From contig NC_018664.1 in NCBI RefSeq assembly GCF_000299355.1, positions 2,340,380-2,404,379 on the forward strand: 64,000 nt of DNA, read 5' to 3'. The position numbers and the translations under genes were made by a program. Source of the DNA: Gottschalkia acidurici 9a (GTDB lineage: Bacteria > Bacillota > Clostridia > Tissierellales > Gottschalkiaceae). The notes below the pieces were generated by a model that did not search any database, was not told where the DNA came from, and worked only from the letters and a program-made list of their open reading frames with translations. This document shows positions 1 through 64,000 of this stretch, piece after piece (the stretch's first letter is position 1; each line of letters begins with the position of its first letter).

Positions 1-366
1 TGAATAAAGTGATTCATATTCTGTTTTGATTTCTTCTAATGATTTATATTCCAAATATTCTTTAGAATATACGTGTTCATTGCTCATTATCATGTAATTA
101 TAATTACTTATATCAATAGCATCTATACTTTTGAGCCAATCTAGTTTCTCTTTTGATATATCCCTCACCTCCTCTACCAGTTGTAGATTTGTATTGATAG
201 TTGATTCAATCTTTTTATTCATTTCTTCTACTTCTTTTAAAAATTCTTTATAAATCTTTTCTTCTTTTTTAATAAACTTATTTATTTCAGAAATTATATA
301 TATTTTTACTACTGCAATAGAACATATGATACTTGACATCATAGTTATCAAATCTATATTCTTCAT
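1..366 (-). CDS. Partial gene: small membrane-anchored coiled-coil protein, 3' end off the left edge
   Basis: An open frame of 122 codons runs from ATG at 366 to the window edge without a stop, so the gene continues to the left. A strong ribosome binding site (AGGGGG) lies 7 bases upstream of the ATG. Residues about 4-24 are hydrophobic and look like one N-terminal membrane anchor. The rest is Lys/Glu-rich and helical, probably coiled coil. I do not recognise the family. It lies inside the putative mobile element, where small anchored proteins of this kind are common. Function unknown. Confidence 0.6.
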   Translation of the reverse strand, partial: MKNIDLITMMSSIICSIAVVKIYIISEINKFIKKEEKIYKEFLKEVEEMNKKIESTINTNLQLVEEVRDISKEKLDWLKSIDAIDISNYNYMIMSNEHVYSKEYLEYKSLEEIKTEYESLYS

Positions 367-468
367 TCAATACCCCCTATTCAGTTTTCATTATTTGTCA
401 TATCACTCTTTCATCTTGTTGACAGAAGTATTTCTTAAATAGCCCTCTTAATAAAAAGTAACTATATC

Positions 469-651
469 TTAAGCTGACTCTTTTTCTCTGTCTCTTTGCT
501 TTATTTCCTCCATTTTCCTATATACATAACCTTGATTAAAGCCTTCTAGATGTGTAAGAATTAGTTGTTGTTTCTGAATACTTGATTGTTTTATAATCCT
601 TACTATTTCATCTAGTACTGGTTTTTCTTCATTTTTTATTAAAATATCCAT
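469..651 (-). CDS. Hypothetical 60-residue charged protein
   Basis: Sixty codons from ATG 651, with GAGGAG about 9 bases upstream. The product is soluble, helical and highly charged (Glu/Lys/Gln-rich, ending in a basic-acidic tail), with no motif I recognise. It is transcribed divergently from the XRE regulator at 806, so the region between them may hold a shared control site. In skin-like elements the recombination directionality factor is a small orphan protein of this size, so this is one candidate for that role. That is speculation from size and location only. Confidence 0.5.
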   Translation of the reverse strand: MDILIKNEEKPVLDEIVRIIKQSSIQKQQLILTHLEGFNQGYVYRKMEEIKQRDREKESA

Positions 652-721
652 GTCTTTTCACACTCCTCTCACTATAAACTTCCCCTGTTGGTTGCTGCTT
701 TTTCTTGTATATAGATATTGC

Positions 722-782
722 ATTCCCTCTTGTAGAATATATTAACCTTTTTATTTACAAACGGGAATTGTTATGCTAATAT
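722..782 (+). promoter_or_regulatory. Promoter and inverted-repeat operator of the XRE regulator
   Basis: A near-consensus sigma-A promoter is visible: TTTACA at 754-759, a 17-base spacer, and TAATAT at 777-782. An inverted repeat flanks and enters it: ATTCCCTCTTGTA at 722-734 and TTACAAACGGGAAT at 755-768 (half-site ATTCCCnnTTGTA). The right half overlaps the -35 and spacer, as expected for an autorepressor site between divergent genes. Binding by the 806 product is inferred. Confidence 0.6.
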
Positions 783-805
783 ATTTCCATAAGGAGGTAA
801 TTGCA

Positions 806-1273
806 TTGAAAGAAAGATTGTTAATGTTAAGAAAGGATTTGAAACTTAACCAACATGATTTTGGCTCAAGAATCGAAATGAGCAAAGCAAGTATTTCAGC
901 TTTAGAAAAAGGCTTAAGAGATATAACTGATAGAACAGTAAAGCTTATATGTACTGAATTTAGTATAAATGAAGATTGGCTTAGATATGGTAAAGGAGAA
1001 ATGTTCATTCAAGCTGATACCTTTTCACTTGATGACTATGCTAAACAAAATAATCTATCTGATTTGGAGTTAGATATTGTTAAAGCTTATATAAATCTTA
1101 ATAGTGATATTCGTAAAGATATCATAACATCTTTAAAGGCCGTGTTTGATAATCATTCAGAAATAGCTGTTATTAAGGATGAAGAAAGCGATATTAATAA
1201 AGAGCTTGAAGCTTATAGGCTTGAGTTAGAAGCTGAACAAAGAGGAAGAAGGAAAAATGAAAATTTAACTTAA
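806..1273 (+). CDS. XRE-family (phage repressor-like) transcriptional regulator
   Basis: The 155-residue protein has an N-terminal Cro/C1-type helix-turn-helix (about residues 5-60, including the SKASISALEKG recognition-helix region). Its C-terminal half is acidic, helical and unrecognised, and presumably mediates oligomerisation. I place the start at TTG 806: AAGGAGG sits 8 bases upstream, and the promoter -10 at 777-782 means the in-frame codon at 773 would not be transcribed. Such proteins act as lysogeny or element repressors. Its place next to divergent small genes within a recombinase-bearing element suggests control of that element, probably with autoregulation. Confidence 0.85.
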   Translation: MKERLLMLRKDLKLNQHDFGSRIEMSKASISALEKGLRDITDRTVKLICTEFSINEDWLRYGKGEMFIQADTFSLDDYAKQNNLSDLELDIVKAYINLNSDIRKDIITSLKAVFDNHSEIAVIKDEESDINKELEAYRLELEAEQRGRRKNENLT

Positions 1274-1461
1274 ATAAAAATATATTTAATATTTTTGACT
1301 TTTAGCAGTATTTAAAAGGTTTGAAATTTAATATACATACTTCAATTTGGATATTCATTGTAAACATTTCTTAGTCTAAGATAAGAGTTATGATGAGTAT
1401 TTAGTACATGTAGAAATTATTGAGAAACATTTTAAACATAATTGAAGGGAGATTTGCGGTA

Positions 1462-1817
1462 ATGGATAAAATTAGGCACTTCACTGATAGATCTAAACTG
1501 AGCAATCGTTCAATAATTATGTCAATATCAATTGTTATTTGTTTTTTACTAATGTAATAGCAGCCTTCTTATCTGGTGACTGGGTGTCTGAAAATATATT
1601 GTTCATCTTATTTTCTTTCGTTACTATCTTTATCACTTTAGTGATAAATTTGCTTGGGACTATTTTGGGAATAATAGACATAATAAAATCTGAACAAAAG
1701 ATAATATCTGGAATAGGAGCTACCTTAAATATTTTATCATTAATTACTATTATTATTTCATTTAAGAATTTAAATTATCTAAATGCAGTATTTTGGGCTC
1801 TAGATATACTTAAATAA
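1462..1817 (+). pseudogene. Small multi-span membrane protein, frameshifted at a T-run
   Basis: A good ribosome binding site (GAAGGGAG) precedes ATG 1462, but that frame stops at 1557. The following frame continues as a hydrophobic protein to 1817. Adding one T to the six-T run at 1542-1547 joins them into a single protein of about 118 residues with a charged N-terminus and three hydrophobic segments. The downstream frame alone would need a TTG start without a ribosome binding site. Either the gene is broken or the run was miscalled. The family is not recognised; its gene context is the mobile element. Confidence 0.5.
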
Positions 1818-1900
1818 TAATATTTAGAAAAGTAGTTGAACTATTAAAATCTAAAGAAAGTTTATAATTTTAATAGTTATTATAAAAGATCAATATTCAT

Positions 1901-2074
1901 ATGAATAAGTACTTAAAGTGGATTCTAGATCACTTAAAGTTTTTTCTTATTTTCTTAGGATTAAATTTTTTATCGCAGAAGTTGTGGAACTGTTTTGAAG
2001 GAGATTCTCTCTTGCAAAATGCGATTGGAGTAACGATGTTCATTATGTTGTTTAAAAATTTCAGTAAAAAATAA
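1901..2074 (+). CDS. Possible 57-residue hydrophobic peptide
   Basis: A 57-codon frame from ATG 1901 encodes a peptide with one long hydrophobic stretch near the N-terminus, a second near the C-terminus, and a lysine-rich end. There is no convincing Shine-Dalgarno sequence upstream. It is followed directly by a perfect terminator hairpin at 2110-2151, which supports a transcript ending here. Not recognised. It could be a short membrane peptide or simply the AT-rich tail of the preceding transcript. Confidence 0.3.
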   Translation: MNKYLKWILDHLKFFLIFLGLNFLSQKLWNCFEGDSLLQNAIGVTMFIMLFKNFSKK

Positions 2075-2109
2075 GACAAATAAGTTTTACTAACTCGTGA
2101 TCTTATTTA

Positions 2110-2157
2110 AAAAGAGTCAACATATTGTATATACAATATGTTGACTCTTTTGTTTTT
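2110..2157. terminator. Perfect-palindrome bidirectional terminator
   Basis: A 21-base-pair perfect inverted repeat (2110-2130 with 2131-2151) is flanked by A-runs on the left and T-runs on the right, so it could end transcription from both sides. It separates the small genes from the distal end of the CRISPR array and would stop the minus-strand crRNA precursor. Confidence 0.85.
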
Positions 2158-2194
2158 TAATAATTTCGTAAAATTAGGTATTGATAAGAAAGTA

Positions 2195-3255
2195 TATTAT
2201 ATTCTAATATAGTTCTATTAATACAAAGAAATGGAGATAAGAACACCTTTCACAGCCGAATTTACATTCTATTGTAGTTCTATTAATGCTGGTACAATGA
2301 CTATAAATTAATAAGTTTTTAAAAACTTTACATTCTAATGTAGTTCTATTAATACACAAAGTATTATAGTAAATACAGGACTACTTACAGTCTTTACACT
2401 CTATTTTAGTTCTATTAATACTTATGTGTTAAAAACTTTATTCCAGTATCATCAACATTTACATTCTATTCTAGTTCCATTAATACTTTGATATAAAAAT
2501 TATACCACAAGTGAAAATAGAAAGCTTATAATCTACTATAACTCTACAAGTAAAACAAATGATTATTAAATTTCTAATATAGTTCTATTAATACACAGTA
2601 TGTAACTAAAAAAATAACGATTACGCTACAAAATTTACATTCTACTCTAGTTCTATTAATACAAGAGTACACTTCTTAGATCATTATTGACACATTTACA
2701 TTCTACTCTAGTTCTATTAATACTCTTGCGACTGGAAATCCACTTATCAAGGAGAAAAATTTACATTCTACTCTAGTTCTATTAATACTATTGATACTAC
2801 TTTTTCTTTTACCTTAAATGCTAATTTACATTCTACTCTAGTTCTATTAATACAATATCGAATCTAAATCCATTTCTCACGTCTACATTGATTTACATTC
2901 TACTCTAGTTCTATTAATACAATTACAGTTTGTACAAGTTTTGATATTTTTAATTATAATTTACATTCTACTCTAGTTCTATTAATACACGTCTAGACGT
3001 CTATGTTATATAATTATAAATAAGGATTTACATTCTACTCTAGTTCTATTAATACAAGAAAAGAAATTTTACGAACACTTGATTCTTGTAAGGATTTACA
3101 TTCTACTCTAGTTCTATTAATACAGAGACTGGGGTTCTAATGCTAAGAAAAGAATGGATATTTACATTCTACTCTAGTTCTATTAATACAGTTGTTCAGC
3201 TTAGAGCTGAAGGTCTGTGGCTTTAATTTACATTCTACTCTAGTTCTATTAATAC
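2195..3255 (-). CRISPR. CRISPR array, 17 repeats of 30 bp, type I-B-like repeat, no cas genes nearby
   Basis: Thirty-base repeats end, on the plus strand, at 2224, 2289, 2355, 2421, 2486, 2553 (very decayed), 2594, 2662, 2723, 2788, 2853, 2920, 2988, 3055, 3123, 3189 and 3255. Spacers are 31-38 bases, except for an 11-base remnant at 2554-2564. The ten right-hand repeats (2633 onward) are identical and the seven left-hand ones vary. Read on the minus strand the repeat begins GTATTAATAG and ends GAATGTAAAT, the 3' ATGTAAAT end being typical of clostridial type I-B repeats. Conserved repeats at the right and decay at the left place the leader at the right, and a promoter there agrees. No cas gene is present, so processing must rely on Cas proteins encoded elsewhere. 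Confidence 0.97.
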
Positions 3256-3555
3256 CCGTTATTCTGTGTATATCGATTTTTCTTTACTATAAATATGTTT
3301 TCTGTCTACCTATTCACTTTTTGTCGAAATATTATGTATTAATTAATTATATTTTATATAAAATCAATTTCAAGTGTGATTACATCTAAGTTTGTCTAAC
3401 CTCAGTATTTTTTACACTACTACAGGTTGACATATATTTCTTCTTAAATAATATCTTATCCCCAGTATAACATATTATTTACAATAGATAAATAATAATA
3501 AAAGTATGATGTAATAAGGTAAATAAACAATTTATATCTTGAAAGGAGCTTTGAT
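3256..3555 (-). promoter_or_regulatory. CRISPR leader with sigma-A-like promoter
   Basis: This AT-rich 300-base gap holds no credible gene. On the minus strand TTGAAA (3368-3373), a 16-base spacer and TATAAT (3346-3351) form a near-perfect promoter aimed into the array. It gives roughly an 85-base leader transcript before the first repeat at 3255. The adjacent repeats are the identical, recently acquired ones, as expected at the leader side. The recombinase ribosome binding site (AAAGGAG) lies at the far right of the gap. Confidence 0.7.
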
Positions 3556-5106
3556 ATGCAATATTGTATATATCTCCGTAAATCTAGATCTGATGAGGAA
3601 GCTGAACAGCGAGGAGAAGGTGAAACTCTTGCTAGGCATGAGAAGATATTATTAGATCTAGCTAGAAAACTAAAATTAAATATAACTAAAATATATAAGG
3701 AAGTTGTAAGTGGTGAAACTATATCTTCTAGACCTATCATGCAGCAGTTATTAAGTGAAGTAGAAGAAAAGTTATGGAGTGGTGTGTTAGTTGTAGAAGT
3801 TGAACGTCTAGCCCGTGGGGATACTATAGATCAAGGGACAGTATCACAGGCTTTTAAATATTCTAATACTAAAATAATAACTCCTGTCAAAACTTATGAT
3901 CCAAATAATGAATTTGATGAAGAATATTTTGAGTTTGGCCTTTTTATGTCTAGAAGAGAATATAAGACCATAAATAGACGTTTGCAGCGTGGAAGACTAG
4001 AAAGTGTAAAGGAAGGTAAATACGTTGGTAATACTCCCCCATACGGATATGTCAGAAAAAAACTAGAAAAAGAAAAAGGCTATACACTAGAGCCGCATCC
4101 TGAACAGTCGGATATAGTAAAACTTATATACAAATTATACACAGAAGAAAATATAGGAGTATCTTTAATTGTAAGAAGATTAGAAGAATTAAAAATACCA
4201 ACAGCAAAAGGTGGATATTGGTCAACTTCTACTCTAAGAGGAATCTTAAATAACCCTGTCTATATTGGCAAAATAAGATGGAAACATAGACCTCAGGTTA
4301 AGAAAGTTAAAGATGGTGAAATTATAAAAGAAAGACCTCGTTCTAATGATGTAGTAATTGTAGACGGTTTACATGAAGCAATAATAGATGAAGAAACTTT
4401 TAATAAGGCACAAGAAATACTGTCTGAAAATTCATCAGTTCCCGTTCCTACAAAATATACTATTAAAAATTCTCTAGCTGGAATAGTCAAGTGTGGTAAG
4501 TGCGGTAGAAATATGAATAGACGACCGTATGGAGAAAGGCAGCCTGCTACTTTAATGTGTCCTGTTCCTCAATGCTCTAATGTTAGTTCTCAACTACATT
4601 TAGTTGAACAAAAGTTATTAGAGTCTTTAGAAAAGTGGCTAGATAAATATAAACTAAAAATAAACTCTAATACAGATAACAATAATTTAAGCTTAGAGTT
4701 AGATGTAGTTAAAAAATCAATTCAAACTATAAATGAAGAGCTAGAAACACTTAACACACAGTCTGATAAACTTCATGACCTACTTGAGCAAGGCATATAC
4801 TCAACAGAGAAATTTCTTGAACGTTCTAAGATCATATCTGAGAAAATATCCAAACTGAAAGATAATAAAAGTAATTTAGAGAAAGAATTAAATCAAAATA
4901 GATTAAAAGAAGAAAGTGACAGAACCATAATTCCTAAGATTGAAAGAATATTAAAGACATATAACACACTTGAAACACCAGATCAGAAAAATGAATTACT
5001 TAAGGAAGTTTTAACTGAAGTTGAATATAATAAAGAAGTGGGTGGAAGATGGCATGCTAAGCCAGATGACTTCAAGTTAGTTGTCCATCCTAAAATACCT
5101 AAATAG
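3556..5106 (+). CDS. Large serine recombinase (integrase/excisionase of the element)
   Basis: The 516-residue protein has the large serine recombinase architecture. The N-terminal resolvase catalytic domain (about 1-145) has the YLRKSR motif with nucleophile Ser10 and the conserved ERLARGD arginines around 84-87. The recombinase domain is about 160-290. A zinc ribbon uses Cys313, Cys316, Cys335 and Cys340. A long coiled coil (about 375-470) controls directionality in this family. The start is ATG 3556 with AAAGGAG upstream. The stop is only 26 bp from the cotJC fragment, the usual place for an integrase beside its attachment site. It would integrate the element and, with a directionality factor, excise it. 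Confidence 0.95.
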   Translation: MQYCIYLRKSRSDEEAEQRGEGETLARHEKILLDLARKLKLNITKIYKEVVSGETISSRPIMQQLLSEVEEKLWSGVLVVEVERLARGDTIDQGTVSQAFKYSNTKIITPVKTYDPNNEFDEEYFEFGLFMSRREYKTINRRLQRGRLESVKEGKYVGNTPPYGYVRKKLEKEKGYTLEPHPEQSDIVKLIYKLYTEENIGVSLIVRRLEELKIPTAKGGYWSTSTLRGILNNPVYIGKIRWKHRPQVKKVKDGEIIKERPRSNDVVIVDGLHEAIIDEETFNKAQEILSENSSVPVPTKYTIKNSLAGIVKCGKCGRNMNRRPYGERQPATLMCPVPQCSNVSSQLHLVEQKLLESLEKWLDKYKLKINSNTDNNNLSLELDVVKKSIQTINEELETLNTQSDKLHDLLEQGIYSTEKFLERSKIISEKISKLKDNKSNLEKELNQNRLKEESDRTIIPKIERILKTYNTLETPDQKNELLKEVLTEVEYNKEVGGRWHAKPDDFKLVVHPKIPK

Positions 5107-5150
5107 TTATACGATAACATCTATGTACCTAAGAATTAGCTCACTGGGAA
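5107..5150. other. cotJC: Element/chromosome junction inside cotJC (candidate attR)
   Basis: Reading upstream from the cotJC fragment, homology to the family holds back to codon 5133 (Glu-Leu-Ala-His-Trp-Glu-Met-Ile), then a TAA at 5130-5132 ends it. Serine recombinases use a short shared core, which should lie around 5128-5150. The matching attL and the cotJC 5' part lie outside this window, so the exact crossover cannot be seen. Confidence 0.7.
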
Positions 5151-5513
5151 ATGATAGGTACTATAGTTTGGAAGCTGATAAAGGATGCTCCTATCAGTAA
5201 AATAAAGGGAACACCTTTCGAAGCTTATTATGTAAGCCATGGTAAAGCATTATATCCCGCAAATGCCGGTGGACATCCTTGGACTGCATCATTTATACAG
5301 TCTAAAGACGATCCTATAGCTTCTTTACATGAAGATATGGCTGCTGAGCAAAAAGCTAGAGCAACTTACGAGTATTTAATAAGAGTAAGTGATGATCCTG
5401 GCGTTAAGGATACTTTAAGATTTTTAAGAGAAAGAGAGGTTGTTCACTTCCAACGTTTTGGAGAGGCACTCTGTATAGTTCAAGAAGCATTAGATAGCAA
5501 GAAATATCATTAA
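5133..5513 (+). pseudogene. cotJC: cotJC 3' fragment (spore coat protein CotJC, manganese-catalase family), interrupted by the element
   Basis: About 126 codons match the C-terminal two-thirds of CotJC. They include the half-motif ELAHWE, the AAEQKARATYEY helix and the REREVVHFQRF helix, which supply glutamate and histidine metal ligands in this ferritin-like family. The first 60-65 residues, with the first ligand glutamate, are absent. The break lies inside the EExAHxE motif. ATG 5151 has no ribosome binding site, so independent translation is unlikely. Full-length CotJC is about 190 residues. Excision of the element could restore the gene in the sporulating mother cell, as for sigK/skin; this is inference. 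Confidence 0.85.
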
Positions 5514-5529
5514 ATAGAATACTATAAAT

Positions 5530-5596
5530 AAAAAGCTTCTTTCTAGTAATAGTTATTGTTTAAACAATAAATTATTCTAGAAGGAAGCTTTTTGTA
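5530..5596 (+). terminator. Terminator after cotJC
   Basis: A long hairpin has left arm AAAAAGCTTCTTTCTAG and right arm CTAGAAGGAAGCTTTTT, with an additional pairing TATTGTTTAAACAATA at its tip. The right arm ends in a T-run. It lies 17 bases past the cotJC stop. Confidence 0.85.
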
Positions 5597-5670
5597 TGTA
5601 ACTATTTTGTTAAAACAACATAGTATATGACTAATTGTACTATTGTTTTTAAAATATATATATTTAAAAC

Positions 5671-5689
5671 TTAGTTTAGCCTAACTTTT
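5671..5689 (+). promoter_or_regulatory. DtxR/IdeR-like iron box upstream of feoAB
   Basis: The 19 bases starting TTAGTTTAGCCTAAC match 15 of 19 positions of the DtxR/IdeR consensus as I know it (TTAGGTTAGCCTAACCTAA). The box lies 38 bases upstream of the feoA ATG in an AT-rich region with TATA-like -10 candidates. The DtxR-family gene at 8204-8626 is the obvious candidate regulator. Repression by Fe2+-loaded regulator is inferred. Confidence 0.6.
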
Positions 5690-5726
5690 TGTATATATTA
5701 TAAAAAATTATAAAGGAGGTTTTTTT

Positions 5727-5969
5727 ATGAAGGATAGTAAAGCACAATCTCTTAATACACTACCTATAGGTAGTGTAGTTAAAATAGATTCTATCCTGAC
5801 CACAGGTGAGCATAGACGAAGAATTTTGGACTTAGGACTTATACCAGGATCTATAGTTACAATTGAGAGATCTAGTCCTTCTGGTAATCCTATAGCTTAT
5901 AGAATAAGAGGTTCTTTAATTGCTTTGAGAAATGAAGAGGCTCAAAGTATTAAAGTTAATATTTTATAA
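5727..5969 (+). CDS. feoA: FeoA, ferrous iron transport accessory protein
   Basis: The 80-residue protein is a single SH3-like FeoA domain with the characteristic RRRILDLGLIPG segment and a YRIRGSLIALR C-terminal strand. FeoA is a small cytosolic partner of the FeoB transporter and is thought to modulate its activity. AAAGGAGG precedes the ATG by 7 bases. The feoB GTPase gene follows after 21 bases, so the three feo genes form one transcript controlled from the iron box at 5671. Confidence 0.95.
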   Translation: MKDSKAQSLNTLPIGSVVKIDSILTTGEHRRRILDLGLIPGSIVTIERSSPSGNPIAYRIRGSLIALRNEEAQSIKVNIL

Positions 5970-5990
5970 ATATGAGAGAGGTGTTTTGAA

Positions 5991-6761
5991 ATGGGTCTAA
6001 CTAGTCAATCATCTGGATTTAGCCTACTTAAAGAAAAGTTTAGTATTGAAAAAAAGTCTAAAGATGAAATAATAATAGCTCTTGCAGGAAATCCGAATAC
6101 AGGAAAAAGTACCTTATTTAATAGTTTAACTGGACTTAGACAGCATACGGGTAACTGGCCAGGTAAAACTGTCACTAATGCAAAAGGAAGTTTTAAATAT
6201 AAAGATAAAGACTTCTTACTAATTGATTTACCAGGAACTTATTCTATATTAGCGAATTCTGCTGAAGAAGAAGTAGCTAGAGACTTTATATGCTTTGGTC
6301 ATCCTGACTTAACTGTAGTTATAACTGATTCCACTTGTCTTGAAAGAAACTTGAATTTAGCTCTACAAGTTATGGAGATAACTGATAATGTAATTGTATG
6401 CCTAAACTTAATGGATGAGGCAAAGCGAAAGGGAATTTCTATAGATATAAAGAAACTAGAGCAACTTTTAGGAGTTCCTGTAATACCTATTATAGCAAGA
6501 GATGGAAAAGGTATAGACGACTTACTAGAGGTAATATACAAAGTTGTTCAGAAAGAAATAGTACCATCTCCATATAAAATTAAATATTCTGAACATATTG
6601 AAAACTATGTTTCTAAAGTACAGAAACGTTTGTCAGATAGCTTATATGACAAATTAAATAAACGCTGGATTTCTCTTAGATTATTAGATGGTGATAAAGA
6701 GATTCTGAATAATATTGATTCGATCCTAACTTCTAGAATGAGTGGTGATATAGATGAGTAG
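5991..6761 (+). CDS. feoB: FeoB N-terminal half: GTPase domain as a separate protein
   Basis: The 256 residues cover the FeoB G domain: G1 GNPNTGKST (33-41), the switch-I threonine in WPGKT (Thr60), G3 DLPG (79-82) and G4 NLMD (139-142), followed by the start of the helical GDI region. In most bacteria this is fused to the Fe2+ permease. Here it ends at TAG 6761, and the membrane half starts at ATG 6754 in another frame, overlapping by 8 bases (ATGAGTAG), which suggests translational coupling. No homopolymer lies at the junction and the upstream frame has a stop immediately before the second ATG, so the split looks genuine. Confidence 0.9.
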   Translation: MGLTSQSSGFSLLKEKFSIEKKSKDEIIIALAGNPNTGKSTLFNSLTGLRQHTGNWPGKTVTNAKGSFKYKDKDFLLIDLPGTYSILANSAEEEVARDFICFGHPDLTVVITDSTCLERNLNLALQVMEITDNVIVCLNLMDEAKRKGISIDIKKLEQLLGVPVIPIIARDGKGIDDLLEVIYKVVQKEIVPSPYKIKYSEHIENYVSKVQKRLSDSLYDKLNKRWISLRLLDGDKEILNNIDSILTSRMSGDIDE

Positions 6762-8142
6762 TGTTTTTAAAAATAATATAGATAAACTTATGTGTTTAGT
6801 AGAGGAGCAAGAATCTAAAAGCCTTGGGGATGATATTGTTACCACAATATATCAAAACGCAGAACGTATAGCAAGTAGTGTAACTACAGTAAAAGACAAC
6901 AGAAAAATCAAGTGGGATGAAAAGTTAGATAACATACTAACTTCTAGATTAACAGGTTTCCCCATAATGATTTTGTTATTAGCAGGTGTATTTTGGGTTA
7001 CAATAGTCGGATCTAACTATCCTTCTGAGCTTTTGTCAAACATGTTTTTTAAACTTGAAGATAAAATAACTTTATTATTTAATTATTTTAATTCCCCTGA
7101 ATGGTTACATGGTATTTTAGTATTAGGTATGTTTAGAGGATTAGGATGGGTTGTCTCAGTAATGCTTCCTCCTATGGCTATATTTTTTCCCATATTCACC
7201 TTACTAGAAGACTTTGGTTATCTTCCTAGAATAGCCTTTAATCTTGATAATATGTTCAGAAAATCAGGAACTCATGGAAAGCAAGCACTAACAATGAGCA
7301 TGGGATTTGGATGTAATGCTGCGGGAGTTATTGCATCTCGTATAATAGATTCTCCTCGTGAAAGACTTATAGCTATAATTACTAATAATTTTGTTCCTTG
7401 TAATGGAAGATTTCCAATACTTATAGCTATGTCTATGATATTTATTGGAACATTTTCTAATAAGTATTCTACTGTACTTGCGTCACTATCTGTTGTTCTC
7501 TTAGTTCTTATTGGTGTATATATTACTCTTTTAGTATCTAAACTATTATCTAAAACTGTTTTAAAAGGTGTGCCATCTTCTTTCACATTAGAACTACCGC
7601 CATATAGAAAACCGCAGTTAGGTCGCATTTTAGTAAGATCTTTGCTTGATAGAACCCTGTTTGTCCTATGGAGAGCTGTTATAGTTGCTGCACCAGCAGG
7701 AGCTATAACTTGGTTAATTGCAAATACTTCTATTGGAGATATAAGCTTGTTAAACTATATTGCAAATATTTTAGATCCTTTTGGAAAATTACTAGGATTA
7801 GATGGTTTTATACTTATGGCTTTTATTTTAGGTATTCCTGCCAATGAGATAGTCTTACCTATCTTGATAATGAGTTATATGTCTAAAGGTTCTATGTTAG
7901 AGTTTGACACACTGGATTCTCTTAAAAATTTACTTTTAAATAATGGATGGACTATAATAACAGGAATAAACTTCATGTTATTTAGTTTACTTCATTTTCC
8001 TTGTGCTACAACACTTTTAACTATAAAGAAAGAAACTAATAGTACTAAATGGACTATATTTACACTTTTAATAACCACCTTATCTGCCATCGTTGTAACA
8101 TTTCTAGTTAGTATGCTAGGTAAGCTATTTGGAATATCATAG
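6754..8142 (+). CDS. feoB: FeoB C-terminal half: Fe2+ permease membrane domain
   Basis: The 462 residues carry the FeoB membrane region after a 60-70 residue helical linker ending in the LTSRLTGFPI segment that precedes the first span. Two Gate-type domains are visible, with the signature cysteines in GFGCNAAG and FVPCNGRF, and a further conserved cysteine in the HFPCATT segment of the last spans. About 8-9 transmembrane helices are likely. Together with the preceding GTPase protein it would form the cytoplasmic-membrane ferrous iron importer. The start overlaps the upstream stop. Confidence 0.9.
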   Translation: MSSVFKNNIDKLMCLVEEQESKSLGDDIVTTIYQNAERIASSVTTVKDNRKIKWDEKLDNILTSRLTGFPIMILLLAGVFWVTIVGSNYPSELLSNMFFKLEDKITLLFNYFNSPEWLHGILVLGMFRGLGWVVSVMLPPMAIFFPIFTLLEDFGYLPRIAFNLDNMFRKSGTHGKQALTMSMGFGCNAAGVIASRIIDSPRERLIAIITNNFVPCNGRFPILIAMSMIFIGTFSNKYSTVLASLSVVLLVLIGVYITLLVSKLLSKTVLKGVPSSFTLELPPYRKPQLGRILVRSLLDRTLFVLWRAVIVAAPAGAITWLIANTSIGDISLLNYIANILDPFGKLLGLDGFILMAFILGIPANEIVLPILIMSYMSKGSMLEFDTLDSLKNLLLNNGWTIITGINFMLFSLLHFPCATTLLTIKKETNSTKWTIFTLLITTLSAIVVTFLVSMLGKLFGIS

Positions 8143-8145
8143 TTA

Positions 8146-8185
8146 AAATAAGCAATTATAGATTTCTATAATTGCTTATTTTTAT
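8146..8185. terminator. Terminator between convergent feoB and the DtxR-family gene
   Basis: A perfect 17-base-pair stem (8146-8162 with 8165-8181) is followed by TTTTATT on the plus strand. A short U tract on the opposite strand means it may serve both convergent genes. Confidence 0.85.
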
Positions 8186-8203
8186 TATGATATTAGTTTT
8201 TGG

Positions 8204-8626
8204 TTAATCATTAAGTTGACTTTCTATTTCATAGTTTATCATTTTATCTAATATATGAGTATTATTTTTTAAAAATGCTACCATTTTTTCTATACATTTT
8301 ATAGTAGATATACTAAGATAATGTTCCATTGCTTCTGCTTCCTTTTCTGAATCACAGTCTGATTCTATCACATCTATAAAATCTTTTAATATCTTGTTTC
8401 TCATTACTAAAAACTTACCTTTCTTTTTTCCCTTTTCTGTGATCTCTATTTTTTCATATGGTTCATATATGATATAGTCTAATCTACCTAATCTTCTTAG
8501 ACCATTTACAACTGAAGGCATAGATACATCTAAGCAATATGCTATATCTTTAACTCTTATTTCCTTATTATTTACTTTTAGTCTGTATAGTTCTTCTAAG
8601 TAGTCTTCTAAACTTGGCGACAACAT
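8204..8626 (-). CDS. DtxR/MntR-family metal-dependent transcriptional regulator
   Basis: The 140-residue protein has the two-domain DtxR layout. Residues 1-65 form the winged helix-turn-helix (LEDYLEELY start, DVSMPSVVNGLRRL recognition helix). Residues 70-135 form the metal-binding dimerisation domain with EAEAMEHYLS, which carries ligand-type Glu and His. There is no SH3-like third domain, as in MntR. It converges on feoAB, whose promoter region carries a DtxR-like box, so it is probably an Fe2+ or Mn2+ sensor controlling iron uptake. Which metal it senses cannot be told from sequence alone. The ribosome binding site is AGAGGTG. Confidence 0.88.
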   Translation of the reverse strand: MLSPSLEDYLEELYRLKVNNKEIRVKDIAYCLDVSMPSVVNGLRRLGRLDYIIYEPYEKIEITEKGKKKGKFLVMRNKILKDFIDVIESDCDSEKEAEAMEHYLSISTIKCIEKMVAFLKNNTHILDKMINYEIESQLND

Positions 8627-8851
8627 TTAAACACCTCTTTATTATGAGTCAATTTCTCTTACTAATGTATTTATATTTATTTGCTAATACTTTTATTATC
8701 TTTTTTAAACTTAGATTAATAATTTACTTTAATTTATGTATACCATGTTATGGTTCACGTTCATATTTTTACTTAGTTTATATCTTTATATTCTACATAT
8801 AATACTATTGAAACAAATTAATTATTCAATTTTAAGAGGAGATGAATTTAA

Positions 8852-9076
8852 ATGTCAAATAACAATAGAAATAGCAGTAATAAAATAGTAGTTCCTGAAG
8901 CTCGTCAAGCTTTAAATCAAATGAAGACAGAAATTGCAAGTGAATTAGGTCTAAGCAACTACTCATCTATAGATAAAGGAACTTTAACATCTAGACAAAA
9001 TGGTTATGTTGGTGGATACATGACTAAGTCTTTAGTTGAAATGGCTCAAAGAAACATGAGCGGTTCTTCTAAATAA
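8852..9076 (+). CDS. Alpha/beta-type small acid-soluble spore protein (SASP)
   Basis: The 74-residue protein has the SASP alpha/beta signature: VVPEARQALNQMKTEIASELGL, then NGYVGGYMTKSLVEMAQ. It contains the GPR protease cleavage context TEIASE. These proteins coat and protect DNA in the dormant spore and are degraded at germination. GAGGAG lies 10 bases before the ATG. Such genes are normally transcribed by sigma-G in the forespore, but I could not identify a convincing sigma-G promoter in the 225-base upstream gap. Confidence 0.95.
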   Translation: MSNNNRNSSNKIVVPEARQALNQMKTEIASELGLSNYSSIDKGTLTSRQNGYVGGYMTKSLVEMAQRNMSGSSK

Positions 9077-9092
9077 TTTTACCTACATTAAA

Positions 9093-9127
9093 TAAAAGCT
9101 ATCCTAATATTTAGGATAGCTTTTATA
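9093..9127. terminator. Terminator shared by the SASP gene and the chemotaxis receptor
   Basis: A 15-base-pair perfect stem (9093-9107 with 9111-9125) with a 3-base loop has AAAA/TTTT flanks, so it works in both directions between convergent genes. Confidence 0.85.
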
Positions 9128-9128
9128 T

Positions 9129-11159
9129 TTATATATTAAATCTTTCAACTATTTTTACTAGTCCTTCTGACAATTGATTTAATTCTTGGGCAATATAACT
9201 AATTCCCTCAAATGTAGATGCTTGCTCTTCTGTTGAAGCTGATATCTCCTCTGTTGAAGCTGCTGTTTGTTGTGATACAGATGCAACATCATCCATAGCC
9301 TTCATAACCTCATCTTTGTCTTTATTTGACTTGTTAATTACTTCATGTAAATTTCCTATAAGCTTAACTATAGCATTATTAGATTCCCTTAGTAAATCAA
9401 ATTCATTTACTGTATTGTGTAATTCATGATTTGCCTCTACTACTATTTTAGATACATCTTGCATAGACAACTTTGTTTCTCTGATATCTTCCCCTATACT
9501 GTTAATTATCACTTCTATTTTATTAGATGCACTCATTGATTCCTCTGCTAACTTCCTTATTTCATCAGCTACTACAGAAAATCCTCGCCCAGCTTCCCCA
9601 GCCCTAGCTGCTTCTATTGATGCATTTAAAGCTAATAAATTTGTTTGTTCTGCTATTCCATTTATAACTTCTATTATATTTTCTATTTGAGCTGATTTTT
9701 CTGATAGGCTATTTGTCTTAAGTGTCACATTCTGAGTAGATTTTTCGTTATCAATAAACTTTTCTCTTAAAACTGACATAGCTTGAACATTTCTTCTATT
9801 CTGACTTTGTATTTCTATAGCTTTTTCTTCAATTGTACTAGAATCTTGTGTTATCTCATTCATAGCATCTGATAACCTCTCTAACTTCAATATCCCCTCT
9901 TGCACTTCTCTTACTTGTTCATTTGCTCCACTAGCTATCTCTGCTACAGATGCTGCAATCTCTTGACCTGCTACAGTAGTCTGCTCTGATGAGTCCGATA
10001 GTGTATTAGACATGTTTCCTACTTTCTCAACGAATTCTGAAATTTCTGATAATATGGATCTTAAGCTAATATTCATGTTATGAAGTCCCTTCATGAGAAG
10101 TGATATCTCATCGTTTCCTACAACATCAAAATTTGCATTTAAGTTTCCTTTTTCTATTTCATTTATGTACTTTAATCCTTTATTTAATCTTTTAACTATT
10201 ACTCTATTGTTTAATATATTTACAAATATAGACGTTAGTATCAATGTAACTATTGCTGTTATAAATACATTTCTAATAAATACATTTATACCTTTTATAT
10301 ATTCTTCTGAAGGTATAGTAGCACCTATTATGGTATTACTATTGTACTTTTTAAATGATATGTAGTTATTCTTTCTAAGATATTCGAATTCAAACTTTCC
10401 ACTTGATTGTTTAAGCAATTTCTCTCCCCAATCAAATTCCTTTATGTTTTTACCTATTAAATTATGATCTTGGTGACTTAGTATCACTCCATCTGAGTTT
10501 AATACTATCATATATCCACCGTTTCCAAATGATGTTAATCTAGCAATGCTTGATATATCTACATCAGTATTTATTCCATCTAATAAAGATGTTTCAATTC
10601 CTATTTGTATAAATCCTGGTCGATCCTGCCTAGCTACCCCTATAAAGTGCATTTCCTTTCCTTCAGCTGTAGTTATATTTTCATCTATTGTAGTAAAAGT
10701 TTTATCGGTTATAGCTGACAGATATTTTCTTGCTTCCTCATCTGAGTTAAAATCATATGCTAAGCCATCCTCATCACTACTCCATTTAGTTACCCCTGTT
10801 TCGTCAGCTATATTTATTCTATCTATACTAAGCTCTCTGCATATCTCAGATAGACTTCTGTTCATATCTTCTTCTGGTATAAATCTAGTTTGTCTTTCTA
10901 TACTTTTAGCTATATTCACTAATGTATTATTTATTGATTCCTTAGCTTTTTTAGACGTTTTTATATTTTCTTCAATACTTTGTTCAAAACTATTTACTTG
11001 CGCTGTAAGCATTTCCTCTAGAACTTTATATGTAGATTGTTTTTGAGTATGATATCCTATGAATCCTAATAGCGTTATAGAAACTAATAGCAAAGCAATT
11101 GTTGGAATCAATATTTTATTTTTTATATTATTTATTTTATTAATATATAAATTTTTCAA
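9129..11159 (-). CDS. Methyl-accepting chemotaxis protein with a periplasmic-type Cache sensor
   Basis: The 676-residue receptor has a TM helix at about 16-36, an extracellular dCache-type sensor at about 40-285 (with [16 protein letters not shown], typical of the membrane-distal Cache fold), a second TM at about 293-317, HAMP at about 318-370, and then a long cytoplasmic coiled coil. The signalling hairpin tip around 503-540 contains [19 protein letters not shown]. It would bind an unknown ligand outside the cell and control CheA. No che genes are in the window. It is monocistronic, with terminators on both sides. Confidence 0.95.
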
Positions 11160-11206
11160 TCTTTTATCCCCCTGGTTTACATTTTACTCAAATTGATTTT
11201 AAGTAC

Positions 11207-11250
11207 TTAATCAAAGAGACCCCGATTTTATCTGAGGTCTCTTTGATTAA
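11207..11250 (-). terminator. Terminator downstream of ferritin
   Basis: A 15-base-pair perfect stem (11207-11221 with 11236-11250) begins 2 bases after the ferritin stop on the minus strand. Confidence 0.75.
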
Positions 11251-11252
11251 TA

Positions 11253-11759
11253 CTAGTTTGTCGGTGGTGTAAATACTCTTTGTCCTAGTTCCTGATCTAA
11301 AACAAATAATCCGTGATTATCATTTCCTAGTCTCTCTAGTTTTTTTATTATAGTCTTCATACTTGCTTCTTCTTCTATTTGCTCATCTACAAACCATCTT
11401 AAAAAACTTATAGTGGCGTGCTCTCTTTCATCTTGTGCTATATCCATTAAATTATAAATTCTTTTAGTTACTGAATTCTCATGGCTTAAGGCATTTTGGA
11501 ATACATCAGTTATTGATTCGAAGTCATTTTTCGGTGTACTTATACCTTCTAAGTTAGCTCTTCCATCTACTTCATTTATATAATTATAAAATTTCATAGC
11601 ATGGAATCTCTCTTCTTCAGCTTGTACCATAAAGAAATTTGCAAATCCGTCTAAATCTTGGTCTGCACAATAAGCTGCCATAGCTATATAATAGTGTGCA
11701 GATAAAAGTTCATAATTGAATTGGTCATTTAATGCATCTAATAATTTTTGTGATAACAT
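11253..11759 (-). CDS. ftnA: Ferritin (non-haem iron storage protein)
   Basis: The 168-residue four-helix-bundle ferritin has diiron-centre residues in the expected places: Glu17, Glu50 and His53 (the EEERFHA motif), a glutamate in helix C and a glutamine near VDEQ. There is no haem-binding methionine pattern of bacterioferritin. It stores iron as a 24-mer shell and uses Fe2+ oxidation at the ferroxidase centre. GGGAGG precedes the ATG. It is not linked to an evident iron box, although feoAB lies 3 kb away. Confidence 0.95.
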   Translation of the reverse strand: MLSQKLLDALNDQFNYELLSAHYYIAMAAYCADQDLDGFANFFMVQAEEERFHAMKFYNYINEVDGRANLEGISTPKNDFESITDVFQNALSHENSVTKRIYNLMDIAQDEREHATISFLRWFVDEQIEEEASMKTIIKKLERLGNDNHGLFVLDQELGQRVFTPPTN

Positions 11760-12222
11760 ATGAATTACCTCCCATTTGTTGTTATTCTTATTATACCCTT
11801 ATGTAGTTAATTAAAACTTTCAATATCTAATTATATCATAAATTATAAATTTTTCCACATATATAGACATTTATATAAGATGCATTATAACATATCATTT
11901 TATAAAGTTAAAATAGGGGCCTATATGGACCCTATTTATTATTTGTACATAGTTAGTATTTATATCCATAAGGTGTAAACAAAACTACCACAAAATTACC
12001 AATAGTAAGAAAAAGAATAATAGTTCACTTCGTGATCCATTTCCACAACAAGAACAAGTAGCACGACTCATATTTTTCACCTCTTTTCATAAGTCGATAA
12101 CTTTAGGTATATTTTTGCATTTCATTTCATATACCTATTTATACTATATGTCTATTTTTAAATTTCTGTGAATATATTCTTTTCACTTATAGTGTTTCTT
12201 TTCATAGTATATAGAGAAAGAT
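11760..12222. other. 463-base gap with one tiny gene and a weak hairpin
   Basis: This AT-rich stretch holds the 28-codon gene at 11985-12071 and an imperfect hairpin (AAATAGGG at 11911-11918 with CCCTATTT at 11930-11937) that could end its transcript. The 12072-12222 part presumably contains divergent promoters, but none matches consensus well enough to call. Confidence 0.5.
11985..12071 (-). CDS. 28-residue Cys/Gly-rich N-terminus plus membrane segment peptide
   Basis: From ATG 12071 (AGAGGTG 5 bases upstream) the frame encodes MSRATCSCCGNGSRSE followed by a hydrophobic leucine/phenylalanine stretch and stops at 11985. The layout, a short cysteine/glycine head and a C-terminal single span, resembles the YjcZ-type tiny sporulation-associated membrane proteins common in spore-formers. 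That likeness is from memory and the match is short. It is too small for ordinary gene callers. Confidence 0.6.
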   Translation of the reverse strand: MSRATCSCCGNGSRSELLFFFLLLVILW

Positions 12223-12240
12223 ATGACAGGGGGAGATATT

Positions 12241-12656
12241 TTGAATAAAAAAATAAATCAAATTATAAACAAGTTAAAGGGAGCTAGGTTTGTTCACAAT
12301 GGTCGATCAATAGAAGAAGGTATAGACTGTTTAGGGTTCTTAATTCTTTTCTATAAGGAGTTTGGTGTAGAATTACCTAGCGATGATGGTCAATATGTAG
12401 ATAAAGAATGGTACTTAGAGGATCCTGACAGATATGTGAGAGGTATTAAAAATCTAGGGTATAAAGAGGTCTCTTTAGAAGAACTCAAGCCTCTAGATCT
12501 AATTTATTTTGTTATAAACCATGATGTTATTACTCATACTGGTATAAAGCTAAACGATAATTTTTTGTTCATATGACTCCTAAAAGAGGAGTTCGCGTGA
12601 GCAAGTTAGAGCGTCATTGGAAAAGAAGATTTAGAGGTGGAGTTAGAGTCATTTAG
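12241..12656 (+). pseudogene. NlpC/P60-family cysteine peptidase, frameshifted near its 3' end
   Basis: I place the start at TTG 12241, 5-6 bases after AGGGGGAG. The protein shows the NlpC/P60 core: catalytic Cys30 in GIDCLGF, then HTGIKL with the catalytic histidine. The frame stops at 12576. In the +1 register it continues HMTPKRGVRVSKLERHW to TAG 12656, exactly the expected family C-terminus with the third active-site residue. One extra T in the six-T run at 12561-12566 restores a protein of about 139 residues. These enzymes cleave peptidoglycan stem peptides. It is a real pseudogene or a base-call error. Confidence 0.75.
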
Positions 12657-12672
12657 TCTACAGAGAAATATA

Positions 12673-12730
12673 AAGAAGCCTATTAGATGATATACTAGTA
12701 CATATCATCTAATAGGCTTCTTATATTTTT
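12673..12730 (+). terminator. Terminator after the NlpC/P60 gene
   Basis: A 21-base-pair perfect stem (12673-12693 with 12702-12722) is followed by TATATTTTTT. The right arm overlaps the last codons of the convergent PAP2 gene. Confidence 0.85.
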
Positions 12731-13391
12731 TATGAAGTAATTCTACTAATACTATATTAAAATATAGCCAAACAAATCCTAAACTTAATCCACCTATAAC
12801 ATCTGTAGGCCAGTGAACTCCTAGATATATCCTACTAAATCCTATTAGAGTTACGAATACTATAGTACTCATCCATATTATAATCTTTTTTATATCCCAA
12901 GGCCTATTTCTTACTAAAAGATAAGTACATATAAAGTAAAAACTTATAGCAACCATAGAGTGACCACTGGGAAAACTATATCCTGTTTCTTGAACTTGAA
13001 AATACATTTCTGGTCTAACTCTTACATAGTATCTTTTTAATACAAAATTTACTATAGCACTTCCCAATACTCCATTAATTAGACCTATTGATTCTATATA
13101 GTGTTTCTTTCTTAAAAGATAAATTGTCAAAAAACTACATAGTGGTAAATAGAACTTAGCTGATCCTAAAAAACTTATAAATATCATAATATTTTTTATA
13201 TCTTGATTTATATGATTATGTATTCTTGATAATATTAGCTTATCAAAATATATACCCTCTGAAATCCCTCTTACTTTAGTACTAAAATTCATAAAAACTA
13301 TAAAGAACAAAACTGCTATAAAAAGTCCTAATAGATATTTTACTAGTGATTTTTTAGGTATTTCCCTAGTTATCTTATGTTTATTTTTCAA
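12705..13391 (-). CDS. PAP2-superfamily membrane phosphatase
   Basis: The 228-residue integral membrane protein has about six hydrophobic segments and the full PAP2 phosphatase signature: K119...R126-P127 (KRYYVRVRP), PSGH 141-144 and SR-x5-H-x3-D at 186-197, giving catalytic His144 and His193. The family dephosphorylates lipid phosphates such as undecaprenyl pyrophosphate, phosphatidylglycerophosphate or phosphatidic acid. The substrate cannot be assigned here. Its place just after cwlD suggests a cell-envelope role. The 20-base gap to cwlD suggests one operon. Confidence 0.9.
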   Translation of the reverse strand: MKNKHKITREIPKKSLVKYLLGLFIAVLFFIVFMNFSTKVRGISEGIYFDKLILSRIHNHINQDIKNIMIFISFLGSAKFYLPLCSFLTIYLLRKKHYIESIGLINGVLGSAIVNFVLKRYYVRVRPEMYFQVQETGYSFPSGHSMVAISFYFICTYLLVRNRPWDIKKIIIWMSTIVFVTLIGFSRIYLGVHWPTDVIGGLSLGFVWLYFNIVLVELLHKKYKKPIR

Positions 13392-13411
13392 AACTTACCT
13401 CCATATTATTT

Positions 13412-14119
13412 TTATTTTTCATTAAAGTATTTTATTATTCCTATGTATATTCCCCATGCGATCTGCTCTTGATACTTAGAATCATTTAGAAGCTGTTCTT
13501 CTTTACTATTAGATAAAAATCCAGCTTCCACTAAAACCGATGGCTTTTCAACCTCTCTTATTAAATACAATGTATCTCTAGGTTGTGGTTCTCTTTTATT
13601 TTCTTTGTCTAGTGAGTTTCTTAGCTCATCTTGTATTATTTTAGCTAATTTTTCACTTTCCTCACATCCTTTTTTATAAAAGGTTTGTGCACCATAGTAC
13701 TTCTCTTGTGGGAAGCTATTTAAATGTATAGATATAAATATATCTGGTTCACTATCATTTACAAGCATCTTTCTATTTCTTAAATCTTCATTTTTTTTCG
13801 CTCTTATTGTAGGAGTCTTTTCAGTATATAGTCCCTTTTCATCCTCTCTAGTTAATATTACAATTCCACCATTCTGTTCTATCAACTTTCTTAATTTCAA
13901 TGCTATTTCTAAATTTACTTCAGCTTCTGTATTTTTCGAACTTCCCATAGCCCCAGGATCCATTCCCCCATGCCCAGCATCTATTGCTACTACTTTGTTG
14001 GTAACTGGTAAGTAGAATGTTGGAACCGATTTATCCTCTAATCTTATCACAAATAATGTGATAATTAAAATTAACGCTATGAAAAAAATCCATCTTCTTT
14101 TAATAACTATTATTTTCAA
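13412..14119 (-). CDS. cwlD: N-acetylmuramoyl-L-alanine amidase CwlD (spore cortex)
   Basis: The 235-residue protein has an N-terminal signal anchor (about 10-27) and an Amidase_3 domain: AIDAGHGG with zinc ligand His50, the glutamate of EAEVNLEIA near 65-67, ISIHLNS with His132, and LVEAGFLSN with the catalytic glutamate. CwlD removes stem peptides from muramic acid so that muramic-delta-lactam forms in spore cortex, which is needed for germination. Its location directly downstream of rplM-rpsI matches the cwlD neighbourhood of B. subtilis, which supports this name over other amidases. Sporulation-specific expression is inferred. Confidence 0.88.
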   Translation of the reverse strand: MKIIVIKRRWIFFIALILIITLFVIRLEDKSVPTFYLPVTNKVVAIDAGHGGMDPGAMGSSKNTEAEVNLEIALKLRKLIEQNGGIVILTREDEKGLYTEKTPTIRAKKNEDLRNRKMLVNDSEPDIFISIHLNSFPQEKYYGAQTFYKKGCEESEKLAKIIQDELRNSLDKENKREPQPRDTLYLIREVEKPSVLVEAGFLSNSKEEQLLNDSKYQEQIAWGIYIGIIKYFNEK

Positions 14120-14308
14120 TAAAATCCCCCCTATTAGAGATATATTCCTTGTTAATTATTTTTATTATTATATTTTTATTATGTACTGTTCCTTTAATCT
14201 CTTCAATTTAATGTTTTAAAATTATTTATTTAAAATAATAGTTATTAAACATTAATAGTGGGTATATTTATATTAATAAAGTGTTTTAAAGAATAGGAGG
14301 AATTTATA

Positions 14309-14710
14309 ATGAATATTAAGAAAATATTAGTTCCAGTTGATGGATCAGAACCTAATAAAAAAGCTATAGATGAGGCTAAAGATATGGCAGCTAGATTTAA
14401 TAGTAAGGTATATCTCTTACATGTTGTAGATGTAGATTATCTTTTAGATCACAGTGTATTAAGTGATCTAAAATCACAAAGAGCACGTATTCTAGATGAA
14501 GCTGTTTCACACTTTGAAGGAATCGATGTAGAAAAGACTATTGTTTTAGGAAATCCTTCTGAAGAAATAATGAGAAAAGCTGATGAAGAAGATATTGATT
14601 TAATCATAATGGCTAAAAGAGGGCTTACTGGATTACAGAAATACTTAATCGGTTCTGTAACTAGTAAAGTTGTAAGTCACTCTAAAAAACCTGTACTTGT
14701 TCTTCCTTAA
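14309..14710 (+). CDS. Universal stress protein (UspA family)
   Basis: The 133-residue single-domain Usp has the N-terminal KKILVPVDGSE strand and the C-terminal ATP-binding loop G-2x-G-9x-G-S (GLTGLQKYLIGSVTSKVV), so it belongs to the nucleotide-binding branch. Such proteins are induced by starvation and other stresses, and their biochemical roles vary. AGGAGG lies 8 bases before the ATG. It is divergent from cwlD and has its own terminator, so it is monocistronic. Confidence 0.92.
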   Translation: MNIKKILVPVDGSEPNKKAIDEAKDMAARFNSKVYLLHVVDVDYLLDHSVLSDLKSQRARILDEAVSHFEGIDVEKTIVLGNPSEEIMRKADEEDIDLIIMAKRGLTGLQKYLIGSVTSKVVSHSKKPVLVLP

Positions 14711-14735
14711 GAATATAGAGTTATTTATAAACTTA

Positions 14736-14777
14736 AAAGAGTTACAAAAAACTATGTTTTTTGTAACTCTTTTTTAT
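14736..14777 (+). terminator. Terminator after the universal stress gene
   Basis: AAAAGAGTTACAAAAAA (14736-14752) pairs with TTTTTTGTAACTCTTTT and runs into a T-tract. Confidence 0.85.
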
Positions 14778-14903
14778 TATTAAGTAAAGCTCATCTATTT
14801 ATTTCGATCTATTTATATTATTTTGTCTACTATACCTTAATGTTAAATATATTGATACCATTTAATATCTAAAAACTCTAATTTTTAATTATTGATAGAA
14901 ATA

Positions 14904-14935
14904 AAAAACACTGATAAAATACCAGTGTTTTTTTG
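14904..14935 (-). terminator. Terminator at the end of rplM-rpsI
   Basis: The stem AAAAACACTG (14904-14913) with CAGTGTTTTT (14923-14932) gives a minus-strand hairpin followed by a U tract, directly after the rpsI stop. Confidence 0.8.
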
Positions 14936-14938
14936 TTT

Positions 14939-15331
14939 CTATCTTTTTGAGAATTGAGGTGCTCTTCTAGCCCCTTTAAGACCATATTTCTTTCTTTCTT
15001 TCATTCTTGGATCTCTAGTTAAGAATCCAGCTTTTTTGATTACCGGTCTTAATTCTCCGTCTACTTTAAGTAATGCTCTTGATATACCGTGTCTTAGTGC
15101 TCCAGCTTGACCTGTAAAGCCACCACCTTTTACAGTTGCTACAACGTCATACTTGTCTAGATTTTCTGTAAGTGTTAATGGTTCTTGAACTATAACTCTT
15201 AATGTTTCATAGTCAAAGTATTCGTTTAGATCTCTCTTATTTACAGTTATATTACCTGAGCCAGGGTATAATCTTACTCTAGCTATAGATTTTTTTCTTC
15301 TTCCTGTTCCGTAGTATTGAACTTTAGACAT
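14939..15331 (-). CDS. rpsI: Ribosomal protein S9
   Basis: The 130-residue S9 has the conserved [13 protein letters not shown] start and the basic tail ending SKR, whose terminal arginine reaches the P-site tRNA in the small subunit. Length is normal for the family. It follows rplM by 23 bases with AGGAGGG-type ribosome binding, forming the usual rplM-rpsI pair. A terminator follows at once. Confidence 0.98.
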
Positions 15332-15354
15332 TTATAATCCTCCCTTCCTGAATA

Positions 15355-15783
15355 CTATATTTCGTAAACTTCAGGTTTTTGAGCTTCGTGATTATGCTCT
15401 GTTCCTCTGTATACTCTTAATTTTTTAATCATTTGTCTTCCTAAACTGTTTTTTGGAAGCATACCTTTTACAGCTAGTGTTATTACTTTTTCAGGATTTT
15501 TATCCATCATAACGCTATAAGGTATCTCTCTAAGTCCACCTGGATGACCTGTATGATAAGTATAGTTTTTTTGATCTAATTTCTTTCCTGTTAAAACTAT
15601 TTTTTCTGCATTTATTATTATTACATGATCTCCTGTATCTACATGTGGAGTATAAATAGGTTTATTTTTTCCTCTTAAAATCGATGCTACTTCACTAGAA
15701 AGTCTACCTAATGTTTTTCCTTCAGCATCAATTAATAACCATTTTCTTTCAATTTCTTGTGGTTTTGCAATGAAGCTTTTCAT
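15355..15783 (-). CDS. rplM: Ribosomal protein L13
   Basis: The 142-residue L13 has hallmark segments [30 protein letters not shown] and [12 protein letters not shown]. It is an early-assembly large-subunit protein. It is preceded by its own promoter (15893-15921) and a roughly 100-base structured leader, so rplM-rpsI can be expressed independently of the upstream truA. The ribosome binding site is AAGGAGGG. Confidence 0.98.
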
Positions 15784-15885
15784 CTTTTTCCCTCCTTATT
15801 TAACAACAACAAAATTTATTTATATTAGCTGCTAAATATATGTTTATATTAAAATCCGGGGCAGTGGATTTTTTACTCTAACATA
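15784..15885 (-). ncRNA. Candidate L13 autoregulatory leader
   Basis: The roughly 100-base 5' UTR of rplM contains a hairpin (AAAATCC...GGATTTT at 15852-15875) and a second small inverted repeat (TTAGCagCTAA). Firmicutes are known to carry an L13 leader (Rfam L13_leader) in this position. I infer the identity from position and structure potential, not from a matched consensus. Confidence 0.4.
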
Positions 15886-15892
15886 CTTATAT

Positions 15893-15921
15893 ATTTTAAT
15901 ACAACGTGCCAAGTGTGTCAA
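15893..15921 (-). promoter_or_regulatory. Promoter of rplM-rpsI
   Basis: TTGACA (15916-15921), a 17-base spacer, then TAAAAT (15893-15898) on the minus strand, in the truA-rplM gap. Confidence 0.75.
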
Positions 15922-15936
15922 TATATTTTTGAATAT

Positions 15937-16677
15937 TTAGTAAAATACTTGATTTAAGTAAAGACCTTGTGGTGGTGCAGTATGTCCTGCACACTTTCTA
16001 TCTTGAGACATTATTATTTCAAATACTTTCTCGTGACATATCTTTCCCATACCTATCTCCACTAAGGTTCCCGTTATTATTCTAACCATGTTATATAGAA
16101 ATCCATTACCTTGTAAAGTTATTTCTATTATTTCATCTTTTTTATTTAGCTCAGCCTTATTTATAGTTCTAATTGTACTCTTTACAGAACTTCCTGTAGA
16201 CATGAATCCTCTAAAATCATAAGTCCCTCTAAAGCTTTCTATAGCATTTTTCATATGTCCTATGTTTAATTCATAAGGTACATGATATGAATAATTCCTA
16301 AGAATAGGACTTCTTGTTCTATCATTATATATTATATACTTATATTCCTTACCCAAAGCACCATATCTTGAATGAAAGTCACATGGAACTTCTATAGAAT
16401 CTTTCACTGATATATCTGATGGTAGCTTACTGTTTATAGCATTAGTAAATTTCTCTTGTGGTATTTTTGAGCTAGTATAAAAATTTGCAACCTGTCCAAA
16501 AGCATGAACTTTACTATCTGTTCTTCCTGATCCTACTATATTTACATTTTCCTTTGTTATAGAGTATATTGCATCTTCTAAGGCTTGCTGAATGCTTTGA
16601 CCATTAGGTTGCTTTTGCCATCCACAAAAATTAGTTCCATCATATTCTATTGTAAGCTTTATGTTTCTTTTCAACAT
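15937..16677 (-). CDS. truA: tRNA pseudouridine(38-40) synthase TruA
   Basis: The 246-residue protein has the TruA catalytic motif GSGRTDSKVHA with nucleophile Asp54 and the N-terminal EYDGTNFCGWQ segment. It converts uridines 38-40 of the anticodon stem-loop of many tRNAs to pseudouridine. It follows ecfT by 29 bases, as the last gene of the alpha operon extension (rplQ-ecfA1-ecfA2-ecfT-truA). Downstream transcription is renewed by the rplM promoter. Confidence 0.97.
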   Translation of the reverse strand: MLKRNIKLTIEYDGTNFCGWQKQPNGQSIQQALEDAIYSITKENVNIVGSGRTDSKVHAFGQVANFYTSSKIPQEKFTNAINSKLPSDISVKDSIEVPCDFHSRYGALGKEYKYIIYNDRTRSPILRNYSYHVPYELNIGHMKNAIESFRGTYDFRGFMSTGSSVKSTIRTINKAELNKKDEIIEITLQGNGFLYNMVRIITGTLVEIGMGKICHEKVFEIIMSQDRKCAGHTAPPQGLYLNQVFY

Positions 16678-16706
16678 ATCTCTATCTCCTATAAATTATA
16701 GAATAT

Positions 16707-17510
16707 CTATAATTTAATAAATCTTAATATTATTATAGATATAGAAAACATTACAGTAATAGTAGTAGCTATATAGTCTCTATTTCTAAGTTCTAACTTT
16801 CTCATTCTAGTCCTATTCTCTCCACCCCTATAGCATCTAGCTTCCATTGCCATTGCAAGTTCATCCGCTCGTCTAAATGCACTTATAAATAGTGGAACTA
16901 GCAATGGAACTAAACTTTTAGCCCTATTTATGATGTTTCCACTTTCAAAGTCTGCTCCTCTTGCCATCTGGGCTTTCATTATTTTATCCGTTTCCTCTAA
17001 TAGTGTAGGAATAAATCTTAAAGCTATTGTCATCATCATTGCAAGTTCATGCGCAGGTACACCTATTTTTTTAAATGGACTTAATAAGCTCTCTATTCCA
17101 TCTGTTAAAGATATTGGTGAAGTAGTTAGCGTAAGTAAACTTGTTCCTATAACTAAGAATATCAGTCTTAAAGCCATGAATGTAGCTTGTATAAGTCCTT
17201 CTTTTGTTATATCTAATGGCCCTATCTCAAATATTATCTCACCTTTTGTCATTAATGCATTTATTGCAAATGTAATTGCTATTAGAAACATTAGTGGTTT
17301 TAATCCCTTTAATATATAACTTATAGGTACTTTTGAAATAGTTATGGTAACTCCTATAAACACTATTACAAGTATATATGGATAAAATGTCTTGATAAGG
17401 AATAGCGACATAATGAATAAAAATACAGATATTATTTTAACTCTAGGATCTAGATTATGTATTACTGTATCCCCAGGAAAATACTGTCCTATAGTTATAT
17501 TTTTAAGCAT
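16707..17510 (-). CDS. ecfT: ECF transporter transmembrane subunit EcfT
   Basis: The 267-residue membrane protein has five to six hydrophobic segments. Both cytoplasmic coupling motifs of EcfT are visible as ARG-type sequences (AQMARGADF and AMEARCYRG), which dock on the two ATPases. It forms the energising module of energy-coupling-factor transporters for vitamins such as riboflavin, biotin or folate, with substrate-binding S components encoded elsewhere. The start overlaps the end of ecfA2 by 8 bases. Confidence 0.96.
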
Positions 17511-18366
17511 CTTTTTTTCTCCTTAAATACTTTAGTATTTCTTCTTTTGCTTCATCTACAGTAAATATATTTTCATTTATATCTTTACCCTTTTTCTTTA
17601 ATTCTCTCATAAAGTAAGTTATTTGTGGAACTCCAAGTCCAAAGCTTTCGAGTTCTTCTACATTTTTAAATACTTCTTTTGGACGATCATATAGCTTGAT
17701 TTTTCCTTTATGCATGACTATTATTTTATTAACTAACCTAGCTATATCCTCCATGCTATGAGATACTAGTATTATTGTCATCTGATTTTTTTCATATAAC
17801 TCTTGAACTTGATTTAATATATCATCTCTACCTCTAGGATCTAATCCAGCTGTAGGTTCATCTAATATTAATACCTCTGGTTTCATAGCCAATACTCCTG
17901 CTATAGCAACTCTCCTTTTTTGACCACCACTCAATTCAAAAGGAGATCTATCCTTCATTTTTTCAAAATCTAATCCTACTAGCAACATAGCCTCTTTGAC
18001 TCTTTTATCTATTTCTTCCTCAGAAAGTCCTAAATTCTTAGGTCCAAAAGAAATGTCCTTATATATTGTTTCTTCAAATAGTTGATGCTCTGGGTATTGA
18101 AATACAAGACCTACTTTTTGTCTTATATCTTTCAAACTTGTATTCTTAGCTGTAATATCTACATCATTAATTTCTATAGTTCCTGAACTAGGCTTTAATA
18201 GACCATTTAAGTGTTGAATTAATGTTGACTTTCCTGATCCCGTATGTCCAATTAATCCGATAAATTCACCCTTTTCTATTTCTAGATTAATATCATCTAA
18301 TGCCTTACTCTCAAAAGGGGTGTTTTTATTATAAATATGATTTAATCCTTTTATTTTTATAGTCAT
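17503..18366 (-). CDS. ecfA2: ECF transporter ATPase EcfA2
   Basis: The 287-residue ABC ATPase has Walker [11 protein letters not shown]-loop [10 protein letters not shown], signature LSGGQKRR, Walker [13 protein letters not shown] and switch His in LVSHSMED. The [11 protein letters not shown] start is typical of the EcfA2 paralogue. It pairs with EcfA1 and EcfT to drive substrate import. It overlaps ecfA1 by 4 bases (ATGA-type) and ecfT by 8, indicating tight translational coupling. Confidence 0.96.
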
Positions 18367-19181
18367 ATCAATCCCACCAGTTCATCTACAGTTAATATAT
18401 CACTAGGTAAATCTATACCTTCTTTTTTTAGTTTATAAGCGAGTTCTGTTACTTGTGGTAAGTCTAGTCCTAATTCTTTTATCTTTTCTACTTCGCTAAA
18501 TACTTTCTTTGGTATACCTTCAAGTACTATTTGGCCTTGTTCCATTACTATTATCCTATCAGCTTCTACTGCTTCGTCCATATAGTGAGTTATATGAACT
18601 ATAGTTTTATTTTCCTCTTTATTTAATCTTTTTATGGTTCTCATCACTTCTTTTCTACCTGATGGATCTAGCATGGCTGTAGGTTCATCTAGAATTATGC
18701 ACTCAGGATTCATAGCCAATACTCCTGCTATAGCTATTCTTTGTTTCTGTCCTCCAGATAATAGGTGCGGTGCGTGCTTTTTATATTCTATCATTTCAAC
18801 AATATTTAGAGCATCTTCTACTCTTCTTTCTATTTTCTTAGATTCTATCCCTTGATTTTCGGGTCCAAATGCAACATCCTCTTCAACAATGGTAGCAACT
18901 AACTGATTATCAGGGTTTTGAAACACCATTCCAGCAGTTTGTCTTATGTCCCATATCTTATCCATGTCAGAAGTATTCATTCCATTTACATATACACTTC
19001 CACTTGTAGGCAATAGTAATGAATTCATTAATTTAGCAAGTGTAGACTTTCCTGAGCCATTATGACCCAGTATAACTAGAAATTCACCTTTTTTTACTGT
19101 TAAAGTTACATTATTTACAGCTATAAATGAATTATTGTCATTACTAGGGTATTCGTAAGTTACTTTATCTATACTTATCAT
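18363..19181 (-). CDS. ecfA1: ECF transporter ATPase EcfA1
   Basis: The 272-residue ABC ATPase has Walker [11 protein letters not shown]-loop [10 protein letters not shown], signature LLSGGQKQR, Walker [13 protein letters not shown] and H-loop [10 protein letters not shown]. It is the first gene of ecfA1-ecfA2-ecfT, directly downstream of the rplQ terminator, so it relies on read-through or a local promoter in the 138-base gap. I saw no strong consensus there. Confidence 0.96.
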
Positions 19182-19278
19182 TGTAGTTCCGTTACTTAAA
19201 ACTTACTAAATACTATGTATTTAATAATTCAAGTTTAAGCAACTTACTCCTTTCTCCTAAATCTTATTTTTACTTACT

Positions 19279-19312
19279 AAAAAGGGACTAAGTTTGTCAA
19301 CTTAATCCCCTT
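19279..19312 (-). terminator. Terminator at the end of the alpha operon (after rplQ)
   Basis: On the minus strand AAGGGGATTAAGTT pairs with AACTTAGTCCCTT (one G-U) and is followed by TTTTT. Confidence 0.8.
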
Positions 19313-19319
19313 ACATATA

Positions 19320-19661
19320 TTATACTAACTCTAGTATAACTAGTTCTGCAGCATCTCCTCTACGTGGTCCTAGTTTTAACGCTCTAGTATATCCACCGTT
19401 TCTATCTGCATATTTAGGAGCTATCTCGTCAAATAAGTTTTTAACTACTGTTTCATCATATAGATATGACAGCACTTGACGTCTTGCGTGTAAATCTCCT
19501 CTTTTAGCTAAAGTTATCATTTTTTCTGCCATTCTTTTTGCTTCTTTAGCTCTAGTATCAGTTGTAGTTATTTTTCCTTCTCTCAACAAGCTTGTTACTA
19601 AGTTTCTTAGCATAGCTTTTCTATGATCAGTAGGGCGTCCAAGTTTTCTTAGCTTAGCCAT
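19320..19661 (-). CDS. rplQ: Ribosomal protein L17
   Basis: The 113-residue L17 begins [21 protein letters not shown] chose ATG 19661 because AAAGGAGGG lies 5-6 bases before it and the family starts here. An upstream in-frame codon at 19682 would lie inside that ribosome binding site. L17 sits near the peptide exit tunnel. It follows rpoA by 24 bases and ends at the alpha operon terminator. Confidence 0.97.
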
Positions 19662-19685
19662 CCTTATCCCTCCTTTAAGCAAGTA

Positions 19686-20633
19686 TTACTCTTCATTATT
19701 TCTTAAGCCTAAGTCTAGTTCAGCAAGTTTGTTTTGAACCTCTTCAAGGGATTTCTTACCAAGGTTTCTAACCTTCATCATATCTTCTTCTGACTTCTGA
19801 GCTAATTCATCAACAGTGTTGATTCCTGCTCTTTTTAGACAGTTGTAAGATCTAACAGATAAATCTAACTCTTCTATAGTCATTTCAAGAACTTTCTCTT
19901 TCTTATCCTCTTCTTTTTCTACCATTATCTCTACTTCACTTACATGGTCAGTTAAAGTTATGAATAAGTTTAAGTGTTCACTTAATATTTTAGATCCTAA
20001 AGAAGTAGCTTCATCTGGCTTTATAGTCCCATTAGTCCAAATTTCTAATATAAGTTTATCGTAATCTGTTACTTGACCAACTCTAGTATCTTCTACAGTA
20101 AAGTTTACTTTCTTTACAGGAGTAAATATTGAGTCGACAGGAAGAACACCTATGATTTGATTCTCTTTTTTATTTCTCTCAGCTGGCACATAGCCTCTTC
20201 CTTTTACCATTTCAAGTTCCATATATAGTTTCGCATCATCTTCAAGAGTCGCTATGTGAAGATCTTTATTTAATATCTCCACTTCCGAACCCGTATCAAT
20301 GTCTCCTGCTTTTATAACGCCTGGTCCCTCTGCATCTATTTTAAGAATAACAGGTTCATCAGTGTGCATAACTGCAGCTAATTCTTTTATATTAAGAATT
20401 ATTTCTGAAACATCTTCTAAAACACCAGGTACTGTTGAGAATTCATGTAAAACACCTTGAATCTTTATTGAAGAAACAGCTACTCCTGGTAGTGAAGATA
20501 GTAAAATTCTTCTCAGTGAGTTACCTAGTGTAGTTCCGTAACCTCTCTCTAAAGGCTCGACAATAAATTTTCCATAGGTATTGTCTTCATTAATCTCTAC
20601 AATTTCTATTTTTGGCTTTTCAATTTCTATCAT
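19686..20633 (-). CDS. rpoA: RNA polymerase alpha subunit
   Basis: The 315-residue protein has the dimerising N-terminal domain ([21 protein letters not shown], with the conserved assembly residues) and, after a flexible acidic linker, the C-terminal domain ([17 protein letters not shown]...LGKKSLEEV) that contacts UP elements and activators. Its length is typical for Firmicutes. It lies between rpsD and rplQ in the alpha operon. Confidence 0.98.
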
Positions 20634-20714
20634 TTATATTAACCCTCCCTATAATATTTGTTTTCTATCTTGAGGGCAACTGATTCTAATATACAACTAA
20701 TCTAGTTGTTTTAA

Positions 20715-21341
20715 TTAGTTTTTAGAGTATAACTCTACTATTAGATGCTCTTCTATTGGTAAGTCTATATCTTCTCTAGTTGGCTGACTAATAACCTTAC
20801 CAGATAGCTTCTCTACATCAAATTGTAACCATGGTAGTATATTTCCTTGATGATTTTCTTGAAGTTCTTTTATTTTAGGAGACTTTCTGCTACCTTCTTT
20901 AACTTCTATTACATCACCAACATTCACTAAGTATGAAGGGATATCTAATTTTTTACCATTCACTGTGAAATGTCCATGAGTTACTAGTTGTCTAGCTTGT
21001 GCTCTTGATTCTGCTAATCCTAATCTATATATAACATTATCAAATCTTAGTTCTAATACTTTTAATAAGTTCTCACCTGTGATACCTTGCATTTTGTCAG
21101 CTACTTCAAAGTATTTTCTCATTTGACCTTCTAAAACACCATAATATCTACGAACTTTTTGTTTCTCTCTTAATTGAACACCATAGTTTGATAATTTTTT
21201 TCTTCCTTGTCCATGTTGTCCTGGAGCATACGCTCTTCTAGTTACTGAGCATTTATCAGTAAAACATTTGTCACCTTTTAAATATAGCTTTTGTCCTTCT
21301 CTACGACAAAGTCTACATACTGGTCCCGTATATCTTGCCAT
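20715..21341 (-). CDS. rpsD: Ribosomal protein S4
   Basis: The 208-residue S4 has the N-terminal zinc-knuckle cysteines Cys9, Cys12, Cys26 and Cys31, so it is the zinc-binding form. The S4 RNA-binding domain follows ([33 protein letters not shown]). It is a primary 16S rRNA binder, and in many bacteria the autoregulator of its operon. In Bacillus rpsD is monocistronic, but here it sits inside the alpha operon between rpsK and rpoA, the Clostridia arrangement. Confidence 0.98.
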
Positions 21342-21370
21342 CTCTTAATGCACCTCCTATATATAAATTA

Positions 21371-21766
21371 TTAAACTCTTCTACGCTTAGGTGGTCTACA
21401 GCCATTGTGTGGTATTGGAGTTGTATCTTTTATTAAGCTTACTTCTAATCCTGTTGCTTGTAGTGATCTTATAGCAGCTTCTCTACCTGATCCTGGTCCT
21501 TTAACATAAACCTCTACACTTTTTAGTCCGTGTTCCATTGCTTTCTTTGCAGCTTCTTCTGCAGCCATTTGTGCAGCAAATGGAGTCGATTTTCTTGAAC
21601 CTCTAAACCCAAGTTGGCCTGCACTTGCCCATGAAAGAACATTACCATTAGTATCTGATAGTGTTACCATTGTGTTATTGAAAGTTGAGCTTATATGAGC
21701 TTGACCTCTTTCTATATTTTTACGTTCTCTTCTTCTAACACGTGTTTTTACACCTTTTTTAGCCAC
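21371..21766 (-). CDS. rpsK: Ribosomal protein S11
   Basis: The 131-residue S11 has conserved [37 protein letters not shown] and the C-terminal [11 protein letters not shown]. It lines the mRNA exit channel of the small subunit platform. It lies 21 bases downstream of rpsM with GGAGGGA as ribosome binding site. Confidence 0.98.
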
Positions 21767-21787
21767 TCACATTCCCTCCTTTATCTA

Positions 21788-22156
21788 TTATTTCTTTTTA
21801 CCTTTACTTACTGCTTTTTTAGGACCTTTTCTAGTTCTAGCATTGTTCTTAGTATTTTGTCCTCTTACAGGAAGTCCTCTTCTATGTCTCATTCCTCTGA
21901 AACATCCTATTTCTCTTAATCTTTTTATGTTTAAAGCAATGTCTCTTCTTAAGTCACCTTCAACCATATAAGAGTCTATAGCTCCCCTAATTTCATTTAC
22001 TTCTGCTTCAGTTAAATCTCTTACTCTTGTATCAGGATTAACCCCAGTTTTTGCTAGTATTTCATTAGATCTAGCTTTACCGATTCCATATATATATGTT
22101 AATCCTATCTCTACTCTTTTTTCTCTTGGTATATCTACACCAGCGATTCTAGCCAT
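21788..22156 (-). CDS. rpsM: Ribosomal protein S13
   Basis: The 122-residue S13 has [24 protein letters not shown] and the basic C-terminus [20 protein letters not shown], which contacts A- and P-site tRNA anticodon stems. It is the first gene after a 135-base gap from rpmJ that contains a promoter-like sequence, so an internal promoter may start here. Confidence 0.98.
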
Positions 22157-22244
22157 TAAAGTTTACACCTCCTACGTAATGTACTTAAAGCTATATTTAT
22201 AACTTATTTATATTAAACAGCCGCGTTTTCTATCATACAGAATA

Positions 22245-22272
22245 ATATTATACTAGATTTTCTTAAAAACAA
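22245..22272 (-). promoter_or_regulatory. Candidate internal promoter upstream of rpsM
   Basis: TTGTTT (22267-22272), a 16-base spacer and TAATAT (22245-22250) on the minus strand, in an otherwise empty 135-base gap. Confidence 0.4.
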
Positions 22273-22291
22273 CTAGAGTTATTTTTAAAAA

Positions 22292-22405
22292 TTAACCTTG
22301 TTTTTGTTTGTGTCTAGGATTTTCGCATATAACCATTACTTTACCTTTTCTTCTGATTATTTGACACTTTTCACATATTTTCTTTACTGATGGTCTTACT
22401 TTCAC
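22292..22405 (-). CDS. rpmJ: Ribosomal protein L36 (zinc-binding type)
   Basis: A 37-residue L36 reads [17 protein letters not shown], ending KQKQG. The start is GTG 22405 with AAGGAGGG 7 bases upstream. The zinc ligands Cys11, Cys14, Cys27 and His32 are present, so it is the zinc-containing form. It lies between infA and rpsM, its standard position, and is too short for most gene calls. Confidence 0.96.
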
Positions 22406-22429
22406 GGTAATCCCTCCTTAATTTCCTAA

Positions 22430-22648
22430 CTACTTGTTACGCCAAGTTATCCTGCCTCTTGTTAAGTCGTAAGGGGATAATTCTATTGTAACTTTATCTC
22501 CTGGCAATATTCTAATAAAATTCATTCTTAATTTACCAGATATATGTGCTAGTATTTCATGACCATTCTCAAGTTCAACTTTAAACGTGGTATTCGGTAG
22601 GGCTTCAACCACAGTACCTTCTACCTCAATAACATCCTCTTTAGACAT
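22430..22648 (-). CDS. infA: Translation initiation factor IF-1
   Basis: The 72-residue OB-fold protein has the IF-1 signature [19 protein letters not shown] and ends RGRITWRNK. It binds the ribosomal A site during initiation. It is followed by rpmJ and preceded by the small KOW gene. The ribosome binding site is AGGAGG. Confidence 0.98.
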
Positions 22649-22682
22649 TAGATGTTCGAACCTCCTATTCAGTCATTTATAT

Positions 22683-22955
22683 CTATTTATTGAAAGGAGC
22701 TAACTCCTTCCTGATATAAGAATTATTTATTTCATTTCTAGCTATCTTTTCTTTTAAATCACCTAAAACGTTTTTATATACCATTAGGTGCTTAATTTTT
22801 TTCTTCTTTGGATTATCTAATTTTCTATATTTACCGTCTACTATTAATATATAGTCTTCATCTACTATATCAATTACTGTAAATATTTTATCTTTATCTC
22901 TACCAGCTTTTGATTTTACTATCTGACCTAAGTTAATATCAGTAGTAGTTTCCAT
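22683..22955 (-). CDS. KOW-domain RNA-binding protein (L14e/L27e-like)
   Basis: The 90-residue protein has an N-terminal KOW-like module (GQIVKSKAGRDKDKIFTVIDI) resembling archaeal/eukaryal L14e and L27e, then a KYRKLDNPKKKKIKHL basic strand. This gene is regularly found between map and infA in Clostridia. It presumably binds rRNA or mRNA, but its role is not established. Spacing of 23-34 bases on both sides places it firmly in the spc operon. Confidence 0.85.
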   Translation of the reverse strand: METTTDINLGQIVKSKAGRDKDKIFTVIDIVDEDYILIVDGKYRKLDNPKKKKIKHLMVYKNVLGDLKEKIARNEINNSYIRKELAPFNK

Positions 22956-22978
22956 AGGTTTTCACCTCATTTATTGGA

Positions 22979-23725
22979 TTATAATGTAGTCAATATAAGC
23001 GGCTCATCATCTGTAATTGCTATAGTATGTTCATAGTGTGCAGATTTTTTCTTATCAGTTGTAACTACAGTCCAATCATCTTCTAGTACTACTACACGAT
23101 ACGTTCCTATATTGACCATAGGCTCTATAGCTAAAACCATTCCTTCTTTTAATCTTGATCCTTTTCCTGGCAATCCAAAATTGGGTATTTGTGGCTCTTC
23201 ATGCATATTTTGACCTATACCATGACCTACAAAGTCTCTTACTACTGAAAAGCCATTGTCTTCTACGTATGTTTGAATAGCATGAGATATGTCTGAAAGT
23301 CTATATCCGACTTTTGCATATTTTAGGCCTTCATAAAAAGATTCTCTCGTTACTTTTATGAGATTTAAATCTTCCTCTGACACATTACCTACAGGATAAG
23401 TTTTAGCTCCATCTCCATAGTAACCATCTAATATTGATCCTATATCTATACTAATAATATCGCCATCTTTTAACTTTTTTAATCCAGGAATTCCATGTAC
23501 AACTTCTTCATTTATAGATGCACATATACTTCCGGGAAAACCATTATATCCTTTAAAAGCCGGTATAGCTCCTTGACTTCTTATGAAGTTCTCAACTTTC
23601 TCATCAAGTTCAGCAGTTGTAACCCCAGGCTTTATCATATCTTTAAGAAAGGCATGGGCTTGTGCTACTACCCTGCCAGCCTCTCTCATTTTTTCAATTT
23701 CTCTTTTGCTTTTTAATATTATCAT
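22979..23725 (-). CDS. map: Methionine aminopeptidase type I
   Basis: The 248-residue pita-bread enzyme has the five metal ligands in their motifs ([14 protein letters not shown] for two aspartates, GHGIG for histidine, AIEPMVN for one glutamate, EHTIAIT for the other). It removes N-terminal methionine from nascent proteins. It starts 1 base after the adk stop, so it is translationally coupled. There is no zinc-finger extension. Confidence 0.97.
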
Positions 23726-23726
23726 T

Positions 23727-24377
23727 TTAACTTTCGCTCCCTAATATGTTCACTATATCAGAAAATACTTTATCAATATCTTGCTTTCCATCAACATTTG
23801 ATAGTATTCCTTTTTTAGTATAGTAATCAATTAGAGGCTGAGTTTGTTCTAAATAAACTTCGATTCTTTTTGTAACTGTTTCTGTAGTATCATCATCTCT
23901 TTGATAAAGATCTCCACCACAAACGTCACATTTACCTTCTTGCTTTGTCGGATTGAATTTTATATGATATGTTGCTCCACAATCCTTACAAATTCTTCGT
24001 CCTACTGCTCTTTCTATTAGCTCTTCTTTATCAACATCTATGTTTAACACTCTATCTAAACTATATTCAAGGCCTTTTAACTCAATGTCTAAGGCATCTG
24101 CTTGACACACTGTTCTTGGAAATCCATCTAGTAAAAATCCTTGTTTACAGTCATCTTCTGATAGTCTATCTTTAACTATAGCTACTACTAATTCATCTGG
24201 AACTAAAAGTCCCTTATCCATATATTCTTTAGCTTTTTTACCCAGCTCTGTACCTTCACCTATGTTCTTTCTGAAAATATCACCCGTTGATATGTGAGGT
24301 ACATTGTACTTCTTAACTATACCTGCTGCTTGAGTTCCTTTACCAGCACCAGGTGGTCCTAATAAAACAAGTTTCAA
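23727..24377 (-). CDS. adk: Adenylate kinase (zinc-LID form)
   Basis: The 216-residue long-type enzyme has P-loop GPPGAGKGT (7-15), NMP domain STGDIFR and LID domain with four zinc cysteines (Cys130, Cys133, Cys150, Cys153), the Gram-positive zinc-stabilised form. It interconverts ATP+AMP and 2 ADP. The gene sits in the canonical secY-adk-map-infA order. Confidence 0.98.
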
Positions 24378-24400
24378 TCACATCATCTCCTAAGGAGTTT

Positions 24401-25678
24401 TTATTTATTTAAGAAACCTTTATAATGTCTCATAAGCATTTGTGCTTCTAATTGTTTTACGGTTTCTATAACTACACCTACAACTATAAGTATACCAGTT
24501 CCACCAAAATGAATATTTAGTTTAACTATAGCTTCTATTATAACTGGAAGTGTTGCTATTATCGCTAATGCTATTGCACCAGCAAGTGTTATTCTTGAAA
24601 CAACCTTACTTAAATAATCTGATGTTGGTTTGCCTGGTCTTATCCCAGGTATAAATCCACCATTTTGTTTTAAGTTGTTCGAATATTCGATCGGGTTAAA
24701 TTGTATAGCTGTATAAAAATACGTAAAGAATATTATTAGTAATACGTTTAATATTGAGTATATCCATACTCCTACAGTTCCATTAAGTGATAGATATTTG
24801 TTAACAAAATCAGCAAATCCACCTTTAAAGAATAGTGCTATTATTTGTGGAAATTGTAATAATGATGTTGAAAAGATTACTGGAATAACTCCTGCCATTA
24901 ATACTTTCATAGGTATATGTGTACTTTGTCCTCCATACACTTTTCTTCCTACTACTCTTTTTGCGTATTGAACTGGAATCTTTCTTTGTCCTTCTTGGAT
25001 CATTATAACACCTACTATAATTGCTAAAGCTATTATTAAAAATGCTATTACTGCAATTATATTTGCTTGACCTGCTTTTACTGCACTAAACATTTTTATC
25101 AAACCTTCTGGTGCTCTAGATACAATACCAACAAATATTAGTAATGAGATACCATTACCTACTCCTTTTTCAGTAATTTGCTCTCCCAACCACATAAGAA
25201 ATGCTGTACCAGCAGTTAATACGATAATTACAACCGCGATAGATAAAAAATCATCTTTTATTAGCGCTTGTCTAAAGAAACCTATACTTATACCAGCTGC
25301 TTGTATTGCTGCAAGTACAATAGTAAGATATTTGGTGTACTGCGATATTTTCTTTCTGCCTTCTTCGCCTTCTCTACTCAATTCTTCTAGACTAGGAATA
25401 GCTATTGTAAGTAGTTGTAATATTATCGATGCTGTAATGTATGGGTAGATATTTAGCGCGAAGATAGTAAAGTTCTTGAATGCTCCTCCTGCCATTAAGT
25501 TAATGAAATCTAATAGCCCTCCTGCTTGACTATCAAACATCTGAGCTATTACACTTCCATTAATCCCAGGAACAGGAATGCTAGATCCCACTCTATAGAT
25601 AAATAACATCATTAATGTGAATATCATTTTCTTTCTTAGTTCTGGGACCTTCCAAGCATTTTTAAGAGTTGATAGCAA
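24401..25678 (-). CDS. secY: Protein translocase subunit SecY
   Basis: The 425-residue protein has ten predicted membrane helices and the SecY signatures (SIPVPGI near the plug, GEQITEKGVGNGISLLIF, and NPIEYSNNLKQNGGFIPGIRPG in the last cytoplasmic loop). It is the protein-conducting channel with SecE (50772-50984) in the membrane. The start comes 1 base after the rplO stop, so the two are coupled. Confidence 0.98.
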   Translation of the reverse strand: MLSTLKNAWKVPELRKKMIFTLMMLFIYRVGSSIPVPGINGSVIAQMFDSQAGGLLDFINLMAGGAFKNFTIFALNIYPYITASIILQLLTIAIPSLEELSREGEEGRKKISQYTKYLTIVLAAIQAAGISIGFFRQALIKDDFLSIAVVIIVLTAGTAFLMWLGEQITEKGVGNGISLLIFVGIVSRAPEGLIKMFSAVKAGQANIIAVIAFLIIALAIIVGVIMIQEGQRKIPVQYAKRVVGRKVYGGQSTHIPMKVLMAGVIPVIFSTSLLQFPQIIALFFKGGFADFVNKYLSLNGTVGVWIYSILNVLLIIFFTYFYTAIQFNPIEYSNNLKQNGGFIPGIRPGKPTSDYLSKVVSRITLAGAIALAIIATLPVIIEAIVKLNIHFGGTGILIVVGVVIETVKQLEAQMLMRHYKGFLNK

Positions 25679-25679
25679 T

Positions 25680-26126
25680 TTAAATCACCTCTACCTTTCC
25701 TCCGTTTGCCTCAATCTTTTCAGTAGCTGATTTACTGAATTTACTAGCTTTAATAGTAAGTTGTTTGTTTAATTCACCGTTTCCTAACACTTTTACTCCA
25801 TCAAATAGTTTGTTGATTAATCCACTCTCAACTAGTAATTCTGGAGTTACTTCTGTATTAGCTTCAAATTTTTCGTTTATATCTCCTATATTAACTATAG
25901 CGTATTTTTTAGCAAATATGTTTGTAAATCCTCTTTTAGGTAGTCTTCTATATAAAGGCATTTGTCCACCTTCAAATCCAGGTCTTACTCCTCCACCTGA
26001 ACGTGCGTTTTGACCTTTATGTCCTTTACCAGCAGTTTTTCCTTGTCCTGATCCAGTACCTCTACCTAATCTTTTTGTAGACTTACTTCCACCACCTACG
26101 TTTGGGCTCATTTCGTGTAATTTCAT
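25680..26126 (-). CDS. rplO: Ribosomal protein L15
   Basis: The 148-residue L15 has a glycine/lysine-rich N-terminal extension ([21 protein letters not shown]) that penetrates the large subunit rRNA, and [18 protein letters not shown]. It lies between rpmD and secY as usual. Confidence 0.98.
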
Positions 26127-26158
26127 GTATCTTACACCTCCTCTTCGTAAAATATATC

Positions 26159-26335
26159 TTATTCGATAACTTGAACCATATGACTAACTTTATCTATCAT
26201 ACCTCTTATTTGAGGAGTATCTTCTTTTTCAACTGTCTGACCAATCTTTCTTAGTCCAAGAGCTTCTATTGTAGCTATTTGTTTTTTTGATCTTCCAATT
26301 TTACTTCTCGTTAATTTTATTTGTATTTTAGCCAA
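26159..26335 (-). CDS. rpmD: Ribosomal protein L30
   Basis: A 58-residue L30 reads [14 protein letters not shown]..., ending VSHMVQVIE. The start is TTG 26335 with AGGGGGG 7 bases upstream; no ATG fits. It lies in the standard slot between rpsE and rplO. The non-ATG start and short length make it easy to miss. Confidence 0.96.
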
Positions 26336-26348
26336 GGTATTTCCCCCC

Positions 26349-26855
26349 TTAACCTAGTAATTCCTCTACAGATTTTCCTCTTAGCTTAGCAACTTCTTCT
26401 GCTCTTTTTAATTGTCTTAGAGCTTGCATAGTTGCATTAACCATGTTTCTAGGATTACTAGTTCCTAATGATTTTCCTCTTAAATCTCTTATACCAGCTA
26501 ACTCTATAACAGCACGAACTGGTCCTCCAGCTATAACTCCAGTACCTTCTGAAGCTGGCTTAAGTAATACTTTTCCTGCTCCAAAGTCTCCTATAGTCTC
26601 ATGCGGTATAGTAGTTCCGATAGTTGCAACTTTGATTATATGCTTTTTAGCATCTTGTATTGCTTTTCTTATAGCTTCAGGAACTTCTAATGCTTTAGCC
26701 ATTCCTACACCAACGTGACCATTTTCATCACCAACTACTACCAAAGCACTAAATCTAAAGTTCCTACCACCTTTAACAACTTTAGTTACACGATTTATGC
26801 TTACAACTCTTTCTTTTAAATCTAATGAGTTAACATCTATAAGTTCGCGGTTCAT
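26349..26855 (-). CDS. rpsE: Ribosomal protein S5
   Basis: The 168-residue S5 has the RNA-binding N-domain ([29 protein letters not shown]) and the [23 protein letters not shown]-domain, both involved in decoding fidelity. The loop residues where spectinomycin resistance changes occur appear wild type. The gene is followed by rpmD 13 bases away. Confidence 0.98.
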
Positions 26856-26872
26856 TATTTCCCCTCCTTCGT

Positions 26873-27235
26873 CTAGAATTTTAATCCAGCTTCTCTTGCA
26901 CCTTCTGCAAGTTCTTTAACTCTTCCGTGATATAAATATCCTGCTCTATCAAATACAACTGTTTCAATTCCTTTTTCTAAAGCTTTTTTAGCTACTAATT
27001 TACCAACTTCTTTAGCAGCTTCCTTGTTTCCAGTTGATGATAGGTTTAAATCTTTTTCTAATGTAGAAGCTGAAACTAATGTTTTTCCAGCAACATCATC
27101 AATAACTTGTGCATATATGTGGTTAAGACTTCTATAAACATTTAGTCTTGGTCTCTCAGGAGCTCCACTTACAGTCTTTCTAATTCTTAATTGTCTTTTT
27201 TGTCTCTTTTTATTGCTGTTCACCTTTTTAAGCAC
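26873..27235 (-). CDS. rplR: Ribosomal protein L18
   Basis: The 120-residue L18 has a basic N-terminus ([21 protein letters not shown]) and [20 protein letters not shown]-terminus. It binds 5S rRNA together with L5, also encoded here. It lies between rplF and rpsE. Confidence 0.98.
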
Positions 27236-27257
27236 CTGTTATCACTCCTTTCCTATC

Positions 27258-27797
27258 CTACTTACCTGTCTTACCTTCTTTACGTCTTACTACTTCATTT
27301 TCGTATCTAACACCTTTTCCTTTATATGGTTCAGGTTTTCTTAATTCTCTGATTATTGCAGCATAGTTTCCAACTTGCTCTTTGTTGATTCCACTTACGA
27401 TAATCTTTGTGTTAGTTGGAACCTCTACACTTATTCCTTGTGGATCTTCCATTTCTATTGGATGTGAAAATCCTAAGTTTAATACTAATTTGTTTCCTTG
27501 TTTTTGAGCACGATACCCAACTCCAACTATATCTAAAGCCTTTGTATATCCGTTTGTTACACCTTCAATCATATTAGCGATTAGTGTTCTTGATAGTCCG
27601 TGTAACGCTCTATGTTCTTTTCTATCTGTTGGACGAGCTACAGTTATTGTATCGTCTTCTCTATTTATCGTTAAATCTTTGCTTATTTGTTGTTCTAATG
27701 TTCCTTTTGGTCCTTTTACCACTACCTTGTTGCTAGCATCAACGCTAACTTCTACTCCAGCTGGAACAGTTATTGGCTTTAATCCTATCCTTGACAT
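27258..27797 (-). CDS. rplF: Ribosomal protein L6
   Basis: The 179-residue protein has two L6 folds: [17 protein letters not shown] at the start and [20 protein letters not shown] at the end (the C-terminal L6 signature). It lies near the factor-binding centre of the large subunit. Standard spc operon position. Confidence 0.98.
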
Positions 27798-27832
27798 AGC
27801 TGCACCTCCTATTCTTAAGTGTCACTTAGTTA

Positions 27833-28231
27833 TTACCACACGTAGCAGATTACTTCTCCGCCTAGTTTTGATTTTCTCGCTTCTTTATCAGTCATGATTC
27901 CTTTTGATGTTGAAAGGATTGCTATTCCTAGACCTCCTAGAACTCTCGGAATCTCATCACTTTTAACGTATACTCTTAATCCTGGTTTAGATATTCTTTT
28001 TATACCAGTGATTATCTTGTTTTTATCTTCTCCGTATTTAAGTTGTACTCTTATAATACCTTGCTTACCGTCTTCGATTACATCTAACCCTTTTATAAAA
28101 CCTTCTTCTAATAAAATGTTTGCTACAGACTTTTTCATATTAGAAGCTGGAATATCTACAGTCTCGTGTTTAGCATTACTACCATTTCTAACTCTTGTAA
28201 GCATATCTGCTATTGGATCTGTCATAACCAT
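27833..28231 (-). CDS. rpsH: Ribosomal protein S8
   Basis: The 132-residue S8 starts [17 protein letters not shown] and carries the C-terminal signature [26 protein letters not shown]. It is a primary 16S rRNA binder and, in E. coli, the spc operon autoregulator. Whether that applies here is unknown. Confidence 0.98.
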
Positions 28232-28263
28232 TACAGTCTACCTCCTTCCATTTTAACAACCTA

Positions 28264-28449
28264 TTACCAACTTGCTTTTCTAACCCCTGGAATTTGTCCT
28301 TTATATGCTAATTCTCTGAAGCAAATACGACAAATTCCATATTTTCTTAAATAAGCGTGAGGTCTACCGCAAACTTTACATCTGTTATATTCTCTCGTAG
28401 AATATTTTTGCGTTTTTTGTTGTTTAATAATCATAGCTTTTCTAGCCAT
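28264..28449 (-). CDS. rpsZ: Ribosomal protein S14, zinc-binding short form
   Basis: The 61-residue S14 has two CxxC pairs ([10 protein letters not shown] and CRICFRELA) that bind zinc, so it is the C+ form rather than the roughly 100-residue zinc-free form. It sits in the head of the small subunit. The gene is in the standard position between rplE and rpsH. Confidence 0.98.
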
Positions 28450-28474
28450 TCATTTTCCCTCCTTTTTCCCTTTT

Positions 28475-29017
28475 TTACTTTTTAAAAGGCATTCCCATTA
28501 GAGCTAAAAATTCTTTGGCTTCTTCATCTGTATTAGCTGTTGTTACAACTATAATATCTAGACCTTTTATAGAATCCACTTTATCATAATCAATTTCAGG
28601 GAAAATTAATTGCTCTTTTACTCCTAAAGCATAGTTTCCTCTTCCGTCGAACGAAGTAGATGAAACTCCTCTAAAGTCTCTAACTCTTGGTAAAGAGATA
28701 TTCATTAACTTATCGAAGAATTCGTACATCTTTTCTCCTCTTAAAGTTACTTTTGCTCCTACTGGCATACCCTCACGAAGTTTAAAGTTCGCTACCGATT
28801 TTCTTGCTTTTGTTACTATAGGTTTTTGTCCTGTTATAATTCCTAATTCTTCAACAGCTGATTCTAGTATTTTTGGGTTCTCTCTAGCTTCCCCAAGACC
28901 CATGTTTAATATAATTTTTTCTATTTTAGGAACTTCCATAACACTTTTATATTTGAATTTTTCCATTAATGCTGGTATTACTTCATTGGAATATTTTACT
29001 TTAAGACGTGTAGTCAT
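28475..29017 (-). CDS. rplE: Ribosomal protein L5
   Basis: The 180-residue L5 has signature [10 protein letters not shown] and [14 protein letters not shown], ending [15 protein letters not shown]. It binds 5S rRNA and contacts P-site tRNA and S13. Standard position after rplX. Confidence 0.98.
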
Positions 29018-29046
29018 ATTTATTGACCTCCCTTCACCTAAAAATC

Positions 29047-29355
29047 TTAGTCTAAAATTTCACCACATTTAGCGCATACTCTTGTTTTTTTACCGTTCTC
29101 TATTTTATGTCCTATTCTTACGCCTTTTTTCTCTTTATTGCAATATAGCATTACATTTGAAGCGTGAATAGCACCTTCTTTTTCAATTCTTCCACCTTGT
29201 TGCATTTGTTGGCTAGGCTTCTTATGTTTTACAACAATATTAACACCTTCAACAACTACTCTATCTTTTTTAGGCATAGCTGTTAAAACTTTACCTACTT
29301 TACCTTTGTCTTTTCCTGATATAACAACTACTGTATCACCTTTTTTAACATGCAT
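29047..29355 (-). CDS. rplX: Ribosomal protein L24
   Basis: The 102-residue L24 has the N-terminal KOW motif ([20 protein letters not shown]) and a C-terminal CAKCGEIL cysteine pair. It starts large-subunit assembly near the tunnel exit. It follows rplN by 16 bases. Confidence 0.98.
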
Positions 29356-29371
29356 TGAGTTACACCTCCTC

Positions 29372-29740
29372 TTATAGTACTTCAGGTGCTAATGATATTA
29401 TTTTCATGAAGTTTCCTTCTCTTAACTCCCTAGTAACTGGTCCAAAGATACGAGTTCCCACTGGAGACTTATCGTCCTTTATAATAACTGCAGCATTTTC
29501 ATCGAACTTAATGTAGCTTCCATCTTGTCTTCCTACACCTTTTTTTGTTCTAACTACAACAGCTTTAACTACGTCTCCCTTTTTAACAACACCACCTGGT
29601 GTTGCACTTTTAACTGAGGCAACTACTATATCCCCTACATTAGCATATTTTCTTCTAGATCCACCTAAAACTTTAATTACTAATAACTCCTTCGCTCCAG
29701 AGTTATCTCCTACTCTTACACGTGTTTCCGTTTGAATCAT
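29372..29740 (-). CDS. rplN: Ribosomal protein L14
   Basis: The 122-residue beta-barrel L14 starts [20 protein letters not shown] and ends [12 protein letters not shown], both diagnostic. It is located at the subunit interface. It is preceded by rpsQ in the same orientation. Confidence 0.98.
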
Positions 29741-29770
29741 TATGATACCCTCCTTTCACAACCGTAAGGA

Positions 29771-30025
29771 TTATTTTGCTTTCTCTAATATTTGTACTAA
29801 TCTCCATCTTTTCTCTTTACTTAACGGTCTAGTCTCCATTATTTTTACTGTGTCACCTATTCCACACTCATTATTCTCATCATGAGCCTTAAATTTAGTA
29901 GTTCTCTTTACTTGTTTTCCGTATAGTGGGTGTGATACAAGAGTCTCTACTGCAACAACTACAGTCTTTTCCATTTTATCACTTACAACACGTCCAACTC
30001 TAACTTTTCTATTTCCTCTTTCCAT
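29771..30025 (-). CDS. rpsQ: Ribosomal protein S17
   Basis: The 84-residue OB-fold protein has [22 protein letters not shown] and the [19 protein letters not shown] signature. It binds 16S rRNA helix 11 in early assembly. It lies between rpmC and rplN. Confidence 0.98.
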
Positions 30026-30057
30026 TTAACTAGCCCTCCTTTCATTCAACTACGCTA

Positions 30058-30261
30058 CTATGCATTAACTTCTTTTATTTCTCTTTCTCTTATAAGAGTT
30101 TTTACACGGGCAATATCTTTTCTAACTGATTTTATTCTCATAGGGTTATCTAATTGACCTGTAGCTAATTGAAATCTTAAGTTAAATAGTTCTCCTTTTA
30201 ATTCTGCTAATTTATTCCCTAATTCTTGAGGCGTCAATTGACGTAATTCATTAGCTTTCAT
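30058..30261 (-). CDS. rpmC: Ribosomal protein L29
   Basis: A 67-residue L29 begins [19 protein letters not shown] place the start at ATG 30261, preceded by GAGGGTGG and overlapping the rplP end by 11 bases. An in-frame codon at 30303 lies within rplP coding sequence and would give a non-homologous extension. L29 sits near the exit tunnel. Confidence 0.96.
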
Positions 30262-30694
30262 TAGCTTCACCACCCTCTTCACTTGCATCTTGTCGAGTGA
30301 CAAACTTGCATTTAATTGGTAACTTGTGCATAGCCAGTCTCATAGCTTCTCTAGCTATTTCCTCTGATACACCAGTCATTTCAAACATTATTCTTCCTGG
30401 TTTAACTACTGCCACCCAATATTCTGGTGAACCTTTACCTGAACCCATACGTGTTTCAGCTGGTTTTTGTGTTACTGGTTTATCTGGGAATACCTTTATC
30501 CAGATTTTTCCCCCTCTTTTAACGTATCTTGTCATTGCTCTTCTGGCAGCTTCTATTTGATTAGATGTTATCCAAGCAGGCTCTAGTGCCTGTATTCCAT
30601 AATCTCCGTAAGTTATCGTATTTCCACGAGTAGCTTTACCTGTCATTCTGCCTCTGTGAACTCTACGACGTTTTACTCTTTTAGGCATTAACAT
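30251..30694 (-). CDS. rplP: Ribosomal protein L16
   Basis: The 147-residue L16 begins [19 protein letters not shown] and contains [16 protein letters not shown] and [19 protein letters not shown]. It organises the A site of the large subunit. The last codons overlap the rpmC start, suggesting coupling. Confidence 0.98.
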
Positions 30695-30724
30695 GTCTAA
30701 TTCCTCCCTTCCTACGCATTGTAA

Positions 30725-31399
30725 CTATTCTTTATCTGTTCTATCTTCCTCTTTTGATACTACCTTTGAAGTAGGAAGAACTTCACCTTTATATAACCAT
30801 ACTTTAACTCCGATTTTTCCGAAAGTTGTATCTGCCTCAGCAAATCCGTAATCTATATCTGCTCTTAATGTTTGTAGTGGTATAGTTCCTTCGCTATAGC
30901 CTTCTGTTCTAGCCATATCAGCTCCACCTAATCTTCCTGAAACAGCAGTTTTTATACCTTTTACTCCAGATCTCATACTTCTTTGAATCGCTTGTTTCAT
31001 AGCTCTTCTGAAAGAAATTCTTCTTTCTAATTGGCTAGCTATATTTTCAGCTACTAATTGAGCATCTTTTTCTGGAACTTTTATTTCTTCAACATTAACA
31101 GTAACTTTCTTGTTACTTAGCTTTTCTAGCTCTTTTCTAACTTCTTCTACTCCTTGACCGCCTTTTCCTATTACCATTCCCGGTTTAGCAGTATTTATAG
31201 TAACTTTTATTCTGTTAGCTGCTCTTTCAATCTCAATTCTTGATATTCCAGATATAAATAACTTCTTTTTAAGATATTTACGAATTTTATTATCTTCTAC
31301 TAAAAGATCTCCAAATTCTTTTTTATTAGCATACCATTTCGAATCCCAGTCTTTTATAACACCAACTCTAAGTCCGTGTGGATTTACTTTCTGACCCAT
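30725..31399 (-). CDS. rpsC: Ribosomal protein S3
   Basis: The 224-residue S3 has [15 protein letters not shown], the KH-domain motif [12 protein letters not shown] and the C-terminal [16 protein letters not shown]. It forms part of the mRNA entry channel. It follows rplV by 20 bases. Confidence 0.98.
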
Positions 31400-31419
31400 A
31401 CTTATCCCTCCTTCTTTTC

Positions 31420-31755
31420 CTATTCTCTTTCTGCAACTACTATGCCTACATGGCTCGTTCTTTTTAATATTGAGTATGCTCTACCTTGTGATCTTGGTCT
31501 CCATCTCTTAAGTGTTGGACCTTGGTTAGCATATGCTTGTAGTACATATAAGTTTTCTCTATCTAAATCTAAATTATTTTCCGCATTGGCAACTGCTGAT
31601 TTTAGAACTTTTTCTAATTCTTTAGCCCCTCTTTTTGGTGTAAACTTTAGTATAGCAAGTGCTTCATCTATGTTTTTACCTCTTATTTCAGCTGCTACTA
31701 AGTTCACCTTTCTTGGTGCAATACGCACATATTTGGCGATAGCTCTAGCTTCCAC
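31420..31755 (-). CDS. rplV: Ribosomal protein L22
   Basis: The 111-residue L22 has [20 protein letters not shown] and the tunnel-lining hairpin [23 protein letters not shown]. That loop carries no insertion or deletion of the macrolide-resistant type. It lies between rpsS and rpsC. Confidence 0.98.
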
Positions 31756-31774
31756 TCTCGGTTCCCTCCTTTAT

Positions 31775-32059
31775 CTATCTTAATGAAGTTGATCTTTCCG
31801 TTTGACCAGCGTGTCCTTTAAATGTTCTAGTAGGAGCAAACTCTCCTAGCTTGTGACCAACCATATCTTCTGTTACATAAACTGGTACATGCTTTCTTCC
31901 ATCATGAACAGCTATAGTGTGTCCTATCATCTGTGGAAAAATAGTTGAACGACGTGACCATGTTTTAATAACTTGTTTATCATTTTTCTCATTTAATGCT
32001 TCTACCTTTTTCATTAAATGATCATCACAAAATGGTCCTTTTTTTAGAGATCTACCCAT
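31775..32059 (-). CDS. rpsS: Ribosomal protein S19
   Basis: The 94-residue S19 has [19 protein letters not shown] and [17 protein letters not shown]. It is paired with S13 in the head of the small subunit and lies between rplB and rplV. Confidence 0.98.
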
Positions 32060-32092
32060 CTAAGTTCCTCCTTTCAGCACATCTTTTTTAAT

Positions 32093-32938
32093 TTAAGCAA
32101 TTAGAAAATTATTTTTTCTTCTTCTAACGATGTACTTATTCGATTTTTTGTTTTTCTTACGAGTCTTATATCCAAGCGCTGGTTTACCCCATGGAGTAAG
32201 TGGACTTGGCATTCCTATTGGTGTTCTACCTTCACCACCACCGTGAGGGTGATCGTTAGGGTTCATAACACTACCTCTAACAGTTGGTCTGAATCCTAGA
32301 TGTCTAGTTCTTCCCGCTTTACCAATTGTTATTAACTCGTGATCTTTATTTCCTACTTGACCAATAGTAGCTCTACATTCAACTCTCACTAATCTAAACT
32401 CTCCTGAAGGAAGTTTAATTTGTGCATAATTTCCTTCTCTAGCCATTAATTGTGCTGAGTTTCCTGCTGATCTTACTAATTGACCACCTTTTCCAGCTTT
32501 TAATTCAATATTATGAACAACTGTACCTACTGGTATGTTTTTAAGTGGTAATGCATTTCCTACTTTTATATCCGCATCTACACCTGATTCTATCATATCT
32601 CCCACTTTTAATCCGTTTGGAGCAAGAATATATCTTTTTTCACCATCTGCATAGTTTATTAAAGCTATGTTAGCTGTTCTATTTGGATCATACTCTATAG
32701 AAGCAACTTTTCCAGGTATACCATCTTTATTTCTTTTGAAGTCTATTATTCTATACTTTCTTTTAGCCCCACCACCTCTGTGGCGTACAGTTATTCTACC
32801 ATGAGCATTTCTACCAGCTTTTTTACTCAGACTAGTAAGTAATGACTTTTCAGGTTCTGTTTTAGTTATTTCTTCAAAAGTTGAAACTGTCATTTGTCTA
32901 ATACCTGGCGAAGTTGGTTTAAACTTTTTAATACCCAT
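32093..32938 (-). CDS. rplB: Ribosomal protein L2
   Basis: The 281-residue L2 contains the peptidyl-transferase-proximal segment [20 protein letters not shown] and the [14 protein letters not shown] loop. It is needed for subunit association and peptidyl transfer. The length is a few residues above the usual 275-277 because of small N-terminal differences. Confidence 0.98.
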
Positions 32939-32970
32939 TATGTTCCCTCCTCTTACTTAGTGTCTAAACA

Positions 32971-33261
32971 TTACATTCCTTCAAAGAATTCTATGCCTTT
33001 GCTGTCTGCAGTTAAAGTTACTATTGCTTTTTTCCAGTCAGCTCTTTTACCAACATGAACTCCCTGTCTTTTAACTTTACCTTCCATATTCATAGTGTTA
33101 ACTTTTTCAACCTTAACACCAAATACTTTTTCAACAGCTGATTTAATTTCAGTTTTGTTTGATTTTTTATCAACCACGAAAGTATATTTACCTTCCGCCA
33201 TATCATTCATACTTTTCTCAGTAACTACTGGTTTGATGATAATGTCGTGTGGGCTACGCAT
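32971..33261 (-). CDS. rplW: Ribosomal protein L23
   Basis: The 96-residue L23 ([23 protein letters not shown] start) forms the docking site for trigger factor and SRP at the exit tunnel. Its ATG shares one base with the rplD stop (TAATG), so the two are coupled. Confidence 0.98.
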
Positions 33262-33884
33262 TATGCATACACCTCCTCCACTTTTTTAACAGCGTCTTTA
33301 GTTATTATAAATGAGTCATGCTTTAATATATCATAAACATTTAAAGTGCTAACAAGAGTAGTTTCAACTCCTGGAATGTTATTAGCTGATTTTACAACAT
33401 TTTCGTCTTTATCAGCTGTAACTATTAATACTTTTTTCGCTGAATTAATATTCTTTAATATACTTGTCATTTCTTTAGTTTTTGGAGCGTTTAAAACTAA
33501 CTCATCTAAAACTATTATTTCATTATTAGCAACTTTTGAACTTAAAGCAGATTTCATAGCTAATCTTCTTACTTTTTTAGGTACTTTGTAACTGTAATCT
33601 CTTGGCTTTGGAGCAAATACAACTCCACCACCTACCCATTGTGGTGCTCTTGTACTTCCTTGACGAGCTCTACCAGTTCCTTTTTGTCTCCAAGGTTTTC
33701 TTCCTCCACCTCTTACTTCTGCTCTAGTTTTAACAGATTGAGTTCCTTGTCTTTTATTTGCTAATTGATTTTTAACTACTTCGTATAGTACGTGTTGGTT
33801 AACTTCAACTCCAAATATAGAATCATTTAACTCTATATCTCCTACTTGCTCACCTGTAACATTATATAAAGCTACCTTTGGCAT
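33261..33884 (-). CDS. rplD: Ribosomal protein L4
   Basis: The 207-residue L4 begins [18 protein letters not shown] 33884 is chosen because AAAGGAGG lies 7 bases upstream. It has the long tunnel loop ([24 protein letters not shown]) that reaches into the exit tunnel. In E. coli L4 represses its own operon; the structured leader at 34951-35146 would be a candidate target here, but that is inference. Confidence 0.97.
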
Positions 33885-33912
33885 TTTGTTTCCTCCTTTC
33901 ATGAAAACTTAA

Positions 33913-34542
33913 TTACTTAGATTTGATACTTTGTTTTATTGTTAGTAGTCCACCTTTAGGTCCTGGAACTGCACCCTTAACTAAGATGTAGTTTTTATCT
34001 GCATCTACTCTTACTACTTCTAAGTTTTGTACTGTTACTTTCGCATTTCCCATATGTCCTGGTAATTTTCTTCCTTTAAATACTCTTCCAGGGTAAGTAG
34101 CTGCCGATAATGCTCCTACTCCTCTGTGGTATTTAGAACCATGACTCATAGGTCCTCTACTTTGATTATGTCTCTTAATAGAACCTTGGAATCCTTTACC
34201 TTTTGATATTCCTGCTATATCAACTTTATCTCCTGCAGCAAATACATCAGCTTTTATTTCCTGTCCTACTTCATAAGCATCTGTATCAGATACTCTAACT
34301 TCTTGTAAAACTTTTTTATAAGCTATATTCGATTTATCAAAATGACCTTTTAAAGGTTTATTGATTTTTTTCTCTTTAACTTCTCCATAACCAACTTGAA
34401 TAGCACTATAGCCATCTATGTCGTTTGTTTTCTTTTGAGTAACTACTACTGGTCCTGCCTCTATCACTGTAACCGGTATAACATTACCTTCTTCAGTGAA
34501 TATTTGAGTCATACCTATTTTTTTACCTAATATACTTTTCAT
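33913..34542 (-). CDS. rplC: Ribosomal protein L3
   Basis: The 209-residue L3 begins [22 protein letters not shown] 34542 has AGGAGG upstream, whereas the longer in-frame start at 34551 (GTG) overlaps that ribosome binding site. The central loop ([25 protein letters not shown]) reaches the peptidyl transferase centre. It follows rpsJ. Confidence 0.97.
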
Positions 34543-34638
34543 AACAAACACCTCCTAATGTCTTACAGCGGATTACACTATTGTAATCATACTAAGCAGA
34601 GTGTTTTTTATATGCTCTACTTATGTTAACTGAATAAA

Positions 34639-34950
34639 TTATAATTTAATTTCGATATCCACACCAGCTGGTAGATTAAGTCTCATTAATGAATCTACAG
34701 TTTTTGGTGTAGGACTTAGAATGTCGATTAATCTCTTATGAGTTCTTTGTTCGAATTGCTCTCTTGAATCTTTATATTTATGAACCGCTCTTAAGATAGT
34801 TATTACTTGTTTTTCAGTAGGTAGTGGTATTGGTCCAGATACACTAGCTCCTGTTCTTTTTGCAGTTTCAACAATTCTTTGTGCTGATGAATCTAATATT
34901 TCATGATCATAAGCTTTTAATCTTATTCTTATTTTTTGTTTGTTTGACAT
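34639..34950 (-). CDS. rpsJ: Ribosomal protein S10 (first gene of the S10 operon)
   Basis: The 103-residue S10 begins [22 protein letters not shown] 34950 has GAGGGAGGG upstream. The frame stays open for 53 further codons into the leader, but those have no homology to S10. S10 also acts as NusE in antitermination. A promoter and a structured 5' UTR lie immediately upstream. Confidence 0.98.
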
Positions 34951-35146
34951 TTTAAAGTTCCCTCCCTCTATCGCATGTTTTTCTTTACATACGACAATGA
35001 TTGCCGATACACTCAACCGGGTGTGTTGTAATTTGATTGAGAAGACAACTTGTCGCCCGATTCTAAGCCGGACATTCTCAACAAAAATTCCCTTAAGTAA
35101 ATTAAGCAACCTTTTGTCTCATCGCATGTCAACTGCATACCATAGT
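34951..35146 (-). ncRNA. Structured 5' leader of the S10 operon (candidate regulatory RNA)
   Basis: The roughly 190-base transcribed leader between the promoter (35147-35175) and rpsJ has unusual folding potential and is GC-richer than the flanks. It shows a TTGAGAA/TTCTCAA closing stem (about 35038-35081), enclosing GTCCG/CGGGC and GACAA-G-TTGTC hairpins, then ACAC/GTGT and CGGCAA/TTGTCG hairpins. This pattern fits an autoregulatory r-protein leader, but I do not recognise a named family. Confidence 0.5.
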
Positions 35147-35175
35147 ATTTTATATCAATACTAGACAAAACTCAA
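35147..35175 (-). promoter_or_regulatory. Promoter of the S10-spc-alpha supercluster
   Basis: TTGAGT (35170-35175), a 17-base spacer and TAAAAT (35147-35152) on the minus strand, just after the tuf terminators. Confidence 0.6.
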
Positions 35176-35255
35176 GCCTTTTTTAAAACTTTTTTGAGTT
35201 TTTTACTATATTTTTCTCGACATTAATAAAGAAGGGGAAAAACCCCTTCTTTTTA
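35168..35255 (-). terminator. Tandem terminators after the first tuf gene
   Basis: Two hairpins lie downstream of the tuf stop. One is AAGAAGGGG with CCCCTTCTT at about 35229-35252. The other, ACTCAA with TTGAGT between about 35170 and 35202, is followed on the minus strand by TTTTG. The second also contains the S10 promoter -35. Confidence 0.7.
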
Positions 35256-35273
35256 TATTGTTTTTACAGAAAA

Positions 35274-36467
35274 TTATTTTAATATTTTAGAAATAACTCC
35301 TGATCCTACTGTTCTTCCACCTTCACGTACAGCAAATCTTAATCCTTCTTCCATTGCTATTGGTGATATTAACTCTATTGTAAATTTAGCGTTATCTCCT
35401 GGCATTACCATTTCTACGCCTTCTTCTAATTTTATTGATCCTGTTACGTCTGTTGTTCTGAAGTAGAATTGTGGTCTATATCCATCGAAGAATGGTGTAT
35501 GTCTTCCTCCCTCTTCTTTGTTTAGTACATATACTTCTGCTTCAAAGTGTGTATGTGGTGTTATACTTCCTGGTTTAGCTAATACTTGACCTCTTTGGAT
35601 ATCTTCTCTTTGAACACCTCTTAATAGTGCTCCGATGTTATCTCCTGCTTGTGCATCGTCTAGTAATTTTCTAAACATTTCTATTCCTGTACAAACTACT
35701 GTTCTTGATTCTTCTGCTATTCCTACGATTTCTACGTTGTCTTGTACTTTTAGTACTCCTCTTTCTACTTTTCCTGTTGCTACTGTTCCTCTTCCTGTGA
35801 TTGAGAAGATGTCTTCTACTGGCATTAGGAATGCTTTGTCTGTATCTCTTTCTGGTGTTGGAATTGTTTCATCTACTGCTGCCATTAATTCTAAGATTTT
35901 GTCTCCCCACTCGCTTGATGGATCTTCTAATGCTTTTAATGCTGATCCTACTACTATTGGTGTATTATCTCCATCGAATTCATATTCGCTTAGTAGTTCT
36001 CTTACTTCCATTTCTACTAACTCGATTAATTCTTCGTCATTTACCATATCTGCTTTGTTTAGGAATACTACTATTGTTGGTACCCCTACTTGTCTTGATA
36101 ATAGTATATGCTCTCTTGTTTGTGGCATTGGACCATCTGCTGCTGAACAAACTAATATAGCTCCGTCCATTTGTGCTGCTCCTGTTATCATGTTCTTAAC
36201 GTAGTCAGCATGCCCTGGACAGTCAACGTGTGCGTAGTGTCTGTTTTCTGTTTCATACTCTACGTGTGATGTTGATATTGTTATTCCTCTTTCTCTTTCC
36301 TCTGGTGCTTTATCTATGTTGTCGTATGCTATTCCTTCTCCTGTACCTAATCTTGCGTGTAGTACTGTTGTTATTGCTGCTGTTAACGTTGTTTTACCGT
36401 GGTCAACGTGTCCTATTGTTCCTATATTTACGTGTGGCTTACTTCTTTCAAATTTTGCTTTTCCCAT
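35274..36467 (-). CDS. tuf: Elongation factor Tu, copy 1 (str operon)
   Basis: The 397-residue EF-Tu has G1 GHVDHGKTT, effector EKERGITI-type sequence ([10 protein letters not shown]), G3 DCPGHADY and G4 NKADM. It delivers aminoacyl-tRNA to the ribosome. It follows fusA by 29 bases in the order rpsL-rpsG-fusA-tuf. Protein and, as far as I compared, DNA are identical to the second copy at 51407-52600, with identity extending a few bases past the stop and through the ribosome binding site. Confidence 0.99.
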
Positions 36468-36496
36468 TTTTCAATTCCTCCTTACTATTTTAAGAA

Positions 36497-38563
36497 TTAT
36501 TTATTCATTATTTTTTCAGCTAAACTATTAGGAAGCGCTTCATAGTGATCAAATAGCATTATATAATTTCCACGACCTTGAGTATTTGAACGAAGGTCTG
36601 TAGCATATCCGAACATTTCTGCAAGCGGAACAAATCCTCTTATGATTTGAGCTCCCGATCTTGATTCCATACCTTCAATTCTACCTCTTCTTGAGTTTAA
36701 GTCTCCAATAACATCCCCCATGTATTCTTCTGGAACTGTTACTTCAACTTTCATGTATGGTTCAAGTATTACTGGTGCTGCTTTTTTCATAGCATCTTTA
36801 AATGCCATAGAACCAGCTATTTTAAACGCCATTTCTGACGAGTCAACGTCATGGTATGATCCATCAAATAGTGTAACTTTGAAGTCTAACACTGGATATC
36901 CAGCTAGTATACCATTTTGAGATGCTTCTTGAATACCATTGTCAACAGGTGCGATATATTCTCTTGGAATAGCCCCACCAGTAATAGCGTTTTCAAATAA
37001 ATATCCTTCTCCAGGCTCTCTTGGTGCCATTCTGATCTTAACGTGTCCATATTGTCCACGTCCACCAGATTGTCTAGCATATTTAGAGTCAACTTCAACT
37101 TCTTTAGTAATAGTTTCTTTGTAAGCAACTTGTGGTTGACCTACATTAGCTTCTACTTTGAACTCTCTTAATAGTCTATCTACGATAACCTCTAAGTGTA
37201 GTTCTCCCATACCTGCTATTATTGTTTGTCCTGTTTCTTGATCAGTATAAGTTTTAAATGTTGGATCTTCCTCAGCTAATTTAGCTAAAGCAAGCCCCAT
37301 CTTATCTTGATCAGCTTTAGTTTTAGGTTCTATAGCTATATGAATAACTGGCTCTGGGAATTCCATAGACTCTAATATAACAGGACTTTTTTCATCACAT
37401 AGTGTGTCTCCTGTAGTAGTGTCTTTAAGACCTACCGCAGCAGCTATATCTCCTGCATATACTCTGTCTAGTTCTTCTCTTTTGTTCGCATGCATTTGTA
37501 GTATACGACCAATTCTTTCTTTTTTACCTTTTGTTGAGTTTAGCACATATGATCCAGACTCTAGAATTCCTGAATAAACTCTAAAGAAAGCTAATTTCCC
37601 AACATATGGGTCAGTCATTATTTTAAATGCTAAAGCAGCAAACGGTTCTTCATCAGATGAGTTTCTCACTTCTTCTTCTTCGCTTCCTGGCTTTGTTCCC
37701 ACTATACCCTTTACATCTGTAGGAGCTGGTAGGTAGTCTATAACAGCATCTAATAATGATTGTACACCTTTATTTCTATAAGCTGATCCACAAAGAACTG
37801 GTGTTATAGAAACAGCAAGCGTAGCTTCTCTTATAGCCTTTTTAATTTCCTCTACGCTAATCTCTTCACCTTCTAGATATTTCATCATAAGTTCTTCATT
37901 TTGATCTGCTATAGCATCTAATAGTACTTCTCTATGTTCAGCAGCTAAATCCTTCATATCTTCAGGAATTTCAACTATGTCAAATTCCTTACCTAATTGA
38001 TCCTTGTAAACCATAGCATTCATTTCAACAAGGTCAACTACACCTATGAAATCATCTTCTTTACCTATTGGTAACTCTATAGGCACTGCATTAGCTTTAA
38101 GTCTTTCTTTCATCATATCAATAGCTCTAAAGTAATCTGCACCTAGTATATCCATTTTGTTTACAAACGCTAAACGTGGTACACCATATTTATCAGCTTG
38201 ACGCCAAACTGTCTCTGATTGAGGCTCAACTCCACCTTTAGCACAGAAAACTGCAACAGCACCATCTAGAACACGAAGTGATCTTTCAACTTCAACTGTG
38301 AAATCCACGTGTCCTGGTGTGTCTATAAGGTTAATTCTATGATTTTTCCATTGAGCAGTTGTAGCAGCAGAAGTTATAGTTATACCTCTTTCCTGCTCTT
38401 GCTCCATCCAGTCCATTGTAGCTGCACCTTCATGTGTCTCACCTATTTTGTGAGTTCTTCCTGTGTAGAATAATATTCTCTCACTAGTAGTTGTTTTTCC
38501 AGCATCTATGTGAGCCATTATTCCGATATTCCTAGTATTTTCTAATGAAAATTGTCTTGACAC
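36497..38563 (-). CDS. fusA: Elongation factor G
   Basis: The 688-residue translocase has the G domain ([27 protein letters not shown]) and domains II-V ending [14 protein letters not shown]-type sequence. It catalyses GTP-dependent translocation and, with RRF, ribosome recycling. It is in the str operon between rpsG and tuf. The length is normal. Confidence 0.99.
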
Positions 38564-38638
38564 AGTATTCCTCCTCCCTATATTTCATACGGCCAATATA
38601 CTTCGAGTATTCTTGGGAATACTTTCTTTATATATTTA

Positions 38639-39109
38639 TTACCATCTGTAATGTGCAAAAGCTCTGTTAGCCTCAGCCATTTTATGAACATCTTCTCTTT
38701 TTCTAACACTAGCACCTGTATTGTTAGACGCATCAAGGATTTCTTTACCTAGTCTTTCAACCATAGTTTTTTCTCCTCTTTTTCTAGAGAATCCAACTAA
38801 CCATCTTAATCCTATTGTTTCTCTTCTATCTGGTCTAACTTCTATAGGAACTTGGTATGTTGCTCCTCCAACACGTCTAGCTTTTACTTCTAGTACTGGC
38901 ATTATGTTATTCATCGCTCTGATAAATACTTCTAATGGATCTTCTCCACTTTGATCTTTTACATAATCAAATGCACCATATACTATTTTTTGTGCTTTAC
39001 CTCTTTTTCCATCTAGCATTGTTCTGTTTATTAACTTAGTTATAACCTTATCTTTATAAATCGGATCCGGCATAACATCCCTTTTAGGAACATGACCTTT
39101 TCTTGGCAC
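38639..39109 (-). CDS. rpsG: Ribosomal protein S7
   Basis: The 156-residue S7 begins [17 protein letters not shown] use GTG 39109 with AAGGAGGG 7 bases upstream; the longer ORF start at 39130 is non-homologous and overlaps the ribosome binding site. It is the primary binder of the 16S 3' major domain. It follows rpsL after a 124-base spacer. Confidence 0.97.
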
Positions 39110-39233
39110 AACGCTTCCCTCCTTAATCATATTAAATTAATTCATAGGTACTCGACCATATGTCGCAGTGCGCAACTCTATATATTAAACAGCATATTCA
39201 GCCGTCAATCTTTTCCGCACCTTTAGTCTAAAA

Positions 39234-39653
39234 TTACTTTTCTTTTTTAACTCTTTTTGCTCCGTATTTTGATCTACTTTGCATTCTTTTATCAACACCT
39301 GAAGCATCTAGTGCTCCCCTTACAATATGGTATCTAACCCCTGGTAAGTCTTTGATTCTTCCACCTCTTATAAGAACAACACTATGCTCTTGTAAGTTGT
39401 GTCCTATTCCTGGGATATAAGCTGAAACTTCTATTCCATTTGTAAGTCTAACTCTGGCAATCTTTCTTAACGCTGAGTTAGGTTTTTTAGGTGTTACAGT
39501 TTTAACCGAAGTACAAACCCCTCTTTTTTGTGGTGAATTCATCTTTGTATATTTCTTTTTAAGTGAGTTGTAGTTAAAACCTAAATGAGCTGATTTAGAT
39601 TGATAAGTTACTTTTTTTCTACCTTTTCTTACTAATTGGCTTATTGTTGGCAT
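39234..39653 (-). CDS. rpsL: Ribosomal protein S12
   Basis: The 139-residue S12 begins [16 protein letters not shown] 39653 has AAGGAGG upstream. The decoding-centre segment [11 protein letters not shown] (from about Thr54) and the second loop [12 protein letters not shown] carry wild-type lysines, so no streptomycin-resistance change is seen. The stop is 124 bases before rpsG. Confidence 0.97.
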
Positions 39654-39677
39654 TAAAGCACCTCCTTCCAAAATTGT

Positions 39678-39920
39678 CTATTTCAATATAGCAGCAGAAG
39701 CTGCACTAACTTCAATTCCACAGGCCTTACCTAGTTCTTTCATAGTATCCATATATACAACTTCTATCAATCTTTCATCGCATAATGCTACTAATTCATG
39801 TACAATTCTAGGTTCTGCATCTTTAGCTATAAGCAGTTGCTTAGCTTCATCATGCATTATTGCTCTTTTAACCTGCTTAGTGCCTACTACCTTATTGGCT
39901 TCTTTTAGACTTTGTAACAC
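39678..39920 (-). CDS. ybxF: L7Ae-family RNA-binding protein (YbxF-like)
   Basis: The 80-residue protein has the L7Ae/L30e fold pattern (KEANKVVGTKQVKRAI, AKQLLIAKDAEPRI, LGKACGIEVSAASAAI). Such proteins bind kink-turns, and the Bacillus homologues YbxF/YlxQ associate with ribosomes. Its location between rpoC and rpsL is the conserved Firmicutes slot. Precise role not established. Confidence 0.9.
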   Translation of the reverse strand: MLQSLKEANKVVGTKQVKRAIMHDEAKQLLIAKDAEPRIVHELVALCDERLIEVVYMDTMKELGKACGIEVSAASAAILK

Positions 39921-39948
39921 TATAGTTTCCTCCTTTTTTAAATATCTG

Positions 39949-39978
39949 GAAGATTACGTGAAAATTCACGTAATCTTC
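39949..39978 (-). other. 14-base-pair perfect stem-loop between rpoC and ybxF
   Basis: GAAGATTACGTGAA (39949-39962) pairs with TTCACGTAATCTTC (39965-39978) around a 2-base loop. On the transcribed strand it is followed by CCAGATATTT, not a U tract, so it is not a standard terminator. An RNA processing or stability element is possible. Confidence 0.6.
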
Positions 39979-40030
39979 TTGATAACAAAAGAGTATATCA
40001 TACAGTTTTACACACTAGTATATTTTATCA

Positions 40031-43000
40031 TCAGTTAGTTATAGTGTCAACATTTATCTCTTCTTCAATTTCATCTTTTTCTTCTGTATTTATAGCTATA
40101 CTTTTATATCTTTTCATCCCTGTTCCTGCAGGAATTAACTTACCTATAAGAACATTTTCTTTCAGTCCTATTAAGTTATCTTCTTTTCCTTTTATAGCTG
40201 CTTCAGTTAATACTCTTGTTGTTTCTTGGAATGAAGCTGCTGATAAGAATGACTCAGTAGCTAAAGATGCTTTGGTAATACCTAATAATACCGTTGTACC
40301 AACAGCCGGTTTTCCACCCTCAGACTCTACACGTTCATTTTCTTTTTCATATTCAAATGTATTTATAAGTCCTCCTGGTAATAAATCTGTATCTCCTGAA
40401 TCTTCTATTTTAACCTTGTTCAACATTTGTCTAACTATAACTTCTATATGTTTATCGTTTATATCAACACCTTGAAGTCTATAAACTCTTTGAACTTCTT
40501 TTACAAGATATGACTGAACTCCAGCTTCACCCTTTATCTTCAAAATATCATGTGGATTTACTGAACCTTCTGTAATTTCATCTCCAGCCTCCAGTACATT
40601 TCCTTCTCTAACTTTAATCCTTGAACCATATGGTATGCTGTAACTTCTTGATTCTCCATCTCCAGATGTTACGGTTACTTCTCTTTTTCTTTTTGATTCA
40701 AGTATTGTAACCTTTCCTGGTATTTCTGTTATAATCGCAAGACCTTTTGGTTTTCTAGCTTCAAATAACTCTTCTACCCTTGGAAGACCCTGTGTAATAT
40801 CTGCTCCTGCTACTCCTCCTGTATGGAAAGTACGCATAGTAAGTTGTGTACCAGGCTCCCCTATTGATTGTGCAGCTATTATACCTACTGCTTCTCCTAT
40901 ATTAACAGATGTTCCTGTTGCTAAGTTTCTACCATAACATTTTGAACAAACACCATGTCTAGTTCTACATGCTAGTGCAGTTCTTATCTTAACTTCTTCT
41001 ATTCCAGTAGCTATTATTTTATCAGCTATATCTTCTGTAATTAATTCTAGAGCTCCTACTATTTTTTCTCCCGTATTAGGATCAAACACATCTTCAAAGC
41101 TATATCTACCTTCGATTCTATCCCATAGTTCTTCTATAACTTCTTTTCCGTCTTTAAATGCTCTTGCTAATAGATATTCTTCTGTACCACAATCTTCTTC
41201 TCTTATTATAACATCTTGACTGACATCAACTAATCTTCTAGTTAAATATCCTGAATCGGCAGTTCTTAGTGCCGTATCTGCAAGACCTTTACGAGAACCG
41301 TGAGTTGAAGTAAAGAATTCAAGAACTGTAAGTCCTTCTCTAAAGTTAGATCTTATAGGCTGCTCTACTGTTCTACCTGAAGCATTTGCCATAAGACCCC
41401 TCATACCCGCAAGCTGTCTTATCTGATTTTTACTACCTCTCGCTCCTGATTGTGCCATTATGAATATATTATTCATTTCATCTAATCCACTCATAAGAGC
41501 TTCAGTAACTTTTTCAGTAGTTTTACTCCATACCTCTATAACTCTCTCATATCTTTCTTCATCTGATATAAGCCCTCTTCTATAAGACTTTTCATACTTA
41601 TCTACTAGTTCTTCTGCTTCTCCTATAAGAACAAACTTTTCTTCTGGAACTATAATATCTTCTATACTAACTGTAATAGCTCCTATTGTAGAATATTTGA
41701 ATCCTGTAGATTTGATATGGTCTAAAACTATTGAAGTTACAGTGTTTCCATGTTTTCTGTAGCACTTATCTACTATCTTTCCTAGCATTTTCTTATCAAC
41801 TAGGGTATCTATCTCTAGTGAGTATTTATCTTTACTTCTATCAACGAATCCTAAATTTTGCGGTATGTGTTCATTAAATATAAATCTACCAACAGTACTT
41901 TCTACAAGCTTTCCTCTATCATCTTGTGAAAGCTTTACTCTTACCTTAACTCGAGCATGAAGTCCAACGGCTTTATTTTGGTATGCCATATACATTTCCT
42001 CAAAGTCTTTAAATACCATACCAGTTCCTATTTCCTCATCATTCTCAACTGTCAAATAGTAACTTCCTAGTACCATATCTTGAGTTGGAGTAGTTATAGG
42101 CTTACCATCTTTAGGAGCTAAAATATTATTAGTTGAAAGCATTAAGAATCTTGCCTCAGCCTGTGCCTCTGTTGATAGTGGAACGTGTACTGCCATTTGG
42201 TCACCATCAAAGTCAGCGTTATAAGCTGTACATACTAGTGGATGTAGCTTTATAGCTTTTCCTTCTACTAGTATAGGTTCAAATGCTTGTATTCCCAGTC
42301 TGTGTAATGTCGGTGCACGGTTTAGTAATACTGGATGCTCTTTTATTACAGACTCTAAAACATCCCATACTACTGGCTTAACTTTCTCAACCATTCTTTT
42401 TGCACTCTTAATATTATGAGCATAATTTTCATTTACTAATTTTTTCATTACAAATGGTTTAAATAGCTCTAGTGCCATTTTTTTAGGAAGACCACATTGA
42501 TAGAATTTTAGTTCTGGACCAACTACTATAACCGAACGCCCTGAATAATCTACCCTTTTTCCAAGTAAGTTTTGTCTGAATCTACCTTGCTTACCTTTAA
42601 GCATATCTGAAAGAGATTTTAAAGGTCTATTTCCCGGACCAGTTACAGGTCTTCCTCTTCTACCATTGTCTATAAGAGCATCCACAGCTTCTTGTAACAT
42701 TCTCTTTTCATTTCTTACAATTATATCTGGAGCTCCTAAGTCTAGAAGTCTTTTAAGTCTATTATTTCTATTTATAACTCTTCTATATAGGTCATTCAAG
42801 TCTGAAGTTGCGAATCTACCACCATCTAATTGGACCATAGGTCTTAAGTCAGGTGGTATAACTGGTACTACATCTAAGATCATCCATTCTGGTCTATTTC
42901 CAGATTGTCTGAATGCCTCTACAACTTCTAATCTTCTTATTATTCTTATTTTCTTCTGTCCTGTACTGTCTTTAAGCTGACTTCTTAATTCTTTGGCTTC

Positions 43001-43588
43001 TTTTTCTAAGTCTATTTTAGCTAAAAGTTCTTTTACAGCTTCTGCTCCCATAGCAGCTCTAAACTTCTGGCCAGCTTTATCATAGTTCTCTTTAGCCTCT
43101 CTATATTCGCCTTCATTTAAAAGCTGTTTCTCTGAAAGAGAAGTTTCACCCGGATCTATTACTATATAAGATGCAAAGTACAATACTTTCTCTAGCGATC
43201 TTGGAGACATATCTAATATAAGTCCCATTCTACTTGGTATTCCTTTAAAGTACCAAATATGAGAAACTGGAGCTGCTAATTCTATATGTCCCATTCTTTC
43301 TCTTCTTACTTTGGCCTTTATTACTTCTACTCCACATCTGTCACATACTACACCTTTATATCTTACTCTTTTATACTTACCACAGTGACACTCCCAGTCT
43401 TTAGTAGGTCCAAATATTTTTTCACAGAATAATCCTTCTTTTTCTGGTTTTAGCGTCCTATAGTTAATAGTTTCTGGTTTTTTAACTTCCCCTTTAGACC
43501 ATTGTCTTATCTTCTCTGGGGATGCTAAAGCAATTTTTATTGAATCAAAATTTTCAAGTTCAAACAAGGGGTTATCTCTCCCTTCCAT
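40031..43588 (-). CDS. rpoC: RNA polymerase beta' subunit
   Basis: The 1185-residue subunit has the N-terminal zinc ribbon ([20 protein letters not shown]), the catalytic magnesium motif NADFDGDQM, the bridge/trigger region ([19 protein letters not shown]) and the second zinc site ([13 protein letters not shown]). The C-terminal end is acidic. It follows rpoB by 15 bases in the rpoBC transcript. Confidence 0.99.
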
Positions 43589-43603
43589 ATAAGTATTTTG
43601 AAA

Positions 43604-46600
43604 TTAGTCATCAAAATCTTCGTTAAAAAGGTCTTCTTCAAAGTCCATATCTTCATCTGTATTTACAAAATCTACTTCTACTTCATCTATATTATCCAAG
43701 TCATCTTCATCTATTTCATCGTCATCTTCTTCCTCATCTTCAATATCTGGCTCTCCGTGACTTGTAGGGATATCTTCTAAGTCAAATCCCATGCTTAATT
43801 CGCTTATATCATCATCATAAGATTCTCTTATTTCTATTTCATCATCTTCTTCAGTTAATACCTTTATATCTAAGCATAAACTTTGTAACTCTTTTATTAA
43901 TACTTTAAATGATTCTGGTATTCCTGGTTCAGGTATATTTTCTCCTTTTACTATAGCTTCATAAGTCTTCACACGGCCTACTATATCATCAGACTTAACT
44001 GTCAGTATTTCTTGTAGTGTATGTGAAGCACCATATGTCTCTAGTGCCCAAACCTCCATCTCACCAAATCTTTGTCCACCAAACTGTGCTTTACCACCTA
44101 GTGGTTGTTGTGTAACTAAAGAATATGGTCCTGTTGATCTAGCATGTATCTTATCTGCAACAAGGTGATGAAGCTTTAGCATATACATATATCCAACAGT
44201 AACGTTGTTATCAAAAGATTCTCCACTTCTTCCATCTCTTAGAAGTATCTTACCACTTTCAGGTAACCCTACATTTCTTAGGGCATCTTTTATGTCATCC
44301 TCGTTAGCACCATCAAATACAGGAGTAGCTATTAACCAACCTGCTTTTTTTGCTGCTAAACCTAAATGCACTTCTAGAACTTGCCCTATATTCATACGTG
44401 AAGGAACCCCTAGTGGATTCAGTACTACATCAAGTGGTGTACCGTCTGGCATGAATGGCATATCCTCTTCTGGTAATATTCTAGATATTACCCCTTTATT
44501 TCCATGTCTACCACACATCTTATCTCCAACGTTTATTTTACGCTTAGTAGCGATGTATACTCTTACTAGTTGATTAACTCCTGGCTGAAGTTCATCTCCA
44601 TTTTCTCTTGTAAATACTTTTACATCTACTATTATACCACTCTCTCCATGTGGTACTCTAAGTGATGTATCTCTAACTTCTCTTGCTTTTTCACCAAAGA
44701 TAGCTCTAAGAAGTCTTTCTTCTGCTGTTAATTCAGTTTCACCTTTAGGTGTCACTTTACCAACTAGTAAATCATTAGCTTCAACTTCAGCTCCTATTCT
44801 TATAATACCTCTTTCATCTAAATCTTTTAGAGATTCTTCTCCAACATTAGGTATATCTCTAGTAATTTCTTCTGGTCCTAACTTTGTATCTCTAGATTCA
44901 GATTCATACTCTTCTATATGAACAGAAGTAAGTACATCTTCTTTTACTAGTCTTTCATTTAATAATATAGCATCCTCATAATTGTAACCTTCCCAAGTCA
45001 TAAATGCTATTAGTAGATTTTTACCAAGAGCTATTTCTCCTTGATCTGTAGATGGTCCATCAGCTATGATCTGACCGCCTTTTACTTTTTCACCTTTTTG
45101 AACTATCGGTCTTTGATTTATACAAGTTCCTTGATTTGAACGCTTAAACTTAAGCATTCTATATCTATCTATTTGAGCATTGTCATCTCTTTTTATTAAT
45201 ATCTCGTCCGATGTTACTCTAGTAACCACTCCATCACTTTTGCTCACTACTACAGAACCAGAGTCTTTAGCAGCTCTATATTCTATACCAGTACCAACTA
45301 TAGGAGTTTCTGTCTTCAATAATGGAACTGCTTGACGTTGCATGTTTGATCCCATAAGTGCTCTATTGGCATCATCATTCTCTAAGAATGGTATCATAGC
45401 TGTACCTACTGAAACTATTTGTTTAGGCGAAACGTCCATATAGTCAATTTCATCAGAAGGAACAACATCTACCGCACCATATTTAGCTCTAGCTATCATT
45501 CTTTTATTTACAAATTCGCCATCTTCCGTTAGTGGTTCATTTGATTGAGCTACTATAAATTCGTCTTCTAAATCTGCCGTTAAATACTCTATTATATCAG
45601 TAACAACTTTTTTCTCTTTGTCTACTTTTCTAAAAGGAACTTCAATGAATCCATAGTCATTAATTCTAGCATAAGTAGTTAAAGATGTTATAAGTCCGAT
45701 ATTTGGACCTTCTGGCGTCTCTATAGGACACATTCTTCCATAGTGAGAGTGATGAACGTCTCTAACCTCAAATCCTGCTCTGTCTCTGCTAAGTCCACCT
45801 GGTCCTAATGCAGACATTCTTCTCTTGTTAGTTAACTCTGCCAATGGATTAGTTTGATCCATAAATTGAGACAACTGGCTACTTCCAAAGAATTCTTTTA
45901 TAGCGGCTGAAACCGGTCTTATATTAATTAATGCTTGAGGCGTTACTACATCTACATCCTGAATAGTCATTCTTTCTCTAACTACTCTTTCCATTCTAGA
46001 TAATCCAATTCTAAATTGATTTTGTAGAAGTTCTCCAACCGAACGTAATCTTCTATTACCTAAATGATCTATGTCATCTACATTTCCAACTCCATGGAAC
46101 AAGTTAAACTCATAACTGATTGATGCAATAATATCTGGTATCGTTATGTGTTTCGGAGAAATCTCCCTGATATTTTCTTTAATTGCATCTTTTAGATCTT
46201 CAGGATTTTCATTTTCGTCTATTAGTTTTTTCATTACAGGGTAATATACTTTTTCTTTTAACCCTAATTCATCTAGTGAAAAAGGTAAGCTAAATGATTT
46301 AGCATCAACAAAATGATTTCCAACAACATTAATTGTTTTACCATCTTCAGTTAATACTTTCACCGAGTTTATTCCTGCATTTTCTATAGCTATAGCTTTA
46401 TCTCTAGATATCTTTTCGTCCTTTTCTACTAGAATTTCACCTGTATTAGGATCTACTATTGCATCTGTCGATTTTTTGTCAACAATTCTGTTGTGTAAAG
46501 CAAGCTTCTTATTAAATTTATATCTTCCGACCTTGGCCATATCATATCTTTTAGGGTCAAAAAACAAAGTATCAAATAGTGATCTAGCACTATCCAATGT

Positions 46601-47335
46601 AGGTGGTTCTCCTGGTCTAAGTTTTTTATAAATTTCAATAATTGCTTCATCACTAGTTTTCGTACTGTCTTTTTCCAATGTCTTTAGTAGATGTTCACTT
46701 TCTCCTAGAAGTTCTATTATTTCAGAATCTGAACTATATCCTATTGATTTAAGTAATACAGTTATAGGTATTTTTCTAGTTCTATCTACCCTTACATATA
46801 CTATATCGTTAGAGTCTGTTTCATATTCTAACCAAGCTCCTCTGTTTGGAATTACAGTAGCAGAATATAGTCTTTTTCCAGTCTTGTCTATTTCTCTTGA
46901 GTAGTATACGCTAGGGGATCTCACTAATTGACTTACTATAACTCTCTCGGCACCATTAATTATAAATGTACCTTTGTCCGTCATTAGAGGGAAGTCACCC
47001 ATAAATACCTCTTGTTCTTTAACTTCTCCTGTTTCCTTATTTATTAACCTAATTTTAACTTTAAGCGGTGCAGCATATGTGGCATCTCTTTCCTTTGACT
47101 CTTCTTCACCATACTTAGCTTCATCACCAATTGAATAATCTACAAATTCTAAAATTAAGTTTCCTGTATAGTCTTTAATTGGAGAAATATCTTCAAACAC
47201 TTCTTTTAATCCTTCTTCTATAAACCAATTATAGGATCTTTTTTGTACCTCAATTAAATCTGGTAGTTCTAGTACTTCGTTAATTTTTGAATAACTCATA
47301 CGAACCCGTTTTCCTACTGAAACAGGATGCACCAT
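43604..47335 (-). CDS. rpoB: RNA polymerase beta subunit
   Basis: The 1243-residue subunit begins [18 protein letters not shown] use ATG 47335 with GAGGGGTG upstream rather than the longer frame from 47356. The rifampicin region is clear: [20 protein letters not shown] followed by N503-KRRM and Ser508. The C-terminus carries a long acidic tail ([19 protein letters not shown] type). Residue 503, equivalent to E. coli His526, is asparagine (AAC codon), which is unusual. Confidence 0.98.
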
Positions 47336-47499
47336 TGTAAATTCACCCCTCATCAAAACTAATAATCAAATTAAGCCATCTTACTTTTATTACTAGGATG
47401 GCATCTCTTTGTTATTATATCTATTATAATAGTATTCCCTTATTAACTCTTTCTTATTCAAAATCTTCATGGCAAATTTAGCCTATTTTACATCTTATA

Positions 47500-47528
47500 A
47501 TATTATCACATTCAAATAAAGTTGTCAA
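47500..47528 (-). promoter_or_regulatory. Strong promoter of rpoB-rpoC
   Basis: Consensus TTGACA (47523-47528), exactly 17 bases, then TAATAT (47500-47505) on the minus strand, preceded by AT-rich sequence. Confidence 0.85.
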
Positions 47529-47678
47529 GTAATTAAATCTCTTGAAAATTCAAAATACTGTTCCATAATGAATTTGAGTCTTTAGTTTTATTCATGAATT
47601 TCTCTATAAGTTTTAGAGTAAGATAATGAGAGTTTTTGCTTTAGACATGATACTTGTGTGATGGCTGATATATAAGAT

Positions 47679-47710
47679 AAAAAAAGGCTTCATCTTAAAT
47701 GAGGCCTTTT
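47679..47710 (-). terminator. Terminator after rplJ-rplL
   Basis: On the minus strand AAAAGGCCTCAT pairs with ATGAAGCCTTTT (one G-U pair) around a 5-base loop and runs into seven U. Confidence 0.9.
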
Positions 47711-47729
47711 CTTATATATTCAATTTAAA

Positions 47730-48101
47730 CTACTTTAATTCTATAGTAGCTCCAACTTCAGTTAATTTAGCTTTCATTTCTTCAGCTTCTTCTTTTGAAA
47801 CTCCTTCTTTTATTGCTTTTGGAGCTCCGTCAACTATTTCTTTAGCTTCTTTTAATCCTAATCCTGTTATTTCTCTTACAACTTTTATAACTTTAATTTT
47901 TTGTGCTCCAGCGTCTGCTAAAACTACTTCAAATTCTGATTGCTCTTCTGCTGCTGCTCCACCTGCTGCTGCTGCTCCACCTGCTACTACAACTGGTGCT
48001 GATGCAGATACTCCAAATTTTTCTTCTGCTGCTTTTACTAATTCATTTAATTCTAGAACTTTCATTCCTTCTATAGCTTCTAATATTTGCTCTATAGTCA
48101 T
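47730..48101 (-). CDS. rplL: Ribosomal protein L7/L12
   Basis: The 123-residue stalk protein has an N-terminal dimerisation domain ([22 protein letters not shown]), an alanine-rich hinge near 40-50 and a C-terminal factor-binding domain ([26 protein letters not shown]). Start ATG 48101 has GGAGGTG upstream. The extended ORF from 48128 is not homologous. Encoded with L10 under the L10 leader. Confidence 0.98.
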
Positions 48102-48156
48102 TTTATGACACCTCCGAATTTTTTTCATAAATTTAATTTAAAAGTATATTAATTGT

Positions 48157-48663
48157 TTATGCGCTTTGCTCTTCCTTCTTTTTAGCAATTGCATCAAGTA
48201 AGTAAACAAAGTTAGATACTGGTGCTTTAAAGCTTCCAAGAAGTTTAGCAATAAGCTCTTCTCTTGATGGTACTTTAGATAGCTCATCTAGCATTTGTGC
48301 ATCATAGTAAGCTCCTTCAACATATCCCATTTTAAATTCTAACTTTGGGTGATTTTTAGCAAAGTCACTTATTATTTTAGCAGGGGCTACTGCATCTTCA
48401 TAGCTTATTGCTATGGCATTTGTTCCTACTAAGTTTACTTCGTCGAACATTTCCATATTGCCAACTTGACTAGCTGCTCTTCTTACTAGTGTGTTTTTAT
48501 AAACTTTGTACTCTACTCCTGCTTCTCTGAATTTACTTCTTAATTCAGTTACTTCTTCAACAGTAAGTCCTCTATAGTCAACAACTACACAAGATGTAGA
48601 TTTTTCTAACTTTTCAGCTATTTCTGAAACTACACTTTTTTTGATCTCTATAGCTTTTGTCAT
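48157..48663 (-). CDS. rplJ: Ribosomal protein L10
   Basis: The 168-residue L10 has the N-terminal rRNA-binding domain (EKLEKSTSCVVVDYRGLTVEEVTELR) and the C-terminal helix that anchors L7/L12 dimers. It represses its own operon in Firmicutes by binding the leader found just upstream. The ribosome binding site is GGAGGTG. Confidence 0.98.
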   Translation of the reverse strand: MTKAIEIKKSVVSEIAEKLEKSTSCVVVDYRGLTVEEVTELRSKFREAGVEYKVYKNTLVRRAASQVGNMEMFDEVNLVGTNAIAISYEDAVAPAKIISDFAKNHPKLEFKMGYVEGAYYDAQMLDELSKVPSREELIAKLLGSFKAPVSNFVYLLDAIAKKKEEQSA

Positions 48664-48696
48664 GGGGCACCTCCTTCTTTCCTACTTATATAATAT

Positions 48697-48806
48697 ATAA
48701 AAGCCTTCATATATCCATAGATATACAAAGGCTCTAACAATCTTTTATGATGTCACCCTCGGTAGGATTTTTAAAACTATTTTGTTCCCTACTTTCTACG
48801 GATATA
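48697..48806 (-). ncRNA. L10 ribosomal leader with attenuator terminator
   Basis: The minus strand shows the L10-leader features: CCGTAGAAAGTAGG at about 48787-48800 and CCTACCGAGGGTGAC at about 48751-48765. A terminator hairpin follows (AGCCTT...AAGGCTTTT, 48699-48733) before rplJ. L10-L12 binding would favour termination. It agrees with the known Rfam L10_leader family. Confidence 0.8.
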
Positions 48807-48828
48807 TTCTTTTTTTATAACATATGAT

Positions 48829-48857
48829 ATTCTATCAGTATTATATATATATGTCAA
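48829..48857 (-). promoter_or_regulatory. Promoter of rplJ-rplL
   Basis: TTGACA (48852-48857), 17 bases, TAGAAT (48829-48834) on the minus strand, placed between the rplA stop and the L10 leader. Confidence 0.8.
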
Positions 48858-48863
48858 CACCTT

Positions 48864-49562
48864 TTAGTCCATTAATTTTTGAGAATTTATCTTAATTCCA
48901 GGACCCATAGTGCTTGAAATCACAACATTTCTTAAATATTTACCTTTTGCAGCCGCTGGCTTAGCTTTTATTATAGCGTCCATTAGCGTGTCAAGATTTT
49001 CTTTAAGTTTTTCTGTTCCAAATGATTTTTTTCCAAATGGAACGTGGATTATACTTGTTTTATCAACTCTATATTCAACCTTACCTGCTTTTATATCATT
49101 TATAGCTTTCTCAACATCAAATGTAACTGTTCCTGACTTAGGATTTGGCATTAATCCTTTTGGTCCTAATACTCTACCTAGTCTACCTACAACTCCCATC
49201 ATATCTGGTGTTGCAACAACTACATCAAATTCAAACCAGTTTTCATTTTGTATTTTAGTTACAAGTTCTTCTGCTCCTACAAAGTCCGCTCCAGCACTTT
49301 CAGCTTCTTTAGCTTTATCACCTTTTGCAAAAACAAGAACTTTGCTCACTTTACCTGTACCATGAGGTAGTACTATTGCACCTCTAACTTGTTCATCAGC
49401 GTGTCTTGGATCTACACCAAGTTTTACTGATAATTCTATAGTTTCATCAAATTTAGCTTTTGCTGTTTGTTGAACTAACTCTATAGCCTCAACAACATCG
49501 TATAAATTATCTTTATCAACTAGCTTAATGCTTTCTTGATATCTTTTACCTCTTTTAGCCAT
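48864..49562 (-). CDS. rplA: Ribosomal protein L1
   Basis: The 232-residue L1 has [22 protein letters not shown] and the [19 protein letters not shown] signature, with the [16 protein letters not shown] loop. It forms the mobile stalk that handles E-site tRNA. It follows rplK by 67 bases. The ribosome binding site is AGGAGG. Confidence 0.98.
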
Positions 49563-49629
49563 ATTCCTTAACCTCCTTAGTGGTATTAGCGGTTAGTTTA
49601 TACCTCCCACTTTTTTCGCAAAATTACTG

Positions 49630-50055
49630 TTATTCTTCTACAGTAATTCCCATACTTCTAGCTGTTCCAGCAACCATGCTCATAGCAGATTCAACGCTTG
49701 CTGCATTTAAGTCTGGCATTTTTAACTCTGCAATCTCTTTAACTTTATCCTTTGAGATTTTTGCAACTTTAGTTTTATTTGGTACTCCTGATCCTGTTTC
49801 AATTCCTACAGCTTTTTTAAGTAAGATTGCTACAGGTGGAGTTTTTGTAATAAATGAGAATGATCTATCTTGGTAAACAGTAAGCACTACTGGAATTATC
49901 ATACCAGCTTGATCTGCAGTTTTAGCATTGAATTCTTTTGTGAACTGCACAATATTTACACCGTGAGGTCCTAATGCTGTACCTACTGGTGGTGCTGGAG
50001 TAGCTTTTCCAGCTGGAATTTGTAGTTTAACTAGGGCTATTACTTTTTTTGCCAT
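49630..50055 (-). CDS. rplK: Ribosomal protein L11
   Basis: The 141-residue L11 has the N-terminal [26 protein letters not shown] with the conserved proline hinge, and a C-terminal rRNA-binding domain ending SMGITVEE. It forms the GTPase-associated centre and the thiostrepton site. It lies after nusG with a 133-base spacer. Confidence 0.98.
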
Positions 50056-50188
50056 TTGTGTTGCACCTCCTTATTTCATTACGTTTTTTATTTGGTGGTC
50101 AATATATTTTATTAATTGTTTAGTTCATTTATATACTTACAATTTTAACTCACCATATATCTTAAAGCCAATTAGCTTTAAAAGCATT

Positions 50189-50713
50189 TTAATAAAATCT
50201 TTCTACTTGTTCGAAATCTAATTCTACTAAAGTTTCTCTGCTAAACATAGATACAAATACTTTTAATTTTCTTTTTTCATTATCTATATGTTGAACTGTA
50301 CCAGTAAAGTCTGCAAAAAGTCCTGATTTTATTTTAACTACCTCATCTATATTTAAGTCTATTTCTGGTAATTTTTCTTGGACTCCTAAAGCCTTAACTT
50401 CATCTTCACTTAAAGGTACAGGTTTTGATCCTGGCCCAACGAATCCAGTTACCCCTCTAGTATTTCTTACTAAGTACCATGATTCATCTGTCATCATCAT
50501 GTTCACAAGGACATATCCCGGAAACATTTTTCTTTCTTTTACTTTTGTTTTTCCATTTTTACTTTCGTTATATTCCTCTGTTGGAACTTTTACATCGAAA
50601 ATAACGTCTTGCATTCCTCTGTTTTCAACTAACTTTTCGATATTAGCTTTAACTTTATTCTCATGTCCTGAGTAAGTATGAACTACATACCACTTTTTTT
50701 CGTTAATGGTCAT
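50189..50713 (-). CDS. nusG: Transcription elongation factor NusG
   Basis: The 174-residue protein has the NGN domain (KKWYVVHTYSGHENKVKANIEK, KMFPGYVLVNM) and a C-terminal KOW domain (EVVKIKSGLFADFTGTVQHID). I choose ATG 50713; AAAGGAG is 11 bases upstream, rather long, and an in-frame TTG at 50734 precedes the ribosome binding site itself. NusG links RNA polymerase to Rho or the ribosome. Confidence 0.95.
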   Translation of the reverse strand: MTINEKKWYVVHTYSGHENKVKANIEKLVENRGMQDVIFDVKVPTEEYNESKNGKTKVKERKMFPGYVLVNMMMTDESWYLVRNTRGVTGFVGPGSKPVPLSEDEVKALGVQEKLPEIDLNIDEVVKIKSGLFADFTGTVQHIDNEKRKLKVFVSMFSRETLVELDFEQVERFY

Positions 50714-50771
50714 TCCTGACCAAGCTCCTTTCAAGTACCTTTTTAGGTATTTTTTTGCCTGAATTTGAATA

Positions 50772-50984
50772 TTATCTTATTATTAGTGATAACAATCTAT
50801 GCAAACCTGTATCTATAAGCCAAACCACTAGAGATATTATAGTACACATAACTAGAACCACTATAGTGTAGTTAACTAATTCCTTTCTAGTTGGCCAGAT
50901 TACCTTTTTTAATTCAGCTTTCATTCCTGTTATAAGGCCTTTAACTTTTTTAGATGAATTATCTGTACCAGTTTGAGACGACAT
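50772..50984 (-). CDS. secE: Protein translocase subunit SecE
   Basis: The 70-residue SecE is a single-span protein with a basic amphipathic region (MKAELKKVIWPTRKELVNYT) followed by one transmembrane helix. It clamps SecY in the membrane. It follows rpmG by 39 bases and precedes nusG, the universal order. Ribosome binding sequence is weak (GGGATGTGAAG). Confidence 0.95.
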   Translation of the reverse strand: MSSQTGTDNSSKKVKGLITGMKAELKKVIWPTRKELVNYTIVVLVMCTIISLVVWLIDTGLHRLLSLIIR

Positions 50985-51023
50985 ACTACTTCACATCCCT
51001 TACATTTTTTTAAATTCAGTCTA

Positions 51024-51173
51024 CTATTTCGTCTCTTTATGAGCTGTATGAGTATGACAGAATTTACAGTATTTCTTCATTTCTATTCTATCTGGGTTGT
51101 TCTTTTTATTTTTCATTGTATTGTAATTTCTTTGTTTACATTCTGTACATGCTAGAGTCACTTTACTTCTCAT
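51024..51173 (-). CDS. rpmG: Ribosomal protein L33 (zinc-binding type)
   Basis: A 49-residue L33 begins [17 protein letters not shown] with CxxC pairs (CTEC and CKFC), the zinc-containing form. The start is ATG 51173 with GGAGGTG upstream. The gene is missed by length filters. It is the first gene of rpmG-secE-nusG-rplK-rplA. Confidence 0.96.
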
Positions 51174-51278
51174 CGTACACACCTCCTACAAATTAAAAAC
51201 TTTTCTATTGTTAATATTGAGACCGCCAATATTTGTCAGTTTTCTTTTAGTATTAACTATGTTTACACTACTTTATAT

Positions 51279-51307
51279 AAATTATCATAAATTATTTTAG
51301 ATGTCAA
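51279..51307 (-). promoter_or_regulatory. Promoter of rpmG-secE-nusG-rplK-rplA
   Basis: TTGACA (51302-51307), 17 bases, TAATTT (51279-51284) on the minus strand, just after the second tuf terminator. Confidence 0.75.
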
Positions 51308-51355
51308 TAATAAGTTATATATATATAATTAGATATATATATGCTAAAAATCTAT

Positions 51356-51390
51356 AAAAAGACTAGGCTTTCTAACCTAGTCTTTTTTAA
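51356..51390. terminator. Terminator after the second tuf gene
   Basis: AAAAAGACTAGG (51356-51367) pairs perfectly with CCTAGTCTTTTT (51376-51387), with T-runs on both strands. Confidence 0.9.
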
Positions 51391-51406
51391 TCTATAGAGT
51401 AGAAAA

Positions 51407-52600
51407 TTATTTTAATATTTTAGAAATAACTCCTGATCCTACTGTTCTTCCACCTTCACGTACAGCAAATCTTAATCCTTCTTCCATTGCTATTGGTGAT
51501 ATTAACTCTATTGTAAATTTAGCGTTATCTCCTGGCATTACCATTTCTACGCCTTCTTCTAATTTTATTGATCCTGTTACGTCTGTTGTTCTGAAGTAGA
51601 ATTGTGGTCTATATCCATCGAAGAATGGTGTATGTCTTCCTCCCTCTTCTTTGTTTAGTACATATACTTCTGCTTCAAAGTGTGTATGTGGTGTTATACT
51701 TCCTGGTTTAGCTAATACTTGACCTCTTTGGATATCTTCTCTTTGAACACCTCTTAATAGTGCTCCGATGTTATCTCCTGCTTGTGCATCGTCTAGTAAT
51801 TTTCTAAACATTTCTATTCCTGTACAAACTACTGTTCTTGATTCTTCTGCTATTCCTACGATTTCTACGTTGTCTTGTACTTTTAGTACTCCTCTTTCTA
51901 CTTTTCCTGTTGCTACTGTTCCTCTTCCTGTGATTGAGAAGATGTCTTCTACTGGCATTAGGAATGCTTTGTCTGTATCTCTTTCTGGTGTTGGAATTGT
52001 TTCATCTACTGCTGCCATTAATTCTAAGATTTTGTCTCCCCACTCGCTTGATGGATCTTCTAATGCTTTTAATGCTGATCCTACTACTATTGGTGTATTA
52101 TCTCCATCGAATTCATATTCGCTTAGTAGTTCTCTTACTTCCATTTCTACTAACTCGATTAATTCTTCGTCATTTACCATATCTGCTTTGTTTAGGAATA
52201 CTACTATTGTTGGTACCCCTACTTGTCTTGATAATAGTATATGCTCTCTTGTTTGTGGCATTGGACCATCTGCTGCTGAACAAACTAATATAGCTCCGTC
52301 CATTTGTGCTGCTCCTGTTATCATGTTCTTAACGTAGTCAGCATGCCCTGGACAGTCAACGTGTGCGTAGTGTCTGTTTTCTGTTTCATACTCTACGTGT
52401 GATGTTGATATTGTTATTCCTCTTTCTCTTTCCTCTGGTGCTTTATCTATGTTGTCGTATGCTATTCCTTCTCCTGTACCTAATCTTGCGTGTAGTACTG
52501 TTGTTATTGCTGCTGTTAACGTTGTTTTACCGTGGTCAACGTGTCCTATTGTTCCTATATTTACGTGTGGCTTACTTCTTTCAAATTTTGCTTTTCCCAT
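51407..52600 (-). CDS. tuf: Elongation factor Tu, copy 2
   Basis: The protein has the same 397 residues as copy 1, with apparently identical DNA from 51401 to 52616 against 35268 to 36483 (offset 16133). Flanks diverge at once on both sides, which marks a gene-conversion tract. This copy is a separate unit: a terminator sits between the tRNA-Thr gene and tuf, and another follows tuf. A TATAAT-like -10 lies about 50 bases before the ATG without a clear -35. Confidence 0.99.
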
Positions 52601-52643
52601 TTTTCAATTCCTCCTTGAGGGTCAAAAGTATTTTATTATATAT

Positions 52644-52670
52644 AAAAAGGAGTTAAGAAAACTTAACTCG
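52644..52670 (-). terminator. Terminator after tRNA-Thr
   Basis: GAGTTAAG (52650-52657) pairs with CTTAACTC (52662-52669). On the minus strand the stem is followed by CTTTTT. It lies between the tRNA gene and tuf. Confidence 0.75.
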
Positions 52671-52690
52671 GTATACTTATATCTATATAT

Positions 52691-52766
52691 TGGAGCCCAT
52701 GATCGGAATCGAACCGATGATCTCTTGCTTACCATGCAAGTGCTCTACCTACTGAGCCACATGGGC
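52691..52766 (-). tRNA. tRNA-Thr (anticodon GGU)
   Basis: The 76-base cloverleaf reads from GCCCATG at 52766 to an encoded CCA at 52691-52693. The acceptor stem GCCCATG pairs with CATGGGC. The D arm includes GGCTCAGTAGGTAGAGC, the anticodon loop is ATGGTAA with anticodon GGT, and the T arm has GGTTCGATTCC. It reads ACC/ACU threonine codons and has its own promoter. Confidence 0.97.
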
Positions 52767-52783
52767 ATTTCCCCATTTCAATT

Positions 52784-52812
52784 ATCTTACTACTTGTCTA
52801 CTTTCTTGTCAA
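52784..52812 (-). promoter_or_regulatory. Promoter of tRNA-Thr
   Basis: TTGACA (52807-52812), 17 bases, TAAGAT (52784-52789) on the minus strand, 18 bases before the mature tRNA. Confidence 0.8.
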
Positions 52813-52853
52813 CTGTAAAAGATCTGTCTTCATTATCTATGTATATTCATATA

Positions 52854-53504
52854 CTAAAAATCTTTGAATTCCAAGTATCTTTCTAATTTTCTCTTTACTC
52901 TCTGAAGAGCGTTGTCTATAGACTTAACATGTCTTTCTAGCTCACCTGCTATTTCTTGATACGTTTTCCCCTGTAAATATAAAATTAAAACTTCCCACTC
53001 TAAATCACTCAGTATTTCACCAATTTTACTCTCTATATTTTTTAGTTCTTCCTTACTTATGATCAACTCTTCTGGATCAGTTACTTTAACTCCAGTTATT
53101 ATATCTAAGAGAGTTCTGTCTGATTCCTCATCATATATAGGCTTATTTAAAGATATATATGAGTTTAATGGAATATGTTTCTGTCTTGTAGCTGTCTTTA
53201 TAGCCGTTATTATCTGTCTAGTTATGCAAAGCTCCGCGAAAGCTCTAAAAGATGTAAGCTTGTCCTGATTATAATCTCGAATAGATTTATATAATCCTAT
53301 CATACCTTCTTGTACTATATCTTCTCGATCTGCCCCTATTAAAAAATAAGATCTTGACTTGGCTCTTACAAAGTTTCTATACTTTGTCATTAAATATTCT
53401 AATGCCAATGAATCCCCACTTTTTGCATACTCTACTATATCCTCATCTTCCATTTCATTATATACAACAGCCACTTTAGTTTCTTTATATGCGCTTAATC
53501 CCAC
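52854..53504 (-). CDS. sigH: RNA polymerase sigma factor SigH (Spo0H)
   Basis: The 216-residue sigma-70-family factor has region 2 (EYLMTKYRNFVRAKSRSYF, DREDIVQEGMIGLYKSIRDY) and region 4 (LSDLEWEVLILYLQGKTYQEIA). It directs early sporulation and transition-phase genes such as spo0A. Its position after rlmB and rae1 and before rpmG-secE-nusG is the conserved sigH slot. Confidence 0.97.
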   Translation of the reverse strand: MGLSAYKETKVAVVYNEMEDEDIVEYAKSGDSLALEYLMTKYRNFVRAKSRSYFLIGADREDIVQEGMIGLYKSIRDYNQDKLTSFRAFAELCITRQIITAIKTATRQKHIPLNSYISLNKPIYDEESDRTLLDIITGVKVTDPEELIISKEELKNIESKIGEILSDLEWEVLILYLQGKTYQEIAGELERHVKSIDNALQRVKRKLERYLEFKDF

Positions 53505-53596
53505 AAAATATCCCCCTCTAATATTTTATTTTATATCCCCCATGATATCCAATTATTATCATTATATATTAATGAACTTCTCCGAGTCAAGGTTAT

Positions 53597-54118
53597 TTAC
53601 TTACTTTCACCCCATCCTCTTAATTTTTCCAATATGCTTTTATCCAATCTTCCAATAATTAAATCATTAATTTCATTATTCTTTTTACTTTTTCTACTTA
53701 TCATATTTTTCAAACTTTCAATCTCTAACTTTAATTCCCTTGCGGATATTCTAGTTCCACCCCTGCCCATGACTACCTATTGTTCTATCCAGTCTGAAGT
53801 TGCTACTTTAACACTTTTTGTTTTTCCCATTATATCTAACTTCTTCTCAATATAGTGATCTGCTGTTTCATTCTCTTTTGTATACACTACTTCTATCCCT
53901 TTTATAGTCTCTTTCTTATGACAACTTCCTTTTACAAGGTGTGCATCAAAAACCACTACTACTTCTGTTCCAGTATATCCTTTATACTCTGCCATTACAT
54001 CTATAAGTTCATTTCTGGCTTCTTCTAAACTTACTTTACTTATTTCTCTTAAGTTATTCCAGCAGTTTATTATATTGTACCCATCAACAAATAAGTAGTC
54101 TTTTCTTGTAGCTTTCAT
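53597..54118 (-). pseudogene. rae1: Ribosome-dependent mRNA decay nuclease Rae1 (YacP, NYN domain) with an in-frame amber codon
   Basis: The first 113 codons encode the NYN/PIN-like nuclease (LFVDGYNIINCW, VVVFDAH, ATSDWIEQ), then TAG at 53777-53779. The same frame continues as VVMGRGGTRISARELKLEIE to TAA 53597, matching the family C-terminus, for 173 codons in total. The family usually has Gln-Gln at this point, so CAG to TAG is a single transition. Rae1 cleaves certain mRNAs in the ribosomal A site in B. subtilis. The product is probably truncated, unless the TAG is suppressed or a base error. Confidence 0.8.
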
Positions 54119-54127
54119 ATCATCTAC

Positions 54128-54865
54128 TTATACTCCTCTTTGCCTTAAAGCCTCATATGTTATTATAGAAGCTGCAACAGATGCATTCAGTGAAGATACT
54201 TTTCCTCTCATAGGAATTTTAATTAAAAAATCACATTTTTCCTTAACAAGTCTACTTATTCCTTTTCCTTCACTACCTATGACTAGAGCTATAGGACCTT
54301 TTAAATCTTGTTCGTAGTAGTAGTTGCCTTCCATATGTGCACCATATATCCATATGTTTTTTCTTTTAAGCTCTTCTATTGTAGAACTTATATTTGAAAC
54401 CTTTGCAACTGGTATATATTCTATCGCACCTGCGGAAGTCTTTGAAACTATAGCCGTGAGTCCCACAGATCTTCTTTTGGGTATTATTATTCCATGAACT
54501 CCAGCACTTTCAGCAGTACGCATTATAGCTCCAAGATTATGAGGATCTTCTATTTCATCTAATATTAAAATAAATGGATCCTCGTTTCTTCCTTCGGCTA
54601 GTGAAAGTATATCATCAACAGTTTTATAGGAGTATGCTGAAGCTATTGCTATAACTCCCTGATGAGATTTTGTATCCGACATGTTATCTAGTTTTGCTCT
54701 CTCAACATATTGAATTATAATTTTTCTATCTTTAGCCATTCCAATTATCTTATTTATAGATCCCTCACTAGCACCTTTTGCTATAAGTATCTTTTCTATA
54801 TTTCTTCCAGACTTTAATGCTTCTTGAACAGGATTTCTTCCTTCAATATTGTTTTCATATTCCAT
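54128..54865 (-). CDS. rlmB: 23S rRNA 2'-O-ribose methyltransferase (RlmB/SpoU family)
   Basis: The 245-residue SPOUT enzyme has an N-terminal substrate-binding domain (GRNPVQEALKSGRNIEKILIAKG) and the knotted methyltransferase motifs: DPHNLGAIMRTAES, VIGSEGKGIS and IPMRGKVSSLNASVA. The E. coli enzyme methylates G2251 in 23S rRNA. B. subtilis YacO is the positional equivalent. The precise target is inferred. Confidence 0.93.
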   Translation of the reverse strand: MEYENNIEGRNPVQEALKSGRNIEKILIAKGASEGSINKIIGMAKDRKIIIQYVERAKLDNMSDTKSHQGVIAIASAYSYKTVDDILSLAEGRNEDPFILILDEIEDPHNLGAIMRTAESAGVHGIIIPKRRSVGLTAIVSKTSAGAIEYIPVAKVSNISSTIEELKRKNIWIYGAHMEGNYYYEQDLKGPIALVIGSEGKGISRLVKEKCDFLIKIPMRGKVSSLNASVAASIITYEALRQRGV

Positions 54866-54904
54866 CTTATCACCTCAAGTGTATTTAGTATAGACCCATA
54901 CGGT

Positions 54905-55678
54905 CTACATGTTTCTAAACTTTTCACGAACTTCTTGCATTTTTCCACAACTCATTTTACCTTCTGGGCAAGTATCATAAAGACAATTTGGTCCGGAATA
55001 TTTAAATAGAGATGGTGCTACTTCTTTTACTAATTTATACATTTCTATCGAAAGATTTCGTATCTCCCATTGTGCTCTATTGCAACATCTGTGCTTGAAA
55101 AAGTTAAAAAGTGCACGTGCATTCATTGTAAATACAATCTTAGTTTCACATGCATTTGGAAAGATATATCTTGCATCTTCTATGCTCATTTTCTCTGCTT
55201 TAGATTTAGCAACTTTTATGTCTAATCCTTGTTCTTGTAACTCCTTAAAATGTTTTTTATACAGTATATTCGAAATTTCGTCATAATCTTTTTGATCTTG
55301 TTCCATAGCTTTTATAAAAATTTCTCTTGCCTCTTTATTTGATTCAATAGAAGGGGGGATTATATATTGAAATTGTTCTAATTTTACATATCTTTGAGAC
55401 TGTTGAGAGTATGAACTTCCTATCCTATGTCTTACTAGTTGGTGGGTAAGTGTCCTACTAATTCCCTGTACTCCAAATGTAAATGAAACATGTTCTATTG
55501 GGGATTCGTGACCTATAGACATAAGCATATCTATAAACTTTTTTACACTATCTTTATCTAATGCTTTTTCAATTTCATCTATTCCTACAGATGAATAACA
55601 CATCTTAGCTGCCGATGCTATTAGTTTTTCCGGTTCATGTGTATAGCTTATTAGTTTTACCTTTAATGAAGATTTCAC
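54905..55678 (-). CDS. thyX: Flavin-dependent thymidylate synthase ThyX
   Basis: The 257-residue protein has the ThyX motif [15 protein letters not shown] (83-97) and the conserved CNRAQWEIR segment. It makes dTMP from dUMP using FAD and methylenetetrahydrofolate, without producing dihydrofolate. No thyA is in the window. It lies between mrnC and rlmB, the arrangement I associate with Peptostreptococcaceae. Confidence 0.97.
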
Positions 55679-55697
55679 TTGCCGTATCCTCCTTTAG

Positions 55698-56123
55698 TTA
55701 ATGCTGTTTGATTATCATGTTAAATATTTCGTCTAGTCTATCATATCTTTTCAAGAGATAGAGGAAGCCAATTAAGGCTTCAAATCCTGTAGAATACTTA
55801 TAATCTTGTAAGTCTGCATTCTTAGGCACAGTCCCTGATTTAGCATTTCTACCTCTTTTTACAACGTTCCACTCTTCCTCTGTTAAATTTTCTTCTATAG
55901 AAAATAATATATCCCTTTGAGCTTTTGCCTTTACATACTTTATAGCTTCTTTATGAAGATGATGAACAGATATATTTTTCTTACTCAATATATATGTTCG
56001 TACTAAAAGCTCATAAACTGCATCACCAATATATGCTAATTGTAAGGGAGATAATTGTCTTACATCCTTTATATTTAATTGTTCTACTAACATCTCTATC
56101 CCTTTTGTATATTCATCACTCAT
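55698..56123 (-). CDS. mrnC: Mini-ribonuclease III (MrnC)
   Basis: The 141-residue protein contains only the RNase III catalytic domain (QLSPLQLAYIGDAVYELLVR with the catalytic aspartate, GRNAKSGTVPKNADLQDY, and the second acidic site in STGFEALIGFLYLL). It has no double-stranded RNA-binding domain. It matures 23S rRNA ends. ATG 56123 is favoured (GGAGGAG within the end of cysS); a GTG at 56144 is the alternative. Confidence 0.93.
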   Translation of the reverse strand: MSDEYTKGIEMLVEQLNIKDVRQLSPLQLAYIGDAVYELLVRTYILSKKNISVHHLHKEAIKYVKAKAQRDILFSIEENLTEEEWNVVKRGRNAKSGTVPKNADLQDYKYSTGFEALIGFLYLLKRYDRLDEIFNMIIKQH

Positions 56124-56128
56124 ACTTA

Positions 56129-57525
56129 CTACGCTCTCCTCCACTTAACTCCATCTGGTGTGTCTTCTAAAACTATATCTTTTTGTATTAAACTATCTCT
56201 AATTTCGTCTGCTAATTTATAATTCTTATCTTTACGCGCTTGATTTCTTTTTCTATAAGTTCTAATATTTCTTCTTCTAATAATTCTTCTTTTCTAGAAA
56301 GTAATCCAAGAACATCACTTAGTGTCTCTAATTTATTAAGAGTATATTCCAGAACTCCTCTCGGTGTATCCTTATTTAAGTTTGCATTAGCATACCTTAT
56401 TACTTCAAATAAGACTGATATTGCATCTGCAGTATTTATATCATCTTCCATACTATCTCTAAACTTTTGCTCTAGTTTATCTATTTCAATCTTTATTTCA
56501 TCATCTTTTGAAGTCAGTTCTTTAGATTGACTGATCTCAATTAAATGTTCTATATTTTTTTTACCTATATAAAGCCTCTCAAGCCCATTTTTAGATTGCT
56601 CCATGTTTTCTTTACTAAAGTTTAATGGCTTTCTATAGTGAGCTGATAGGAGAAAAAATCTTAAAACTTCTAAATCATATTCCTCTCCGATCTCTCTAAC
56701 TGTAAAAAAGTTACCCTCTGACTTCGACATTTTTTTATTTTCTATATTAATCATTGCGTTATGCAGCCAGTAATTAGCAAATGGTTTTCCTGTCAAACTC
56801 TCACTTTGAGCTATTTCATTTTCGTGATGCGGAAATTGTAAGTCCTCACCACCTGCATGTATATCTATAGTATCTCCCAGATATTTTTTAGCCATAGCCG
56901 AACATTCTATATGCCAACCTGGTCTTCCTTTACCCCAAGGACTTTCCCATGAAGGTTCATTAGGCTTTACATTTTTCCAGAGTGCAAAATCCATAGGGTT
57001 CTTTTTTATTTCACTTATCTCTACTCTAGATCCAGATATTAAATCCTCTATATTTTTCTTAGATAACTTTCCATAACCTTCGATTTTAGTTGTGTCAAAA
57101 TATACATCCCCACTTGACTCATAAGCATACCCTTTTTCAATAAGGTCTTTTATAAATTCAATCATATCTTCAACATGTTCTGTGGCTTTTGGGTGAAAAG
57201 TCTTGCTTTCATCTATAAGAAGTCCTTCTGCATCTGTTTTAAATTCTTTAATATATCTTTCAGCTATCTCCTTCACTGTTCTATCTTCTTCATTAGCTTT
57301 TTTAATAAGTTTATCATCAATATCTGTAAAGTTAACTAAATAATCTACTTTTAAACCTTTGTATTCAAAATATTTTCTTAATACATCGAAAACTACTTGT
57401 GGTCTTGCATTTCCAACATGAATATAGTTATACACTGTTGGACCACAAACGTACATAGTAACTTTTTCTGAATCTATAGATTGAAACTCTTCTTTTTTTC
57501 TAGTTAAGGTATTATAAAGTTTCAC
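56129..57525 (-). pseudogene. cysS: Cysteinyl-tRNA synthetase, frameshifted 3' end (likely base-call error)
   Basis: As written the frame ends at 56212 after 437 codons with a non-homologous tail. Adding one A on the coding strand (plus-strand T-run 56248-56252) restores [19 protein letters not shown] and [11 protein letters not shown], the standard CysRS C-terminus, ending at 56129 and giving 465 residues, the canonical length. The rest is intact: HIGH-like HVGNARPQVVFD, zinc cysteines in CGPTVYN and the IECSAMAKKYLG region, and KMSKS in KKMSKSEGNFF. The gene is essential, so an artefact or a tolerated C-terminal change is more likely than loss. Confidence 0.9.
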
Positions 57526-57527
57526 TA

Positions 57528-58190
57528 TTATCTCTCCTTTGTATTTTCTATTTCGTATAGTTCCTCTTCCAATCTTCTAATTCTTGTTCTTAAACACTCT
57601 AATTCCTGTGCTACTGGATCTGGTAATCCTATTTGGTCTAAATCTATTTCTCTATCACACGGACTAACTTTTTTATTATCTTTAACTACTATTCTTCCCG
57701 GAACTCCAACAACTGTACAGTTTGGAGGAACTTCTTTTAATACAACAGCACCTGCTCCTATTTTGGAATTATCTCCAACTTTAAATGGTCCTAAAACTTT
57801 AGCTCCACTACTTACCACTACATTTTTCCCTATAGTAGGATGTCTTTTTCCAGTATCTTTTCCCGTTCCTCCTAAAGTAACTCCTTGGTATATTGTTGCC
57901 ATATCTCCAACCTCAGCTGTTTCTCCTATTACGACTCCCATCCCATGATCTATAAATACCCCTTTACCTATTTTAGCTCCTGGATGAATTTCTACTCCTG
58001 TAAAGAATCTAGCCATGTTAGAAAGTACTCTTGATATGAAGAAAAATCTTTTATTATAAAGCCAATGAGATATTCTGTGAACTAATATTGCGTGTAGCCC
58101 TGGGTAACATATGAGTGCCTCTATACTAGTTTTAACAGCAGGGTCTCTCTCTTTAATAGCTTTAATCTCATATCTAAGATATTTAAACAT
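57528..58190 (-). CDS. cysE: Serine O-acetyltransferase CysE
   Basis: The 220-residue protein has an N-terminal helical domain and a left-handed beta-helix of hexapeptide repeats (VEIHPGAKIGKGVFIDHGMGVVIGETA, with catalytic His in DHGMG). It makes O-acetylserine for cysteine synthesis. It lies 2 bases before cysS, so the enzymes that make cysteine and charge it share one T-box-controlled message. Confidence 0.96.
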   Translation of the reverse strand: MFKYLRYEIKAIKERDPAVKTSIEALICYPGLHAILVHRISHWLYNKRFFFISRVLSNMARFFTGVEIHPGAKIGKGVFIDHGMGVVIGETAEVGDMATIYQGVTLGGTGKDTGKRHPTIGKNVVVSSGAKVLGPFKVGDNSKIGAGAVVLKEVPPNCTVVGVPGRIVVKDNKKVSPCDREIDLDQIGLPDPVAQELECLRTRIRRLEEELYEIENTKER

Positions 58191-58225
58191 ATAGTTATTA
58201 CCTCCATTAATTTAATTTTTAATAT

Positions 58226-58460
58226 AAAAAACCGCCTCTTACATTCAAGAGACGATTATTCCGCGGTTCCACTCTAGTTAAGCAAAAAGCTCCACCTTAA
58301 AGTTGTAACGGTACCACCGTCTTACCCTACTCTAATTTTCAGGTAGAAGTTCAAAAGTGCACTTCAGAATACTAATCGTCTTAAGACTCTTCTCAGCTTG
58401 TAGGAGTCCCTCTCTGTAAGTTTAGTAGACTTACTTTACTTTATCGTAACCTTTATATAT
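58226..58460 (-). promoter_or_regulatory. T-box riboswitch (cysteine) controlling cysE-cysS
   Basis: On the minus strand the T-box sequence AGAGTGGAACCGCGG lies at 58261-58275. The terminator CGTCTCTT...AAGAGGCGG plus U tract is at about 58225-58254. An AGCTGAGA element marks stem I. The likely specifier is UGC (58359-58361) in a GAAGTGCAC context, fitting cysteine. Uncharged tRNA-Cys would stabilise the antiterminator. Confidence 0.9.
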
Positions 58461-58523
58461 ATAATCACTTTGTATATTATATATTACTAAATTTTTTATA
58501 ATTATTCAATAATATGCTTTTAC

Positions 58524-60002
58524 TTAATAGTTACTTTCTATATATGATATTCTTTTCAGTATATTTTGTTTACCTAAAACTAAAATTATTTTATCTATGT
58601 CTGGACCATGTTGTTGTCCCGTAAGTGCTACTCTGACAGGCATAAACAAATTTTTACCTTTAATTCCTGTTTTCTTTTGAATTTTCTTCATAATTCCTTG
58701 TGAAAATTCTAGATCTACTTCATCTATTTCAGTTAATTCTTCCTTAAATGCCTCTAAAAGTGTAGGTACACCTTCGCCTTTTAGCAACTCTAATGTTTCC
58801 TCGTCTTCAGGAATTATTTCATTATTAAATATATATTTGACCTTTTCTGGTATTTCACTTATATAAGATAATCTTTCTTTTACCACTGATACTAAAGTTT
58901 TTACCCAATCATATTTATTTTCAATATCATCTTCTGTAATGTATCCAGCTTTTATCAAATGTGGTATAGCTATCTTCGTAACTAAATCTATATCTGCTTC
59001 TCTTAAATAGTGCTCGTTTACCCAGTCTAACTTGTCCTTGTCAAATACTCCACCTGTTTTTGATACCCTCTCTAAAGAAAACTCTTCTATAAGCTCTTCC
59101 ATACTAAAGAATTCCTTATTACTTTCTGGACTCCACCCTACAAGAGCTAAATAGTTAACTAAAGCTTCTGGTAAATATCCCTTCTCCTTAAAATCTTCTA
59201 CAGAAACATCGCCATGTCTTTTACTTAGCTTTTTCTTCTCTTTATTTAAAACAGTTGGTAAATGAACAAATTCTGGCGCTTCCCAACCAAATACCTCATA
59301 TAAATATGCATGTTTAGGCGCTGATGGTAACCATTCTTCTCCTCTTATAACATGTGTTATTTTCATTAAATAGTCGTCTACTATTACAGCTAAGTGATAT
59401 GTTGGAAACCCGTCTGATTTTAAAAGAACTTGATCATCTATATCTTTAGTGTTTATACTTATTGTTCCTCTTATTATATCTTTAAACACTATATCTCTAT
59501 TCTCAGGAAACTTTAGTCTTATAACGTATTCTTCACCATTTTCTATTCTTTTTCTGGCGTCTTCTATAGATATATCTCTGCAGTGTCCATCATATCCCAA
59601 CATAAGACCTTTTTCTTTCTGTTCTTCTCTTATCTTTTCTAATCTTTCTTTATCACAGAAACAATAATATGCATGTCCGTTTTCAATCAGCTTGTCTACA
59701 TACTCTTTATATATATGTAGTCTCTCTGATTGAATATAAGGACCATACTCTCCTTTTTGTACTATCTTACCATCTTCTATAAACACACCTTCATCATGTT
59801 TAACTCCGGCCCATTCCAATGATTCTATTAAGTTCTCTATAGCATCATCAACATATCTACTTCTATCTGTATCTTCTATTCTTAAAATATATTTTCCGCC
59901 TTTATTCTTAGCAAATAAATAGTCATATAACGCTGTTCTTAAGCCGCCAATATGTAAATATCCTGTAGGACTAGGGGCAAATCTTACTCTTACTTCTGAC
60001 AT
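58524..60002 (-). CDS. gltX: Glutamyl-tRNA synthetase
   Basis: The 492-residue class I synthetase has HIGH-type [17 protein letters not shown], the RIEDTDRSR segment and KMSKS-type [11 protein letters not shown]. There is a CysxCys-containing insertion (YYCFCDKER). It may charge tRNA-Glu and, in non-discriminating form, tRNA-Gln; that cannot be decided here. It is upstream of the cys T-box and is a separate unit. Confidence 0.97.
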
Positions 60003-60047
60003 TTCATATATCCTCCTCGAAATTTATTCTAATTTAATCATAATATA

Positions 60048-60078
60048 TAAAATTGCACTAGAATATCTTCTAGTGCAT
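60048..60078 (-). terminator. Terminator between the DUF1002 gene and gltX
   Basis: TGCACTAGAA (60054-60063) pairs with TTCTAGTGCA (60068-60077). On the minus strand it is followed by ATTTTAT. Confidence 0.7.
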
Positions 60079-60161
60079 TAAATATTTAATGATAATAAGC
60101 AAAGTCTAATTAATACTTATATATTATATAGTATAGTACCTGTTTAATTCAAGAAATAATG

Positions 60162-61013
60162 CTATTCAGTTGCTCCAAACAATTTTTGGAATATACCCTT
60201 TACAAACTCAAGTATTTTTCCTAGAACAGACTTAACCTCCTCTGAGTTCTTACCTAACTCACTTAACTTATCAGAGATATTTTTAAGTTGTGCTTTAATT
60301 TGACCCAAATCTAAATCTAGCTTAGATATATTCTCCATTAAGTCTGTTATTTTTTTTAGTTGTTCATCTGTTAATGTTATATTGATTTCTTTTGCTGATT
60401 CTGTAACTACTTTTTTTATTTCCTCAGGATCTTTTATCTTTTTTTCCACAACCTCTTCTTTTACCGTCTTTATAAGTTGTGTAGCCTCATCTTTTCCTAT
60501 TTCTTGACCTAGTTCTCCTGTTTTAGCTATCTCTTCATTTGCAACTTGTTTCTCTAATTCACTAATATTTGTTCCTGTAGCATCTTCAAACCCTTTTAAA
60601 ATTCCTGTTAATGCCGCAGTACCTGAAACACTAAATGGCGCTGCTACTTTTACCTTAGCATCTTTAACTCCAGCTGTTACTAGTGCATTTATAATCATAT
60701 CTTTAGTAACCCATGTTACATTATAAACCTCAGCTTGAATACCTTCACCTGCACTTAATTTTTCTACATAAGATGAAGATATAGCTCTACTTCCCAATAT
60801 TTTACTATCAACATAATTTCCTAGATATTTTCTTTCTTCTTCATTAGTTACCTCTATAACTTTAGAATTTTCATCTGCACCTAGTAGTTCCATCATCTGA
60901 CTTCTTTGTTCACTATTTAAGTCTTTTCCAATGCTTACTACTGCATCTCCTTTTGCTAACACACTAGTACTCAGCATGGCAATAATTAATAGTACTGAAA
61001 AAATCTTTTTCAT
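60162..61013 (-). CDS. Secreted DUF1002 protein
   Basis: The 283-residue protein has a clear signal peptide (residues 1-20, cleavage after Leu-Ala). The DUF1002 domain that follows includes KGDAVVSIGKDLNSEQR, AYNVTWVTKDMI-like sequence (EVYNVTWVTKDMIINA) and VAAPFSVSGTAALTGI. The C-terminal third is amphipathic helical (ISKLDLDLGQIKAQLKNI...). It is exported; biochemical function is unknown. Widespread in Clostridia. Confidence 0.9.
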   Translation of the reverse strand: MKKIFSVLLIIAMLSTSVLAKGDAVVSIGKDLNSEQRSQMMELLGADENSKVIEVTNEEERKYLGNYVDSKILGSRAISSSYVEKLSAGEGIQAEVYNVTWVTKDMIINALVTAGVKDAKVKVAAPFSVSGTAALTGILKGFEDATGTNISELEKQVANEEIAKTGELGQEIGKDEATQLIKTVKEEVVEKKIKDPEEIKKVVTESAKEINITLTDEQLKKITDLMENISKLDLDLGQIKAQLKNISDKLSELGKNSEEVKSVLGKILEFVKGIFQKLFGATE

Positions 61014-61125
61014 TTTATCCCTCCATATCTCATATTATATACTATTTAATTCTATATACAATAAAGTTATGTCTATATTATTGCTAAAACTACTTAATAT
61101 TGTTTTTATATACCCTATTATTTGG

Positions 61126-61236
61126 TTAAAAAACTCTAAGTAGTATAAATATTAAAACTAATATTGATATATGAACTATCCACCACCATCCCGATAAAAA
61201 TCTAATTTTACTTATCTCTTTCTTTTTATTTTTCAA
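61126..61236 (-). CDS. 36-residue membrane peptide with a Trp-Trp-Trp motif
   Basis: Start TTG 61236, 7 bases after AAGGAGG, encodes a lysine-rich head (MKNKKKEISKIRF), then LSGWWWIVH and a hydrophobic tail ending at TAA 61126. It is probably a single-span membrane peptide with cytoplasmic N-terminus. The perfect ribosome binding site argues for a real gene. I do not recognise a function. It lies between proS and the DUF1002 gene. Confidence 0.6.
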   Translation of the reverse strand: MKNKKKEISKIRFLSGWWWIVHISILVLIFILLRVF

Positions 61237-61315
61237 TATATGAACCTCCTTAATTACAAATAGCTCCACCTACATCTATTATTAGCATTGTTCACAGATA
61301 TAATTATTTATATAC

Positions 61316-61365
61316 AAAAATACCGCTATACTATTCAATTAAATAACATTGCGGTATTTTTATAT
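61316..61365. terminator. Terminator after proS
   Basis: AAAAATACCGC (61316-61326) pairs with GCGGTATTTTT (61351-61361), with T-runs on both strands. Confidence 0.75.
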
Positions 61366-61387
61366 TATAAATTTATTATGTTTTTAA

Positions 61388-63112
61388 TTATATTCTTAAC
61401 CCCTGATTAGTAAATTCCTCTTTTATCTTATTCATTACTTCACTAACATTAACTTCTTCTTTGTTTCCGTCTTTTCTTAATGAAAACTCTAGTATATTTT
61501 CACTAGCTTTTTTACCTACTGTAACCCTTATAGGTGTACCGATAAGATCAGCGTCTTTAAACTTAACACCCGCTCTTTCATTTCTATCATCTAGTAATAC
61601 TTCTATTCCCAGATTAGATAATTCTTCATATAACTTTTCTCCTAGTGCAACTTGCTCAGCATCTTTGATATTTACTATAGTTACTAAAACTTGATATGGA
61701 GCAACTGATAATGGCCATATAATTCCATTTTCATCATAGTTTTGCTCTATTATAGCTGCCATAGTTCTAGAAACTCCAACCCCATGAGAACCCATCCATA
61801 TTTGAGCTGCCTTTCCGTTTTCGTCTAAATAAGTAGCATTTAATGCATCCGTGTATTTAGTACCTAACTGGAATATATTCCCTATTTCTATTCCTCTATC
61901 CATATTTAATGGACTTCTGCAGTTTGGACATTTATCTCCTTCTTTAACTAATAATAAATCATCCACTATTTCTCCTGCAAAGTCTTTTCCGTAATTTACA
62001 TTTTTTAAATGATAGTCTGTTTCATTTGCTCCTACTATAAAGTTTTTCATATTAGCGACTCTTGAATCTACTAATATTCTTACATCACCTTTTAGATTTA
62101 TTGGTCCTGCAAATCCTACTTCCGCGCCAGTTACTTTTTTAACTGTTTCTTCATCTGCCATAAATAAGTCATGCTCTAATACTCCTAAAGTATTTATTAA
62201 TTTTATTTCGTTTAATTCTCTATCTCCAGGTACTAGAACCGCTACTACTTTATCATTTGCTGAATATAAAAGTGTTTTTACGAACTTATCCCCTGTTGTA
62301 TTAAATAATTCTTTTAATTCATCTATAGTTCTAGCATTTGGAGTATGAATTTTTTCTACATTTAATTCATTTTCATCTTGAGAGTTTACTTCATAGATAA
62401 ATTTAGCTTTTTCATCTGTGGCAGCATAGTCACAATCATTACAATAAGCCATAGCACTTTCTCCAAACTCCGATGTAGCCATAAATTCATGTGAGTCACT
62501 TCCTCCCATTGCTCCAGAGTCACCCTCTACTACTTTATAATTTATTCCACATCTATCAAATATTTTCTCATACGCTTTCCACATGTCAAAATATGACTTT
62601 CTCATTCCTTCTGGATCTAAGTCAAAAGTATAAGCATCTTTCATTATAAACTCTCTACATCTCATTAATCCAAATCTTGGTCTTTTTTCATCTCTGTACT
62701 TAGTTTGAATTTGATATAAACTAAGAGGTAACTGTTTGTAAGACTTTATATCAAATCTTATCATATCTGTAAATATCTCTTCATGTGTTGGCCCTAAGCA
62801 AAATTCTCTATTGTGTCTATCTCTAAGTCTAAACATCTCTGGTCCAAATGCATCCCATCTTCCAGATTCTTGCCACAACTCTGCTGGTTGTATAGCTGAC
62901 ATGTGTACTTCTTGTGAATCTATAGCGTCCATTTCTTCTCTAACTATATTTTCTATTTTCTTTATTACCTTATATCCCAATGGTAGATAAGTATATACTC
63001 CTGAAACTAGTCTTTTTATCATGCCCGATCTTAACAGTAACTTGTGACTTGGTAGTTCTGCCTCTGCTGGAACTTCTCTTAATGTTTGTAAATATAGTTT
63101 TGACATTCTCAT
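61388..63112 (-). CDS. proS: Prolyl-tRNA synthetase (bacterial type with editing insert)
   Basis: The 574-residue class II synthetase has motif 2 ([23 protein letters not shown]), motif 3 ([12 protein letters not shown]) and, between them, a large insertion at about 225-405 with the YbaK-like editing domain ([18 protein letters not shown]). A C-terminal anticodon domain follows. It charges tRNA-Pro. The start is ATG 63112 with AAAGGAG upstream. A T-box precedes it. Confidence 0.97.
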
Positions 63113-63147
63113 AATTATAGCTCTCCTTTTATTTTAAAATTGAACAT

Positions 63148-63400
63148 AAAAAAACCTTCATCCTAAAAAGGGACGAAGGCTTGTATTTCCGTGGTACCAC
63201 CCTAATAAACTACTATATTATATATGCAGTTTACTCATTTTATATAACGGTTATTCCGTCTAGATATACTTTTATTTCAATCTAGATGCTCTAGGACTGG
63301 TTCAGTGCTTTAGAGGATCAGAAATCTCTCAGCCTATGATTTCCTCTCTTATAGATCATAAATTACTTACTATTTCCCTTCAGTGCATTTTAGTCTTAAA
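63148..63400 (-). promoter_or_regulatory. T-box riboswitch (proline) controlling proS
   Basis: The minus strand shows T-box AGGGTGGTACCACGG at 63189-63203. The terminator AAGCCTTCGTCC...GGATGAAGG plus seven U follows at about 63148-63182. A GGCTGAGA stem I element and a probable CCA (Pro) specifier at 63298-63300 in a CTGAACCAG context are present. This fills most of the 341-base gap upstream of proS. Confidence 0.88.
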
Positions 63401-63453
63401 TTTTAACTTCATATTACTAGAAAAAGTACTGTTTGTCAAATTTATTTTATTTT

Positions 63454-64000
63454 TTACTCATAGTATGATAAGCTATCAACTATTTTTATACACTCTTCTA
63501 TACTAATATTATTAACGTGTAATATCATATTATATCTTAATCCTTTTTCATCAAACGTTATTATTTTTATAGTATCATCTATATATGAACCTTTACCGCC
63601 TCTTATGACGATTTCCTTTGAACCTGGAAGCCCTACTTCATAAGATGTTTCCTTTGGTTTTAATACACTTAGAGAAAATACTGGTTTTCCATCTTTAATA
63701 TATTCTTGACTTATTTCATCTGGAAATTCTTTATTGTCAAGTGTTACTATATTTGTATCTTTCAAAACATAATTTTTTGAATCTTTAAGATATAAAAACG
63801 ACTTATTAAATATATCCTTTACTTCATCTAAACTAGCACTTTTAATTTTAGATTGTTCATCTATATTTACTATTTCAGCATCTTCTGGAACTTCAAAGTT
63901 AAATACACTTTCATCTATTTTAGATTTATAATCTATTTTCTTATATTCAATTTCTATTTTCATATCTCCAGTTTTAGATATTGACTTTACAGTAAACCAC
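63454..64000 (-). CDS. Partial LolA/DUF4367-like protein, 5' end off the right edge
   Basis: The frame is open from the stop at 63454 to the window edge, 182 codons. The internal ATG at 63963 has no ribosome binding site and upstream codons (WFTVKSISKTGD) continue the strand pattern, so the true start lies outside. The segment DESVFNFEVPEDAEIVNIDE is typical of LolA-like or DUF4367 lipoprotein-type domains in Gram-positive envelope proteins. An N-terminal signal peptide would be expected but is not visible. Function unknown. Confidence 0.6.
   Translation of the reverse strand, partial: WFTVKSISKTGDMKIEIEYKKIDYKSKIDESVFNFEVPEDAEIVNIDEQSKIKSASLDEVKDIFNKSFLYLKDSKNYVLKDTNIVTLDNKEFPDEISQEYIKDGKPVFSLSVLKPKETSYEVGLPGSKEIVIRGGKGSYIDDTIKIITFDEKGLRYNMILHVNNISIEECIKIVDSLSYYE

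Follow-up and report, generated by a model that had tools for sequence, protein, structure and literature searches.

The window, by which we mean the whole stretch analysed (64,000 nucleotides, G000:C2:2340380-2404379, in a 3.1-Mb genome of two contigs), opens inside an insert that splits the spore coat gene cotJC. We consider it very likely, given the sequence of its ends and its relatives, that this insert is a skin-like element, a decayed prophage with a serine recombinase lying at the codons GTE|ELAH, and that it is excised in the mother cell. It is also probable, though we hold this with less assurance, that the insert is one of at least four elements in this genome with one mother-cell promoter before their excision factors, and that cotJC is a class-wide hot spot cut into three, possibly four, pieces.

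An earlier note on this DNA had described a recombinase ending at 5106, followed by a cotJC frame from 5133 that lacked its first 60-65 codons and broke inside the EExAH metal motif. All of this is borne out. The recombinase ORF spans window 3556-5106 (+), and the 3′ part of cotJC (residues 65-190 of a manganese-catalase-family spore coat protein; window 5131-5513, +) runs from 5131/5133 to 5513 without codons 1-64, the EELAHxE motif being interrupted at GTE|ELAHWE. It aligns with CotJC of Anaerosalibacter and others, starting at the codons ELAHWE. Used as query against this genome, the 70 N-terminal residues of a relative's CotJC located the 5′ part (codons 1-64), which the note had sought to the left, at G000:C2:2327325-2327528 (+), on the same strand and 18.0 kb left of the 3′ part, with intact cotJA and cotJB directly preceding it. 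Its place behind cotJA/cotJB and its family mark the interrupted gene as a mother-cell sporulation target, the mother-cell expression of cotJC being taken from other species (PMC3789822).

Both ends of the insert share the six bases AAGAAT, found at G000:C2:2327515 and at window 5131-5136 (genome 2345510), within the range 5128-5150 where a shared core had been predicted. Joined at this core, the two halves give an open frame of 190 codons in which the EELAHWE metal motif is restored and the junction reads ...NDIGTEELAHWEMIG.... As the halves are complementary (1-64 and 65-190), occupy the same strand and are in frame when joined at AAGAAT, the arrangement is not due to chance, and precise excision would restore the cotJC reading frame as it does in skin-type elements. 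Each half is the sole match in the 3.1-Mb genome, and with both halves as queries no second or intact cotJC was found elsewhere in it; the intact copy that the note had set against its own reading is thus absent.

The element is 17,995 bp long and begins at G000:C2:2327515, 12.9 kb left of the window, which holds its right-hand 5.1 kb (window 1-5130). Its attachment sites read GGTACAG-AAGAAT-AGGTACATAGACGTTATC (attL) and GATAACATCTATGTACCT-AAGAAT-TAGCTCACTGGGAA (attR). The ends are inverted repeats, the right arm GATAACATCTATGTACCT (window 5113-5130) pairing with AGGTACATAGACGTTATC at attL, and 18 of the 20 positions agree in the palindrome formed at the circular junction. In common with skin-type elements, it encodes a site-specific recombinase, a large serine recombinase of 516 amino acids with Pfam Resolvase, Recombinase and partial zinc ribbon domains, the predicted integrase/excisionase. 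Also carried are a phage-type repressor-like HTH regulator (window 773-1273, +; Pfam HTH_3, PHROG transcriptional regulators), two holins, an amidase, a phage metallopeptidase, RecU, lipoprotein-like proteins, and phage gene remnants in the form of DnaD-like, Erf-like and tape-measure fragments, while a 231-aa protein with an ADP-ribosyltransferase domain (PF03496; G000:C2:2327628-2328323, −; L082:5629-6324) lies beside attL. The element ORFs scanned include no capsid, portal or terminase gene, which sets the element apart from a complete prophage. The element is phage-derived but incomplete, a decayed prophage. It further contains a CRISPR array with 16 repeats of about 30 bp (window 2195-3255). 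The chromosome has a larger array with this repeat at 704.8-707.0 kb, so the element array may rely on host Cas proteins; its spacers had no convincing target among the loci examined. Excision restricted to the mother cell would deprive that cell of this array.

Across the order, recombinases of at least 53% identity to that of the element occur in nine of 249 genomes, its own included, and all nine adjoin half a cotJC. An even sampling of the class (391 genomes) gave 15 recombinases (L217-L231) at about 50% identity or higher; 13 of these adjoin part of cotJC, whose break falls at about residues 61-68. Recombinases at 41-46% identity adjoin sigK in nine loci, NCBIfam confirming the neighbour as SigK for two. 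A tree places the sigK recombinases and three of other context in one group (support 100/100), whose nearest neighbour is one cotJC recombinase (96/92); 15 cotJC rows, the recombinase of the window among them, group at 81/97, resolution being confined to these shallower groups. The best NCBIfam match of the recombinase is XisF, below threshold. The integrase of Paenibacillus phage phiIBB_Pl23 is 58% identical, and the sequence behind it contains 13 bases (GGTACAGAAGAGT) of the cotJC attachment sites; 14 bases of these sites occur in a human-gut phage scaffold. Control windows gave a 99th percentile of 11 and a maximum of 14. Partial cotJC matches were seen in six human-gut phage scaffolds (MT837874, MT838203, MT839280, MT839049, MT839831 and MT835881). 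There the partial gene ends near residues 59-72 or starts at 132, a pattern that would be expected of prophages integrated in cotJC.

Judging from the split genes of the genomes surveyed, cotJC appears to be a hot spot of interruption throughout the class, cut repeatedly and into up to three verified pieces per gene. Within the order it is found in separated parts in 14 of the 85 genomes with a cotJC-type match, and rejoined parts give a full-length or near full-length CotJC in about 18 other genomes. The interruptions lie near codons 29, 52-53, 63 and 134, about four sites in all, and the elements range from 3.6 kb (G016) and 4.7 kb (G252) up to 39-157 kb between parts in single-contig genomes. 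Three pieces could be rejoined to 194-200 amino acids in G613, G410, G433 and G005. In Anaeromonas frigoriresistens (G172, the genome of L009) a middle piece of about 12 codons lies between two elements, and the three-piece join restores MPTDQAKGILTDIGTEELAHWE, its C-terminal end lying outside the stretch used. Because of the codon-52 site, the automatic joins were imperfect for G003, G172, G037 and G038. For G003 the stretches examined, where the contig ends, contained no middle piece, and the parts of G014 did not join cleanly. In G418 the join left out the fourth piece and G422 joined poorly, so "four pieces" is a count of search hits only. A 22-base core in G009 was set aside, as the contig ends there and the core may be an assembly overlap.

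A small ORF of 56 aa (G000:C2:2339985-2340155, −) lies in the element immediately to the left of the window. It belongs to a family of about 51-83 aa with an LGNTTV motif that recurs in cotJC elements and beside the recombinases of other genomes' sigK elements. Upstream of it, at fixed spacing, lies the motif ATAGKACA-N12-CATA. Eight distinct sites of this motif occur in the 1.67 Mb examined, all before the small ORF of an intervening element, in a set biased to elements and with a motif defined on element sequences including this one; 14 large loci gave five matches, against 0.145 on average for scrambled patterns. The whole genome, which makes the cleaner test, has six sites, compared with one for the pattern read backwards. 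Two of the six are inside coding sequence. The other four lie between genes, a short way ahead of an ORF of 55-71 aa in each case, and belong to the cotJC element, the sigK skin element, an element in a subtilase gene and an element in an FAD-oxidoreductase gene.

The skin element (11.6 kb; G000:C2:1449988-1461546, L253) carries a CotF-like coat protein ORF, assigned by eye. The split sigK was found independently by a SigK profile, and joining at GTATTGATAAT yields a 241-aa SigK; with SigE- and SigG-type genes also present, the host has the sporulation sigma factors. The element in the subtilase (S8) gene is 4,416 bp long with the core TCTGCTATACA (G000:C2:2990569-2994985, L292). It separates the part with the catalytic Ser from the rest of a gene of 444 aa when joined, and carries serine-recombinase-like and MatE-like transporter ORFs. 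The element in the FAD-oxidoreductase (GIDA-family) gene, 10,999 bp with the core ATACTG (G000:C2:1507590-1518589, L290 and L291), interrupts a gene of 426 aa when joined, carries a serine-recombinase-like ORF and is near a ytfJ-type sporulation gene and dacB/dacF-like genes. Since these last two elements were found by the motif, this short signature works for finding further ones. Of the four small proteins three are acidic but one has a pI of 9.6 and is thus basic, which counts against the reading preferred here.

We infer that the motif is a sigma-E/SpoIIID-like promoter. The bases TAGGACAAAT in it presumably fit the SpoIIID consensus of B. subtilis, and sigma-E is the natural candidate because sigma-K cannot exist before the skin is excised. 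The spacing ATA-N17-CATA is close to ATA-N16-CATATATA, the sigma-E promoter of C. difficile spoIIID (PMC3789822). A simple sigma-E spacing pattern was not enriched before 111 cotJA genes. In C. difficile, the cotJ homologues cotCB and cotD appear among the sigma-K targets (PMC3789822, PMC11222575).

A likely course of events can be proposed. The recombinase very probably integrated the prophage at the GTE|ELAH codons of cotJC, a step supported by the sites and by the choice of target in its family. During sporulation, sigma-E with SpoIIID would turn on the 56-aa gene, to judge from the motif, and the family context makes its product a candidate recombination directionality factor. Together, the recombinase and the 56-aa protein would excise the element in the mother cell and so rebuild cotJC, whereas the forespore would keep the element and pass it on. 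With this motif also standing before a similar small ORF in each of the other three elements, all four would be excised together. A point against this course is that the assembly shows the integrated state only. If so, this would be a sporulation genome-editing regulon in which several genes are spliced at the DNA level in one step, and a cotJC carried in three, possibly four, pieces would need at least two excisions per protein. The skin-like reading put forward in the earlier note gains support from relatives with the same site, the sigK clade of recombinases, selection on the split genes and the motif common to the genome's own skin.

It is improbable that the insert is an ordinary prophage remnant, for which cotJC was an attachment site and whose decay left the coat gene dead and dispensable. 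Such a history would agree with the loss or truncation of most phage genes and with related integrases in free phages, and CotJC proteins may be redundant in some spore formers; this genome, however, has no second cotJC, both halves stay open and conserved, and the split genes of sister species evolve like intact ones. In the closest split pairs dN/dS is about 0.02-0.1 (dN 0.004 and dS 0.20 for G037/G038, 0.024 and 0.44 for G299/G326, 0.042 and 0.72 for G252/G250, 0.072 and 0.89 for G253/G250), like the median of 0.077 for intact pairs with dS below 1.3. Purifying selection is thereby shown to act on split cotJC genes. The recombinases are constrained too (dN/dS about 0.09-0.16), and even the smallest elements (4.4-4.7 kb) keep the recombinase, the small ORF, the motif and the cores, which a mere remnant would not lead one to expect. 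In G299/G326 an alignment of 3.2 kb at 93% adjoins the recombinase, consistent with both genomes having inherited the insertion from one ancestor.

A phage-type switch, thrown at random or under stress and leaving a mixed growing population, would require no developmental control of excision. The yin element in yabG is excised at all culture time points (PMC10747680), and the cotJC element keeps a phage repressor. We nevertheless rate this as very unlikely, because the sigK skin of this genome, whose excision sigma-K requires, has the motif before its small ORF as well, and because the motif is near the published sigma-E promoter spacing (PMC3789822). That two unrelated regions were wrongly joined in assembly is hardly credible: in several of the other examples the assembly is indeed fragmented and places the two halves on separate contigs, but here the whole element lies within one 3.1-Mb contig, and the same layout is seen in single-contig genomes of other genera, e.g. 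G253, G260, G449 and G410.

The skin-like element preferred here shares with the sigK skin of B. subtilis and that of C. difficile (skinCd, with CD1231 and CD1234) the form of a decayed prophage in a mother-cell gene with a serine recombinase, a direct-repeat core and in-frame restoration, and it coexists with a skin in the same genome. It differs in its target and in a recombinase of a separate group, it is known here from sequence alone, and its small protein is of a different sequence family from that of its own genome's skin. Cyanobacterial heterocyst elements (in nifD, fdxN and hupL) likewise occur several at a time, in genes needed only in a terminal cell; they resemble the case of cotJC in this multiplicity and in the XisF-type match, whereas the development, hosts and genes differ. 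Paenibacillus larvae phage phiIBB_Pl23, with its similar integrase and cotJC attachment bases, is a complete phage, unlike the cotJC element. The element vrin we take to have spoVR as its target. C. difficile CD1234 is a 72-aa directionality factor under sigma-E and SpoIIID (PMC5025042). SPbeta in spsM likewise pairs a large serine recombinase (SprA) with a small factor, the 58-aa SprB, which has its own mother-cell promoter with a transcription start 20 nt upstream (PMC4191935), but it is an active phage, whereas the cotJC element has about 18 kb and no structural genes among the ORFs scanned. The elements gin (gerE), vfbin (spoVFB), vrin and yin (yabG) also interrupt sporulation genes (PMC5595907, PMC4191935, PMC10747680); these are other genes with one element each, whereas cotJC is in three pieces in several genomes.

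The kind of element is therefore already known, with reports for sigK, spoVFB, spoVR, spsM, gerE and yabG (PMC4191935, PMC5595907, PMC10747680). What is new is cotJC as a target, the number of pieces and the control signature common to four elements. In the open-access papers searched, a coverage outside which most subscription papers and preprints lie, no cotJC interruption was described. C. difficile phi027 adjoins a cotJC homologue, and as that gene is described as lying outside attR we do not count it as an interruption. Intervening elements were previously known one gene at a time; one genome here carries four with a seemingly single control signal. This makes it testable whether such inserts are tolerated parasites or timers, keeping a gene from functioning before the mother cell is committed. 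Automatic annotation would label such split genes broken.

Related recombinases of other genomes (L233, L235 and L226) adjoin, as judged by eye, a SpoIIID-like region and fragments of a GH18 YaaH/SleL-like and an asparagine-synthetase-like gene, a hint that more sporulation genes are targeted. Downstream of cotJC, feoB is present as two overlapping ORFs of 256 and 462 aa (window 5991-8142). Its counterpart in Anaerosalibacter is a single 708-aa gene, and the feoB of the window is either naturally split or frameshifted.

Follow-up and report, generated by a model that had tools for sequence, protein, structure and literature searches.

The window analysed here, a stretch of 64,000 nucleotides from Gottschalkia acidurici 9a, carries an orphan, leader-bearing type I-B CRISPR array inside a degraded prophage that splits the spore-coat gene cotJC, and the evidence suggests, with a probability that we put at roughly three in four, that this array is served in trans by Cas proteins encoded elsewhere in the chromosome. 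The assignment to type I-B is based on regular short repeats with unique spacers, on a matching leader at one end and on the occurrence of cognate I-B cas genes of the Cas8b type in the same genome.

The array occupies positions 2195-3255 on the minus strand and consists of 16 recognisable repeats of 30 nt, with the sequence GTATTAATAGAACTAGAGTAGAATGTAAAT in the crRNA sense, regularly spaced at 61-68 nt from start to start except for a single interval of 108 nt. It reads leftward, with the leader at its right-hand end. The 10 leader-proximal repeats (2633-3255) are all identical and the six distal ones (2195-2594) are degenerate, with 2-5 mismatches each; mismatched repeats on the left-hand side are the usual sign of the old end of an array. 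Fourteen spacers of 31-38 nt and a gap of 78 nt (2487-2564) separate the repeats, and are numbered here from the leader as E1, E2 and so on, the gap being E11. The first-pass annotation had recognised the array but counted 17 repeats and gave its range as 2195-3555. Sixteen repeats were confirmed, and the seventeenth may be at best a doubtful remnant within the 78-nt gap, where about 20 of 30 bases agree by eye; the leader takes up 3256 to about 3438, and the remainder up to 3555 lies upstream of a recombinase gene. A genome-wide search with the repeat pattern returned 48 matches, all confined to two arrays, compared with none for the reversed pattern, so the array exceeds what chance would produce. 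Past its distal end a terminator-like 19-bp stem (2110-2151) shows T-runs on both strands by eye. A hydrophobic ORF of 57 aa with a lysine end (1901-2074, plus strand; no family match) adjoins this terminator and recalls the type I toxins located beside C. difficile arrays in the excerpt of PMC6563280.

In agreement with the annotated absence of cas genes, tblastn searches with the nine genes of the chromosomal cas locus returned no homologue, neither within the window nor across the 60 kb beyond its left edge; the array is therefore a true orphan, about 1.64 Mb from its likely Cas partner. The genome contains one Cas1 and one DevR/Cas7 match, both in a single locus at about C2:695-705 kb, where PADLOC identified a complete type I-B operon encoding Cas6b, Cas8b, Cas7b, Cas5b, Cas3b, Cas4b, Cas1b and Cas2b, accompanied by a WYL regulator and followed by a 34-repeat array. 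The element repeat differs from 33 of these 34 repeats at one or two of its 30 bases, and from the remaining one at three, and its last 14 bases, which we take to contain the crRNA handle, are identical in 33 of the 34. Cas6 cuts 8 nt from the repeat end. The previous description of the array as orphan and type I-B-like is thus borne out by a chromosomal I-B operon with nearly the same repeat. Since PADLOC clearly recognises Cas6b in the locus and PF10040, one of the Cas6 models, found no match in the genome, this model is blind to the Cas6 encoded there, and a second Cas6 may be present in the genome. The cas-linked array itself (L010 12763-14991) changes repeat type along its length, with 23 leader-side repeats starting with GC and 11 older ones with GT. 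Its spacer 23 (L010 14254-14290) matches at 31 of 37 bases within the serine recombinase match of two IMG/VR phage contigs (L206 and L208), which hints at targeting of phage integrase genes in this host.

The leader of the element array (3256-3438, minus strand) is homologous to the sequence that separates cas2 from the first repeat in the cas-linked array, confirming its annotated position on the right of the repeats. Alignment of the two leaders gave a score of 59, compared with 6.9 +/- 2.7 in 200 shuffles (maximum 15). A block of 22 nt (3404-3425) is identical at 22 of 22 positions and in either array begins 170 nt ahead of the first repeat; five genomes of other genera have arrays with a similar block at about 170 nt. 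The block was seen in eight of 30 loci (L099-L128), the other 22 of which may not reach the leader end; two of the eight (L102 and L128) belong to the same chromosome, L106, with a match on the far side of its repeats, was omitted for that reason, and the five outside leaders (L108, L112, L113, L120 and L123) were picked for carrying the block within 6 mismatches. Because of this selection, the comparison of columns was repeated without the 22-nt block: the element leader matched 36 of the 43 columns invariant in the five outside leaders and the chromosomal leader 34 of the same 43, whereas permuted bases matched a mean of 14.5 and a maximum of 23. Outside the block the two leaders agree with each other at 35/43 invariant columns and at 64/120 elsewhere, which is the pattern that constraint on the blocks would predict; the blocks are thus likely functional, and were probably kept while the rest of the leader diverged. 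The proposed leader promoter stood less firmly, as a promoter-like site matching 11 of 12 positions (TTGAAA-16-TATAAT, 3346-3373, minus strand) does lie in the leader, but such sites are no commoner in the region than in shuffled DNA (20 found, 19.2 expected).

The array lies within an element of 17,995 bp (C2:2327515-2345510), between a phage-type HTH regulator (773-1273, plus strand) and an intact large serine recombinase of 516 aa with Resolvase and Recombinase domains (3556-5106, plus strand), from which it diverges at a distance of about 300 bp. The 3' part of cotJC, a manganese catalase of the spore coat, follows at 5137-5513 on the plus strand, and the 5' part (L011 6825-7014) lies outside the window, where cotJA, cotJB and this first part of cotJC occupy L011 6335-7014. 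At the right-hand junction attR (5113-5136, plus strand) consists of the element arm GATAACATCTATGTACCT and the core AAGAAT (5131-5136); attL lies to the left of the window (L011 7015-7038). AAGAAT is common to both junctions and the element arms form an inverted repeat with 17 of 18 bases matching. When the flanks are joined at this core they translate as one in-frame CotJC, which establishes that the element is inserted in cotJC as annotated. As in skin-like elements, a sporulation gene is therefore split at att sites in such a way that excision would restore the frame, and the element carries its own large serine recombinase together with phage remnants.

Besides a holin, an amidase, a Holliday junction resolvase and a phage metallopeptidase, the element encodes, as remnants, a tape measure protein fragment of 121 aa and short proteins resembling Erf and DnaD, and none of the capsid, portal or terminase families was found among 20 element proteins scanned against PHROGs. 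It is, as judged from its gene content, a decayed prophage keeping its recombinase and att sites. The earlier statement that the array travels with the element is therefore retained only in part, the recombinase and att sites being kept but present mobility being doubtful. A gene with an ADP-ribosyltransferase exoenzyme domain adjoins attL on the minus strand (L011 7128-7823, C2:2327628-2328323).

A survey of related recombinases (loci L014-L091, L132-L180 and L129, and positions 3556-5513 of the window) placed this insertion in a broader context. Among 80 genome loci a cotJC fragment was present in 42, at 34-178 nt from the recombinase end, and absent from 36, with no room to tell in two; among 80 IMG/VR loci the corresponding figures were 13, 42 and 25, and one further fragment occurs in G003. 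All 56 fragments are cut at the same codon, N parts ending in ...TEE and C parts beginning with LAHWE, and cotJC is thus a recurrent integration site of the recombinase family, in both orientations and across many Clostridia. We recognised no paper on cotJC-splitting elements in our searches of open-licence papers, and a recombinase family that breaks cotJC at one codon may be a fresher result than the array. Sigma-E-like promoters upstream of the cotJC recombinases were considered and rejected (3 of 39 loci, 2.4 expected), so the motif lends no support to excision restricted to the mother cell during sporulation. In G003, the only other family member with such a cotJC element, the recombinase is 71% identical and uses the same site, the ERF and DnaD-like genes are longer, an IrrE-like gene and an HTH regulator stand where the array is found here, and the repeat occurs nowhere in the genome. 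The DNA around 161 related recombinase loci (2.2 Mb) contained four short runs of repeats, none with this repeat; the array is therefore not a standard part of cotJC elements. No IMG/VR contig carried an array with this repeat when searched with a pattern of 25 fixed bases.

On the preferred reading, transcription would begin in the leader and proceed leftward to the terminator near 2110-2151, chromosomal Cas6b would cut the transcript at the repeat, which has its 3' part in common with the cas-linked repeat, and the resulting crRNAs would be used by a Cas5-7-8b-3 complex, probably against phages and other mobile DNA. Cas1-Cas2-Cas4 would insert new spacers at the element leader in trans. Position 16 of the repeat is a G in all 10 intact element repeats and in none of the 34 chromosomal ones. 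During Cas1-Cas2 adaptation new repeats are copied from the leader-end repeat, and since G16 is absent from the chromosomal array the ten repeats were probably made in place. Growth in place, which is also supported by the lack of any spacer common to the two arrays, would need Cas1-Cas2 acting in trans, probably in the current or an earlier host. Several points weigh against this reading, namely the failure of the searched spacers to find a protospacer, the number of promoter sites at the shuffled level and the lack of the repeat in G003; in addition, the degeneration of six of the 16 repeats indicates that turnover has been slow or has stopped.

How the array reached the element is a separate matter, compatible with service in trans. 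An old duplication of the host's cas-linked leader and array might simply have landed in the element, neither brought nor exploited by it, an origin that we consider possible but somewhat short of an even chance. The homology spans the stretch between cas2 and the first repeat (cas2 itself lay outside the comparison, and no piece of it is in the window), the repeat is nearly identical to the cas-linked one, and the lack of such arrays near the 161 related recombinase loci also speaks for this origin. However, the two leaders differ strongly outside the conserved blocks and are overall only 65% identical, less than the 78% between the leaders of two species of one genus (G189 and G190), which means that the element array was not copied recently, and the GAG variant of its repeat is also present in two other genomes (G155 and G156), making import possible. 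The array is thus an old branch, derived either by old duplication or by import. A more elaborate version, which seems unlikely, is that the cotJC element imported the array from another lineage, the leader being a code readable by the I-B adaptation proteins of different genera and the immune memory being extended with each new host's Cas1-Cas2; if excision were tied to sporulation, the mother cell would lose this memory while the spore line would retain it.

The proposal that the spacers could exclude competing phages or elements gained no match from our searches of IMG/VR, phage records, relatives and the same genome, which covered 6, 9, 3 and 4 of the 14 spacers respectively. None of the six spacers compared with IMG/VR (E1, E2, E8, E6, E3 and E9; first 29 nt, with positions 6, 12, 18 and 24 free) was matched, and none of the nine compared with phage records (the same six with E10, E7 and E15) gave a credible hit, the best being E7 (26 nt at 92%, E 0.03, Staphylococcus phages) and E3 (24 nt at 96%, E 0.04, Vibrio phage). 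E1 searched in 249 genomes of the order, E2 and E6 in 60 relatives and E8 in its own genome found only themselves. All 15 stretches, compared with 2.47 Mb of fetched DNA, gave only weak matches like those of shuffled spacers, for which alone five sets totalled 837. Little can be concluded from these missing matches, because the sampling of phages of this order is probably poor.

The same results bear on the view that the array is a fossil, which arrived with the prophage, once gained spacers and has since fallen silent or ceased to grow. The six degenerate repeats, the gap resembling a lost repeat, the decay of the surrounding prophage and the lack of targets for the spacers searched would all fit, but the identity of the ten repeats next to the leader, the conservation of leader blocks to the same degree as in the cas-linked leader and a complete cas operon in the same cell make this account improbable. 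Finally, non-defence RNAs silencing, for instance, the neighbouring recombinase or regulator are very improbable despite the divergent arrangement and the short distance from the recombinase, as matches of the element spacers to the element and its flanks do not exceed chance.

Service of an orphan array in trans has close parallels, and the annotated precedent was confirmed for prophages: according to excerpts of PMC6079278 and PMC11222575, C. difficile carries I-B arrays in prophages with the cas operon elsewhere in the chromosome. The former places several arrays of most strains in prophages and reports crRNAs of prophage arrays as the most expressed in strains 630 and R20291, and it gives CCA and CCT as PAMs of C. 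difficile; the latter describes phi027 as carrying two arrays and adjoining a cotJC homologue. Prophage-borne orphan I-B arrays are thus already known and the present array is a further case, which differs from those described there in belonging to a host of another order, in lying in a short, decayed prophage inserted in cotJC itself, and in being known from its sequence, with no target found. The element resembles skin and the related elements in sigK, spsM, spoVFB, gerE and yabG (excerpts of PMC5025042, PMC5595907 and PMC10747680), decayed prophages that interrupt a sporulation gene, carry a large serine recombinase and allow the reading frame to be restored; unlike these, it targets cotJC, its sporulation-regulated excision is putative and it has no recognised recombination directionality factor. 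The leader-bearing mini-CRISPR arrays without cas genes on mobile elements, as excerpted from PMC6858448, have 1-2 spacers, archaeal viruses as carriers and known targets, compared with about 15 spacers, a bacterial prophage remnant and no target here.

The system therefore provides a clear natural example in which a single Cas operon probably serves two arrays whose repeats can be told apart, one array lying on an excisable element, and in which a single fixed base difference tells to which array a repeat-bearing transcript or a new repeat belongs. With it the C. difficile pattern reaches a further order, and the leader blocks conserved between genera represent a prerequisite for the continued usefulness of transferred arrays. 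Moreover, the existence of a hotspot in cotJC suggests that many loci of the spore coat are interrupted and can function only after excision.
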